Below are positions 1 to 64,000 of a stretch of DNA of 64,000 nucleotides, one piece after another (position 1 is the first letter of the stretch; every line of letters begins with the position of its first letter). A model generated the notes under the pieces. That model was not told where the DNA came from and searched no databases. It saw only the letters and a program-made list of their open reading frames with translations. Source of the DNA: Pseudofabraea citricarpa (taxonomy: Eukaryota > Ascomycota > Leotiomycetes > Helotiales > Dermateaceae); the NCBI GenBank assembly GCA_029641185.1, contig JAPWGK010000008.1, positions 620,001 to 684,000 of the forward strand, read 5' to 3'. Made by a program: the position numbers and the translations under genes.

Positions 1-543
1 CGTAACCTTATGTGCCAGGAACTACCGCCGCACTGCCGCAGCTAAGATAAGCCTGGCAGGTACAGGAACCGGCAGAGCTAAATCTGGTCCCGAAAGTTCC
101 ATCTCTCAATAGAGGCCCGGAGGCGGACGGTTTACTTGCCGTTGCGTTTCGTTTTCATGGCCAGTCCCGAAGCTTTTTTTCATACAGTTTTTTTCTTCTC
201 CATATGTCATTGCTAACATCAATCTTGTTGTCAGGGGCACAGGGGTAAGGCAGCAAAGGAGAAGGGGTGCAGACAAATCGACTGATGGACAGATGCATGA
301 TCTGTAATTCGTAATCCCCTTTTGTTCGCTCTGTCTGTGTGCGGAGGGAGAGAAAAGAAGTGGTGGGCGGAGGGGAAAGACGGGTTAAAGTAAATGCATC
401 CTTTGGTATGTACATATCTTCTACGTATTGTACAGTTTATGTATTCTCTTTCTACGCATATAAACAAACCGGTAACCCTAGATCCTAAGCTACTAGCTCA
501 GATCAGATCAGATCAAATGCTGTTCCACAGCCAAAGTCTCCTC
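1..543. other. Intergenic, left edge to ALDH 3' end
   Basis: No coding region is supported. The stretch is the downstream flank of the minus-strand aldehyde dehydrogenase, with T-rich and purine-rich patches. A short CAGATCAGATCAGATCA-type repeat lies near 499-515. The small open frames on both strands have no recognisable protein character. Confidence 0.6.
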
Positions 544-2070
544 TCAGTCCCTGAATGTCACCGTCTTCGTGCGCATCCACTCATCGATACCACTTGACCC
601 TGAGAATCGACCAAATCCAGATGCCTTCATACCTAAATTTCGTCGATGAAATATCAGCAATCTATTTTTATTTCGCCTGATAAAAGATGGAAGGTGCAAA
701 AGCAAAAAGGAAAAGGAAAAGGAAAGAAAAAACCTACCACCATGAGGAAGAGCTGTCTCATCATGAACCGACATATTGTTGATATGTACAGCCCCGCTCT
801 CGATATTCTTCGCAAATCTCAAACCAGTGCCTAGATCGCGTGTGAACACGGCTGAGGACAGACCGTACTCAGTATCATTGGCGATCTCAAGTGCTTCAGC
901 CTCCGAATCAACTACCACTATACTGACAGTAGGGCCAAAGCTCTCGGTGTAATATAGATCCATTTCCTTGGTGGTGCCTTTGACAATGACTGGCTTCATC
1001 TTAGTCGGTTGGTCCTCCTTGGCGTTCTGGTCTCCCAAGATGACACTGGCTCCCTTGGACACGGCATCGGCGACCAACTTCTTATTCTTTTCCACAGCGA
1101 GCGCATTGATAAGCACGTCAGCCTCGGGGAAGATCTTGGCAACGGCCTTCTTGAACTCGATCTCAAACGCATCTACGATCTTAGAATGCACAATAATGCG
1201 TTCTGTAGACATGCAGATCTGGCCACTGTTGAGAAAAGCACCCTTCGCACACTCGACCGCTGCGAGTGAGAGATCGGCATCCTCCCACACAATCGCTGGT
1301 GCTTTGCCGCCAAGCTCTAGCAACACTGGCTTGAGATTCCGACCTGCGAGTTCAGCGATAATTCTTCCCACCATCGTGCTGCCTGTAAAGTTGATCTTCT
1401 TGATGACCGGCGAATCAATTAGGTATTTGGTGATTTCGGCTGCAGCAGGTGTCTCGTGAGCAATCAGATTCAAGGCGCCCACAGGCAAGCCCGCCTCGTA
1501 GAAACAGGAAGCAATGCCCCACGAACAGCGCGGCGAGAGCTCGGGTGCTTTGAGGATACACGTATTTCCTGCCGCGAGAGGATATGCGACTGATCTAACA
1601 CCCAGTATATATGGCGCATTCCAGGGCGCAATGGCGAGGGTCGTTCCGTAGGGTTCCTTGTATACCAACGCACTAACACCCTCTTCGCCTGTGACTGGGA
1701 TCGAGCCTGCGATGGAGGAGATGCGTCCCGCGACATCTTTGAGGATATTTGCTGCGAGGCCGAGATTGAATGCCGCCCAGCCTGCCGTAGCTCCTGTCTC
1801 GGCTTGCATGTATCCTGACAGCTCTTCAGTGCGCGCCTCCATTATTGAGGCTGTTCGTAGGAAGATGTCCCGCTTCTGCAGGGGAGATACCGCGCGCCAT
1901 TTCGCGTTGGCTTTCGTACATGAGGCGAGTGCGAGGTCGACGTCTGCGATACTTGCGCTGCTGCAGTGGTGTACTACCAACCCTGTCTTGGGAGAGCGTA
2001 CGGCGAAAGATCTTGTGGTCTTGTGGTCTTGGTTGTCGATGACAAGGGGAATTGTGTGTTCGGCAGCCAT
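544..2070 (-). CDS. Aldehyde dehydrogenase, salicylaldehyde/vanillin dehydrogenase-like
   Basis: NAD(P)-dependent oxidation of an (aromatic) aldehyde to the acid is the inferred role; the substrate guess rests on overall family resemblance only. Two exons, 2070-738 and 632-544, give about 473 residues, normal for the family. The intron at 737-633 has a GTAGGT donor and a TTTAG acceptor, and joins LPHGG to MKASGFGRF, the conserved ALDH C-terminal stretch. The catalytic Glu lies in LELGGKAP (about residue 252) and the catalytic Cys in NSGQICMSTER (about residue 286). The NAD-site segments APWNAP and FTGST are also present. The start chosen is the ATG reading MAAEHTIPL, since an open extension upstream is low-complexity and unlike ALDH. 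No signal peptide is visible, so the protein is probably cytosolic. The next gene is over 1.2 kb away, so there is no obvious partner. Confidence 0.93.
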   Translation of the reverse strand: MAAEHTIPLVIDNQDHKTTRSFAVRSPKTGLVVHHCSSASIADVDLALASCTKANAKWRAVSPLQKRDIFLRTASIMEARTEELSGYMQAETGATAGWAAFNLGLAANILKDVAGRISSIAGSIPVTGEEGVSALVYKEPYGTTLAIAPWNAPYILGVRSVAYPLAAGNTCILKAPELSPRCSWGIASCFYEAGLPVGALNLIAHETPAAAEITKYLIDSPVIKKINFTGSTMVGRIIAELAGRNLKPVLLELGGKAPAIVWEDADLSLAAVECAKGAFLNSGQICMSTERIIVHSKIVDAFEIEFKKAVAKIFPEADVLINALAVEKNKKLVADAVSKGASVILGDQNAKEDQPTKMKPVIVKGTTKEMDLYYTESFGPTVSIVVVDSEAEALEIANDTEYGLSSAVFTRDLGTGLRFAKNIESGAVHINNMSVHDETALPHGGRFFLSFSFSFLLLHLPSFIRRNKNRLLIFHRRNLGMKASGFGRFSGSSGIDEWMRTKTVTFRD

Positions 2071-3343
2071 GGTTTCGTTAGTTGGAGGAATGAAGGAGGA
2101 GATCTGTGTTGGGGGTGAGGTAGTGAGGTAGTAAGGTAGAAGATAGATGGCGCAAGACAACCACAGGAAGTCAAGAATGCAGGAGGCAAAAGAAAAGCTG
2201 CGTGCGGGGAGAAGGAGAGGCAGATGCTGTGAGAGAGGAAAAAGCAACGCAGTCTCTTATCTGGATCTGGTGGGTGTAGAGGAATTGACCTTTGCCACTG
2301 GGAAACAAGCACCTTTAGTAGTGGAAGAAGGCTCTCTCTATCCAGGAGTTCCAGGAGTTCGAGGTCCTAGATTTCCCATGTATCGGGGCTTCTTTCATGC
2401 CTTCCGCAGTGTGCCCAGTGTCCAGTACCCCCCCTCCTCCTCTTCCTACCTTACCTCGAGGGACGTCTAAAGGTTGTACTGGCCCACTTGCCGATGTGGG
2501 GTAAGAAGCGCAAACTCCATGACCACGACAAAAAGCGCAGAGGGGGGATGAAAAGAAGCATCTCAGACACGCAGAAGCCCAATCATACGGCTCGCTTACA
2601 ATCCTGTTACCCTGTGCACTTTGAGCCAACACCGCATCGGCAATTGCGGGCGGTATTGCGGGTGCGGGACAGCACGGAGATACAGCAGCAGCAGCCAGAT
2701 CTGATTACCAAGAGCAAGGGAAAGTCATAAAGCTGGGGTAAAATGGAAATTCTGATGCCTCCTTTTTGGGAGCTACAGGAGCGATCTCGGGGCAAACCCG
2801 GGGACCGAGAGGGGGAGATAGTCAGAGTTCCGACAAAATGGTAGGTGGATCTCTCTCGTCAGCAGTCTAATTCCACCTTCTCTGTGGGCTGCATGTTAGT
2901 TCTGCTTGTTTGGCGGGTTCATGCCGGTGGTCTTGAGCTCTAGCGGTGGGTTAAGGGATCTGTCCGCGGGTAGAAACAAGAGAAACATAATGTGTCTCAA
3001 ATTGCCTCTCAATAGCTATACAACGCCCAGGTTATGCCAAGGAAAGCCGAGTTCGGCGTGATTAGAGAGTATGCGATGACTTGAAGGTAATTTGGTGTTA
3101 GGAAGTATATGATAAGCATGGATATACAAGTAATGCCTTGAAGTAAAAAGAACAAGCAAATTATATTCATAAAAGAATCCGATCACGTGTGTCTCAAGTC
3201 ATGTGATGTATACTACATACAAAAAGAGCTTTGCATCTGTCCATCGCTTTGCCTCTCCATATTTTACTTGGGAATCAATGTTATCCTCCGGAAAACTCCG
3301 CCTCCTGTCATAAATTCATGATAATTACACTCTGTCATCCACC
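2071..3343. other. Intergenic between ALDH start and GH5 gene end
   Basis: No gene is supported. It should contain the ALDH promoter (both neighbours are on the minus strand) and the 3' flank of the glucanase gene. Short open frames overlap on both strands without protein-like composition. Confidence 0.6.
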
Positions 3344-4784
<1,441 letters not shown>

Positions 4785-7264
4785 GGCGGGAAATGATGGG
4801 AGTAGATCAAGGGGAAGAATTGGAGAAGGGACTGACTTTCGACTGGGGAATGAGTCGAGTTAAATAATGCAGGTGCATGTTGATTATCTTCTGACCAAGA
4901 GAGACTCCAGTACCTACCTGGCAAAGGCCAAAGTCATGAACCCCCAGCACATATCGTGGGCTAGTTGGGCGATCCTACCTGCAAACAGAGCATATCCGCA
5001 AAGGCAATCGATGGCAATTGGACTGAGCCTCTAGAACATGCAGATGGATCCATAATTGTCAAGGCTGGACGCTCTTTGGCGTCACTGCTACCAGCTGCGG
5101 CCCGACATAACATTACTCTTACTCTTAGGGCAATTGTGTTCAAGGGTCCAAGTGGCCGTGGAGCTTAAACAGCAAGGTACCATGTCGTGGTAACGGTTGT
5201 CGGGTAGCCACAATCGAACTGTACTTTCCCGGCCATTTCTGATTGGGGCCGGCTGGGAGAGCGTGGCCCAATAGCCATGCTGAGCCGTGCTGAGCCATCT
5301 GATAAACAAGTGACACTTCACCCGGGGTGGCGCACAAGACCTTTTTCTGTTCTGCTCACACCAATGACATCTGGTGCCCTGAGGGAAGGATCAACAAGAA
5401 TTGTCGTCATGAGCACTTGATTCCTGCTGAGCGAATGTCACGGTCGCCGAGGCACGAATCTTCAAATCCTACCACAGCCGAGCCAGCTGTCAGCAGGCAC
5501 AGCTGTCATCACTGATGATGGATGATGGCTTATTCAGTTCTTCCAAAATCAAGCCCTCCCTGCGTCAAAGCCAACCCGGGATGGCTTGACGCCTCGAGAA
5601 GGGTATACTGCACGTTCCTCGCCCGTTCGAAGGCAGAAGCATATAAATGTAGCCCCTGTTGTCTACCGACCCATACGTAAAGCGCTCGGAGAGGATACAG
5701 GCGCGCTGTGCCTTGATGAGTGAGCAGTGTGCGAGATTGTGCGAGATAACAATACGAGGCGCGATATCAACAAGGTCTGTCTCAAGCGTACATGATTTCC
5801 AAGACGCGACCCCAAAGACTGGACCACGAGCACATCAGAGTTTGACGGAAGTGAGGTTGTTGATGGTCGCAGGTGATCTCAGATCTGCTTCCCCAGGTAA
5901 AAAGTGGATTACCGCGGGGTAATGATCGACCAAGAGACCCAAGCTCTAAACTCACCTGACTCAACGAAGGTATAAAGCTGCAGCTTTGACGAAGTAAAGC
6001 CGGCCATCATCTTTGCGTCTAGTGACAAGAGACCGAGGCATCCCATCTCCGTCTTCGCTTTTACGCGATGTGTTAGCGATGAGGTAAGTGAATGCTCTTT
6101 GATGACTCTGCTAACTCGCTATCCCACTTTACATGGTATCTGAATCCTTCTAGGTGACTTTACTTGAGTCAGTATGTCTATTCTATACATTATCAGAATG
6201 ATACTGGATGCCCTTTCTAGACTGAGTGGGTTAACTTTAAATACCTCCCTAGTACTCTTACTTGACTTGCTTGATTCAGTGTCACAACTTGACACTGATC
6301 GAATGTTTTTGGATGGTTTTGCTCAATCGGTACCTCAACCTGATTTAGCAACAGAATCAAGAATAAACATTTACTTGGTTACAAAAAAACACCCAAGAAG
6401 TAAGCGCTCAACTTGAAACCCGACTTTAAGTTTTTCTTCTTGATACATCCATGTATGCTCATCCTTTTGGCGTTCTGATGCTTACCCACGTGACTAAATA
6501 CCAAGCCGCCACGGACTGATGCTCACAGTAATACAGGAGCGAGTACAAACTGAGGTTAAAGATAGAGCCGTTCCTACCATGCGGTACTGCCTAAAATTCC
6601 TATATTTAATCTGCTTCACTTTCAGCTCAAGGCATCATCAAGTTTAACAAAAAAGTGACAATTCCTGTCTCCCCTGCAAGCGGTGAGCATATCCTTCCAT
6701 CGCGTGCTCAAATATGAGTTTCTCTGTATGCCATGCCAACACATACTTCATGCAGTGCAGTCATCCAGTACCGTCTAGCCATTACTGTCACCGCCTTACT
6801 CGCTGGTCGAACAATTGGCCCGGGAACAAACATATGATGTGTGAAAACGACAGCCGGATTCTTTATTCCAAAAATAAGAGAGACAGAGAAAGATTGCTAC
6901 CGGTGAGAGTTGGAGGTGACTTAGCTAGAATGATGGTAGACCAGAGTTGAGAGTGATATACCTGATATAGTTGAGCAAAGGCAATTCTGAAGTTGGGCAT
7001 CTTGAAGATCGACCCATCCACGTGCTCGTCTGTCTTAGCGTGTTTTTTCTTTCGCCTTGTTTTTCAAGCTCGTGACGTGGTCGGCTTTGCCCTCCCGTAG
7101 TTTTTTCCTCCAACACACCCCGCATCCTCTCGTTGCGAAACCGGAGGAACATTTCAACATTTGCAACACAACGCTCACTTTACCGACGACTGTTGACCCA
7201 AGGTCCATTTCGGAACAAAACCACAGCGCCGAGATAGGGCGCGACCCGAACGGTGCATTGCTGC
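4785..7264. other. Divergent intergenic region between GH5 and zinc-cluster genes
   Basis: About 2.5 kb that must hold the promoters of the glucanase (minus) and the transcription factor (plus). A TATA-like GCATATAAAT sits near 5639-5648 on the plus strand, about 1.6 kb from the nearest start, so its use is uncertain. Several open frames of 60-87 codons show no domain or protein-like character. I see no RNA gene or mobile element. Confidence 0.55.
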
Positions 7265-9617
7265 ATGGACGCCCACAACATGATGAGTGCGGCTGGCGGG
7301 GCCTCGAGTCCAACCACCAGCAATCGGCCAGGCACAGGAGGAGGCTACAACAAGAGGAAGAGAAGCGGCGTGGAATTCGAGAGCAGCCCTGGCAGTGGAG
7401 GCGAAGCTGAGGAGGAAGAAGCAGAGCGGAGGAGGCAACCTGGTGTAAAAAGAGCCTGTAATGAATGCCGTCAGCAGAAAGTGAGTCATGGAAAAAATCA
7501 ACTCTGTCCAACCATGGCGCTGTAAATTGCAGAAGATTTGTGGATTTGAAGCTGATATTTGTGTCTGCAGCTACGATGCGATGTAGTTCAAGATCCCTTC
7601 AGCAGCTGTTCGCGATGCAATCGCCTCAAGCTCGAATGCAAAATCGAGTCGAATTTCAAACGCGTGGGGAAGAGGAGCAAACATGCAGAAATGGAAAAGC
7701 AAATTGAACGGCTAAGAAGGAATTTACAACGGGCACAGGCGCAGGGTTTTATGGTTGAAGATGATGATGAACTTGATTCACCGCTACCAAATAATGGATA
7801 TGCCAGCCAGATGAAAGCCCAATCATTCATGGGCTCTGATGAGGCAGTATCTTCCCTTTTGCACCTCAAGCAGAGTGGCTCATATGGTATGCCAAGATTC
7901 GTTCACGAGATTGAGAACGTAGGATTGACCGAAGATGCGATCGTCCACCTCTTCAGTGAGTTCTTTGGCTGCTACCATCCATACCTGCCATTCCTCGACT
8001 CCAACGCGTCACCCGAGCAATACTATCAACAACACCCTCTCCTGTTCTGGACTATAGCTGCAGTTGCCGCTCGTCGCTATACAACTAATCCTGGACTTCT
8101 AACCTCACTCTCTGGCCCGCTGTCGCGCCTGCTATGGGCAACAGTTGGTTCCGTACCGAGCAATCAGGAGGGTCTTTTCGTCGTAAAGGCTTTATGCTTG
8201 TTGTGTACATGGCCACTGCCAACAAGCACTACCTCAACCGATCCCACGCATATTCTTTGCGGTGTCATGATGAAGACGGCAACAGGAATTGGTTTACACA
8301 GACCTAGCTACACCCAAGATTTCTCTCGCGTATCTGTGGACCTTAGCAGAGAGCAATTGCATGATCGTGTTGTGACATGGGCAGTATGCAATATCGTGGC
8401 GCAGAGCATCGGCACAGGGTATGGACAGCCTGCTTCAACCTTGTATGATTGGGCACTCTCCATCAGACCAGGTTCTGATTCGGCCTTCACTTTACCACCT
8501 GAGCTTGAGGCTCGACTTCAAATAGAGCGATTCTGCGACAAAGTTTCCAAAGAGATGTATAGCAACCAAAACGATCCCCGGGGTGTAACAGGTGACGAGG
8601 CGCGAGCCTTGATGACACGAATCTTTCGACGGGAGTTTACAGAAATCTCAGTCTCTATCTTATCAAAAGGCGATCTCTCACAGATAGTCAATTTGCATCT
8701 AAAAGCTGCAGGGCTTCATCTTCGATTGTCGGCATTCTTTGATTCTCCTTCGACGAAGGGATATATGGACGATCTAATGGGATTATGGAGAGCTACTACA
8801 GCATTTTTAGATCTTGTTTTCGAACTTGAAAGCCCATCAGCGGATAATATGACTGGTGGAATTCTCCGCTTCGCTACCAATTACATCCTCCAGATGATCA
8901 TTGCTGCGTCATTCACTCTTTTCAAACTTCTCAGTTCTTTCTTTGCTGCCGAAATCGACTTTGACAGAGGCCGTCAACTATTCCATCACACGATCAAGGC
9001 TATCCGAAGCATGAGTATCATCAACAATGATCTTCCATGGAGACTTGCCGAGATTGTGGTTCAAATGTGGAATGGTGCTCGAGTAGAGCAACGTAATAAT
9101 TTGCAACAGATGAACAATAATGGCATCAGTAGTGATGAAATGGTTGTAGCTATTGATGACACATTGCAACTCAAGACCAGATGTAGAATGAGTATGAGTA
9201 TCGTTCATGACACAACTTGGAGATGGAGAGAAGAGTTCCAAGCCCAAGGGCGAGGTAGCATTGAAGGTAAGTTCTAAAAGTCTCAGTTACATTGTATCTC
9301 TTGTTCACTGTGGATTAGGAATGAAGAACCCCACGAATCCTGACAGTAGTGCAGGAGAATCCTCGGCATCTTCGACACATATGGACTCAACCCTGATGCC
9401 CGCTCATGGGATGCAGGGTGGGCAGATCATGGGTGGTACTGGCACCGTCACTCCCAATAACGGTATGGCCAATAACGGAAACATGCTAGGTGGCGTTGGT
9501 TACGGCGAGAGTAATTATGAGGTTTTCGACCCTTTGAACTGGATGCTCGATGGACTTGTCGATTTCCCCTATTCATACGCTGCGGTTCAAGGCCTTGAAG
9601 CGAACGGTATGAGCTAG
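7265..9617 (+). CDS. Zn2Cys6 transcription factor, LEU3/WAR1-like
   Basis: DNA-binding transcriptional regulator, nuclear. Exons 7265-7480, 7571-9266 and 9319-9617 give about 736 residues. The first intron (GTGAGT...CTGCAG) splits the zinc cluster after RACNECRQQK; joined to LRCDVVQDPFSSCSRCNR it makes CX2CX6CX9CX2CX6C at about residues 65-92. The CRQQK loop and the following basic stretch resemble LEU3/WAR1-type clusters. A short coiled segment (MEKQIERLRRNLQRAQ) follows as the dimerisation region. The middle homology region includes FFGCYHPYLPFLDS and PLLFWTIAAVAARRY, typical of this subgroup. The last exon is Gly/Met/Asn-rich and ends near DPLNWMLDGLVDFPYSY, an aromatic-acidic tail that could activate transcription. 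The start is the ATG of MDAHNMM; a GTG further upstream in frame was not used. The regulated genes cannot be inferred from the neighbours. Confidence 0.9.
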
Positions 9618-10865
9618 ACAGTATTTTGATCAGATCGACAAAACATTTAATTCATAATGTCATGACCAACATGGACTCGACTTTTGAGCTTGTCTATTTG
9701 CAGCTAGCATTTCTTGCCTTGCCCTCTGACGAAGGAACGAAGTAATGACTCAAGCATTGCAGTCTAACGTCCTCATTTTGCATCTACTTCATTTTAGGAT
9801 TTCAATACCCAGGGGAGTTTTTGGTTTCTGGAATTGCCGATTTTCTCTTTGCTATGTCGAGTTATGTTTGGGGATCTCTTTTTGGGTGGGATAGCTATGT
9901 CGAGAATGTGGAAATGGAGAGTGGAGGAGGATAAAGAGACGTGGGATGAAACAGGTCAGATGAGATGGCGAAGAAGGAGAAGGTAGAATGACTGGAGGAT
10001 TAGAAGTGCAATGCAGAGAAGGACGGATGAAGTAGAATATAATACATAGGTAGTTCAATGGAGATGTGGGTGGGTGACATGATAGAGAGAAAAAGAAATG
10101 GCGAGATTGAATGAATAAATCTCCTAAAGGGCATGTTTTCTCTCAGTGTGTTTCTTTCATAATAACATTCGCTTGTGATTTTGAACATGATTTTAATTTA
10201 GGAATAGTCTTGTATAATACCTCTCTAGGTGATGCTTCCCCTCTTTTTCATTATAGAATAGACAGGTGAAGCAATAAACGCTCCGAATACTTTGCGTGTC
10301 ATCTCTACAGCACAATTCTAATCTCGTTGGAGAAGTTTTCATTTTTTTGGGAAGCAGAATACACCGTAATAATTGAAGTAGATCTTTCGCCTTTTGGTAT
10401 TACTTCTTATAAGCAAGATCTTTTCTTTCTCTCTTGTACAATCAACGTTCAATTGACTGGAGGAGAGAATAGGGGGGAAGAGGGGGGGGGGGGGAAGAGA
10501 AAAAGGAATAAATGGAGAGTTAGAAGAACTCGAGTGATTGGGTATTATTATCTCGTTTTGATACGACATAATACCTAAATTGGTGTCCAAGAGTCCTTGC
10601 AGATTCTCAGATTCGGATTCAGATGGAGGTTTATACTCTCCTTAAGTAGTAATCGTAAAGTAGGTACCTAGGTAGGTTTATTACTCGGAAGGTGCTATGT
10701 CAGAAGGAATAATAAGCGAGCAATTGAAAATTCATTTGAGAGCTTGGTTGAAAGTTGAATTGCGGTGAACAGATATTGCTCTTTAAGGAGAAGTGATTAT
10801 ATCTAATAGTTTATCTATCTCATGTGAGATGTCTGTACTTGAGTCAAGTACTTAGTTGTCTAGTC
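9618..10865. other. Intergenic, 3' flanks of two convergent genes
   Basis: No gene is supported. It holds the 3' ends of the zinc-cluster gene and of the convergent unknown gene. A G-rich run lies near 10472-10499 and a TAGGTACCTAGGTAGGT palindromic element at 10661-10677. The 83-codon open frames on both strands around 10330-10590 are low-complexity. Confidence 0.55.
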
Positions 10866-11715
10866 TTATTCATCGTCATCTCCTTCTCCTTCCTCTTCCT
10901 CCTCGTCGTCCTCATCCCCAGGAAAATCCCAAGTCGCCTCCTCTACATCCAGCGCTCTCGTTCCCAGAACCTGCTGTCGCCAGCTCTCTCTAGCCCACCC
11001 ATCTGCATCGACCGCCGTATACAGATCCGGCACGAGATTATCCCCAATGTCCGGCCAGCGCTGCACGGCAAGCCCATTTTCAACCACACGGCCGTCCCGC
11101 AAGATCCGTGACTCGCGGACCCACGTGCGCTGTAGTCTAGGTCCCATGCTGGCTCTTGAGAAGGCAGCACGCACGGGGAGCCCGCGAGCACCATGCAAGA
11201 TATCGCGGTCTTCTGCACGAACGGGATAGCTGAAACTCAGCGTGAATATTGTCACGCGGCCGCTCAGGCACACACTTCCGGTCCTAGAAGAACTGGTGAA
11301 GAACGTGTCCGCGTTGGGAGATGTTGTATCTGCATCTGCGATGTTGAAGGCCTGGAGGTAGGCAGGATATGCTCAAGATGCGACGAATGCCCTGACTGAA
11401 GCGTCATCATCCCATTCTATGTTGCGAATCATCCATTGTCAGTGACTTGAAAAAGAAGAAGAAGAAGAAAGAAGTGCCACGGATGGATTTACTCGTCACG
11501 AAAAGAACTTCCTCGCGCTCCTTGACGTTTCGTCCACAGACCGAATATTGGTAGCCAGGTGCTGTGATAAGAAGGTGCATCTTCTCTCGCCACTTGCCTC
11601 TATCTTCGCGGTATTCGTTTTCTATGTTGTACGGGATTGGCTGCTGAATGGGAAGACGGAATCGCGTCCAGCTTTGCACGCTCGTGTCTGGCCTGCTTCG
11701 TCTTATTCTTGCCAT
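10866..11715 (-). CDS. Conserved-looking unknown protein with acidic tail, splice-dependent
   Basis: I do not recognise the family. Exon 1 (11715-11493) begins MARIRRSRPDTSVQSW, is basic, and reads to EREEVLFVT; its donor is GTAAAT. The last exon, ending at 10866, runs through AYPAYLQAFNIADADTT and ends in a Glu/Asp-rich tail (GDEDDEEEEEGEGDDDE). Two acceptors in the same frame are possible. ATAG before 11416 has the better branch site (CACTGAC) but reads WDDDASVRAFVAS and then an in-frame TGA at 11375-11373. TTGAG before 11371 skips the TGA and gives about 242 residues. Protein-like composition on both sides of the TGA suggests either a recent nonsense change, alternative splicing, or a pseudogene. 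No membrane segment or signal peptide is apparent. Confidence 0.6.
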
Positions 11716-12028
11716 GCTAAAATGCTGAGTTGGAAATAAAAGTGGAATTACAAATTGATGGCCTTCGTATATATTTAGGATGGTAGTGGGGGAAGGAAGT
11801 AGATAGAAGATAGTGGTGGATGTTAGGAGAGGAGACTCAATCCGCGATGGTGTGCAAAATTAGCGAATCATACCTGGTGAAACATTTTGACAAGTCCCCC
11901 TTAGACCATGATGCAGCGAGAATTTTGACATATCCGAGTGAGATGAATTGGGTGATAAGGATACGCTTGATCTTAATGATGAGATCTCGGGTCTTGTTTT
12001 TGGGCGGCTGGGCGGATACTAATTAGAT

Positions 12029-12043
12029 ACCTACCTAGGTAGG
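12029..12043. repeat. Palindromic CCTAGG-centred element
   Basis: ACCTACCTAGGTAGG, a near-perfect palindrome. Sister copies occur at 10661-10677 and 20514-20532, all in non-coding DNA near gene ends or starts. Confidence 0.5.
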
Positions 12044-14912
12044 CAAGGGAGGAAGAAGATAGAAGGAACACTCGCTACTACAATGAACGTCAGAACGACA
12101 CCTCTAGCAGGGTGCGAGTTGTTATGAGAGAAAGAGGGGCCTTTGGTGATAGCAGGGGATCAAAATGGCAATAAAGCCCTAGTATTTGGGATGGATTGAC
12201 TGAGTTCCTAGATTGCCCAGCAAAGGGGGTTCTACGGTATCCACAAACAAGAAAGTGCACAAAAGAAATGGGCGGCAAGTTAAATAAGAGTAGGGATTCT
12301 CATCGTCGCAATACTTATATCCAGTCTATTAATTTCTGTGCTTCAGTCTATGAAAGAACTGTGTACATGATGATACTAGCCAATGTAGATCCGACTTATG
12401 CTATCTGGTCATATCAATTGAAGGCGAGGAAATGAAAGTAGGAAACATGGCAGTGGCATTAGGCCAGAAAATCATAGGAAGCAGATATCGAGAATCTTTA
12501 CATGGAGGAGACGACAAGTGAAAGAACTAACACTCACCCATACTTACGTATGATGTACTTTTCCTTGCCATGAATTCAAACTTACTATCCACTTCAAAAT
12601 CTCGCAGTGGAGATTGAATACCTTGGAATATGTCAACGAGGAGAACGTGAGTCAGAGTAGCATGGAAATTAGTGACGCACAAAAAGACGAAGAAACAATC
12701 GGGCTGACAGGATTTCTGCGAGAACGTCAAAAGCGAGTGTGAAAATAGGAGAAGGGGGCACTCAGACATGACTGCTGCCTATTGAAAACCTTTAGGAATC
12801 TGGGTGAGTAGGCAGCAGAGCTGAGCTGGACAATGAACAGACGGCCAGGTGTAAGTTCTTGGATTACTTTGACTTTTCGAATTGAACCCGTACGGATGAG
12901 AGGGTTGCTTCTATGCTAAAAGCTGAGAAGAATCCATGCAACGTGTGTACGACCCTTGAAACGATTGCCGCCGACAGAACTATCGTAAAATTAGTAAATG
13001 AATAGATCTAAAAATGGAGCTCTTTCTTGTAACGCTGTAGATTCGTGTGTAAGATTGATAGGGCATGGTAGACTTGCACATGGATTGTTTAAATTGCTGC
13101 CTTTCGCCTTCGGCAGTTGATCGTTCAGCTCATTGATATTGTACCATGACAAACCGGACTAACCTCCTGTCTCGTTCCAACTTCAGGTGCAGCTATCGTC
13201 AATCCATGTACCTTATTGCATGTCCTAGGTTTCGGAAAGTCAGCAGTGACGGGAGATGCTTCTAGAAGCTGAAGTTTCAGTGGTAGATGCAACAAAACGG
13301 CCCAACATTCGAGACCTGCATGTATCTTGAAGCTGTAATAAAAGAGCTGAAGATGTGATATCCATTCTGGACACTAGTGATGCAATAATCGCAAGGGTAC
13401 GAGGCAACTCTGTTCCCACTTCGAAGGAGTGCACTGATCTACAGTTCATCTCAACTTCGAGTTGCAACCTAGAGTTTCTTGGAATGTCTTCGGAGATAAA
13501 AGTTCATGTTATTCAGCCTTTCAGCCTTCCAGCCCAATTCAGGGGTCGATTAAGATACTGGTATGCAGTATGCTAGTACGCTAGCATGATGGGAAGAGTG
13601 GTCAAGCTTCAGCTCGTCGTACCTTGGCGACTGACGAGCCAGCAGAGACCACATGAAGATTTTCGATTGTCCGCAGATACCGTCCAGAAAAAGACCTTGG
13701 CCACGTAGCGCACAGAAAATATACTTGGTGACCTCATAGAGACTTCATACTTTCTCGATGTGACTGGCTTCGCCGATTTATTTCGGGGCCGCTATTCAGA
13801 TCCGGACTGTCGCAAAAATAGGAAGCATAGCCTGCTGCCTGTTTTGAACTAAGTTTCCCGGTCAGTAAATGTAGAATTAATTCATGGTCAACACCATACA
13901 ATGCGTTGTGGGTAAAGGGTAGTGCACTCGGCCTAGCCGTGGCTGGACTGACCGGTAGTCGAAGAGGCAGACGTTAAAATCGGCTAACGGTAAAGCAAGC
14001 GACGTAGACAATGGGCCTCCTTTCGGGCCGCATATGATGAAAATCCCTCAACATAGCCACGAAGAATTTGAGTCATTCTCCTCTTCGACTTTTCTTCCAG
14101 GCAGCAGATCAGAAACTCAGCATCCTCGAATTAATTTTCTTAGCAGAACTAAAGGCATTGTTGACTTAGCGGTGATGCTATGGAGAAATGAGTTCGGCAA
14201 CAGCTACCCGTACCACACACACGGGAGGACATTCTAGGCCGTTCGCCTATGCCGAGTGCACGCACGAGCAAGGTCGGTTCACAATTCATCCAACTTCCAA
14301 CAGCCAGTAAGGCTATCGCTAATCAGAAGCGCTCTCGTCACCCCCATCGATCAAGGAACAGGCTGTGACGGACAAAAAATGTGGCTTTGATGCTGCTCTA
14401 CAGGTACTCTGCAATGCTACTGAGGGAACAGAACTGTTGGAATATGCACACCATCTTGATTTGCAAGGTCGAGTAGTGGCCGATCAAAGAAACTTGCCGA
14501 AGCATGCCAAGTAGTTAGACAGTTCATGAGGAGAAGCTGTCCTACACACCATCCGTGAAATCGAACGCCTGATCCATTTCCTGCACGTTAGCTTCTTTGT
14601 TCACTGCCTTTGACCCTACATCCCCTGCCGGTTGGGGGCGCACTCAACGTTGTATCCGGCGATCGCTAATCTTCCCTCCTGAGCCACGAGAGAAGACAGT
14701 CATGATTGGAGGTTCGGGATTTATCCGTCACTGCTCATTCAACCGCGTTTATTTGATGCCCAATGCATCATTCAGTACTGTATGTGCGCCAATGAACATG
14801 TTGGATAGGTACCGTGTCTGTGTCTGCCAATAATGCAAGCAGTACAAGGCTCAATAGCATGGCATGGATAGCCTTATGAGATACTCGTCTCCAGCAGAAG
14901 TCGGAGGATTCT

Positions 14913-16831
14913 GCTTGCTTGCTTGCTTGCTTGTTCGCAGATTCGGCGTCAGTCCAATAAACGCAGTGTGATTCGAGGCCATCACACTCCAGACCAGCAG
15001 ACAATGCCACATGGAGCTCACCGATAAGACTCATCTGACTGACTGCAGGATCCGAAATGAGTTGCTTTCAGAAGGTACCATGGCCGTGGCTGCTTCTTCC
15101 GCGGCCATTGCTCTGGATTGCGTTTAATCAGCCACATCAAGGCTCCACCCTAGCCCCATGCTGCAAAAATCGCACGCCTCGTTCTGATGGCTCCGGGGTG
15201 GAGGCGGCGTACGGCTGAGCAGCTCTAGCATCCACTGACATCCAGGAGCAGTGAAACCGTTTTTCTCCAGGGGTGCTCTTTCCTCTTTCCTCATATGAAC
15301 CACCAGATCTTGGCACGCGTGTGTAGAACATTTGTCATATTATTCAGTGGATTGACTACTGTACAGTCTCGTCTCGTGTCGTCTCCAACATTAATCGCCG
15401 TTGCGTGAAAGCAATGAAGATCTGGAGACTAGACTAGACTCACGGACCTACTCTCTGGTCAAAAATTGAGACTTGTAATTTGGCTCCTGGTAATCGGATT
15501 ATGCTTCAGCTAGCTAGCATCGATCACCTTGCCCTCCCGCATCCCGTCACGATTTGCCAATGGCTCGCAGAGATGAGGGAGCATCGTTGAATGTTGGAGT
15601 TGGTTGACATTGTGAAAAATCGGACCAGAATATCGTCATCTGATTGCCCATAGCAACAGTGATAGGCCTGAGTAGGGTAGTGGATCCGCGCCGGGAGACT
15701 TGACCGGCCGGAACTCCGCAGACAATGGGCTGAAGGAGATCGCTTTGAGAATTGAGACGCGATGTCGAGCAAGGACAGGGCTGCTCGACACAGACCAGGA
15801 GCGGCCGCCGCCCATATATTGTTTTCAGATCCATGAACGATGAGGCATGGAATCACTGCATTTGGATAGGCATCAGCGAGACCGTGCTCTGTGTTCGTTC
15901 GTGTTGCCTGTCGAGTCTCTGAGCTGCACTGTTCTGTAAGGAGTACGGTAGGGTTTTGGCAGCTGTCATGGTTATGGCTGTAGCGGTGATTTGCACAAGG
16001 TTGCGGGTTTGATGGGTGATAGTGATAGGCTCGGTCTGGGCCACTTCTCCTTCCGGGGAATGTCTTCCGTGGTCACTCTTCGGCAAACTGGTACTGTAGT
16101 GATGGAGGAGGAGGAGGTGGTGGTGGTGTCTGCGTCTGTCTGTGTTCTGTGTGTCTTGCTGGTGCTGGTGCTGGTGCTGCTGATGCTGCTGGTGCTTGCA
16201 ACATAATCACACGCATAGAGATTGGCATCAGGTGGCCCAGACAGCCGGTCAAAAGAGAGAGTGCTCCACACCCTTTTTAAAATGAGAGCTTCTATGCGGG
16301 CGGGAGAAGAAGGTGTTGTGTTGTGTCGTGTTGTGCAGTATTGTGCTGTATGCTGTGCTGTGTTGTGTTGTATGTAGCAGCAGTCACAGTGCCGCGTGTG
16401 GTGAGGGAAGAAGGTACGGTGATGAAGTGGTGGTGGTGGTGCTAGTAATACTGGCAGTGGTGTCGCCGCCGCATCTGCCATCTGCCATCTGCCATCCGCC
16501 ATCCACCATCCATCATCCACCATCCACCATCCACCATCTGCCATCGCCATCCAGACAAGGATTTTGACCATACATGACATGAGCATCATTGACAACGGCG
16601 TCAATTGCGCGCGTATCCCCACACAGCACAGGCCGCCATACAGTCAAGTCCAGGTCAACATGAACATCAACACAAACCAGAATATGGTCCCTCGTCGCAT
16701 GATTCTCATACCATGAATCGTATACCGAGGTCTTGATGATCATACCCACTCGAGCTACGACGCCCCCCCATGCCATGTCGGTCCATTCTCGTGCTCGTGC
16801 TCATGCTCATGCTCATGCTCATGCTCATGCT
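14913..16831. repeat. Cluster of simple repeats
   Basis: Several unrelated simple repeats lie in one stretch: a GCTT tetranucleotide run (14913-14932), a GCTGGT-type run (about 16158-16196), a TTGTG-type run (about 16312-16372), a CCATCCA/CCATCTG heptamer array (about 16472-16556, roughly a dozen copies) and a GCTCAT hexamer run (about 16791-16831). They sit in the gene-poor stretch upstream of the SANT/Myb-like gene. They explain the spurious long open frames there. Confidence 0.85.
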
Positions 16832-18527
16832 TTCAGGCTCCAGTTCAGGCTTCATACTCGCATCTCCCTCTCCCCACGACACTACTGCCTGCCAGCCTGC
16901 GACGGACTGCGCGCCCTGCCTAGAAGAAGGTGGGCGAGCACAGGGATGCCAGCAGACCAAGCGTGCCAGCCTAGACGAAGGGGGAATGGACACACTTTGA
17001 CACAGCCGCTGTCAACGCTGCCCGATACCTTTCCAGGATGCATCGCAATCACAACGGCCAGGTTGTATTCACTCATTTCATATGCGACGACGTCAGAAAC
17101 TGGTAGGGGGGCCCGGCGAGCACAGAATGGGCAGTGGGCAGTGGGCAGTGGACAACTGTCTCCATTACAGTACGAGAACATGAACATCCGTCTCCTTATG
17201 ACATCCATGGACGTCCAACTGCACCCCCTCGTAACAGGCGCTGCTAAGGGACGAACACATCACTTTTGCTGCACGTCGATCCCGATAGCGTATGGCTCGT
17301 CATGGATGCAACGAGCGCTTGAGCTCTATCAGGCCAAAGAAGCTTCCTCGCGCCAAAAGTCAACGTTGGTGACATGGGCCAAATCTTTCTCCTCCTGCTG
17401 CTGCAGCTGTGCCACGAATGCAAGCAAATCACAGCCCGGCCTCAAATGCAGTGCGCGCGCGTAACGCGCAAGGCTTTCTATGCTCCCTGCTAGCAGCCCC
17501 AGCGACATTGTCTAATTCGCCCACGGGTCCAAAAGGCCCTGCTAGTCCAATCCGTGTACCAGTTCCTCGGGCCCATGGCTCGGACGCTGCTCAATCACGT
17601 TACGAGAAGATACACCATCGTCGCCGAAACGCGGTGTACAGGGCGCAGACGATCGACTGGATTCTTGATGGCCAGCTACCGGTCGGTCTTAAGGTCGATC
17701 TGAACGGTGCTCTGTAGCGAGGCTGACTCCGAGATGCATATGAGAGATGCACGGAGAACAGACAGACAGACGCAGAGAGACAGACGCAGACGCAGAAGCA
17801 AGAAGCAAGAAGCAAGAATAGCTCGTTTAGTAATCGCCTGCTTTCTTTCTGTATGACTGTCTGTCCGTCCCAGTCCTGGAATCAATAGCTCGCTCGTCAT
17901 CGGTGGCAGCACCAAGGCAGGAGGAGGACGAAGAGATGGAAGAAGAGTCAGGACCAGACGCACCACAGGCTGCCATTTCCAAGCATGCCCCAACTTGTCC
18001 ACCGCTGCCAGATCCTCGCACACAAACAAACCCGAATCTGCTCTCAGTCATGTTCATCACGGTAGCTATGCCGTCGGTCCGGCTCGATCCTTGTACCATG
18101 AGTCTTGAGCCGGCCCTCTCTGATGTTCCCCTTTTGCTCTTACCCCCGCAGCTTCCACCAACAGCCTGCACAGAGATCGCCAACGCACTGTCCAGTAGGG
18201 CTTTGGTGGCACCATGCAACTACGGTTGACTGTTGAGCTGTAGACGAGCCTGCCCACCCCAAAGTGCCGTGCACTTCGCTTCTTAATGCCTTGCCCGGCG
18301 GCTATCATGCACAATCCACCTTGTATCTGCACTTTTCTCTGCGACCTTGGGGTCGTCCTTTTCAGACCCGGGCTCAGGAATGCTACGCCTTTACTCTTGG
18401 ATAAAGTCCTAGGTTGCTGTTGGCACAAGCCTATAGTGGTCCTGGCCGCGGCCACCTAGGCTCTCCCACTTCACCTACGCTTTTCGTGCGTTTGTTGCAA
18501 CACAAGGCGGATTCCTTCGCTTGACTC

Positions 18528-18537
18528 TTATATAATT
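18528..18537 (+). promoter_or_regulatory. Candidate TATA element
   Basis: TTATATAATT about 175 bp before the start codon of the SANT/Myb-like gene, within a pyrimidine-rich leader. The position would suit a core promoter with a leader of about 100-150 bases; no transcript data support it. Confidence 0.35.
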
Positions 18538-18711
18538 ATCAAACGGGATCCTGTGTGTGGTGCATTGTTCTCCTCCATTGACACTCGACACCGTCCATCG
18601 TCTCCAAGTCTTCTTATCACAACTCGGATCTCCAACCTGCACATCCTCTGAGTATAATCAGTGACAGCTTCTTAGCCAGCGACCTCCCAGTACCAAGCAC
18701 TACTTGGTTCA

Positions 18712-20261
18712 ATGCTGATGATGGGCGACTCTTCATATTCAAACCACTCTGGACGATCAGAGTACCGAACAGAGTGGACTCCCTACAGCGCTGTATGCTT
18801 TCCATGTCGGATACATGGAGCAACTTCGCCTGCTAATGAGTATCAGGTTTCTTCATTCAACTACCCAGCAACATGCGATTCGTCTCTGACTACCCCGAAC
18901 ACGACAATCCACCCCCAATCCATGCCATTGAGGATGGCGCCCATCAAGCAGGAAGCGCCATCGCCTTCAACCGGTCCAAGCTATCAATACTATCCTGACG
19001 ATGGGTTCACTGATATGAGGTGTAGATCACCCATGAAGTTCAGGGATCCCTCGACAACAAAGCCGGCCGTAACATCGAATAACGAGACTGATTATCCTCC
19101 CTCCCCTTTCTTCTCTCACGAGCCTTACTATGGGAACTTTTCTGTCTCCGCTGGAAGCTCTTCGTCATTTCCAACTTCAGGGATGACGGCGAGTCCAGTA
19201 ATGGGTACTCATGGGCACCATCAGTCTCTTGCTCAACTACCTCTCCCACAACCGAGTCAGCTCAGTGCAGGAGGTTACCGAAGTCAGTACCAGGCTCCGA
19301 TTTTGATCGCTCCAGACCCAAGATCTCGCAAGCCCTCCACCACCAGTACGCAAATTGGATCTCGGCGTCAGGGCTCCTTGGACTCGTCACTATCAACACC
19401 ACGGTCAACCCACGCAGTTCAAGGACCCGGAGGATCCCCCTATCTAAAGAGCCAGGAGACTACCTCCAATGCCAACAGACAGCGAAAGAGAAAGACACCT
19501 ACTCAGGGCCCCCTGGGGAATGAAAGTGATGGTGAATCAAGCGGAGGCGATCCAACTGAGCACCTCCTTCTGGTGCAGCTCCGTGACAACGAGGGGTTAC
19601 CATGGAAGGTAGTCCAGGACGAATTTAACAAGCGAACTGGCCAAGATAAGAAGATTCCTTGCCTCGAGATGCGACTCAAACGACACCGAGAACGCACTCG
19701 TCGTTGGACGGAGGTTGATGTACGTAACCAAGCTCGATAATAAACCGCAGGCAGAGGAAACTGACTCTCGGCCAGGAACGAGCACTCAAGAATGCTCATA
19801 ATAGCTATAAGAAGAACAAGTATGAGCATATTTCTCATCTCATGCTCAAATATGGCTGTGAGGACCGTTGGACCAAAGAAGCGGTCAAAAAAAAGCTAGA
19901 AGCCATGTACCCCGATGGCTCACCACAGCCCTCGAATGCGCCAGTGCGTAGGAGGAGACGAAGGGGAGAGAACGAGTTTAATATATGGTCTTATCGAAGG
20001 GATAGCTTACACGATGCAGGAGGGCGAACAAATGCAATGCCAGGCAGTAATGGCACACCGGAGATCAGACGCCGCCTACCCAGCGAAATCTTGCAATCGC
20101 AGCAACTCCGGCCTTTGCAGTTTCCATCACAGCAAGGCGAGAACCAGCAACAGTACCAGTCATTACCAGCAACAGTACCAGTCATTACCAGCAACCACAC
20201 AGCAGAATATAAATTTTGGGGAGAATCTTGGACAACCACGTCAAAACATCTGGGGTCTTGA
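18712..20261 (+). CDS. SANT/Myb-like DNA-binding regulator, fungal-specific
   Basis: Likely nuclear regulator. Exons 18712-18792, 18847-19719 and 19776-20261 give about 479 residues. The first intron (18793-18846, 54 bp) has GTATGC, a GCTAAT branch and ATCAG; being a multiple of three with no stop, its retention would also stay open. The second intron (19720-19775) has GTACGT and CTGAC. The N-terminal half is disordered, rich in Ser, Pro, Thr and Gln. A conserved two-helix-bundle-like block spans about residues 264-364, from HLLLVQLRDNEGLPWKVV through RRWTEVD and ISHLMLKYGCEDRWT to KKKLEAMYP. Its tryptophan spacing and basic helices resemble tandem SANT/Myb repeats. The tail is Arg- and Gln-rich. 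A 22-bp direct duplication near the 3' end shifts the frame and replaces the last ~20 residues. I do not know a gene name. Confidence 0.82.
20145..20195 (+). repeat. 22-bp tandem duplication inside coding sequence
   Basis: Two perfect copies of a 22-bp unit beginning CAGCAACAGTACCAG (20145-20166 and 20167-20188) plus a 7-base partial third copy. Because 22 is not a multiple of three, the second copy shifts the reading frame of the SANT/Myb-like gene. Confidence 0.95.
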
Positions 20262-23200
20262 AAGACCTTAGATCTGGATGAGGGAGGAGGAGCATCTGGT
20301 TCTCTTTTTCCCTTTTTTTTCTTTTTCTTTTTTCGAAGAGCTCTAAGGTTTCTTCGACCTTTTGACACACCACTAGGCAACGAGCCTTAGCACTATTCTC
20401 TTGGGCGGCCTTCTGTTTTGTAGCACCGGAGTTTTGAAGGGGCTAGCTATATATATGGGAGGAACTTTTGCTTTTTTCCCTTTTGCCTCTCGATATCTAT
20501 AAACCTATTTTCATACCTACCTAGGTACCTAGCTTTGCACCTAGCTTTGCACAACCGCTACTCACTCTCCATATCTAAATCAACAACCACATTTTTGGTT
20601 TCTCCTTAATCTTACACCAACGATCTGTTTCAATCTTGTATGCTTGAGGCAAGATTGACACTTGCATTGCATAACTACTTAGGTTGGCTTTCAGCATGTG
20701 AGTGCAGGTGGTTTCGTTAGTTATCACTAATCACGAAGAAGCGGTGACTATCGACGCATCGAAAAGCAAAGAAAGACAAGAAGGACGATGAGGTGACACT
20801 GACACTGGCGTCTCTTGCTTCTCCCTCAAACCCCTCCCCCCGTTTTTAGGCCCGACTCGATGCCCATGCCAGCTATCCTCCATCCTCGCCCTCTCACCTT
20901 CCTCAGAGCCTCTAGCTCATCTCTCGACCGAAGGGCCACAACCAGCAAGCAAGGAAATGAAAAGAAGGGAAAGGGATAGCGGTGAAGCAGAAAGTGGAGG
21001 CGGGAGGCGGAGCCAGCGTTTCTCTTTCGAGAGAGAGAGATAGAAAGAGCCAAGGGCAAGGACAGTGACCAGGACCAGGACCAGGACCAGGAGTTACCGG
21101 ACTTTTGGGATCGATCACTCTCGTTTATTCATTCATTCAACATCAAGACAAGACGAGATGAGACGAGACATGACGAGACGGGGAAGAGCGAGTTTGAGGC
21201 ACAGCACTAACTTAGGTACCTCGCACTAACTAACTGGCTAACTACCTACCGTCCGTCCGTTCGTTTTTTTTTCTCCATTTATCTACTTATGTCCTTGGCA
21301 TCGGCTTACCAATAGACGGCGCGCCCTCTAGCCTAGCCTCTCCCTAGCTCTGGACTCGACCTGGCTTTGACTCTGGCTTTAGCTCTGGCTCTGGCTCTGG
21401 CTCTGGCACTGGCACTGGCACTGGCACTGGCTCCCTGACGTCGTACAGGCGGGTAACGCAGACCAGAGAGAAATGCTGAGGCTAGAGGCTAGAGCAGACT
21501 AGACAGTTACTGGCTCTTTTGTGTTTTGGTACTCTTTGTTCTCGACGTCCGCGAGGGGTTTTTGCTTGCGTGTGTGCATGTGGTAGGTGACACGAAATCG
21601 AAGGACCGACTGCAATGGATGGATGACTGGTTGGGCTGGCATGGGATGGACGAGGATGGTCTAGATTTCTTCTTGGGCGGCGGCCGCCATGATGTGATGG
21701 GCACGGCGACGGCGACGGCGACGGACGACGAGGACGAGAGAGAGGACGAAGATGACAGGGGAGCAAAAGAGAAAAGGGAGATCACATTTGAACGTGCGTC
21801 AAGTGTATCAGTTTTATTCGAACGAGCGATCGGTTGGCAGGTAAGTAGGTAGGTGACTTGTGCGAAGGAGAGGCGGGCGGGGGGGGGGAGAAAAAGAGGG
21901 CATGGGGAGGGGGATTTGACACTTGTTTCTTCCCCTCAAACTGAATGGAGGGGGCAGAGGAGTCTTGGTTGGAATTTCGGGCATTTGCTTTCGCTTTTGC
22001 TTTTTGCATTTACCGTTGTTTTATTTTACTTTTTTGAGTGCTGACGCTTGATCTGGAAATCTGAGATGGCATGAGCGAGATTCGAGGGTTCCTGTGATGT
22101 GGCTGCTTACCTTGATCTCCATCTCTCCCTCCCTGTGCCATCTCTGCCTGCTTCCGTTTTTGTGTATGTGTTGGATGTTGGATTTCTGGTAGTGGATGGG
22201 GGTGTGGTCAGAAGCTTAATTCTCCCTCCCTCTCCCTCACTCACTCGCTCACGCCCACGGAGCAAGAAACCCAATCTCTCACGATACCAGAACCCGCGTA
22301 TTCCTCCTCCAGCTGCGTTTTTATTTTCCGTCTTGGTGCGTGCTCTGTTTTCTGTTTGGCTGTTTGTGGCGTGATAAGGAGGGAGATGAGATGGATGCCC
22401 TGTTGTTGTTGGAACGGAACGGCGAACGGCGAACGGCCAGCGAGCGCTGCGAGAGTGGCTGTGGGATAGGGGAATTGTTTTTCTGCACTTGTGTTGGATT
22501 TCTCTGTCCCTTTGCGGCACTGGCTGCCAGTGTGATGGTGATGGGTAGGTAAGGTAGGTAGGTGACATGTATCTCATCGGATGAATTCATCCGTCTCTCT
22601 GTGTTGTGTGGGTGTGGGTGGGTGGCTTGTTGGGTGAAAGCTCCTTTGCCACCGTTCACTCCAATACTGGATGCTTCTTCAACTGATGCAGAAGCTCTCC
22701 CTCTGTCTTCGAGCAGGCCGTTGTGTAGCGAGCACCAGCACGAGCATCGGCACAAATTCCTCCCACAATCTTCTATCACAATCCAGAACAGAAGCAGCAT
22801 CAGAAGGCCAAAAGCGCTCTGCAACAAATGAAAAAAAAGAGAGGGGGGATAGCACTGCCTTGCTCCTGTCCTCGTGGCTCAAATCCCTCACTCAACTGAT
22901 CAGAGCTCCAGCATCAGAGAACAGAAGAATTCCAAATCAACCCCTCCCCCTCCTCCCTTTCCCTCTCCCCCACCCCCAAAGAACTACCAGCCAGCCCAAC
23001 CTTCCAACCACTCAACATGCAAGAAGTACGTGAGATCTCCGATCTTGCTTGCTTACAAGTGGAGAGACTGTTTATCCCCCTCGAACTTCCCTCGCTACTC
23101 ACAGCACAGCATAGCCTCGATTTCAAGTGACGAAAGAGCACGATGGTCCATGGTGGACGGCAGCGGCATCTATTCGTAACCATAGCTTACCTGTGTGCTC

Positions 23201-23714
23201 TTCCTCTCTGCGATCTACTGCTACTATTACCCACGGAAATACGTCACCTCCCTCCCTGCCTGTTGGTGGTTGGCTTTAGCGAGCACACACCCACCCATTT
23301 GCATGCAGCATGGAAGAAAACATGGAGAAGAAAAGACGGCTCTGTGACTTGCGCTTCTTGAAACTCCAATGTAGCAAAAATGAGGTTCTTAGCTGTTTTC
23401 TTTGTTTGTTTCTAGTGTGCCTCTGCCATTAATCGAGTCGTATTAATTTATGGATTATGCTTGGCTTTGTTGCACCAAAGTGCCTCTTCGGGCACTCGGC
23501 CGAGAAGATACGGATATCTTTGACAGCACCTTACAATAATGAAAACTCATTGATCACTAGAGAGAAAAGCTACAGAGTGATTCGAGTGGTATCAATATCT
23601 CTACAAACGTGGGCTCAAGGTCAGTGAGTGCCTCAGCTCAAATGGCATCCACCGCCGGGTATCTATCTGCCCTAATTCAAACGCCAAACGCCATGCATGC
23701 AAAACACATGAAGA
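20262..23714. other. Low-complexity intergenic region
   Basis: About 3.4 kb without a supported gene, between the 3' ends of two convergent genes. It contains a CCTAGG palindromic element (20514-20532), a CTTTGCACCTAG duplication just after it, a GGACCA hexamer run (about 21066-21092), a CTGGCT/CTGGCA hexamer array (about 21361-21432), GGCGAC runs near 21700 and long polypurine/polypyrimidine tracts. Open frames up to 168 codons (for example 22321-22827 minus) read as Ser/Arg/Pro-rich low-complexity peptides in several overlapping frames. A transcribed long leader or non-coding RNA remains possible. Confidence 0.55.
21361..21432. repeat. CTGGCT/CTGGCA hexamer microsatellite
   Basis: Consecutive hexamers of CTGGCT changing to CTGGCA, about ten units, in non-coding DNA. 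A related GGACCA run lies at about 21066-21092. Confidence 0.85.
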
Positions 23715-26700
23715 TTAATGCCCCTCTCCCGGTGCAACAACCTTTACACTTCTCCTTCTCTCCATTCCAGCACCTTGTCCCAAAGCCAGAGCGACCCTCA
23801 CACCTTCAACCGCTTTGCTTTGCGTCACTTCCCTCGCATCTCTTCTTACGCTCACACTTCTTGTTTTGCCTCTCGAAACCGAGCTCTCTTTCATGAGCTT
23901 ATCTAGCTCCTTTGCTTTCAAGGCTCGTTTCTCACTTTCACGCTGCTCACGCCATGGCCCTGGAAGACATGGATGTAAGCAACCATCTAGAGGACACGAA
24001 CCATCAGAAGGATCATCGTGCCACGCCTGAAGACAAGCTGTATGTCCACCATGACCACATCCAGGACACAACCACCATAGAGTCAGCTGGGTTTCCGAAT
24101 CATAACCAAGATCAGTGTCTGTGTCACGATGTTGACATACAGCACAGCCATCCATTGGCGCCCGGCATCGTGGACATCGCCATACGGAGCCTGGGATCAG
24201 GGGATCATTCTCCAAAGGCTTTTGGCAGTCGGTACAAAAGTATCCGACAGATATATCAAGTTGGGAATCTTCCCATACTGACGGATATGCTGGGACGCAA
24301 ATATTTCGAAGAAGGGTTGCTTCAGTGAAGAGCTTCATGCTTTGCAAACGATGATGGTACTGTCGCAATATCGCAGCTGACTGGATCGAGTCAAGCGTCT
24401 TTGGAGGAAGCAAATGAGCCAACAGGAGAATAATTATCGATGCATTGAGGGATCCTGTCTGAGTCTCAAATTGTATTGTTCGTTGAACGAGAACCACTGG
24501 GTCGATGGGTGAAAGGATAAAATCAGGGTCATTTGCCCACGGGAGGTAATCAGTCTCGATTATTTCGGGGTCATTTGATATTTGCTCCAATAGAAGTGGT
24601 TGGATCGGAGGACTGATTTCTCCGTCTTCTGCAAACTCCTCCCGTCTGAACGATGGTTCCTGTATGATCAAAGCTGGAGGGGAAGGCCGTCTAGTAGGTG
24701 GATCATACTGAGAGTTATTAGGATTTAGTCGATCGCCTTCAACCGAATTGGATACATGAGGAGCCACCTCCGAGTCGATGCTCGGACGATGCCTAGAAGA
24801 GCTTTGAAAGCTACTCTCCCAGCTCTGCACCGCCTCTCTGAGAGTCCTTCCATTCTCTTCAACCAAGCTCTGAGCCGGATCACTATCAGAGGAACTCATA
24901 AAACGAGACTGCGAGTCACCCGAGGTTGAAAACATCGCAAAGCTCTCTCCAGAGTCATGCCGAGCGAGGTTCATTCTGTGAGGAGAGCTATTGAGTTCTG
25001 GAAAATCAAGACGCAATGGTTGCTTTCTCTGTGGGACTGGAAATGTATGTACAGGTGAGATAGACTCCAAACCATAGAAGTCGTAACCTTCAATACTAGA
25101 GTCATGTTCTGGCGATTGACTGGCTCCTGGTACAGGAATCGGACTTGGAGTCATGGAATGGGTAGGTGGAGGAAGAGCTAGTACATCATTCTCGATGTTA
25201 TGATCGTTCGCTATAGGTGTTCTCATGGTGTCTGATATATCCCTAGTACTTTTGTCTGGTACAGGCCGAACAAGTGGTGTTGTCATATTTGAGGTGCTTT
25301 CCATCTCATGGGCAACAATAGATCTACCAGCTACAGTGAGAGGGCTTTCAACGGGCGATTTTGATCGTGGAATCCTGCGAGGTGTTTCTTCGCCTCTGTC
25401 ATGTTGCTGGACACTTAGCTCCTTGTCGTCTTTCTGCACGGGTTTCTTCGGTGTCAGTCTCGATTTTCGGTGGAATTCCGCTCTTTTTATCAGTAAAAGG
25501 CCCATGGTGTACCCCAATATTCTCCAAGTCTGAGCAAGTCGATAATGGCCAACATTTTCCGCAGTTTCTGCAAAGTGATCGGTCGTTGATGAGAGCAATA
25601 CATCAGGTGTCTGCTTACTGGGCAAGATTGATTTGTTCTCAAATAGACGAGATAAATATCTGTTGGTAAGGTACTGATAAATATCTCGCTTTGCTGTAGA
25701 TGGCGCATGGCCGATGGCGATTACTTGTTGAGGGGTGTACTGCCCGGTCACCATTATAGCCTCGTCCAAACTCAAAACCTTGTGGTCAATCTTAGTCGGG
25801 GTATTGGATGTAGGAGTGCTGGTTATTCCTTGGTTAGAACGACTACTGTGTCGACCATGAGCCTTGGCTGGCCTCGGTCCCAAGAAACTTCCCACGACAT
25901 CATCTTCGGAATCGCTACGGCTGACACTTAGTTGTGGTCCACTAGGGCTTTGACTGAATCTGGTAGGTACATCGCCTGGACTAATAGATGGCCGGGGTCG
26001 TCGCGGGATTTGACGTTCTTCAAGAACCATCAGGACATCACCGGTAGGAGAGAATGCAAAGTCCGATAAACTTCGTCGGTCAATGAGCTTAGGAGCGAAG
26101 GCGACATCAGTCTGAGTAAAATGACCTTCTCTATCGACACTCCAAAGAAGATCACGAGTACTCCAGAGAAGGTCCGTGGGTGCGCTGTCCCATTGCTCTA
26201 ATTGTTTAAAAGGCATTCCAGGTCTTGCAAAGTCCCACAAGTGAACCGACGCGTTCTGGGTTTTGTTCGAGTTGGTATCATCATATACCACAGTAACTTG
26301 TGCCGCTCTTCTTCCTTGGGCGGTTGCTGACCAACATGCTGGACGCCAAGATACCCTCGATACAGGTGCTGGAGTATCAAATGAGTACTTTGGCTTTTGA
26401 TTTCTTTCGCCAGTTTTCGAGAAATCCCATACATGACAACGTTGATCATTACCACCACTAATGATATGCTCCCCATCTGGATGCCAAGCAATTGAAAAAC
26501 ATGCCTTTGTATGTGCCGACAACTTGAGTACAGGAGCAGTGGGTTTTCTCAAATCCCACTTCTGGATCACACCTGCATCTGTCGAGCATGCAAACTCAAG
26601 TCCGTTGATAGGCGACCATTGTACGTCGCGAACAGCGTCTGCATTGCCTTTGTAGGTTTGTAATGCACTGAGTACCATCCCACTACGACCCTCGGTTGCC

Positions 26701-27245
26701 CGTCTAATATCAAAGCTCTTCACAGTTCCATCTTGACTCGCTGATAATAACCAATGCGCTCTGTGGGGATTTATGGCCAGCTTGTGTACCTGCCGGGTAT
26801 GTTCATGAATTCGTAATACCTCGAGGCCCTCCCCTAACTTATTGAGATCGTAGATTGTGACTCTGCCATTTGTACCAGCAGTAAGTATACTTGTATCAAA
26901 AGCGCCATGCGACCATGCGACTGATTTTATGCTAAGGCGATCTGCAGTAGCTGCTGATATGTCGTGGCTTGTGGCATAGTTTGTGATAGTCGCCCGAAGA
27001 TCGATGTCCTCCGATATTGTCGGGCCCTCAACCTTCAAAGTCTTGAAGACCTTGGATCCAGCAATTACTGCATGTTTGCCGTCCGGCGATTGATCTAAGC
27101 AGGCAATAGGAGCACCAGCTGAGAATACCGTGTTTTGTGACGCGCTGGGTCGTAGCTGGGGGGAGTCGTTGAAGTTGTGATTGGTATTGTCATTGCTGTT
27201 GGCTGGCTGCCGAAGCAGCTTTCTCATAATGTTGCCTTTGTTCAT
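23715..27245 (-). CDS. RTC1: RTC1/SEA2-like WD40-RING protein of the SEA complex
   Basis: Homologue of yeast Rtc1/Sea2 and animal WDR24, a subunit of the vacuole-associated SEA (GATOR2) complex that controls TORC1. Single exon, 1176 residues, start at the ATG of MNKGNIMRKLL. WD40 repeats occupy about residues 50-400 (for example SVAWSHGAFDTSILTAGTNG, AINPHRAHWLLSASQDGTVK, FSIAWHPDGEHIISGGNDQR). A long Ser/Pro-rich linker follows. A C-terminal RING/zinc-ribbon lies at about residues 1005-1100, with FCTDCQKP, WRCPRC, CAVCQH, WLCPGCGHGGHTACL and CPLDGC. The last ~75 residues are basic and charged. The open frame is clean, with no sign of decay. Plus-strand open frames within it are shadows. Confidence 0.92.
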   Translation of the reverse strand: MNKGNIMRKLLRQPANSNDNTNHNFNDSPQLRPSASQNTVFSAGAPIACLDQSPDGKHAVIAGSKVFKTLKVEGPTISEDIDLRATITNYATSHDISAATADRLSIKSVAWSHGAFDTSILTAGTNGRVTIYDLNKLGEGLEVLRIHEHTRQVHKLAINPHRAHWLLSASQDGTVKSFDIRRATEGRSGMVLSALQTYKGNADAVRDVQWSPINGLEFACSTDAGVIQKWDLRKPTAPVLKLSAHTKACFSIAWHPDGEHIISGGNDQRCHVWDFSKTGERNQKPKYSFDTPAPVSRVSWRPACWSATAQGRRAAQVTVVYDDTNSNKTQNASVHLWDFARPGMPFKQLEQWDSAPTDLLWSTRDLLWSVDREGHFTQTDVAFAPKLIDRRSLSDFAFSPTGDVLMVLEERQIPRRPRPSISPGDVPTRFSQSPSGPQLSVSRSDSEDDVVGSFLGPRPAKAHGRHSSRSNQGITSTPTSNTPTKIDHKVLSLDEAIMVTGQYTPQQVIAIGHAPSTAKRDIYQYLTNRYLSRLFENKSILPSKQTPDVLLSSTTDHFAETAENVGHYRLAQTWRILGYTMGLLLIKRAEFHRKSRLTPKKPVQKDDKELSVQQHDRGEETPRRIPRSKSPVESPLTVAGRSIVAHEMESTSNMTTPLVRPVPDKSTRDISDTMRTPIANDHNIENDVLALPPPTHSMTPSPIPVPGASQSPEHDSSIEGYDFYGLESISPVHTFPVPQRKQPLRLDFPELNSSPHRMNLARHDSGESFAMFSTSGDSQSRFMSSSDSDPAQSLVEENGRTLREAVQSWESSFQSSSRHRPSIDSEVAPHVSNSVEGDRLNPNNSQYDPPTRRPSPPALIIQEPSFRREEFAEDGEISPPIQPLLLEQISNDPEIIETDYLPWANDPDFILSPIDPVVLVQRTIQFETQTGSLNASIIILLLAHLLPPKTLDSIQSAAILRQYHHRLQSMKLFTEATLLRNICVPAYPSVWEDSQLDISVGYFCTDCQKPLENDPLIPGSVWRCPRCRAPMDGCAVCQHRDTDTDLGYDSETQLTLWWLCPGCGHGGHTACLQAWHDDPSDGSCPLDGCLHPCLPGPWREQRESEKRALKAKELDKLMKESSVSRGKTRSVSVRRDAREVTQSKAVEGVRVALALGQGAGMERRRSVKVVAPGEGH

Positions 27246-27552
27246 CTTGGCAGATGTGGTTCGATAATCACGGAGGCATCTTCATGTGTGCGCATGTGTG
27301 AACAAGGAGAATTAGCTATTGAAGAGCAGTGTGTTGAGCTGGACGAGCTTCGGAGGTTATTATTCTGCCGGAGGCGGTCGGCAAGTAGTTTATCCGGACA
27401 CGACATACTTTATTAGAACTACGTATATATTCAATTCAAGGTTGTGTGTGATCCACCAGATCAGTACTTGATACTTATTAAGTTTGACAGCCTTATGAGG
27501 GTACATTTTGAATTAATACAAATTACCAGAGACATTTCTTTCCGGCAGCTTT
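27246..27552. other. Short intergenic, RTC1 promoter side
   Basis: About 300 bp between the RTC1 start and the 3' end of the unidentified minus-strand gene fragments. It should hold the RTC1 promoter. No other feature is seen. Confidence 0.5.
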
Positions 27553-29012
27553 TCATCTTAATTTAAGACAGTCACTAGTAGCCTCGGAGACTTTCCTCTG
27601 TGCATAAGCAGCCTTCTCTTTTTCAATCCCAGCCTCCAGAACTGCTCTGCAACGTCGAGACTGTTCCCACTCTGATCGATAAATTAGCTGGTTTATTTCC
27701 TGTCAATTTATTTCGAATGTATTGAGAAAGAAATGGATGAATTTAAACAGAACAGTTTTGCTTACTTCGCGAATCCTAAAGTCCTTCTGTGTCTAGTGAC
27801 GTCTAGCTACAAGATTGCTGTTATAATCTTGTTTGATGGCACCTTTGGCTTTATTTTTCTATGATACGTTAGCATAGTGACCCTTGAAAATAAAGAAACA
27901 TGCCTCTCTGGTTTCAGCAGAATTTGAAAGACGTTTTCCGTTCTGATTTCGATTTGACACGGTTTGGTTGGATAACGCTGGTGCTTTAGAGACACAGATT
28001 TCTTTTTTACTAGCGTTCTTCTCCTTCAATTTCTCAATATAAGACATGGAATTTTAACTTGAGATAAAGCTCCAATTTTCTTTTGTGTGCCTCGGATAAT
28101 CTTCATGCTTGGCATTGCCACTTCGTCTTGTAGAATCGAGGAGATACCAAGTAGAGTAGAGAAATATTCTAATTCTATCTTAAAGCAACACAGGGGTCTC
28201 AATGTGGCCCATCAGATGTACTTACTGAATGGGGCAGACAACAAGCAGCTTCACCTTAAAGCGTTCATAGTAGAATTGGTATGCTAGAGGTAAAATCCGA
28301 CGAAGCATCAAACGAGACAAACCTCACCGGCGATCTTCTGAGGCAATATCTAAGCCAAAGGACTTCTTTGTTAGCAAGCCGATTGATAAGGAGCAGAGAG
28401 TATGGGACATACACGATCGCGCTAGCCTACCCAAAAGACAGCAAGTTAGCATGAATCTGAACAAATAAACATCAGTACACTTGGAAGAATCCGTCCTGTG
28501 ATACAGAAATAGTTTACCTCCCCACGTCAGGAGAGATATTTCAGTTGGGCGAAGGACGTAGAGATGCATACGTTGCAGGGCTGAATTTTGGTGGATGTGT
28601 TAATGAAGAAAAGAGAAGAGAAGAGAAGAATTTCACTAGGGATGATATATTAGTAGTGTGGGGGCTACTGTTATTTTCCTCATTAGGAAAGCAACTAGGC
28701 CACCCAAAATTCTTGACGTAGCCTCTGCCACTGCATGAAAAGCTGTCAGGCAAGGAAGGAAGTCGTCCAACCCAAGTTTCCGCGCAGCAATTTCACAAAA
28801 TTTCAGCTAAAGATTTCAGAAATTCATATTTTTAGACATTGCACCTGACTAGATGCTGCTTCCCAATGATTTGGAGCAACTGAACTGGGTGCAGTCGCCG
28901 TCTTGAAGGGAGATCCTGATGCCTGAGCTTCCTCGCTTAAATCTGGGGAAGTTGTAGTACGTCAGCACGCACACTGACTAAGCGAAGCGAGCAGAAGACC
29001 TTCTGTTGTCAT
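27553..29012 (-). CDS. Unidentified multi-exon gene, possibly decayed
   Basis: Several exon-like blocks lie on the minus strand but I cannot join them into one clean frame. 5' end: ATG at 29012 reads MTTE, then an intron 28999-28943 (GTCTTC...CCCCAG, branch GCTGAC), then DLSEEAQASGSPFKTATAPS-type sequence at 28942-28845. Middle: LRPTEISLLTWGG near 28545-28515, SQDGFFQ near 28480, a 64-bp intron, then ASAIVYVPYSLLLINRLANK and LWLRYCLRRSPVR near 28425-28325, then LAYQFYYERFKVKLLVVCPI in a shifted frame near 28285-28225. 3' end: KDFRIRE (27786-27766), an intron 27765-27700, then a last exon 27699-27553 reading EINQLIYRSEWEQSRRCRAV, charged and helix-prone, to a stop. Frame changes at about 28485 and 28320 would need unrecognised introns or mean the gene is broken. 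The blocks could also belong to two adjacent small genes. Function unknown. Confidence 0.4.
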
Positions 29013-30365
29013 TCATCTTCCTATAGTTAGCACCGCACCACAATCCACGGCTAGGCTTAAAAAATATCCTATAAGGCTCTCTGTGCTAGGTAGAATAGAA
29101 CATGATGTTATAGCGTGCTCGTACTTTCGGGTGGCTTCTCATTTTCCTGTAACTTGTTATGTTAGTATCGGCTTGCTTTGCCTGGGAAAGGCGGTTGAAG
29201 TTCTTGTTTCTTTGTGATTTATCATATTTGGGTATCTGTCTACTTCTACTTACCTTGTTTTATCTTTCCTTATTGGGGAGGGGGAAAAGGACATGTTGCC
29301 AGCTTACAGAAGCATTCGTTGCGTGACGGACCAAAAGGTGAATTATAATACCCTCCAGTCAAGTGGCTTACAGAATCATTTCGTTGCGTGACGGACCAAA
29401 AGGTGAATTATAATACCCCCCAGTCAAGTAGCTACCTAGCTTACAGAAGCATTCGTTGCGTGACGGACCTAAAGTGAATTATAATACCTAGCCTCCAGTC
29501 AAGCAGCTGCATAGTTTACAGGATTGTTTCATTGCGTAACAGACCTGAAGTGAATCATAATTTCTCCTAGTCAAGTAGGTCTGATCAGTAAAAACGCGTG
29601 ACATCAAAGCAATGTTCATTATGGGTCGTACGTAGATTTTTCTTTTGTAGTGTGAAATCTTGCCGTGCCTTACAAAGCATACCAAAACCATTATACCACA
29701 TGGGGCTTTATTATACCTTTCAAGTTATTAATTGTCACGAAGCAGCCTGCACCACCAGGGGGGGGAGGCTTGCCTTAAATCTGATACGGTATCATGCTGC
29801 TCTTCCTGTCTCGATCTTCAAACGCCGATTCTTCAGCTACTGTAGCACTCTAGAATCCTTCAACAGCTATAACAGTAGTTATTCGTCCAAGCTCCAAAGG
29901 TTCAAAGCCAAGAAACTATTTTAAAAATCGTTTCATTCTTCTGTTGTGGAACCGCTATCGTTAAGCAGTAGTTTTCGGCCGCCTCAACACCATCTATTAC
30001 TTAAAAGACTAGGCAGCCCAGAAGAAACCGATCCTATTTCTGGGAGATCCGATGCAATTATACTTATAAGTATTTCTGGGGCCATTTATACAATTCCTAA
30101 CAAAGCTACTTCGAGAGCCGCCCATAATCTTATGGATCCGCCAAAAAGAATGTTGTAGAAACAGTGACTTGCTTGAGGAAACCCAGAGAAGAAGAGTGTT
30201 TATGGCTCGAAGCTGGACAGTTCGGAGGCAGGATAGGCCATAACTCGGTGAAACGGGCCGTGAGCGATTTGTGGTAGACTCTGCAGTCAATGTGTGATTG
30301 TAAACAGTGCAATCCAATCTCAAATATATCTCCTTGGTATTCCGTAAGTGCGAGCCCAGTTCTCT
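29013..30365. other. Intergenic with a tandem repeat array
   Basis: No gene is supported. The left part would be the promoter side of the unidentified minus-strand gene. The centre holds the four-copy minisatellite at 29303-29580. Open frames of about 100 codons between 29.5 and 30.3 kb on both strands have no recognisable features. Confidence 0.55.
29303..29580. repeat. Four-copy minisatellite, 64-75 bp unit
   Basis: Tandem units start at about 29303, 29367, 29440 and 29515. Each begins CTTACAGAAGCATTCGTTGC or a variant, continues with GTGACGGACC, AAGTGAATTATAATACC and ends in CAGTCAAGTAGCT. Copies 1-3 are close to each other and copy 4 is clearly diverged, so the array has aged at one end. 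It lies outside any supported gene. Confidence 0.92.
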
Positions 30366-30788
30366 TCACCCAGTACCAAACAACCGTTTTCTCCCGAACC
30401 CTCCACTCAATCCCTCAATCAGAACTGTTTCATGAAGTATAATAATACACCAGAATACCACTTGATAAGTGACCTTTCGAGTCTTATGCCTCAAGTATCT
30501 CTGCGCTACAAATGCAGCTGGCCAGCCACCCAGCAGCTCAAAAAAGTGCAATCGGTCCTCTGTAACGCGCCAACCTGCAATACGCGATTGGGATTTGTCG
30601 CGTAGATAAAGAAGGAATGTAATCGAGTTGATAAGCAGCAGGTAGGCTGTTGCAGAGAAATCGTTTGGCGGGCTGGTCTGGATGAGGGTGAGCAGCATTG
30701 GTATTAGAAGGACCAGGAGGTACAGGGTTGTCCTCGAGAACGAGAAAGGAGCGGGTGTGTACAGAAACTTTGGTTTTCTCGTCTGCAT
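30366..30788 (-). CDS. DUF1294 family small membrane protein
   Basis: Single exon, 140 residues. The N-terminus is short and basic, followed by hydrophobic segments (LYLLVLLIPMLLTLI, AYLLLINSITFLLYL). The family hallmark comes next: DKSQSRIAGWRVTEDRLHFF, ELLGGWPAAFVAQRYLRHK and KVTYQVVFWCIIIL. That pattern matches DUF1294 membrane proteins of bacteria and fungi, whose function is not established. The start is the only in-frame ATG upstream of the first hydrophobic segment. The tail ends in a short basic stretch. Confidence 0.86.
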   Translation of the reverse strand: MQTRKPKFLYTPAPFSFSRTTLYLLVLLIPMLLTLIQTSPPNDFSATAYLLLINSITFLLYLRDKSQSRIAGWRVTEDRLHFFELLGGWPAAFVAQRYLRHKTRKVTYQVVFWCIIILHETVLIEGLSGGFGRKRLFGTG

Positions 30789-31031
30789 GGTGATTGGTTG
30801 TATTTGGATCAGATTTGAGAAATGTCTTCAAGCTGGTTATGGTGAACCTTGCACCTTGCATGGCGCGGCACTGGGTCAATGTCGAGATGTTGTTACTGTA
30901 GATCTCGCATATGACGCATGTTGATGATGTTGTAGCCTCGTCGCGTCGTCTAGACAAGGCAGAATAGCCTTGCAGGCTAGCTACATTTCACGTGACTCGC
31001 GTATGCCGACGCTACAGCCTCAACTTGACGG

Positions 31032-31661
31032 CTACACATCGGTGCAACTGGCTTGGCATATCCTTGATCTCAAAGGGCGTGGCTTTCGACATGTCATCTT
31101 TTCTCTCTTTAAAAGCCTCAGTTCCTCCCAAATGGAACCGACATCTTGCACCTCGAAGTCTTGGACAATTCTCACCTCATCTCTCCCAGAATCCTTCGCC
31201 AGGTCAGCACCGCCGCAAAAACATCGATCATACAATCCCCAGTCACAGCGCAAACCCTTCATTTCCTCTGCCAACACCGGACGAGTCCTTCGATACTTTG
31301 TCACCTGCATTTGTCGACAATTCTTGCTGGATGCGAGTCTATTGCCGAAGCAATTTTGTGCCAAGTTGCGCAAAAGACTTTCCGATTCCTTCATCAGCTT
31401 ATCCATGGAGCAGCTTCCTGAAGCAGTTACAGAGCCAAGCATAAAGTCTTGAATGTTCTGGTTATCCTTACACAACAGACTTTGCTCTAGCTCGTCAAGT
31501 GACACTGCAACGTCCCGAACATGGTTCGTGCAGCTGGATGGGGCCTGTGGTGGAGGTAGTAACTTAGTCCCCGGCGCTCCGCCCAGGTGCATCTTGGCAG
31601 CCACCGTCTCCCCCCGTCTTTTAGAACAACTACGGTGCGGAGTGAAAGACAATCTTCGCAC
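31032..31661 (-). CDS. Hypothetical protein, weak support
   Basis: An uninterrupted 209-residue frame beginning MRRLSFTPHRSC. It contains DVAVSLDELEQSLLCKDNQ and MDKLMKESESLLRNLAQNC, which have a plausible helical composition, and is cysteine-rich throughout. I recognise no domain. An overlapping plus-strand frame (30970-31452, 160 codons) is less protein-like but cannot be excluded. It lies about 240 bp upstream of the DUF1294 start on the same strand. Confidence 0.35.
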   Translation of the reverse strand: MRRLSFTPHRSCSKRRGETVAAKMHLGGAPGTKLLPPPQAPSSCTNHVRDVAVSLDELEQSLLCKDNQNIQDFMLGSVTASGSCSMDKLMKESESLLRNLAQNCFGNRLASSKNCRQMQVTKYRRTRPVLAEEMKGLRCDWGLYDRCFCGGADLAKDSGRDEVRIVQDFEVQDVGSIWEELRLLKREKMTCRKPRPLRSRICQASCTDV

Positions 31662-32646
31662 ATTTGCTTGATGAAGGCTAAGGCTGGCAAGATTATTCGA
31701 AAGCGCTTGCTTATCGAAACGCTCTCAGGTCCTTGAACAAGATAAGGGAAAGTCAAAAAGAAAAGAAAGCCAAAAAAAATCATGGGTGCGGCAAGTCCGG
31801 ATCTTCAATAGCTGAGTAGCCAAGAGATCCAATGACAATTACTCCTGGGTAATAATGCAAGACTAAGTAGGCAAGCTATCGCCGGCCCCTCTGCCCAGAG
31901 ACCTAGAGATGGCTTATTTTCGTGGAAATCTTAGAGGTGACGAAAAATTAGTCAGGGTTTGCCTGGAAGCTTGCCTTGGCTGCTTGGCTATTGGACTGCC
32001 AAGTGGTATTTGCGCTTATTACTCGTCAGACTCCAGAATCTGACCTGAGCAGAGGTGACATGGCAACGCGATGTGTCAACGCTCCTTGAGAGACAACAGG
32101 ATGTGTCAACACTTTCTGAAAAGAACTCCTAAACTTGGGGTAGTAAAAGCACCCCAGGTTTTAGTCTATCGATGCCAGTTGTTGCTACTTTGTGCAAGGG
32201 ATAGATAAGCTCAAAGTCTAAACCCGAGATACTGGCACTTGCTGAACGTTTACCCTTCATCGAAAGGTATCGGTTCTATTACGGTTGGTGGTTCTCACTT
32301 TCTGCGTTGCCAAGTTGCCCTCCACGGCACAAGCTCGCCCCCTTGTAAGCAGATACTGCGGTACAAGACACTTGGCTAGATAGGGGGTAAGCCTCAAAAC
32401 GCTCCATTTTGTTCTACCGCGCTTCCAGAAGGCCTTATCTACTTGGTACCTATTCGTCCTGTAATTGGCTGTAGAGCGGCCGACTTCACTTGCCTTGGTA
32501 ATGCGATCAACACATAGCCTTCACACGGGAAGCTTATAACATCTAGTCATGTCCCCTCCATTGTTTGCCGCTCAGTCCTGCTGCATTGTCCGCTCGAGTA
32601 TCACCAACTAGCGACAATCTTGCCTCGTCGCAGCGAATAAGTCATC
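31662..32646. other. Permease promoter region
   Basis: About 1 kb without a supported gene, upstream of the plus-strand amino-acid permease and of the doubtful minus-strand frame. No convincing core element was identified. Confidence 0.5.
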
Positions 32647-34672
32647 ATGGAGAGCAAACCAGACCCCTCAAACGAGAAGGGCTCTCGCTCGAGCAGCGAC
32701 AATGTTCCCACCTATGACACCCAGACCTCGGTTGGAGTCGTCCACACAGAGCGGGAAACTCTGTCAATGGCAACGCGAATGGGTATAACTGCCGAATCAT
32801 TCAAGCGCAGAAAGGATACTGGAGAAGCAGATCAACTCGACAAGACTCTAAAACCCCGTCATCTTCAAATGATTGCGATTGGTGGATCCATCGGTGCTGG
32901 TTTCTTCGTTGGATCCGGAAGTGCATTGAGTCGTGGTGTAAGACGTCCTTCTCAGCACGACCAAAAAATCATCTGCTAACTTTTTCAGGGACCTGGTACT
33001 CTTTTGATTGATTTCTTGATAATGGGAGTCATGATTTTCAACGTCGGTGAGTAGTATTGTCCAAAGACCCTCTTCACAACGCTCGCTAATCGCTTAATCA
33101 GTTTACGCCCTGGGAGAACTTGCAGTCATGTATCCTGTTTCTGGTGGTTTCTATACTTATTCTACACGTTTCATCGATCCTTCATGGGGATTTGCTATGG
33201 GTTGGAACTATGTGAGTGATATGTTTATACCGAGACAAAAGGAGAAAAGCTAACGAGTTTAGGTTTTCCAATGGGCTATCGTTTTACCTCTCGAACTCAC
33301 CGTTGCCTCACTCACTATTGGCTACTGGAACGCAGATATATCGATCGCCGCTTGGGTAACCTTGTTTTGGGCATTCATCGTTATCGTGAACGTTTTTGGT
33401 GTCTTGGGATTTGCCGAAGAAGAGTTCTGGTCCTCGGTCCTGAAGCTCGCTGCTATTATAACTTTCATGATCATTGGATTAGTCCTAGTATTGGGCGGTG
33501 GACCTTCCACTTCAGATCCAGCCACTGGAATCTACGACAGCTACTGGGGCGCCAGACTTTGGTATGATCCAGGCGCTTTTAGAAACGGCTTCAAGGGAGT
33601 TTGCTCTGTGTTCGTGACAGCAGCCTTTGCTTTCTCGGGAACCGAATTGGTTGGATTGGCAGCTGCTGAATCCAAGAACCCTGCAAAGGCTCTTCCAGGT
33701 GCTATCAAACAAGTCTTCTGGCGTATCACTCTGTAAGTCTTCATCCAATCGAAATACTTTGCTTAACACTAATGTCGAGTAGTTTTTACGTCGTCGGTCT
33801 TCTTTTCGTCGGTCTCCTTTGCTCGTCTACTGATGATCGCTTACTTGGAGCAAACCCTCTAATCGACGTCACTGCATCGCCCTTTGTCATCATTGCCAAA
33901 GATGCAGGTCTTGCAGGCTATGATCACTTCTTAAACTTCATCATCTTGGTGTCCGTTATTTCCATTGGTAACTCTGGAGTCTACGGTGGTTCGAGAACCC
34001 TCTGTGCTCTCGCCGAGCAGGGATATGCCCCTAGATTCTTCTCTTACGTTGACAAGGCTGGACGTCCTCTGCCAGCGACCATCGCCATTCTCATCTTTGG
34101 AGGTCTTGGATATATTCAACTTAGCAGTGACGGTACCACTGTCTTCGACTGGCTGCTCGCGTTGTCTGGTCTTGCTGCTCTCTTCACTTGGGGATCCATC
34201 TGTCTTGCACACATCCGATTCCGCAGCGCATGGAAGTATCACGGCCACACGGTCGACGAGATTCCATTCAAGGCCGTCTTCGGTGTCTACGGATCATGGG
34301 TTGGACTGATTCTGATCGTCCTCGTCCTCATGGCTCAAGTAAGTTTTCTGTTCTCTTTTCCTCTTGCTATTTCTATTGCTTTTGAGCATGAGCTAACATC
34401 GACCCCTCTAGTTCTACACAGCTCTGTACCCTCTTGGAAACGATGGCGAGATCGGAACGGCTGAGGATTTCTTCAAGTCTTACCTTGCCCTCCCCGTCGT
34501 CCTCTTCTTCTGGGCTTGCGGATACCTCTGGAAACGCACTGGCTGGCTCCGCACTTCCCAAATCGATGTTGATTCTGGACGTCGTGTTGTTGATTGGGAT
34601 CGCATTAACGGCCACAAGGCTAAGGTTGCGGCTTTCCCGGCTTGGAAGCGTGTATACTATTGGTTGTTCTAG
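32647..34672 (+). CDS. Amino-acid permease, GAP1/YAT family
   Basis: Plasma-membrane proton-coupled amino-acid uptake is the family role (APC superfamily); the substrate cannot be told. Six exons: 32647-32937, 32989-33046, 33102-33211, 33263-33732, 33783-34338 and 34412-34672, giving about 581 residues. All introns are short, have GT donors and end in AG, and every phase fits. The cytosolic N-terminus is hydrophilic. TM1 carries [17 protein letters not shown], the substrate-binding glycine motif. Then come [16 protein letters not shown] and [19 protein letters not shown], then about nine further hydrophobic segments including [20 protein letters not shown]. The C-terminus ends KRVYYWLF, with the aromatic tail usual for the family. 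Nitrogen-dependent regulation is normal for the family but not shown by the sequence. Confidence 0.94.
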
Positions 34673-35423
34673 AAGACTTGGGGTCGGATAGTCTGTGTAT
34701 TAGACATGTAATTCTTTTTTGTTTGTTTGATGGGAGGATGAAGATGGAATAGATTATCAGAAGAGGAATGGGTATAGATATCCCGCAGATCTAAGCAGCT
34801 TAATGTCGGATGTAATCGATTGCTTATTGAATTGGATATTTTGAAAGTGGCATCTAGTTTAATGTGTACAGAAGTGAGACAGTGTAGATGATTTCTGGAT
34901 TGAACCAGTTCTGCCAGATCTAATTTGAATCATATTTCTCTCGTTTACTGATTTTCATTCTTTTAGCATTCGCTAATTCGTTCTGATAGATCTCCCAATT
35001 CCTCAGCTCAATGATGTCATCCTGTGGCTCAAGCCCTTTGTTAAGCTGATGATAAAGAAGACTTAGTGATCGAACTTCGAGCTTAATATGATTAAAAGCA
35101 GAAGAATAGCTGTTACAAACACCTCCTGTTACCCTGGTACTTCGTTGCCTCGTTCTTACGTTTCATGTAATTCTGACAAATATAACATCACGTGCGATCG
35201 GCATTGATCCATGTGAGGTTAATTTAGTACTTATGTGGCCACGACGACCAGAGGACACAATCGCATTACCAAGCTTGTTGACACTCCCCTCTTCGATTTA
35301 AGCAGGCCTTGTTGTGCAACTGCGCCCCGCTATCTCGACAACCCATCTCGAGCTATACCGACTCTCCGGTTGTGATTTGGCCTTCGGTCAAGCTCACATG
35401 CCTTCTATTTCCATTCATCGGTG
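34673..35423. other. Intergenic, permease 3' flank and EDEM promoter
   Basis: About 750 bp with no gene. A pyrimidine-rich stretch precedes the EDEM start. No other structure is seen. Confidence 0.5.
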
Positions 35424-38400
35424 ATGCCATTGCGATGGCTGAGAGGTTGGCAGGACACATCCTCCAGCTGCCATTCTAGCAACTTGCGAATCGGATCAAG
35501 ATGGCTGGTGCTCACATTTTCAATATGGCTTGTCCTGGCAAATGCCATGAAGCCTGCTCGCATTGCGGAGTTGCGCCAGGAAACGGTCGATATGTTCTAC
35601 CATGGATTTGACAATTATATGGAAATCGCATTTCCAGAGGATGAGGTTGGGCTTCAATTTTCTCCCCAAGATCTACCAACGCTAATTATTGTAGCTACGA
35701 CCTGTTTCCTGCGTACCGTTGACCCGAGACCAACAGAACTCTCGACATGTTGAGCTCAACGACGTCCTCGGAAACTACTCCCTCACCCTAATCGATAGCT
35801 TGTCTACACTTGCGATCTTAGCATCAGCTCCAGCGGATTCGTCTGCCACGGGAGCCAAAGCTTTACGCGACTTCCAAAATGGTGTCGCATCATTAGTCTT
35901 GCACTATGGCGACGGATCAAATGGAGCTGCCGGGAAAGGCCTGCGAGCACGAGGATTCGATGTGGATAGCAAGGTCCAGGTCTTTGAAACAGTCATAAGA
36001 GGAGTGGGTGGCCTACTCAGTGCACATCTGTTTGCAAGTGGTGAGCTGCCAATTAGTGGATATAAACCTCAAGCTCTTTCGAAACTACAAAAAGGGTCAC
36101 TAGGAGGGAAGAAAACGGCGATCGTATGGCCCAATGGATTCAAATATAATGGCCAGCTTCTGCGGTTGGCATTAGATCTTGCGCAGAGGCTGCTGCCGGC
36201 TTTCTACACTGCTACCGGAATGCCGTATCCAAGAGTCAACCTTCGCCATGGAATACCTTTCTACACAAACTCTCCTTTGCACAGCGATGGAACATTCGAA
36301 GACGTCGTACAAGAAGGTGCTCCGGAGATCACTGAAACGTGTAGTGCTGGGGCTGGAAGTCTCGTATTAGAATTTACAACTTTAAGTCGACTTACTGGAG
36401 ACCCCAGGTTTGAGCAGCTTGGCAAGAGAGCTTTCTGGGCTGTTTGGAACAGACGTAGTTCGATTGGGTTGATCGGTGCTGGTGTTGACGCTGAAAATGG
36501 GCAATGGATCGGAGCAATTGCTGGGATTGGTGCAGGTACCGATAGCTTTTTTGAGTACGCTCTTAAAACATCAATCCTTCTCTCTGGCCACGACACTCCT
36601 AATCTGACAGTACCATTTGAACAACCAGATGAATCCTGGTTGGACCCAAACACAATCTATCGTCCCTTGAGCATGGAAGAGAACTCGTCAGAAGCTTTTC
36701 TCGAAGCATGGCGCGAGGCTCACGCTGCTATCAAAAGACATCTCTACAGCAGCACTCATCATCCGCATTATGTAAATGTTCATTTGTCTACTGGATCGCC
36801 ACAAGCGTATTGGATCGATAGTCTTGGCGCATATTATCCTGGACTTCTGACTCTTGCTGGTGAGGTCGAAGAAGCTATTGAGACTAATCTACTGTACACT
36901 GCCTTATGGACGCGATATTCCGCGCTCCCTGAGAGATGGTCAGTCCGAGATGGCCATGTTGAAGGGGGCTTAGGTTGGTGGCCTGGACGCCCAGAGTTCA
37001 TCGAGTCCACATACCACCTATATCGAGCAACTAAGGATCCATGGTACCTGCATGTGGGCGAAATGGTACTTGAGGATATCAAGCGAAGGTGCTGGACGGA
37101 ATGTGGCTGGTCTGGCCTACAAGATGTACGGACTGGTGAGAAAAGTGACCGCATGGAGAGCTTCTTCCTTGGAGAGACTGCAAAGTATCTCTACCTGCTC
37201 TTCGATTCGGATCATCCGTTGAATTCTCTTGACGCAGCTTATGTCTTCACCACCGAAGGCCACCCGCTAGTTTTGCCACGAGAGCAAAAGCCATTGATGA
37301 GAAGCAAGAATTGGTATACTAGCGACCTGCAATATCTTTCTGGCTTCGATGATAGAGACACTTGCCCAATTCCTCCACCAGTGGTTCCTTTCAGTGTTTC
37401 AGCGACGGCAGCTCGGAATGACCTGTTTCATGCTGCAAGTCTCGTGGGATTACATCAGATTCCGAACATTCACGCTGCCGAGATCGTTTATGATGGTATG
37501 GACGCCGACATCATAGAAATACCACCACCTCCAAATCATACATATTATCCCTGGACGCTTCCAGAATCTCTCAAGCCTTTCAACGGGACTTGTGATATGT
37601 TGCCAGTCAAGACCACCTTCAGTATTGAGTTCCCTGTAAATTCAGCCAACATGGCTAATACTGGTACGGTAAACGGGTTCAATCTGATTTTAGGCCCCCA
37701 CGGTCTTATACGGATGAACGAAGGCATACTTGTGAAGAGTTTATCTGGCTTGAAACTGGCAATGGTGAGGGAATCGCCGTCTCCTTTTCAAGACCAATTT
37801 GAGGGCCATATCAACGAATCTTGGCGTGTATGGAATATTGCCAACATACCGCTGGGAAGAGACGAGAAAGTCTTCATACCTCGAGACATAATTGGTGAAA
37901 TGACGGATCCTGCTTTCAAAAGGATAAGGAATTCGGTCATGCTTGATTTAGTAGTTCAGCTCGAGAACGTTGCCGACATAAACGCCACTGCAGGGAGCGA
38001 GGAGGAATACTATGAGTCTGAGCAGTACGCTGAACCAGCAACCGTGTCTTTCGAGGATACTAGTAACACAGGGCTTGCAGCAGAGTACAAAACAATGTTC
38101 AGCTCACTGCTTCATCATGTTACTTCTGCGTTGCGCGACCCAGCGGTAACTTTGCTTCCACAGCCAGAAATTCCACCAACTTATCGTTTCAAAAGTTTGC
38201 CAGCTATAACTCCAACAGGCAAAGGAGCTTCGCCGATACTGGATGTAGCAGAAGCTGTTGATCCGAATGCCGGCCCTGCTGCAGACCCCTTGAGCTGGAC
38301 AAACATATACTACGCCGGCTATGGTTGCGATGAAAAGCTTCCCGAAGATGCTGCTAAAAATCATCACGTTATTGTCATGAAACGTGGCCATTGTACATTC

Positions 38401-38733
38401 TCCGAAAAACTTGAAAATATTCCTAGCTTCGCCCCCACGAATCGAAGTCTCAAGCTTGTAATTGTAGTATCTGATAACAAAAATGAAGATACGGACGAAG
38501 ATGCGCACCTGGACTGGGCCAGCGGAACGGGTCACCGGTTAATCCGTCCCTTACTAGACAAAGCTCAAGTCACCCCGTCGGGCCTTTTGCGCCATCACCA
38601 AATTAGCATGGTTATGATTGGCGGTGGCGATGAAGTGATCGATCTTCTGACGAATGCCAGGAGTGTAGGCATCAGGAGACGATATCACATCGAGAGCAAA
38701 GGACTGTTTGTTGGCAACATTGTTGTTGTATAA
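35424..38733 (+). CDS. MNL1: ER degradation-enhancing alpha-mannosidase-like protein (GH47 with PA domain)
   Basis: EDEM/Htm1-type protein of ER-associated degradation: trims mannose from misfolded glycoproteins to mark them for disposal. Two exons, 35424-35645 and 35695-38733, about 1086 residues. The intron has an unusual GTTGGG donor, but splicing joins FPEDE to LRPVSCVPLT, restoring the conserved DELRP-C segment. An N-terminal hydrophobic anchor or signal (WLVLTFSIWLVLANA) is followed by MKPARIAELRQETVDMFYHGF. The GH47 barrel spans about residues 45-600, with EITETCSAGAGSLVLEF, RDGHVEGGLGWWPGRPEFIE and the terminal TTEGHPL calcium/substrate motif. A protease-associated domain lies at about residues 920-1000 (YYAGYGCDEKLP, VIVMKRGHCTFSEK). 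It is longer than yeast Htm1, as filamentous-fungal members often are. The start used is the first ATG after a non-ATG extension. Confidence 0.92.
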
Positions 38734-39466
38734 ATGTGTATCATTGGTGTTTGGGCATTGCATTTTTTGTTTTTGGTTTATCTCTCGAGAAAAAGTTTCA
38801 TCTTCTCTTGAGCCTATTATGTTGATTGAGAAATGAAGATACCAAACAACTGTTATGAGAGAGAGGAGAAGAGGATGGGAATCAATGGACTTTCTGCATT
38901 TAAACTATATTGCCTTCGTATTGAAATTTTATCACGATTTGATTTGATTTACTTTGAGCAGAGCGTGATAAGGCAGACGTTCAACTACTACTAGCGTCCT
39001 ACATCTGTCCCCCAGAAAGGTTCATACTTCTGTTATTTCTGCGACGAACAATACTTTATACCATCTGGAAAAGATACTGGCCACTTTAGCAACCTACTAC
39101 GCGCACGGTATGCTGCTCTTTTTTCTTCCTTTCCCTCCTGCTTACTAACTTTTACGCTCTGGCAACAACATGTAACCCTGCATAGGCCAATAGTTTTCGA
39201 GAACTAATAACTCTTATATCCCTTTGTTCTGACGCCTGAAATATCATATCAAGTAGAAGATGGTAAAATTTCAATCTAGCTTGATATTTACAAATGCTGG
39301 CAAACGCAACGACAGTTCATGTGTAGAGTGCGTAAGAATTGATAATGTATATAGTTTGATTTTAGCCTCAGATAATCCTCGATGTTTGTTTTAATCCTTC
39401 CATCAAATATATACAAGGAACTAGATTAAGCGAGGCAATTCTCAACATATCACCACAACCACAACC
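38734..39466. other. Intergenic between convergent genes
   Basis: 3' flanks of the EDEM gene and of the convergent secreted propeller gene. No gene or RNA is recognised. Confidence 0.55.
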
Positions 39467-41083
39467 TTACACATCAGTTCTCTTAACAACAAATCCACCT
39501 CTCTCAATAGTATTGACAAAGATGAAGCCACTCTTGAAGTACGCATAGCTGGACCATGTTCCGACGAAGTCAATGATACCACCGTTTGGTTGGGCATCGT
39601 CTTCTGGGTAAACGTCAAAGTAAGCAACTTCCTTGACACCCTTTCCAGTTGGGTCGGCTGGGATTGAAGAAACGTCGATAACTCTAAGACCTGCTCCGTA
39701 GTTGGATTGGTAACTGAAACCATCGATGACGTATTGGTTGTGGTCGACCGAGTACGAAGTCAGAGACTTGTAAATACCCGTCTGCTTGGGGGCTTTGAGG
39801 GATCGGATATCCCAGATATATGTCACGGGGTGGCCATCGGCAGCGGGCTGGGTCTTATCGTACTCGTCGTACTCGTCGTCCATGAGCAGGAACTCTTGGT
39901 TCTGCGTGTCAAGAACCCACCCCTGGTGAGTGTACTCGGCACCGGTGTATGATGTCCTCGAGATAACGGAGGTGTTCTTCTTATCAGTGACATCGTAGAT
40001 AGTTAGAGAATCCTCATTGTAGCCGTAGCAGACTTCTCTGCCAACATATTGCTTGTCTGGTCCGCGGTAAACGAGACACTGAGCATCGTGGACGTAGCCA
40101 TCCTGAGCGGCACACCCAGGAGTTGTTGGCTTAGCTGGGTTCGTGAGATCGATGAAAATTAGACCACTGGCGCAGGCACTTGTTCGTGGCTGAGCTCCAA
40201 CTGCGACGGCGTAGTTCTTTTCTTCGTTTACAACAACGTTGTGTGTGCGTCCATTGGGTAGACCAGTGAAGAGACCAGTGACGTCCTTGGCCTTGTCAAA
40301 GGTAACTGGGCTTGCAGCATTGATGGTAAGGAGCTGCAGCAATTAGTTATTAATGACCTGCACGAAACTTACTTGGAGCGATAGGTACTTACTTTACTCA
40401 TATCGAAGATCTGGATGTTATGTCCAACGGCCTCACTACCGATGACCATGTAGTTCTTGTATCCCCTGATCTCGCGCCAGATACTTGGCGTGGAATACTG
40501 CGGCAAGCGTCCAAGATAGACCAGCTTGCCTTCCTTCGTAATCTCGGCAAATGACGCTCCATCGGTTTGGCCAATGGCAACAAACTCTCGGCCGTTTGGT
40601 GCTGTCCAGCCCCAAGAACTTGAACCCTCGCCTCCGTTGCTGCCCAGTTGTGCATGAGTCAAGAAGTCGTACAGGTCAATCTTCTTCATGTTAGTTTATT
40701 GATAGCTGAGAATGGTACACAGGGCCCTTACATTCTTGCACTTGAAAGTGTTCAACCTGTCGCCCTGTACCGCTACGGCCTTGCCATTCACACATTTGAC
40801 TGGGGCCGCAAGAGCTGCAGAAAGAGACTCGTAGTTCTCTGACTTATACTTCCCGGCCGCACGTTGCTTTGCCCAGGTTGACTTTATGTAAGTGTTAGCA
40901 ATTGGCCAAAAAGAGAGAAAAGAACTTTCAGAGTTTACATACCTCTTTCTTGCTCATAATCTCCATGTGTCTAACTCCACTGTCATACAGACTTTCAGCC
41001 AGTTCTTCGTTGACAGGCAGCTCTCGAGCAAAGATGCTTGTGCCGAACATGGCGAGGCCAAGAATATAGTAAGAGAACAACAT
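39467..41083 (-). CDS. Secreted choice-of-anchor-B / LVIVD-type propeller protein
   Basis: Four exons: 41083-40943, 40881-40732, about 40686-40393 (acceptor could be three bases later) and 40333-39467, giving about 483 residues. The start MLFSYYILGLAMFGTSIFA is a signal peptide, so the protein is secreted or wall-associated. Next comes LPVNEELAESLYDSGVRHME, a short helical propeptide-like region. The body has propeller-like repeats: THNVVVNEEKNYAVAVG, FIDLTNPAKPTTPGC, GYVHDAQCLVYRGPD, TIYDVTDKKNTSVISR, THQGWVLDTQNQEFLLMDDE and GLRVIDVSSIPADP. This matches the choice-of-anchor B / LVIVD family found in bacteria and fungi; function is not established. A TATAAG-type element sits about 95 bp upstream. 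Intron branch sites TGCTAAC and CTAAC are clear. Confidence 0.87.
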
Positions 41084-42626
41084 GATTGCTTGTACAACCG
41101 AGAAAAAGCTACGGTACAGTCTCGAGAGATATTGAGGTTGACGACCGAGAAAAAGACATGCCGATCTCTTGCTTTCTTATATATTTACAGACCAGTTACG
41201 GCCTTCTCTTTTCAGTTAAAAGCATTCCATAGGGTAGCAATGCTCGCAGCGCGCTAAGAAAGTGGTACAATCTTCCAGCAAGTTGAGGTGCTAAAATGCT
41301 ATAACGAGCCGCCGTGCTTGGACTGACTTACCAATATCAAGAAGGTCGCTGTGCACGACAGACAATATTAATATTGCGTCGCGTGCATGAAAACCTCGTC
41401 GCAGCTTGGCAGACTCTTTGAATGGAGAAGGTACTCAACATTTCTACATTAGGGCATGTTCGAAATGCTTGGTCTTACCTCTTGGCTGCTTGCCGATCCA
41501 TGATATTGTAGCTGTTCGGCTGGATTAAGGTTGGGCCTCTTACGGACCACGAGATTCGTCTAATTGAACTGGTATACATGCGGAAGGAGCTTAAGATATC
41601 ATCCGACTTGGCACTGCACGTCACCCTGTAGAAAATTCGGCACTTGACAAAGACAACCCTTGCTACAATAGGAAGCAGGAAATAAAATGACTGATGTTAC
41701 CAATCTTAGTACTCTGTATGGCTATGGCGACTGGAGAATTCGGTATCGATCCTTAAGCCGATTGCACCCTAGCGAGGTAGAGGACTTGGTCAGTTGTAGC
41801 TTTGATAACATGCGTTTGATACGAGGTTGTGACTTTCCACTTCAGATGCGATAAAGGTATCCAGGGTTATTTCAGTAATTAACAAATTCTCAACTCCAAA
41901 CTCTTGATAGTCGGAGAAACAGAGAACCTTAATTATAGCAGTAACAGACATGGATGATAAAATAAGCGAGTGGATGCGCGACGTGTGTTGTGAATGAGAT
42001 TAATGAAACACAGTCAACTTGGAAGTTTCAACCTCCAGTGGGAATTTTATATTTATGCTGGTTGAGAAAGTCTAGAAGGCGTCGTGATCTCGAGAAGACT
42101 GAGTTGGTTCTCGTCTGCCCTGACTCGCTTATTCGCCCACTCTAGCTCTTCCGGATTGTCTTGTATCATCTCATCTGACTGTTTTCCTTTTTGAAATACT
42201 CATTTCTTTTCTCACAAACCAGTTTCTGTGTCCAAGTTGAAGAAATTGGCTAACCTCTGTAAGTTCTTATTATATTTGCTGGAGAAGCAGCTTACTTCTA
42301 TGCAGAGCATCCTTGTTACAACCAAACCCGAGTCTAATGTATCAATTGACGTAGTTACTTTTGTGCCCTTCACTTTTACATACTTAAACGCCCAATTTTC
42401 AGTTGCTGATATCTATTTCTCAGCCTTGATTTCTCTTCCCCGCTAGGGAAATCGTCCGAACGCGTAGTAGCGAGAACAACACTCCAATAGAAGCCACTCT
42501 ACGGAATTTTTAAAACAAGCACGTAACAGCTATAATACACTCTTATGGTCTTTTCCATGCTATGACGCCAGTCATTCGTTCTTTTATATACTGTATTAAG
42601 GCAAAAAGTCACCCAACAAATAATGT
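41084..42626. other. Intergenic between propeller gene and tRNA
   Basis: About 1.5 kb holding the propeller-gene promoter and the 5' flank of the tRNA gene. The open frame at 42228-42446 is short and hydrophobic without support. No other feature is recognised. Confidence 0.5.
41176..41183 (-). promoter_or_regulatory. Candidate TATA box
   Basis: TATATAAG on the minus strand, about 95 bp before the start codon at 41083, a normal distance for a core promoter with a short leader. Confidence 0.45.
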
Positions 42627-42761
42627 GGCGCTATGGCGGAGTGGTTAACGCGACGTATGTTCAACTAATTCTACCTTGCGTTTGTAGCATCAACTAACAT
42701 TCATGAAGGCCCTGCTAAGGCGTTTCTTTCGAGAGCAAGAGTTCGAATCTCTTTGGCGTCG
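42627..42761 (+). tRNA. tRNA-Ser(GCU) with an ectopic intron-like insert
   Basis: The two mature parts are 42627-42654 and 42709-42761, together 81 nt without CCA. The acceptor stem GGCGCTA pairs with TGGCGTC (two G-U pairs), with discriminator G. The D arm is GCG/CGC with loop GAGTGGTTAA. The anticodon stem is ACGCC/GGCGT around loop CTGCTAA, anticodon GCT. The long variable arm TTCTTTCGAGAGC is typical of class II serine tRNAs. The T arm is AAGAG/CTCTT with loop TTCGAAT. The internal promoter is intact: A box TGGCGGAGTGG (42634-42644), B box AGTTCGAATCT (42740-42750), and a ten-T terminator follows at 42768. A 54-bp insert lies between nucleotides 28 and 29, in the 5' strand of the anticodon stem, not at the canonical 37/38 site; only its removal restores the stem. 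Confidence 0.88.
42655..42708 (+). other. Spliceosomal-type intron candidate inside the tRNA
   Basis: 54 bp starting GTATGT, with ACTAAC 11 bases before a terminal AAG. Length, donor and branch match the mRNA introns of neighbouring genes (47-56 bp). By the one-base G ambiguity it could also be cut one base later. Excision leaves AC joined to GCC. Confidence 0.7.
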
Positions 42762-42767
42762 TCCCGA

Positions 42768-42777
42768 TTTTTTTTTT
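42768..42777 (+). terminator. RNA polymerase III poly-T terminator
   Basis: Ten consecutive T residues starting seven bases after the tRNA discriminator base, the standard Pol III stop signal. Confidence 0.9.
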
Positions 42778-44366
42778 GGCTTTCATAATAGGAATGTAAT
42801 TCTTTTTGCGCGCAGTAGAGGAATCTGATACTGGAAATGGCGGGTCTGTCGCCTCGACCGAGATACTTTGCGAGACCAAAAAGTTCCACAAACCCTGACG
42901 TCTGGGGTTCTAAAGTCTTTGAATCTACTGTACAATTTCTAATAAACTCTAGCTGCGCTTGCCAGGGGGGTCCGATAATTGTATTATAATAAAGTCTGCT
43001 CATGCATGCTATTGCATGGAAAGCCTCGAATTTCCGGACGCGTTTTTATATCGCTGCATAGATGAGGGATATGCATATAAAGACATGTGAATTCATTACA
43101 TATACGTAGGTAGGATAGTAAAAATCATCGCTACAGGTGCCAACAATCCTTAGGTCTGGGTAACAAGAAACTGCGCCTGCCGCGTAGTAGAGCGCAAAGC
43201 CTTCCCTTCATCAACCCGAGTAAATAAAGTACTTAAGTGAGTAAAAGTGCACTGTGTGGTTTCAAAGAAAGATAAAGATGAGGTTCTTATAACAGCCATT
43301 ATAGTAGTTGTTATTCAAAACTAAACTAAACTGTGGCATTATAACCAAATCTCTTGGAATCCAAGAAAATTGATATGCAGCTTATCCCTATGTTTTCATT
43401 CTTCTACAATTTCTACTGACCAACTCATTCTTGATCTTACAAATCATCTCTGCTTGTCAGATAGATAGTGAAGGGGCTCTCCAAAAAGCTCGAAATATGA
43501 TTAAAAGACAATAGCAGAACTAAAAGGCTCGTCAGGGAGAAGGGTTTACCTGCGGAGGTAATAATTAGCCAACAAAGTAGTTGTAATAAGTCTCAGTTAT
43601 ATGTGATGTCATAATGCCCATCTGATTTTTGCTGAAATTAATCTCTATGTCGATACACCAGTACTACCCAATGCAGTATAAGGTGATCGAGGGGTTATTA
43701 CCTAGGACTCCACGCAGAGTCAGTGGGATTTACTGGATATACGTATTTGAGTCGGGTTGGTAATAGTTATTGTATTCTAGAGGATCGTAAGGATCGTGGT
43801 ATTATATAGGAGTGGTTATTCACCTAGTAGTCACCTGATATTACTGACACTCTATCTTGCGGAATGATCTTTGCTTTTTAACTCGTAGATACTTTTTCTT
43901 TACTCATCAGGTATATTTGGATTGTGAACTGATTCAAATATCAACTGCATATGAACATAATAGTGCAAAAGGATTCGCTTTGCTTGAAGTGAAGTTAAGA
44001 TGATATGAAATGGTTAGATTAAGCCCTGTAACTTATAAGAATGAGCATTATCTTCAAAATAAGAGGAACAGAAAACGTATTGTTTAAGAATGCGGGTCGC
44101 CTTCTTCTGGCGATAAAATTATAAACTTAATAAGGAACGACTCTGATATCCTCGTCTCTATTCCACGTAACTCAACAAAATTTGACTATATGATATGGCA
44201 TACTTTCAGATATATTTAACAGCATAGACCTAACTAAGTAACAAAGACGAATCCTTCACCTGCAAGCTATCTTAGCTATAGGTCACAATAAGCTCACAAA
44301 GAGCCAACAAGGGAATGCAGCATAAATTAATCTAGTACTTTTACATGAAGTTCAAACATGTGAGCC
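42778..44366. other. AT-rich intergenic region
   Basis: About 1.6 kb between the tRNA terminator and the 3' end of the MOSC gene. It is AT-rich with no protein-like frame. The minus-strand frame at 42701-43003 is in part antisense to the tRNA and not credible. Confidence 0.55.
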
Positions 44367-44942
44367 TTAAACACATTCAAGAGCTCTGAATTCCCCAGGC
44401 TTTTCAACGAAAATAAAAGCGCCTTTCTTTACCTCACCACCGATCTCCACCACTGACATAACACCTGCTTTGCGAGCCGTAATTTGCCTTTCCTGATCTC
44501 TCAACAAGCATTTCTCCCTGAGGCCTTTCTGGAACTTGTTGATCTGTGGGCATGGGTTTCGCAAGCCCGTAATCCTCACAACTGGATGAGGAACATCCAA
44601 GCCATCTTTTTGATCATTCAAAAAATGCAGCTTGGTACCGGTACCAAGTCTCAGGAGATCAACCCCCGCAGTTGTTATATTCTCCCCCAGCTGGCCTGGC
44701 TTAACACTGAACCCCGCCCCGTTGGAAGAATTGGAGACTTCGTCGAAGAGCTCGGAATGGATTAGATGAACTTGGCGGAGATTGTATGGCGGAGGTTTGA
44801 TGTGTAAACGCGAGCGGTGCTGCACTGTTGGACCGCAGTGACAGTCACCCTCGACGCCGAGGTCGGGTAGCAGGGTGATAGCAGGGAGTGGGCTTTTGGA
44901 GAACTCATGGTCCTGCGAAAGGGCGACAGAGATGACGGACAT
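44367..44942 (-). CDS. MOSC-domain protein
   Basis: MOSC domains (molybdenum cofactor sulfurase C-terminal) bind or transfer sulfur or Mo-cofactor; this is the stand-alone YiiM-like type. The 191-residue frame from MSVISVALSQDHEFSK contains GVEGDCHCGPTVQHRSR, NLRQVHLIHSEL, VKPGQLGENITTAGVDLL and VVRITGLRNPCPQINKFQKG; the Cys of LRNPC is the conserved family cysteine. The end is AGVMSVVEIGGEVKKGAFIFVE. The start used is the ATG at 44942. An upstream exon from 45071 (MEPIRVHLYQAPK) could be spliced to it (GTGAGT...AACAG), adding about 15 residues; I cannot decide. Intronless otherwise. Confidence 0.9.
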   Translation of the reverse strand: MSVISVALSQDHEFSKSPLPAITLLPDLGVEGDCHCGPTVQHRSRLHIKPPPYNLRQVHLIHSELFDEVSNSSNGAGFSVKPGQLGENITTAGVDLLRLGTGTKLHFLNDQKDGLDVPHPVVRITGLRNPCPQINKFQKGLREKCLLRDQERQITARKAGVMSVVEIGGEVKKGAFIFVEKPGEFRALECV

Positions 44943-47900
44943 AACTGTTTGGTGTAAGAATCCGATGTGTGTTGTTGTATACTGGATCTTCTTAATATTG
45001 ATGGTGCAAGGGAAGAACGTAAGTGACTCACATTTTGGTGCTTGGTATAAGTGCACCCTAATTGGTTCCACGTAGCGACTGAATATGCAGTATACAGAAC
45101 CAGCTGTGATACTGCTTCAAAACCCAACTGAAGTGATTGTCGAGGATGAATATTACATGACTTGTAAATCAATTCTTGTTGCTCATTAAAACAAGCTACA
45201 TTCCGCTTGGCATTCCTCGTAGTTCGTCGCCAATGAAATGCATGGCCGGTTCGTCTACAACTCGTGAGAATTAATTAGTTCTAATCCTTAAAGATGTGCA
45301 AGTCACTTTAGCTTACAATTCTAGATATCTTCCACCATCCTTGCCTTAAATGGTGCTCGTCAAGCAAAGTCCGGTCTTTCGGTCATAAAGATAATCTCCG
45401 TATGAAAGTTGTGCTCGGGTAGCTCTCGAGGCCATTCCTGGATAAGGTGCTCGTGACAGGACCTGCTTGGTTGATTTTCAGTAAGCCACTGCTGACGAAC
45501 AAAACATTATCGAGGCCAAATTTATAATTTAGTGCTAGGAACAAACTGCATTTAATGTCGGGCAAGTTTACGATGAAATCTGTCACGTGAGATAGCGACA
45601 AGGTAAAAGCCAGCGGCATACCACGTGATGCATACCAAGATTGCTAGAAACATGTTCGAGTTCTTCTTCTCTTGCCTCTCAGTCTGACTGGCGTCTGCAA
45701 TCAACCACACTTGCCTTCGAAACGCATCACGCGCTTCGGGATGCCGGGGCTAGATGACGGTTTGTTCTGTCGCTGTCACTGTCGCTGTCGTTGTCGCTGT
45801 TGTTGCTGTCGTCTGAACAGAGTGACAAAATTTCTCACCGCCAGAATCTCTGTCCCTGGCACATAACGCCATGACCCATCAGCATTTGTCCAGGGTGTCA
45901 ACACAGAGCAGAGGTCTGTCATCCATATCGCCAACCCAAACCCCACCATTTAAATAGCCACGGAGTCTGCGAGACTGGGAGATGCAGCTTACGAAAAGTT
46001 GCTATGATGACTAAATGGCATCTTTGCTTCTTAAAGCTGCTCAGCTCTCAGCCATAGCAAGGATCTTGTTGAACTTGGCTATGGTTTCATGCATCCGGCC
46101 TCATTGCATGCATCTCCTCAACCCCACGTACAAGACAACCAGACCTATCACTACGAGTTTCCGTCAGCTGACGCCATTATATAACAGATTCAGGGTCGCT
46201 GACCAGAGACGGTACAGCCACGTAAGCAGAGCCAATGTTCTTAGTGGTGTGGTCCCACGTCATTGACCCTCAGTTGTGCAGCTGTCAGGATGGAATATTG
46301 TGCTTCTAGATTCAGTTCTAATGCGATCCGAACACTTTCCCAAGTCAGAACTGACCGTTCGGCCGGGGCGAGCGCCTTGCAGATGACATGGACCATCCCC
46401 ATGTCATATTCCTCATTCAACAACCATGCTCTGGATAAGAGATTTCCCAGCCATGACAACCTCATATCAAAGTGCATGCTATTTCCTTGGCATGTCACCA
46501 AGCACGCATGTGATTCGTCGCTGTACGGATACTGAAAAGTACAGTATGAGATGGAATTTGGAAGTCATCATTTGGAACCAGGGAGATTGCTATATTCGAA
46601 AAGAAATTATATCGCTGTCCACTTACCTGGACTCGATGGCAGGGAGATGGAGGTCAGCTACCGGAAATCACGTTGGGATGGAATTTCCACATCAAGTTAA
46701 TTTCGTTGCCTAAATAATCTTTATCCCGGCCACACCCTTCCATCATACATGTCATGCATCCCAAATACCAATTCGGAAGCGCGCCGGCTTTCTCAGAAAG
46801 GATGTGGCACGAAGATAGTTTGTCTCAGCCTTCTACCGAAAACCATGGCTATTTTCCCCCGAGTTTCGTTTTTGTGCAACCGTACGGCTTGCTCCAATGA
46901 GTGCAAGAGCGCGCTGGATATTCTGCATCTTGTGCTGTCGTAAAGGACGTTACAATGGTTGTTTATGAGTGTCAGCAATCCTCTGAACTTGCAATTATTG
47001 CCGCTTATCTGTGATATTTCTAAATTGAAGTTGCACAATGGCCGTTGAATCACAACTTGCGAGGACCGCAGTTCAGGACTCTAAAGAACTCAAGTAACTT
47101 TAAATCTCAGCCTTGTCCACCTGGGGCGTTGACTTAGAGATTTCAAGGCTGTTATCTCACCATTATCATCAGCATGCAAGATAATGTCTTTCACACACGT
47201 CTACTCATCTCTAAGGAGAAGAGAAGAGGTTGATAAAAGCGAGCGGGGACCGACAAAAGATCATGGGCTAAGACGGGTAATATCCAGTGGCCAATAATCG
47301 TTCAGAAGAGGTCGAGTAAGCACAAGGCATCAGACTTCGAACCCCATTCAAAGGATCCCCGGAACCCTTACCTGGGCCGAAGATCCTTTCTGCCAACCCG
47401 TTCCAAGGTTACGATCGACGAGTTCAGTCTGGGTGGTCGGAATAGTTCCGCTTGGTACTCCTGCATATTATACGACACTTGCAGTTCAGTTCATTGAAAT
47501 GCACAATAGACCAATGGTTAGTGGATTACGACGTGCCTTATGGAGCGGACCTGGTCGGACCCCAACAGCCACCAGCCTTTGAAATAGATGAATCTCGTGA
47601 CGGGAGTGCCGGTGGAATTTTGAAGGTGTTTTCCATGTCATAAAAGCTTTTGGGCTGCCCCCTCTTGGCAACAGTGGCAAGGATGACAATTTCGCTCGCT
47701 ACCAGCTAAGCTCCAGCGAAATCTCCAGAACAAGAGAATAGCATGGCGCTGACCTAAGTCACGATCACTGTTTTGGAATTGGTTACTAAATGCGCTTGAT
47801 GCGGCCGCATATGATGCTCGTTAGACGAGGCTGATGGAGAAGTCCTTACAAATGTCAGACGAATGAACGAGAAACCACTGGGGTAAGCCGAGCATTAACT

Positions 47901-48580
47901 AAACTAAGCGACCCGCTGTCTTCTCGGGCATTTATGGAGTGATGGCAGTGCTTCTTCAGGCTCACGATGAACGGTGTGCTGCCCAGCATACCCCTCGATA
48001 ATAGCAGTCCAGCTCAGCCCGCAGCACAGTAAGTGCTGACACAACTAACGAATGGTAGGGCTAGCTACCACTTCCCGGCTGCTCGCTGACTTCATTGCTG
48101 TGCCACGGTGGGCCTGTAATTGCCTAGCATACATCTCACGAGTTATGACAAGTCCCTCGTTCAGAACATCATGGCCGGTTGATACCACGACTCCCCTGCG
48201 ACTGCTGGTGCTGTTACTGTTCGCTTGATGCAAGTTTCGGCGGAGGGCTGTACAGGGCACGCTGGACTCGTACCTGCACCACACCATAAGTCCACAAGTT
48301 CATAAGTCCATAAGTCTATTTCGCATAGGGGTCATGCCCAAGAGAGTTTGCCCATCAGCAGGAACAAAACAAATACTAGCATCGTCGTCAGTTCTATTAG
48401 AAAAAACGGTGACAAATTATCCATGACACTCACTTCCGGCTTATCTATAACCTTCATATCTCTTGTCCTGGCTTTTAATCCCATATTGAAGACTTAACAA
48501 CAAACGTTATTGCATTTGAAGCCGTTCAGTAATCTGGTTTGTTCGCTTTGCCCGCTTATTAATTCCAGAAGCCCATTCCC
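44943..48580. other. Large intergenic region before the second zinc-cluster gene
   Basis: About 3.6 kb without a supported gene. It includes the possible MOSC leader exon (45071-45030) and a CTGTCG hexamer-like run at about 45765-45814. Open frames up to 95 codons on both strands lack recognisable features. A B-box-like TTCGAACC near 47337 (minus) does not fold into a tRNA. Confidence 0.5.
45765..45814. repeat. CTGTCG/CTGTTG hexamer run
   Basis: About eight imperfect units of GTCGCT/GTCACT/GTTGCT in non-coding DNA. Confidence 0.75.
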
Positions 48581-50919
48581 ATGGCACAATATTTAAAGGC
48601 GGCGAAGCCGCCGTCGTCATTCCATGCGGAGCCTGAGGATAATTTGTCCATGTTCTTTGATTTCGGTTCGCCATCGATGGATTTACAAATGACACAAGAG
48701 CGAGCGGTATCTTCAACATCACAAACGCAAGCTCAGGAGAACATAAACCGAGGAGGAATCAGAGTTTCTCTGGCTTGCGTACCGGTAAGTCCCAGGGACC
48801 TGTATTTTGCAAACCTAGCCTAGCTAACTTTTTTGCTGCAGTGTCGAAGTCGTCATGTCAAATGTGGAGCAGAAACGCCGTGAGTGATCAATCTCCAGTC
48901 CTCTGTATTGAACCAGTCCTAATTTAGCTGTTGCTTCAGATCGTGTGCTCGCTGTCAAGATGATGGTAAACAGTGCTTCTATGCGAAATCACGTAGGGGC
49001 ATGAGAGACCGCAATGCGCCTGTCAAGAGAGCCGCTGTTCGCGATGCCTTACAGCGCAATCCGAGCAGCGTGGGAAATGTCAATTTTTCGTACCATCAAC
49101 CACGAAATACTTCATCAATAGAGTCATACACGAGACAGTCATCTGAAGGCTCTACTAGTCCTGCCAGTCAGTCTTCCAGACTCAGTGGGAGACAAGTGAG
49201 CACGAAAAGCTTACTTGAATTGTATTATGCGTAAGTTTGGTGAAGGAACCAAGGATGACGGAATTTGACATCGGAGTAGATTTTTTCATAAAGCTCATCC
49301 TTATCTGTTGCCAAGGAATTACTTTCTGTCGCGGCTAGAAACCGATCCGGATTCGCTGCAGCATTTGCTACCAGCTATGCGATACATCGGGTCGTTGTAT
49401 ACGAGCAATATTCCGTCGGCGGTACTGAGAGAAGCTGCTTTGCAACAGTTAGAGGCCCCGAATTTACCACCGAATGGATTTACAGTACAGGTTCTCCTTA
49501 TCATGGCCATTGTAACTCAGGCCGAAGACGATCTAGACCGTGCTCGTCATTTCATTGACCGAGCCATCTATCTAGCACTTGATATTGGGATGCATCTGCG
49601 GACGTTTGCAAATATGGAAAGTAGTCCTGTGTTAGCTGAGTGTTGGCGAAGGACTTATTGGGGCTGTTATATCGCAGATGGTGCATTTGCGGTTGTGCGA
49701 CATGCACAGAGTTTTATGTGAGTCTTGAACTTTTCATTCAGTGTATGAGTTTGCTGACCAGAAATTACAGGCTTTATGCGGTCCAGGCCGATGTAGAGCT
49801 GCCTTGCGAGGAGTATGATTATGAAGGAGTAAGTCGTTGAAAAATTGGATAAAAAAGAATACAATTGACTAACTCACCGAAAGCACATAATTCCACGCCC
49901 CCGCACATTAATTGAATACGATGCGCGAGATTTTGAAGAGGAATCCCCCATCTTCTCTTCTTTCACTTATCTGATAGATCTGACTCGTATCATGGGCGAA
50001 ATGCTCTATTTGAAGGACTTGTCAGGCACAGAACTCGAATCGGCAGCGGGTAACGCCGATGCAATGTTGATGAATTGGCAATTACATCTTCCAAAAGAAA
50101 AGCGTGGGATTGTTGATCGAAATGAAGAGGTCGACGAACTCCTTTTCCATGCTCATGGTCTTTACCAAGCGTGAGTGAGACTCAATGGGTCCGATCTTGA
50201 TGAAATAATATCTGACGTCTCGTAGGTTGCAGGTACATGTTCATCGACCACTCTCTCGCCTCTACCACTCTCCTATCGAAGTATGTACTTCTTCTTTGTG
50301 ATTGTTGCGATTTGTTCAACTGACACACAGTCAGAAAATCTCCATTTGTGCGCCACCACCACCGAAGCGTGAATTAGACAGCCAAGAGGCGCGGAATGTC
50401 TGGTTGCATACGAGGAAAACTCTCGATGCCGCCGAGGCAGCCATCTCGCTCTATTCGCTCCCCAGCCCACTCCTCGGTCACTCGCCACTCGGGATATGTG
50501 CCATCGCGGTATCCATTCTCGCTCAGCTCTCCGCTTGTGCCTATTTTCTACAGGGCACAGAGTGGAAGACGACGCGTGATCGGATCCGGCTGGGTCTGGG
50601 GTGTTTGAAGGGATTCGGTGAGGTGTGGAGTACGAGTCGACGGACCGAGAGGGAGACGAAGGAGATTGCTCGTGCAGTGTTCACCAGTATTGCCGAGACT
50701 GAAAGTCCGAGTCTTGTAAGTGGGAGCAGTAGTTCGGGGTTTGAGTTCGGGGCTGGCATGGAGAACCTGGGGTTGGGAATAGGGATGGGAGGAATTGAGT
50801 CTTCTTCCTCTTCATCAGCGCCGCAGTTGCAGGCCTTCGATAATATTGGAACCGGGGATCTGGAGTATCTGGGACTGATGCATGGTTACCCGATGAATCA
50901 TGTGAATATGGGAGTTTGA
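48581..50919 (+). CDS. Zn2Cys6 transcription factor with fungal_trans domain
   Basis: Nuclear regulator. Eight exons: 48581-48784, 48842-48879, 48940-49230, 49280-49717, 49771-49828, 49884-50170, 50226-50280 and 50335-50919, about 651 residues; all phases agree. The zinc cluster is assembled from three exons: ACVP + CRSRHVKCGAETP + SCARCQDDGKQC, i.e. CX2CX6CX5CX2CX6C, at about residues 66-90. The middle homology region runs from SLLELYYAFFHKAHPYLLPR through DLDRARHFIDRAIYLALDIG and ECWRRTYWGCYIADGAFAV. At the last intron the acceptor must be CAGTCAG (exon from 50335), because the CACACAG four bases earlier gives a stop. The C-terminus is Ser/Gly-rich. The target is unknown. It ends about 650 bp from the convergent oxidoreductase gene. 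Confidence 0.9.
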
Positions 50920-51573
50920 CTGTTACTTGCGGCGTCTTGAATGGACTGGTTTGGATGGGGAAGCTTAACTGATACCTTGGTTTATCTCTGACTTTTACTA
51001 GCAGCTCCATAGAAAGATTTTGATAGAAATTCTACACCTCCACTTTCTTAAGCATGGTTCATGCTTGATGCAAAAAGCAAAGGGGGGAAAAGATTGATGA
51101 TTGGAGATGCTGGGAAGGAACTGAAATCAAACAAATGTGCAGCAAGCAGGAAGGCCTATATTTGAAAGGATATTTGGAAATTCGGACTTGCTTTTTGAGT
51201 GTTGGATTGTGATCTTTAACCTCGCCGTTTACTGCCGGTCGATATGCACGATAGCCACTTTTGAGTTTGTTAATCAGCTCAGGCCCTTGGACCCGCATGT
51301 GTTATTTTTCATTGATTAGTATTTCTGTTTGGTATGCTGTATGACGATATGCCACGCAGTCTGCTGATTACGCTGCACAGATACCGTACGCTACACTACT
51401 GTGAGGCCCTGCTTACCCGCCCATCTGCACCTACGAGTATCAATAGCCGCATATGTGGGAAATGAAATGAGGTAGATAGCCGGATTATACAAGAAAGGCC
51501 GAGAATTCCGTCGCCTTTATTGGATATGAATGCGAGACTTTCTATTATTTTCATGCTCTCTTCTGCTCGTGTA
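50920..51573. other. Intergenic between convergent genes
   Basis: About 650 bp of 3' flank of the zinc-cluster gene and of the oxidoreductase. No feature is recognised. Confidence 0.5.
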
Positions 51574-52779
51574 CTACGGAATCAGGAGAACCACTTTTCC
51601 TCGTACGCGTGCACTCTCAATCAGTTCAATCGCCCGCTTCCATCCTTCTTCAAAGGTGTCTCGGATCACTTCTTGGATCTCGATTTGGAGCTCGGCTCGC
51701 TCGGCTAGACTGACGATCTTGGAGAGGTATGAGGATTCGGTTGAGAAGGAGATACATGCGTATCGTGGACCCCAGATATAGCCTTTTATATATCGTAGTA
51801 TCATTGCCGGATGAGTTAGGTAGATTATAGGACCACCCATGTTTTTGACGGAGGTTTTGTCGCCAACTATGGTTACGTATCCTCCTTTGGTCTGGAGGAG
51901 CGAGGACTGGGACATGTGAGTATTCTCTTGCTATTCTGGCTAAGATAGAGAAACTTACATGGGCTTCTAACAATTCAGTTCCACCTACACAGTCCACGAG
52001 AAGATCATAGTCCTGTGTTACCTTCTTCTTGCTCTGTAGCAACGTCTCCACCACAGGCTGGGTGCTATAGTCTATGACTTCATCGGCTCCCAATTTTCTG
52101 ACGTATTCAGAGTTCTTGCCTGAGCATATTGCTGTGACATGACAATCATACACCACTTTGGCCACTATAAACAAGTGAGCTTAATAACACGGGTACTCTA
52201 ACTTGAATACTGACGTTGCACAACCCATGATCCTGTCCCTCCAGAAGCACCTCGGACAATAACTCTTCTTTGAGAGCTTGCTGGCGGCGGCAACCACTCC
52301 AGACATGCAAAAGCCGTCAACCCAACCAATGGGATTGATGCGGCATGTTCATGCGAGAGACATGAAGGCTTCTTCGCAACCGGCTCCGAACTTGGGTTCA
52401 GCGAGATGTATTCACTGAACGTTCCATTCCCTAGCTAATTTGGTCAGCAAAGGTCATGTCATTATCACAAATCTGTGTAACGTACCGCTTGGAAATATAA
52501 TCCGAATATATCATCGCCCTCGGCCCAATCTTGCACTCCGCTGCCTACCTCCACCACGGTCCCGGAAAAGTCACGCCCCATTCCTTTCCCACCGGGGACT
52601 TTCACAACTCCTGTCAATTGTGACCTCCATAGTTGTGTATCGACGGGGTTTATAGATGCGGCGTGAACTTTGATCAGGATCTCGTTTGATGGAAGTGGTG
52701 GAAGCTCCTCTTCGACCAGATCTAGGTCGCTGGCCGGGATGGAGTATGTGAGCTTCCTGTTAGTAGTTGGACGAGCCAT
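51574..52779 (-). CDS. Zeta-crystallin-like quinone oxidoreductase (MDR family)
   Basis: NADPH-dependent reductase of the medium-chain family, acting on quinones or enones by family analogy; no catalytic zinc ligands are seen. Four exons: 52779-52486, 52434-52215, 52164-51959 and 51906-51574, about 350 residues. The N-terminal GroES-like part has VHAASINPVDTQLWR and GGKGMGRDFSGTVVEVGSGV. The nucleotide-binding Rossmann part has VIVRGASGGTGSWVVQLAK, then AICSGKNSEYVRKLGADEVI and YDLLVDCVGG. The first intron's acceptor is TTAG before 52434, giving FQALGNGTFSEYI; the nearby CTAG would create a stop. The C-terminal segment EGWKRAIELIESARVRGKVV is typical. Divergent from KAP120, about 300 bp apart. 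Confidence 0.9.
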
Positions 52780-53085
52780 TGTTGGCTGTCACGAGATGAT
52801 TATGACTGTGATGCTTCCTGATAGATTTGTTGATAGGTTGAGTCAATATTTCGCTCAACTCTCTTTCATTAGACGGTGTCCTTTTGACGTGAATGAGTGA
52901 AGCTGGACCGGGAGCTCAATGCATTGATGTACTTCTACAGGAGACCCCGCCATACACAGCCACAATCAGCCACATCTCGGTCGATTTTCTCCCACCGTGG
53001 GGGACGAGAAACAAACATTACAGTACAACTTATCCAGGGATATCCTCTTAGAAACAACGCGTTTACAACGTGCCAGACTAGCGCC
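52780..53085. promoter_or_regulatory. Shared divergent promoter
   Basis: A 306-bp region between the divergent starts of the oxidoreductase (minus) and KAP120 (plus); both promoters must lie here or overlap it. No specific element is identified. Confidence 0.5.
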
Positions 53086-56000
53086 ATGGCCTTCTCTATT
53101 GAGGTGCCCGGCGAGGCAAATCCTCTTACCCCCCAACAAGTTTATCTCGCCCTGCAATCTGCTGGGTCTTCACAGCAACTCGCAATTCAAACAGGAACAC
53201 AGCAACTGCAGACATGGGAGACACAGCAGGGGTACTACACTTTACTGCAGGTGGGCAAGCGTCTCCTCTTGGTCAAATGATAGTCTGCTAATACTCGTGT
53301 ATCAGGCAGTATACCTCGATAAATCTTTGCCCTCCGAGATACGATATCTTGCAGTTATTCAGCTGAAGAACGGAATAGACAAATACTGGCGGAAGACAGC
53401 CCCGAATGCTATCAAGCCCGACGAGAAAACAAATATCAGATCACGGTTGCTTGAGGGAGGGATTGGGGAAGCGGAAACAAATATCGCTTTACAGAATGCC
53501 TTGGTCGTGTCCAAAGTAGTGCGGATAGACTACCCGTTGGAATGGCCCGAGGCGCTTACAGACTTGATCAAGATCCTGCGCGAAGCAAGCACTTCGAATG
53601 CACTGCATTTACGCCGCGGATTGTTGATGATGTTGCAGGTAGTCAAGGAGCTCGCCACTGCAAGACTTCGCAAGTCGCAAACCAGTCTACAGTCCATAAC
53701 ACCAGAAATCGTCTTCTTACTGAGTGCCATCTACAACCAAAAGACTGCCCAGTGGCTTGGCTTCTTGAATGGTAGCGGTGATGATGAAGGTGGTGCAATG
53801 GACGCCATGGAGAGCAGCTTGACTGCAATCAAGATCCTTCGTCGCCTGCTAGTAGTAGGTTATGAGTACCCGAACCACAACAAGGATGTTCAAGAGCTTT
53901 GGCAGCTGTCTCAGCAACAGTTTGGACAATTTCTAAACATGATTACAGCCGATCCACCTTTACTTGCTCAAGACTCTCCTGCTAGAACCCTAGTCGAGAA
54001 ACACCTGGTTCAATTTACCAAACTTCACGTCCAGATGTCCTCTGCACATCCGGCAGCATTTGCCCTTCTTCCAAATTCTCTCGAGCTAGTCCGAGCTTAT
54101 TGGGGGCTTGTTTCCGACTTTGGTGATTCCTATGGATCAGCATCTCAAGATTTCAGCGCTAAAGCCTTAAGACAAGATGACAAAATGAAACCCGAGAGAC
54201 CTGTCAAGGAAAAGTTATGCTTGAAAGGGCTGACAATTTTACGAGCGTGTGTAAAAATGGCCTTCAATCCGGCCCAGTCTTTCAAGTACCGAACCCCTGA
54301 GGTTAAGGAGGAACAGAACCGAGCAATAGAGTTTTTGAGAAAAGAACTGCTCACAGACGACCTAGTAGCGCAAATTGCCAACATTATCGTGACTAAGTTC
54401 TTTGTCTTCCGCCAGGTTGACCTCGAGGCTTGGGAAGAAGATGAAGATGAATGGGAGATCAGAGAAGAAGGTGGTGGTGATACCTGGGAATTTGAGGTCC
54501 GACCATGTGCAGAAAAACTATTTATGGATCTGGTGATCAATTTTAAGCATCTACTTGTCGAGCCGCTTCTTGGATTTTTCCAATCTGTTGCAGGTAACCA
54601 GGATGGGAACGTGGTGACCAAAGATGCCGTATACACAGCAATGGGACTTTCCGCTCCCGTAGTCTTCCAGAGTTTCGACTTTGAAGGCTTCCTGACATCA
54701 ACGCTGGTCAATGATGTGCAACGTACTGGACCCGGCTATAAGGTTCTACGTCGAAGAATTGCGATCCTTATCGGCCAATGGATCACGATTAAAGTATCCG
54801 ACGTTAACAGACCTCTCGTGTTCCAGATCTTCCAGCATCTTTTAAACAAAGAAGACGAAACCAACGACTATGTGGTTCGAGTAACAGCTGCACGCCAGTT
54901 CAAATTAGTTGTTGATGATTTCGCCTTCGATGCTCAGCAATTTTTGCCCTTCGCTCCAGATTTCCTTAGACGCATTATGGCTTTGATACAGGAAGTTGAA
55001 AACACAGAGACCAAAATGGCTATCCTAGACACCATTCGAGTGATAGCTGTCAGGCTCGAGACCAAAGTAGCACCATTCGCCGATCAAATAGTTTCTATAC
55101 TGCCTGGTTTATGGGAAGCTTCCGGTGAAGAGCATCTTCTCAAACAAGCAATTTTAACCCTCTTGTCAACATTAGTCGGGTCATTGAGGGAGCAAGCACA
55201 GCGATATCATACAATGATATTGCCATTGATCCAGCATGCTGTTGAGCCTGGGTCTGAGATGCAAATATACTTGCTGGAAGAAGCACTTGACCTATGGACT
55301 GCTATACTGGCTCAGACACCAGCTCCTGTATCAACAGAAATTATGACTCTTGCTGAGAACGCTTTCCCCTTGCTGGAGATCGGATCGGATAATCTGCGCG
55401 CTGTACTAGAAATCATTCAGTCTTACATTTTACTGGCACCTGAGGTTATGCTTGGAGACACAATAAGATTACGGATTCTTGCATATATGGCGAATCTCCT
55501 TGGGGTCACAAAACGAGATCTTGCTGGCTTGGTTACCACGATCGTGGAAGATTTAATACGAGCGGCAGAAAATCTTGGTGGGAGCAATGGAGTTACTTTG
55601 TTGATTAAAGATCTTCACGGTTCCGGGTTCATAGAAAAGATATTCGAAGGTCTCCGAGATGCCTGGGAGGCGAACCAGACTTCTGGGCCTAACAGGAGAT
55701 ATCCGAAGCTTGACGATGTTGTCGAAACCGACTATTTCACAATTCTCGCTCGTATCGCTTTAGCCGACCCTAATGTCTTCGCAACCACAATGGCATCCGT
55801 CGGCAACGCAAATGAGGTCTGGAGTTGGCTTAGCACTGAGTGGTTTCGTCACTTCGATAGCATGGTCAACGCTGATCGGCAGAAGCTATCATGTCTTGCA
55901 TTGACTCGACTTTTAGAATTACCACCGCCGATGACACCTATTGTACTTGAGCGCTTACAGGATTACTTCGCCATGTGGACGAGCGTGATTGGCGAAATGA

Positions 56001-56272
56001 TGGCTGGACGCGACGATGGCGGTGATGCTCTCATCTGGGAACCCCTGGAAGGAAACGAATTTGAAGGCCCTGAAGATGTAAGAAAACGCCTGCACTGCTG
56101 CAGCGATCCCGTCCATATTGTGCACACATTCGACTTCGTCAAAACAAGACTTCAGCAGGTCGTCAATGCGTGTGGTGGGGAACAGGAGTTCCAGCAGACT
56201 TGGGCCAGTAATGTTGATAAGGACATATTGGCTGGGTTCCAGAGTCTGGGCGTGCGCAAAGACATGCCATGA
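53086..56272 (+). CDS. KAP120: Importin-beta family karyopherin, KAP120 / importin-11
   Basis: Nuclear transport receptor binding Ran-GTP and carrying cargo through nuclear pores. Exons 53086-53250 and 53306-56272, about 1043 residues, close to yeast Kap120. The N-terminal importin-beta Ran-binding region spans the intron: QQLQTWETQQGYYTLLQ + AVYLDKSLPSEIRYLAVIQL and KNGIDKYWRKTA. HEAT repeats fill the rest. Importin-11 hallmarks are present: LEAWEEDEDEWEIREEGGGD, FEVRPCAEKLFMDLV, VLRRRIAILIGQWITIKVSD, TAARQFKLVVDDFAFDAQQF and IYLLEEALDLWTAIL. The start is the ATG of MAFSIEVPGEANPL; an upstream in-frame extension in the second exon's frame is intronic or leader. The open frame is intact. Confidence 0.93.
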
Positions 56273-56735
56273 GCATAATGACGTTATACGCTGCAGTTCA
56301 GTATGCTTAAGGGAGTTTACTATATGACCCGAAATGAAAATGAGATACCCATATGATTCTGTGCAAGTTCAAGAATGATGGGATTATTGAATATTGTGCA
56401 TCTATCCAAACTCCCTTTAAAGCATTTGAGAAGTAGAATGCAAAATGGTACGTAACTAAGAAAAGGTTGAGTAAGAGATGCGAGTCACGAGCATTGGACA
56501 CACGTGATATAGTACTAATGTCAATCACAAGCTTATTGACAAGGTCTAAAATCTTCCGAGACGTCATCGATTTCATTTCATTCGCCAAAGTTTTTCTTCT
56601 GCAACTCCTCTTTACATATATTCGTGCATACAACATGGGAATTCGTCTGAAACAGTGTTAGAATTCTTGGCTCGTATTACATCGACTCCCCACGGTTTGC
56701 AATTTGTACTCGCTTGCAGGCAAGCATTCACAATC
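56273..56735. other. Intergenic between KAP120 and antiporter
   Basis: About 460 bp, 3' flank of KAP120 and promoter of the antiporter. A CTTGCAG at 56713-56719 just before the start could be an acceptor of a leader intron; this is not provable here. Confidence 0.45.
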
Positions 56736-58187
56736 ATGTGGGACCAACTCGAGCTTACTGCACCACACATCGCCTACCTTACCCTCTCAAGCTTCCTAAT
56801 CCTCTATGCACTCTTCTCGCAATTCATCAGGAATAACCTCCATCTATCAGAGCCTCCGCTGGCTGTTTTGTTCGGCATAATACTTGGTCCTTACTTACTC
56901 GATGTGATCAGCCCGCTGAAATGGGGAATGGACGACAAGATAATGCAAGAGTTAACTCGAATCATCGTCGGCATCCAATGTTTTGCCGTCGGTATCGAAC
57001 TACCTAAGATGTACTTCAGGCGGCATTGGGTTTCCGTTGCCTACTTTCTTGGTCCCATCATGACTTTTTCCTTCGCTATTGCGTCGGCTTTTGCATATTT
57101 TATCTTTCAAACTACTCTCCCGACGGCTATGATCATCGGTGCTTGTTTGTCCCCTACCGATCCCGTGTTGGCTGCAAGTGTGTTATCGAAATCAAGGTTC
57201 AGCGAGCGTGTCCCGAGGAGATTAAAGCATCTGCTCTCAGCAGAATCCGCCTGCAACGATGGTGTCTCTTTCCCATTTCTATACATTGGCTTGGCAATCT
57301 TCACCACCCGCAACGCCGCTGATGCCCTCAAGGAGTGGTTTTTCATCACCATCCTCTGGCAGTGCACTTTCGGCCTCTTTATTGGTTATGTCATCGGTCG
57401 CTGCGCGAACAGGATCTTGCGTTTTTCAGAGTCTAACGACTATACCTCGCAGCCTTCATTCGTTGTCTTTTACCTCTTGCTAGCTATCTTAGCCGTCGGT
57501 GTTGGGTCGACGCTCGGAAGCGATGATTTCCTCGTTGCTTTTGGGGCTGGTATTGGATTTGCGCATGATGGGTGGTTTTCGAAAAAGACGAAGTCTCTCC
57601 CGTTCCGGTTCATTGTAGATCTCGTGCTCAACTCGAGTATGTTCGTCTTCTTCGGCGCTATTATCCCGTGGGATGAGTTTATCCCAGGAGACGTCACACC
57701 GCACTGCGGCGTCTGGCAGCTCGTTCTCTTCCTCATCCTGGTCCTGCTCTTCCGGAGAATCCCCATCGTCTTAGCTATGAAGCGATTCGTCCCGGATATC
57801 AGGACTTACCGCGAGGCTTTGTTCTGTGGCCATTTCGGTCCCATGGGTGTTGGCGCCCTCTTCCTGGCCATCGAAGCAAGGGCTCAGCTCGAAACGGGGA
57901 GGTCTATCCCTCTCAGTAAACCACATAAACCAATTCCACCATATAGTGACAAGACGGTGGCGATCCACCTCATATGGCCTGTTATCTGCTTCGTGGTCTT
58001 GGGGAGTACAATGGTTCATGGCTTGAGCGTTGTGGCGATCAGTCTCGGTGGGCATTTCAGTAGGAAGAAGGGAGAAAGAGCTCCTTTGATGGGAGGCGAG
58101 GTCGAGGGTCTTGATGCCATGGATCATGATGTTGGAGATGGAGGTAGTGAGCCGAGCGTTAGTGGATCGGAACTCTCTGATGATTAG
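56736..58187 (+). CDS. Na+/H+ antiporter, NHA1-like (CPA family), short form
   Basis: Exchanges Na+ or K+ for protons across a membrane. Single exon, 483 residues, start at MWDQLELTAPHIAYLTLSSF; an in-frame upstream Met was rejected because the conserved N-terminus begins here. About 12 hydrophobic segments. Motifs: SEPPLAVLFGIILGPYLLD, VGIQCFAVGIELPKMYFRR, the ion-binding SPTDPVLAASVLSKSRFSER, SAESACNDGVSFPFLYIGLA, FGAGIGFAHDGWF and REALFCGHFGPMGVGALF. The C-terminal tail after the last helix is only about 50 residues, acidic and Ser-rich, whereas classical fungal Nha1 has a tail of several hundred residues. It may thus be a shorter paralogue with different regulation or location. Confidence 0.9.
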   Translation: MWDQLELTAPHIAYLTLSSFLILYALFSQFIRNNLHLSEPPLAVLFGIILGPYLLDVISPLKWGMDDKIMQELTRIIVGIQCFAVGIELPKMYFRRHWVSVAYFLGPIMTFSFAIASAFAYFIFQTTLPTAMIIGACLSPTDPVLAASVLSKSRFSERVPRRLKHLLSAESACNDGVSFPFLYIGLAIFTTRNAADALKEWFFITILWQCTFGLFIGYVIGRCANRILRFSESNDYTSQPSFVVFYLLLAILAVGVGSTLGSDDFLVAFGAGIGFAHDGWFSKKTKSLPFRFIVDLVLNSSMFVFFGAIIPWDEFIPGDVTPHCGVWQLVLFLILVLLFRRIPIVLAMKRFVPDIRTYREALFCGHFGPMGVGALFLAIEARAQLETGRSIPLSKPHKPIPPYSDKTVAIHLIWPVICFVVLGSTMVHGLSVVAISLGGHFSRKKGERAPLMGGEVEGLDAMDHDVGDGGSEPSVSGSELSDD

Positions 58188-59263
58188 AGTCACGAGGGTA
58201 GACTTTCTTGATGGTGTTGTTCCCTGGCGTTGGTTTTCATCAGTAAGACAAGACGAGACAAGACAAGACAAGGCAGTTTAGACATGCAAGTAAAGGAAAA
58301 TTGGAAAAACAGACCTATTGCAGAAAGTGGAGTTGCATTTTGCTCTGGCAGTTCGGTGGTAGACTGATGTTGCGTCGCTTAACTTATCTGATGCCTGATC
58401 GCTTAGGCTTTGACTCCCCTTTGTTTGTCTTTGTCTCAATTTCACACTGGTTTGATATGCTTGACTGCTTTATGATTCTTTGTTTCCGTCCTGCCTTTGT
58501 AAATTACCTGGTACTTTCTAATGAACAAAGATATTGTAATCGCTGGATGCTTCTTCCTTCTTTCATTCCCAAAGTCTGGTATATTCTTTTATGATATTTC
58601 GTTTGTTTCCTTTCATCCAGTCTTGAGATGTTCATTGGATTTTTCAAAATCACTCTACTTGTTGTTTTATTCTTCTAACTCTTGATTACCATGCTTTGTC
58701 TGGCTATTATCTTATATATGGTGAAGTTCAAACATGGTGGTGTTATCACAAATCTAACTATTATAGTTCGTCACCGTGTTCCCCATGATGGCTATGTCCC
58801 TTTTGGAATACACGTTCCATTTTTTTGTCATCCCATTCCTGATTGCCATGTTAGGTTTGGGTCTGTTTATATTTTGGGTGTTACTTTCAATTCGGGGGTA
58901 GACAAATATGTTATTTTTCTTCTATATAAGCGTTGTAACTCGCAGCTCTGTATACCATGGAATTGTTACTTTATTCTGAGAATGGATTCTTTCTACTATA
59001 GATTTCACAGTCTTCTACTTGTGCCACGAGTGAATTGATGATACTATAAAGCAACCATAACTAATAATTTACTTCAACTTTCGTCTCCAGACACTGTCAC
59101 AATCGACCTCAGTCCACCGACAAACATGCTGTTTTCAAGAACCTCCAGGCGCCTTTTTGAGTTACATCCATTGTCAGATCACTGAGCACTTCTCGGATTC
59201 AGCTAAGAACTTTGAGTTATCGTTTCTTCAGTATTTTTGATTTCTGGTTGCTATTCCAAATGC

Positions 59264-59818
59264 CGTTGCCATTGTACACTCTGGTTATCAATGTGAATCC
59301 GCTTCTTATTTTGAGTCCTCTTATTGGCATGAATCTGCTTGCAAGTATGAATCCGCTTCGAATTGTGAAGCAGGCCGCCAGTGTGAGTCTGGTTGTAATT
59401 TTGAATCAGGTCGTTGGTGTGAATCAGATGTTATTAAGTGCCCGGTTATCAGTATGAATCCTGTTGCCATTTTGAGACTGGTTGTCATTGTAATTCCGCT
59501 TATTGAGAATCTAGTTGTTATCGTGAACCTGACTGCCAGTTTGAATCCGTTTGTCATTGAGACTCCGGCTGCCATTCTTGGATATAGTTGTCGCTGTGAA
59601 TCCGATTGCTATTCTGGAATACGGTTGTCATTATGAGTCCGGTTGCCATCCTGGAAAATCGTTGTCGCTATGAACCCGGTTGCTACTCTGGAATACGGTT
59701 GTCATTATGAGTCCGGTTGCCATCCTGGAAAAATGTTGTCGCTGTAATTCCGGTTGCCTCTGTGAAATGCCCGGTTGCCAATCGGTTTCTCGTTGTCATC
59801 GAGGTGTTATCCAGAAAT
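59264..59818 (+). repeat. Degenerate 18-19 bp minisatellite encoding Cys-rich hexapeptides
   Basis: About 30 units of the form GGTTGTCATTATGAGTCC and variants. In the plus strand an 18-bp unit reads a hexapeptide like C-x-Y-E-S-G: CESASYFESSYWHESACKY in one frame, CHYESGCHPGK in another. Several 17- and 19-bp units shift the frame and stops interrupt it, so there is no continuous frame now. The right end is best conserved, with a 75-bp-scale higher-order duplicate near 59600-59745. It looks like a decayed repeat-protein gene or a pure minisatellite. Confidence 0.85.
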
Positions 59819-59823
59819 CCATA

Positions 59824-59911
59824 AACCGCAGAACCATAATCCGCAAAGCTATGAACCGCAAGACCATAATCCGCGAGGGTATCATAATCCGCAAGGCAGC
59901 GATCGTCCGCA
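59824..59911 (+). repeat. 15-bp repeat encoding N-P-Q-x-x units
   Basis: About five units of CCGCAAGACCATAAT and variants directly after the 18-bp array. One frame reads KPQNHNPQSYEPQDHNPRGY, running to a stop after PPGIDI at about 59950. Confidence 0.8.
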
Positions 59912-60128
59912 ACATCTTGAATCTCAGGAACCTCCAGGCATCGATATTTAACCAGGCAACGACAAAGCAGCGCCGAGCCTGTAGTCGCTATAAAGACCAC
60001 TCCCCCCTCCCTTCCACTTTCTTTCACAAACATCAACATCCACACTTTGCCCTGGCCCTCACCACCCCAGGGCACTTCATCTCTTCCACCTCAACCTTCT
60101 TACTCTCAAAACACCCCAACCAACCAAG

Positions 60129-62156
60129 ATGGAACCACGCTTCGAAGTCGTTCCCATCAACGGCAAAGGTCTTGGTCTCGTCGCTAAGCAAGACTTTAAG
60201 CGAGGAAATGTCGTCTTAAGCGAGGTGCCCCTTTTGAAGTGCCAGATCTATCCTTTGGAGATGGAGGGAGTGCACTCGATGCCACGAGCCCTTGCTGCGT
60301 TCTACAACAAGGAGATCGCCCAGAAGGTCGCAGGCATTCCCAAAGAAGACCAGAAGAAGTTCTTGAGCTTGCATTCGGTCTGTCCTGGCAAGTATCCGTT
60401 CTTGGGAGTCGCCATCTCAAACGGCTTCCCCGTCAATTCCGAGTATGTCGCTGTCTACAATAACATTAGTCGGATCAACCACGCCTGTGCCCCCAATGCC
60501 GACTATGCCTACAACTCGAAGACAGGACGCGGGTACATTCGAGCCGTCGCGCTAGATGGCATCAAGAAAGGCGAAGAGGTCACCATTGACTATAGCTTTG
60601 GCATATGGGAGCCTTATCACCGCCGCCCAAAACTCATGGACATATACCAGTTCAACTGTCTCTGCGCTGGCACCTGTGACACTGTGCAATCTCGCAATGT
60701 GTCCGACAACGGTTTCGAGATGCTCTTTCAGACCCGGAAGCTTTTTATCGATAGCGATTTCTCCAGGTTCCCCGAGCTCTTGTTGCAGCGAACCGGCGCT
60801 CGAATCTACGTCCTGCAGAGATTGCGCATCCAGAATCATCGTGTGGCAGAGGCTTTGCGCGAAGCATGGTGGATCTGTGTCTCGCAGGGTGACATGAATC
60901 GCGCCAGAATCTTCGGCAACAGAGCTCTCTCGGCGTACCGCGAATGTTATGGAGACGACCAGCCTTTTGTCAAGCACTTGAAGGAGGAACTCAAGAATCC
61001 AAGTAGCCTTCCATTCCACAATATTGGTGACTGGCATGGCCTCTCAAAGATCGGTGATGCCATTAAAGAAGAGCATCTGCGCATGCCAAAGGAAGAGTAT
61101 GAATATTGGCTTTGGCACCCGGGAATTCTGAGTCGCATGACGAACGGTAGAACTGGCTTTGCCTCTACTATGGTCTACAACTCTTTGTATGGTAGTGCCT
61201 TCAAAAAAGCACTCAAGAAGTCCTTGCAAAGAATTTGCAGAGCGCGTTTTGTGGGGGACGGTTTCAAGAACATCACCAAGCAGGACGTTGACAATTTTAT
61301 CCAAGTGGTTTATGCTGAAACCTTTGGCAAGAAATTTCCGAATCAAGGTGTTGATTCCCAGGCTGAAATCGGTGTTTCTCAACCTGGTGCCGCTGCTTCT
61401 CAAGATGGAGTTGGTACTTCTCAAGATGGAATCGCTGCTTCTCAACCTGATACCACTGCTGCTGCTCCACGAACTGGAGTTGATACTCAACCCGAGGCTG
61501 GTTCTTCACAAGACAAAGCTGATGTTTCTCAACATGAGAGCGCAGTCTTACAAGATAGAGTTAATACTTCTGAACGCGGCCTCGGTATTTCTCTATCTGG
61601 AGCAGTCGATGCTTCTCAGCCTGAGGGCGCAGTCTCACAAGTTGGGGTTGATACTTCTCAAGACGGAGCCGATGTTTCTCAGCGTGGTGGTGGTGGCGCT
61701 ACTTCTCAAGAGGGAGTCGGTGCTTCTCAATCTGCTACAGTCGATGCTTCTGAACCTGGCCCCGCTGCCGCAGCTTCACGAGATCGAGTTGGTGCTTCCC
61801 AAGATAAAGCCGATGCTTCTGAACCTGGAACCGCAGCCACAGCCTCTAACGACCAAGTCGACAACAACAACTCCCCCGCAGAAGCTAGCAGCAGTATGCG
61901 ACAAGAGATCCCAGATTCCGAAGAGGAGGAGGACGACGAGGAGGAGGACGACGAGGAGGAATATGAGCCGCCGGATGCGATCCATGTGACTGTAGAGGTG
62001 AGGGTAACGATGGCCGATAGCGAGGACGAAGACGACGTGTACAACACTCTGGTCAGCGGCCGGCCTGTCTATGTCTGCTACCCAGACGCGATGAATCTGG
62101 ATACGGGTTCGGAGTCGGGTTCGGGTTCGGATTCAGATTCCGACTATGAATACTGA
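60129..62156 (+). CDS. SET-domain protein with SQ-rich repeat tail
   Basis: Putative protein lysine methyltransferase. Single exon, 675 residues. SET core about residues 1-160: GKGLGLVAKQDFKRGNVVLS at the N-terminus, SRINHACAPNADYAYN (about 114-129; the NH of the AdoMet site) and GEEVTIDYSFG (about 149-159, catalytic Tyr). A post-SET-like FNCLCAGTC follows at about 175-183. A helical region with tetratrico-like character (EALREAWWICVSQGDMNRAR) runs to about 400. Residues about 407-590 are a degenerate tandem repeat of roughly nine residues, G-[VA]-[GD]-[TAV]-S-Q-x-G-x, with some 15 SQ/TQ motifs. The C-terminus is strongly acidic (about 595-615) and ends in an SGSGSDSDSD stretch. It resembles fungal SET proteins of the SMYD/SET5 group in its core; histone or other substrate unknown. 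Confidence 0.85.
   Translation: MEPRFEVVPINGKGLGLVAKQDFKRGNVVLSEVPLLKCQIYPLEMEGVHSMPRALAAFYNKEIAQKVAGIPKEDQKKFLSLHSVCPGKYPFLGVAISNGFPVNSEYVAVYNNISRINHACAPNADYAYNSKTGRGYIRAVALDGIKKGEEVTIDYSFGIWEPYHRRPKLMDIYQFNCLCAGTCDTVQSRNVSDNGFEMLFQTRKLFIDSDFSRFPELLLQRTGARIYVLQRLRIQNHRVAEALREAWWICVSQGDMNRARIFGNRALSAYRECYGDDQPFVKHLKEELKNPSSLPFHNIGDWHGLSKIGDAIKEEHLRMPKEEYEYWLWHPGILSRMTNGRTGFASTMVYNSLYGSAFKKALKKSLQRICRARFVGDGFKNITKQDVDNFIQVVYAETFGKKFPNQGVDSQAEIGVSQPGAAASQDGVGTSQDGIAASQPDTTAAAPRTGVDTQPEAGSSQDKADVSQHESAVLQDRVNTSERGLGISLSGAVDASQPEGAVSQVGVDTSQDGADVSQRGGGGATSQEGVGASQSATVDASEPGPAAAASRDRVGASQDKADASEPGTAATASNDQVDNNNSPAEASSSMRQEIPDSEEEEDDEEEDDEEEYEPPDAIHVTVEVRVTMADSEDEDDVYNTLVSGRPVYVCYPDAMNLDTGSESGSGSDSDSDYEY
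61350..61860 (+). repeat. Coding minisatellite in the SET gene
   Basis: A 24-27 bp degenerate unit (GGAGTTGGTACTTCTCAAGA-like) repeated about 18 times in frame, producing the SQ-rich tail. Unit lengths remain multiples of three throughout, in contrast to the nearby 59.3-59.8 kb array, which suggests the frame is under selection. Confidence 0.8.
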
Positions 62157-62531
62157 GTATGGATGGCCTAGGGGCGAGGGGCTCCGTCTGTCTGTCTGCT
62201 TGGCGGGATGGAATGACACGATCTGGGTCTGGTCTTCGTCGGATGCAGGGAGCAGTCTGTTGAAATGTCGATTAGTTTAGGCGGACAGAAGAGAATCCAA
62301 GAAACCACCTGACATGCTGAATATTGATTCACTCATATTGCGTGACGTACAGTACAAACCCCAAAGAGTTGACCCACAGCCGCAAGCTTTTTGAAATTGC
62401 ATTCAATGATACTCATGCTACAAGAAAAGGGTATATATATTTAAAAGAAGTCAAACAGGGTATACAAGCGCACGCTTTTCATACTCGACAACCATGATCC
62501 AAACTTCCTATCTCATTTTCGTCATCATTTC
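62157..62531. other. Intergenic between convergent genes
   Basis: 3' flanks of the SET gene and of the convergent PhoD-like gene. Nothing else seen. Confidence 0.5.
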
Positions 62532-64000
62532 TCAATCCTTCCGTTTGAAGCTCATCAGCCGACCCAGTCCCGTATTTTTCTTGCTGCTCCTGATCGACTC
62601 TGCTTCGTCGTCCTCGTTATACCACAGTCTAGGTACCAACAATCGATATGGCATTGTAATTCCTGCAGGATCTTTTTGGCTGACCTCCATGTTCAAGCAT
62701 ATATCTAATCCGCCTTCGAGATTAATATCGTGGCTACCATCTGCTGCCGCAGCTCTTTGTTTCTCGCTCAAGCCTGTCGGTGTTCGATGGAACTGAGATC
62801 GGACAAGCCCACCCACATTAGGAGTACCTCCGGCAACAGAGGTGGTAGCTTGGTCCACGGGATTGGCTGGTTCTCTCCCAGGTCTTTGCGAAAAGTAATC
62901 CTCCTCCGGGCCACCACTCCCGCCACGAAGACCTGATCTAGGTGGTCGCGAATCTTCATATGAAAAATCACTTTCAGTCTCGGAGTCGTAGCCATTGATA
63001 CCCCCACTATCTGCCTTTCTTCCTTTTCTTCTGAAGATGTTACCTGGCAAGAAATCTTTCCTCGACAGGGAGAGTGTTCTGGTAAGAGTCCCGGGCCGTT
63101 GGGAATCTATAGACGATCGTCGTGAAGTAAATGATGGACGGCGGCTGAAAAAACCTCCAGGATTGGATAAGGGCGGTGCAGCGGCATCGGGACGATAGCT
63201 AGGGCCACGAGATGTTGAAAGCCTGCGCAAAATACCACGACGTGGAGGAGGGCTGGGACTTCGCTCATCTGAAGCTGTGCTCGGTGTTGATGGTGGAGTA
63301 AGTTCTGGATTGTATTCTCGGATTGAGCACCAATTTCGACGATTGAGAAGCCGTTTATTATTTCTGGCTTTTCCTGTAACGTCGTGACTGAAGATGGGAA
63401 TCATGTCTTCGTCAGTTTCGCCGTCCAGGTGGTGAACCTTGTTGCGCTTATTAAGGACATCGGCAAGCATGTCAGGTGGTGGTGTATTGACAATAGCAGA
63501 AGAAATAATGTTTGGCATGTACCGGAAATCGCGATCCTTGGGTATTTTGAGCTTAGGGTTTGAATAGAATTGACCGATTGCCCCAAGATGAACGTCACCA
63601 CTACGAAAGTTAGTATTTGTCACTGTAGAGATAACATGTGTTACTTGCCCAAGTATCGTGACTCGCACCGATTTAATGGCAGCCAAATCTTGCAGCTCCT
63701 GAATAAACAAGTTTCTTTCCTGTTTGTGGTTTTTGGCAGTCCAGTGATCGTCAAGATCATCAAGCACTTCAACACCACCATCAAAATTGTTCAATAATCC
63801 CTTGCCAAGGATGCCAGCTCTGCCAAGTGCTTTAACAGGCTCAAACATTCTTGATGTCAATCTACAAGATGTCAGTTATGTCTCTGCTAAAGATTATATG
63901 GTACCAACATGTTCTCAAGCCAGACCATTCTCGGATATGCGATAGGCACCCCAAGAAGCACGATCAAATGTTTTGTAACGCCTTTGATGATGTCCTTCTC
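62532..64000 (-). CDS. PhoD-like phosphatase-domain protein, 5' part outside the window
   Basis: Partial: the N-terminal part lies beyond the right edge. Visible exons: 64000-63909, 63861-63649 and 63600-62532. The first block reads KDIIKGVTKHLIVLLGVPIA and PRMVWLENI + LTSRMFEPV; then NNFDGGVEVLDDLDDHWTAK, VTILG + GDVHLGAIGQFYSNP and NIISSAIVNTPPPDMLADVL. These match the fungal PhoD-like metallophosphatase domain; GDVH supplies metal-binding residues. The intron 63648-63601 is a GC-AG type (donor GCAAGT, branch ACTAAC); its 48 bp are open in frame, so an unspliced reading would insert 16 residues within ILGGDVH. The C-terminal half is disordered, rich in Ser/Arg/Pro, with a predicted phosphorylation-prone SRRPSFTSRRSS stretch, and ends GLGRLMSFKRKD. 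Confidence 0.87.

What the first reader, a model, noticed from the sequence alone, without database searches (positions are those of the whole stretch)
42627..42777. tRNA-Ser(GCU) gene split by a spliceosomal-looking intron in the anticodon stem
Seen: acceptor, D, variable and T arms, A and B boxes and a T10 terminator are intact, but the anticodon stem's 5' strand is broken by 54 bp (42655-42708). Removing it exactly restores ACGCC/GGCGT around loop CTGCTAA. The insert has GTATGT at its start, ACTAAC 11 nt before its AAG end, and the same size as local mRNA introns. Known: eukaryotic nuclear tRNA introns lie at 37/38 and are cut by the tRNA endonuclease; mRNA-type introns are known in some fungal U6 snRNA genes, also Pol III products, but I know of none in a tRNA. 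Inference: either a tRNA spliced by the spliceosome, or a recent intron insertion that silenced this copy, or an ectopic tRNA intron cut by other means.
Basis: partly seen in the sequence, partly recalled or inferred. Interest (0 to 1): 0.93.

Follow-up and report, generated by a model that had tools for sequence, protein, structure and literature searches.

The report
tRNA gene with an mRNA-type intron
In a fungal genome, two copies of a serine transfer-RNA gene are interrupted by what looks like an ordinary messenger-RNA intron, which suggests that the cell's mRNA splicing machine also finishes a tRNA, a job normally done by a separate enzyme.

Summary
Window 42627-42761 is tRNA-Ser(GCU), split by 54 nt (42655-42708) at position 28/29, in the anticodon stem. 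The insert has GTATGT, ACTAAC (branch A 11 nt from the end) and AAG, like this genome's mRNA introns. Of 525,732 54-mers from 264 kb, 2 score as high: the insert itself and a candidate mRNA intron.

The genome is Helotiales-like. A second split copy lies 405 kb away: exons 81/81 identical, same insert site and length, insert middle no longer alignable, splice motifs kept. Conserved exons around a diverged insert argue that both are still used as tRNA, so the insert must be removed. Two intronless GCU copies also exist.

The only U6 gene detected in this genome carries three mRNA-type introns, and both detected U3 genes one each. No tRNA-endonuclease motif was evident (weak test).

Best reading: a Pol III tRNA matured by the spliceosome. 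No RNA data or orthologues were available, and the census for other split tRNAs is incomplete. Ten searches of an open-licence library listed no such tRNA.

The parts
42627..42654 (+). 5' exon of tRNA-Ser(GCU), mature positions 1-28 (acceptor 5' strand, D arm / A box, first two bases of the anticodon stem, AC)
   Evidence: cmscan RF00005; identical in the second copy
42655..42708 (+). 54-nt insert, read as a spliceosomal (U2-type) intron at tRNA position 28/29
   Evidence: sequence; motif score, 2 of 525,732 54-mers as high, one being itself; 54-nt insert at the same site in the second copy
42655..42660 (+). 5' splice site GTATGT (GTACGT in the second copy)
42693..42698 (+). branch site ACTAAC, branch A at 42697, 11 nt before the intron end
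   Evidence: 21 of 26 local candidate introns have 9-14 nt
42706..42708 (+). 3' splice site AAG (AAG also in the second copy and in 7 of 26 candidate mRNA introns)
42709..42761 (+). 3' exon, mature positions 29-81: rest of anticodon stem, loop CTGCTAA with anticodon GCT (42714-42716), variable arm, T arm / B box, acceptor 3' strand, discriminator G
42741..42749 (+). B-box core GTTCGAATC, 107 nt downstream of the A-box start (42634)
42768..42777 (+). T10 run, Pol III terminator (T8 at the same offset in the second copy)

Best explanation
This is a working nuclear tRNA-Ser(GCU) gene, transcribed by RNA polymerase III, whose 54-nt insert in the anticodon stem is a U2-type spliceosomal intron. The pre-tRNA cannot form its anticodon stem until the spliceosome recognises GUAUGU, ACUAAC and AAG, excises a lariat and joins C28 to G29. 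End processing and modification then follow as for any tRNA. A second gene does the same. SHOWN from sequence: the intron anatomy, its twin, exon identity, loss of similarity in the insert middle, and mRNA-type introns in U6 and U3 of the same genome. INFERRED: transcription, splicing, and that the spliceosome is the agent.
For: (1) Motifs: donor + branch + acceptor score 22.0 (window) and 20.5 (twin) against a median of 22.7 for 24 candidate mRNA introns; 2 and 3 of 525,732 54-mers reach these scores, namely the insert itself, a candidate mRNA intron of L063 and, for the lower score, one more in L051. (2) Paralogue comparison: exons 81/81 identical, insert 26/54, middle (positions 10-36) 4/27, motif positions 14/15; with gaps allowed the middle aligns no better than shuffles (fraction 0.73), and no 14-mer is shared in the flanks compared. 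(3) Split and intronless copies differ at 10 (C2) and 11 (C39) of 81 sites; all 10, and 8 of the 11, fall in acceptor and T-stem pairs that stay paired. (4) No intronless copy with the split-type exons was found that could act as conversion donor (4 candidates, 4 scored). (5) U6, by established knowledge a Pol III transcript, has three mRNA-type introns of 55, 50 and 52 nt by my reading; both U3 loci have one. (6) Internal control: canonical 37/38 introns of six tRNA-Lys loci show the same picture of 0 or 2 exon differences in 72 and diverged introns. (7) A and B boxes and a terminal T run intact; no T4 inside either insert.
Against: No RNA evidence of any kind. Two intronless GCU copies exist, so the split copies need not be essential. 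Only one genome could be examined, with no orthologues. AAG is a less usual fungal acceptor (U3 introns: all but one YAG, PMC5832005), though AAG ends 7 of 26 local candidate introns. The ATTCAT between branch site and acceptor is conserved in both copies without a splicing reason. Absence of T4 is not telling: 8 of 26 candidate mRNA introns have T4, so its absence from five small-RNA introns is unremarkable. The downstream 100 bases of the two loci align better than shuffles (fraction 0.0015; upstream 0.07), which I put down to the shared T run but did not test further.
Confidence: 0.84

Rival explanations
1. Pseudogene pair: an mRNA-type intron landed in a tRNA gene, the gene was silenced and was duplicated before or after; the two intronless GCU genes supply the tRNA.
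For: Two intronless GCU copies exist. The review PMC4090602 (passages read) says that short insertions in D or T arms, mostly found in one of many synonymous eukaryotic tRNA genes, are supposed to mark pseudogenes.
Against: Two dead copies whose insert middles no longer align (4/27) should not keep 81/81 exon bases. The splice motifs are kept, 14/15.
Confidence: 0.07
2. Ectopic tRNA intron cut by the tRNA splicing endonuclease (TSEN), as in Cyanidioschyzon and Crenarchaeota, with chance resemblance to an mRNA intron.
For: No tool result on this organism speaks for it. Ectopic tRNA introns, some in the anticodon stem-loop, are known in a few eukaryotes (PMC4090602, passages).
Against: At either boundary choice the central helix would have 0-2 of 4 pairs and the inner helix 1 of 3 in both copies (a weak test, since seven canonical introns of this genome also give only 2-3 of 4 with boundaries taken from ARAGORN). 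The minimum-energy folds of the two pre-tRNAs agree only in the acceptor and T arms. Matching splice motifs in both copies would be a coincidence.
Confidence: 0.04
3. Identical exons reflect gene conversion between the two loci, not selection, so the constraint argument fails and function is unproven.
For: Intergenic conversion among tRNA genes is known (PMC4090602, passages).
Against: Conversion would have to copy 28 and 53 bp on both sides of a diverged 54-bp insert while skipping it and the flanks. No intronless donor with these exons was found. The review describes equalisation of tRNA genes including their introns.
Confidence: 0.05

Closest known systems
mRNA-type introns in fungal U6 snRNA genes (Tani and Ohshima 1989; Canzler et al. 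2016; both seen only in the reference list of PMC5832005)
   Same: Pol III transcript, small structured RNA, U2-type intron of fungal size, and present in this very genome
   Different: Host RNA is a tRNA with internal A/B-box promoter; the intron breaks the anticodon stem; tRNAs have their own, unrelated splicing route
Spliceosomal introns in fungal U3 snoRNA (PMC5832005: passages, and the section on introns)
   Same: Spliceosomal intron in a small structured RNA; both U3 loci detected here carry one at the same site
   Different: Host is a snoRNA; same intron class
Canonical eukaryotic tRNA introns at 37/38 (TSEN substrates)
   Same: Interrupted anticodon arm, conserved exons and variable intron; ARAGORN calls introns in 19 of 40 fetched tRNA loci here
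   Different: Position 28/29 instead of 37/38; GT-branch-AG motifs; no endonuclease motif evident
Ectopic tRNA introns of Cyanidioschyzon merolae, nucleomorphs and Crenarchaeota (PMC4090602, passages)
   Same: Intron outside 37/38, in some cases in the anticodon stem
   Different: Those of C. merolae and archaea are linked to bulge-helix-bulge motifs and the tRNA endonuclease; those of the Guillardia nucleomorph are 3-24 nt with the mode of splicing unknown
Spliceosomal introns in rDNA of ascomycetes (recalled, no call)
   Same: mRNA-type intron in a gene not transcribed by Pol II, in ascomycetes
   Different: Pol I transcript, rRNA host

Membership tests
U2-type spliceosomal intron | 5' splice site GTRNGT-like | tested here: met
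   GTATGT and GTACGT
U2-type spliceosomal intron | branch site RCTRAY at 6-36 nt from the acceptor (range from PMC5832005) | tested here: met
   ACTAAC, branch A 11 nt from the end, in both copies
U2-type spliceosomal intron | AG acceptor | tested here: met
   AAG in both copies; AAG in 7 of 26 local candidate introns
U2-type spliceosomal intron | length in the host's range | tested here: met
   54 nt; local candidates 47-84, median 54.5
U2-type spliceosomal intron | removed as a lariat by the spliceosome | not testable with these tools
   no RNA data
functional nuclear tRNA gene | cloverleaf after removal of the insert, A and B boxes, T-run terminator | tested here: met
   (pairs checked for acceptor, anticodon and T stems)
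functional nuclear tRNA gene | exons under purifying selection | tested here: met
   81/81 against 4/27 in the insert middle; one pair of paralogues only
functional nuclear tRNA gene | mature, charged product | not testable with these tools
   no RNA data
canonical eukaryotic tRNA intron (TSEN) | intron one base 3' of the anticodon (37/38) | tested here: not met
   insert at 28/29, upstream of the anticodon
bulge-helix-bulge tRNA intron | two 3-nt bulges around a 4-bp helix at the junctions | tested here: inconclusive
   0-2 of 4 central pairs and 1 of 3 inner pairs in both copies and at both boundary choices; the test is weak, as seven canonical controls give 2-3 of 4
group I / group II intron | catalytic core of hundreds of nt | tested here: not met
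   insert is 54 nt; no such family among the 3 Rfam matches at E<=1 in 42000-43500

The most novel reading that the evidence does not exclude
tRNA-Ser(GCU) of this helotialean fungus is a genuine substrate of the spliceosome: the first known tRNA class matured by mRNA splicing. The intron is old (the insert middles of the two loci no longer align), so it should recur in related Leotiomycetes.
Probability: 0.8. Interest if true: 0.93.

Novelty: new variant of a known kind. Interest (0 to 1): 0.88.

Why it matters
tRNA introns and mRNA introns are treated as two separate systems with different enzymes, places in the cell and evolutionary histories. A tRNA that needs the spliceosome would link them, show that a Pol III transcript with internal promoter and no mRNA cap can be spliced, and add tRNA to U6 and U3 as small structured RNAs invaded by mRNA introns. 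It also warns that tRNA finders which allow introns only near 37/38 may miss such genes or call them pseudogenes. The claim can be tested at once by tRNA-seq and by looking at named relatives.

Tried and rejected
Rejected or weak: BHB/TSEN reading (control weak because canonical eukaryotic introns do not form strict BHBs). Common RNA fold of the two pre-tRNAs: the minimum-energy folds agree only in acceptor and T arms. T-run avoidance as evidence for Pol III: not significant. Upstream TTAAG: in all four GCU copies at -31 to -25, and in 3 of the 38 other fetched tRNA loci at any position within 60 nt; suggestive only. Genome-wide pattern GTAYGT..CTAAC..B-box: 11 matches against 9 for the reversed control; by cmscan at the gathering score only the two split Ser loci are tRNAs, so other donors (GTAAGT, the commonest here) remain unsearched. 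The tRNA family census is incomplete: 63 of 1,716 candidates scored, 62 hits, neither split Ser copy among them. 15 of the 62 lie on C36 (probably mitochondrial, my inference); 40 of the other 47 were fetched, 7 were not. Other collections: viral contigs, no match for two patterns; genome contigs, one match, an archaeal tRNA-Ser that ARAGORN calls without an intron. The one SRP RNA match (26 of 243 candidates scored) and 40 5S loci (47 of 1,980 scored) show spans without room for an intron. Literature: ten searches (the cap) listed no tRNA with a spliceosomal intron by title and abstract start; searches matched 630 and 66 papers of which 20 each were listed; subscription journals are mostly not held. 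Passages of PMC11782384, PMC3978253, PMC4810243 and PMC6221363 describe none either. PMC4829304 (Canzler) is not held.

Full report
OBSERVATION. cmscan places a tRNA at 42627-42761 on the + strand with 38.6 bits against a gathering score of 29. The sequence shows an insert of 54 nt, 42655-42708, one base ambiguous. Without it the 81-nt RNA has a 7-bp acceptor stem (with G-U pairs), a 5-bp anticodon stem ACGCC/GGCGT around CTGCTAA (anticodon GCU), a variable arm and a T stem AAGAG/CTCTT; a T10 run begins at the seventh base downstream. Counting from the 5' end, the anticodon falls on 34-36, so the insert sits between 28 and 29.

THE INSERT LOOKS LIKE A LOCAL mRNA INTRON. In the window plus 20 regions of 10 kb I collected candidate mRNA introns by a frame rule: at least 100 open codons on both sides and a stop inside. 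Of 98 groups that met it, 26 also had a recognisable donor and branch site; the other 72 were dropped, so the set leans towards good motifs. Their lengths are 47-84 nt, median 54.5; 12 of 26 donors are GTAAGT; branch A to end is 9-14 nt in 21 of 26; acceptors are CAG 11, TAG 7, AAG 7, GAG 1. After dropping two nested readings (24 left), a motif score puts the window insert at 22.0 and its twin at 20.5; the median of the 24 is 22.7, and each tRNA insert scores at least as high as 9 of the 24. Among 525,732 54-mers on both strands of the same 264 kb, 2 reach the window insert's score and 3 reach the twin's. Listed, they are the window insert itself, a candidate mRNA intron in L063 and, for the lower score, a sequence in L051.

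A SECOND SPLIT COPY. The genome (44.0 Mb, 43 contigs) shows four tRNA-Ser(GCU) places: the window copy; C42:257959 (L002), about 405 kb away; and two uninterrupted copies, C2:337485-337565 and C39:820514-820594 (coordinates). The two split copies have 81 of 81 exon bases alike, while the inserts, both 54 nt at the same site, agree at 26 of 54. The agreement is at the ends: 14 of 15 donor/branch/acceptor positions, 15 of 18 in the last 18, but 4 of 27 in the middle. Allowing gaps, the middle aligns no better than shuffled sequence (fraction 0.73 as good), and no 14-mer is shared in the flanks compared; the downstream 100 bases align better than shuffles (0.0015), which I ascribe to the shared T run. 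Conserved exons, conserved splice motifs and a free-running middle are what a removed intron in a working gene should look like. Canonical introns of six tRNA-Lys loci in this genome give the same picture: 0 or 2 exon differences in 72, diverged introns.

THE SPLIT LINEAGE HAS BEEN KEPT AS tRNA. Window and C2 copies differ at 10 of 81 sites; all 10 form five acceptor or T-stem pairs (4:77, 7:74, 57:73, 58:72, 60:70) that stay paired. Window and C39 differ at 11: 8 in four such pairs, 3 in the variable arm. These changes may predate the intron; the identity of the two split copies' exons, by contrast, has lasted through the divergence of their inserts.

SAME GENOME, OTHER SMALL RNAs. The only U6 match at E<=0.001 (47 of 2,951 candidates scored; 33.2 bits, below the cut-off of 44) is interrupted. 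Reading L047 gives four exons and three introns of 55, 50 and 52 nt with GTAAGT/GTAAGC donors and ACTAAC/ACTAAT branch sites; the boundaries are my reading. Two U3 loci (24 of 626 candidates scored) each carry an intron at the same place, 62 and 54 nt, as in the vast majority of Pezizomycotina (PMC5832005, section read). That paper says that U3 and U6 are so far the only small structured RNAs known to be often interrupted by an intron (passage). So this cell probably already splices a Pol III RNA with its spliceosome.

THE OTHER tRNAS. Of 62 tRNA hits (63 of 1,716 candidates scored), 15 lie on C36 (probably mitochondrial). I fetched 40 of the other 47. ARAGORN calls introns in 19 of 40, all at 36-40, i.e. 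at or near the ordinary site (some of its amino-acid names are doubtful). The pattern GTAYGT..CTAAC..B-box has 11 matches in the genome, 9 for the reversed control; by cmscan only the two split Ser loci are tRNAs.

ORGANISM. An importin in the window is 88% identical to one of Phlyctema vagabunda and 80% to one of Coleophoma cylindrospora; Phlyctema is Helotiales, Dermateaceae. The species is not identified.

RIVALS. Pseudogene: hard to square with 81/81 exon identity. TSEN: position wrong, no BHB evident (0-2 of 4 central pairs), though my control was weak. Exon-only gene conversion: needs two short tracts that skip the insert, and no intronless donor with these exons was found.

AGAINST MY READING. 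No RNA data; no orthologues could be searched; two intronless GCU genes can supply the cell; ATTCAT between branch site and acceptor is conserved without explanation (ACTAACATTC recurs in U6 intron 1 and in one candidate mRNA intron of L060, and AATTCATCAG ends one U3 intron).

NOVELTY. The intron class is known, the host class, as far as I could search, is not: ten full-text searches of a library limited to open licences listed no tRNA with a spliceosomal intron. In some searches only 20 of 630 and 20 of 66 matching papers were listed. PMC4090602 (passages) describes eukaryotic ectopic tRNA introns as endonuclease-type or unexplained, and its main text has no word beginning with 'spliceosom'. 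PMC4810243 (passages) states the usual division: endonuclease for eukaryotic tRNA introns, spliceosome for pre-mRNA introns. I therefore file it as a new variant of a known kind: a spliceosomal intron in a small RNA gene, here a tRNA.

Noticed in passing
L047:1450-1715 (G000:C2, about 955,490-955,750): The only U6 snRNA gene found carries, by my reading, three mRNA-type introns (55, 50, 52 nt), so the spliceosome's own catalytic RNA must be spliced three times.
   Followed up: partly
L079:1433-1752 and L080 about 1439-1750: Both U3 snoRNA loci found have a spliceosomal intron at the same site, 62 and 54 nt, interior diverged.
   Followed up: partly
3' flanks of the tRNAs in L014, L016, L018, L020, L021, L022: Six tRNA-Lys(CUU) loci lack a T4 run within 40 nt downstream and share a trailer CAATCCCCGAGG..., which could pair with the tRNA's own 3' acceptor strand (pairing by eye).
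   Followed up: no
3' flanks of the tRNAs in L028 and L043: Two related tRNA loci (ARAGORN: Thr and undetermined) share the trailer CAGATCGTGTCACCCATCAGCTCAACAAGG and lack a T4 run within 40 nt.
   Followed up: no
window 42699-42704 and L002: ATTCAT between branch site and acceptor is kept in both tRNA introns; ACTAACATTC also occurs in U6 intron 1 and in one candidate mRNA intron (L060), and CTAACAATTCATCAG ends the U3 intron of L080.
   Followed up: no
G000:C12:2624-3940 and 113956-115272: Two groups of four tRNA hits in mirror-image order about 110 kb apart, suggesting an inverted duplication near a contig end.
   Followed up: no
window 42567-42626 and the three other GCU loci: All four tRNA-Ser(GCU) copies have TTAAG at -31 to -25 upstream; 3 of 38 other fetched tRNA loci have it within 60 nt.
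   Followed up: partly
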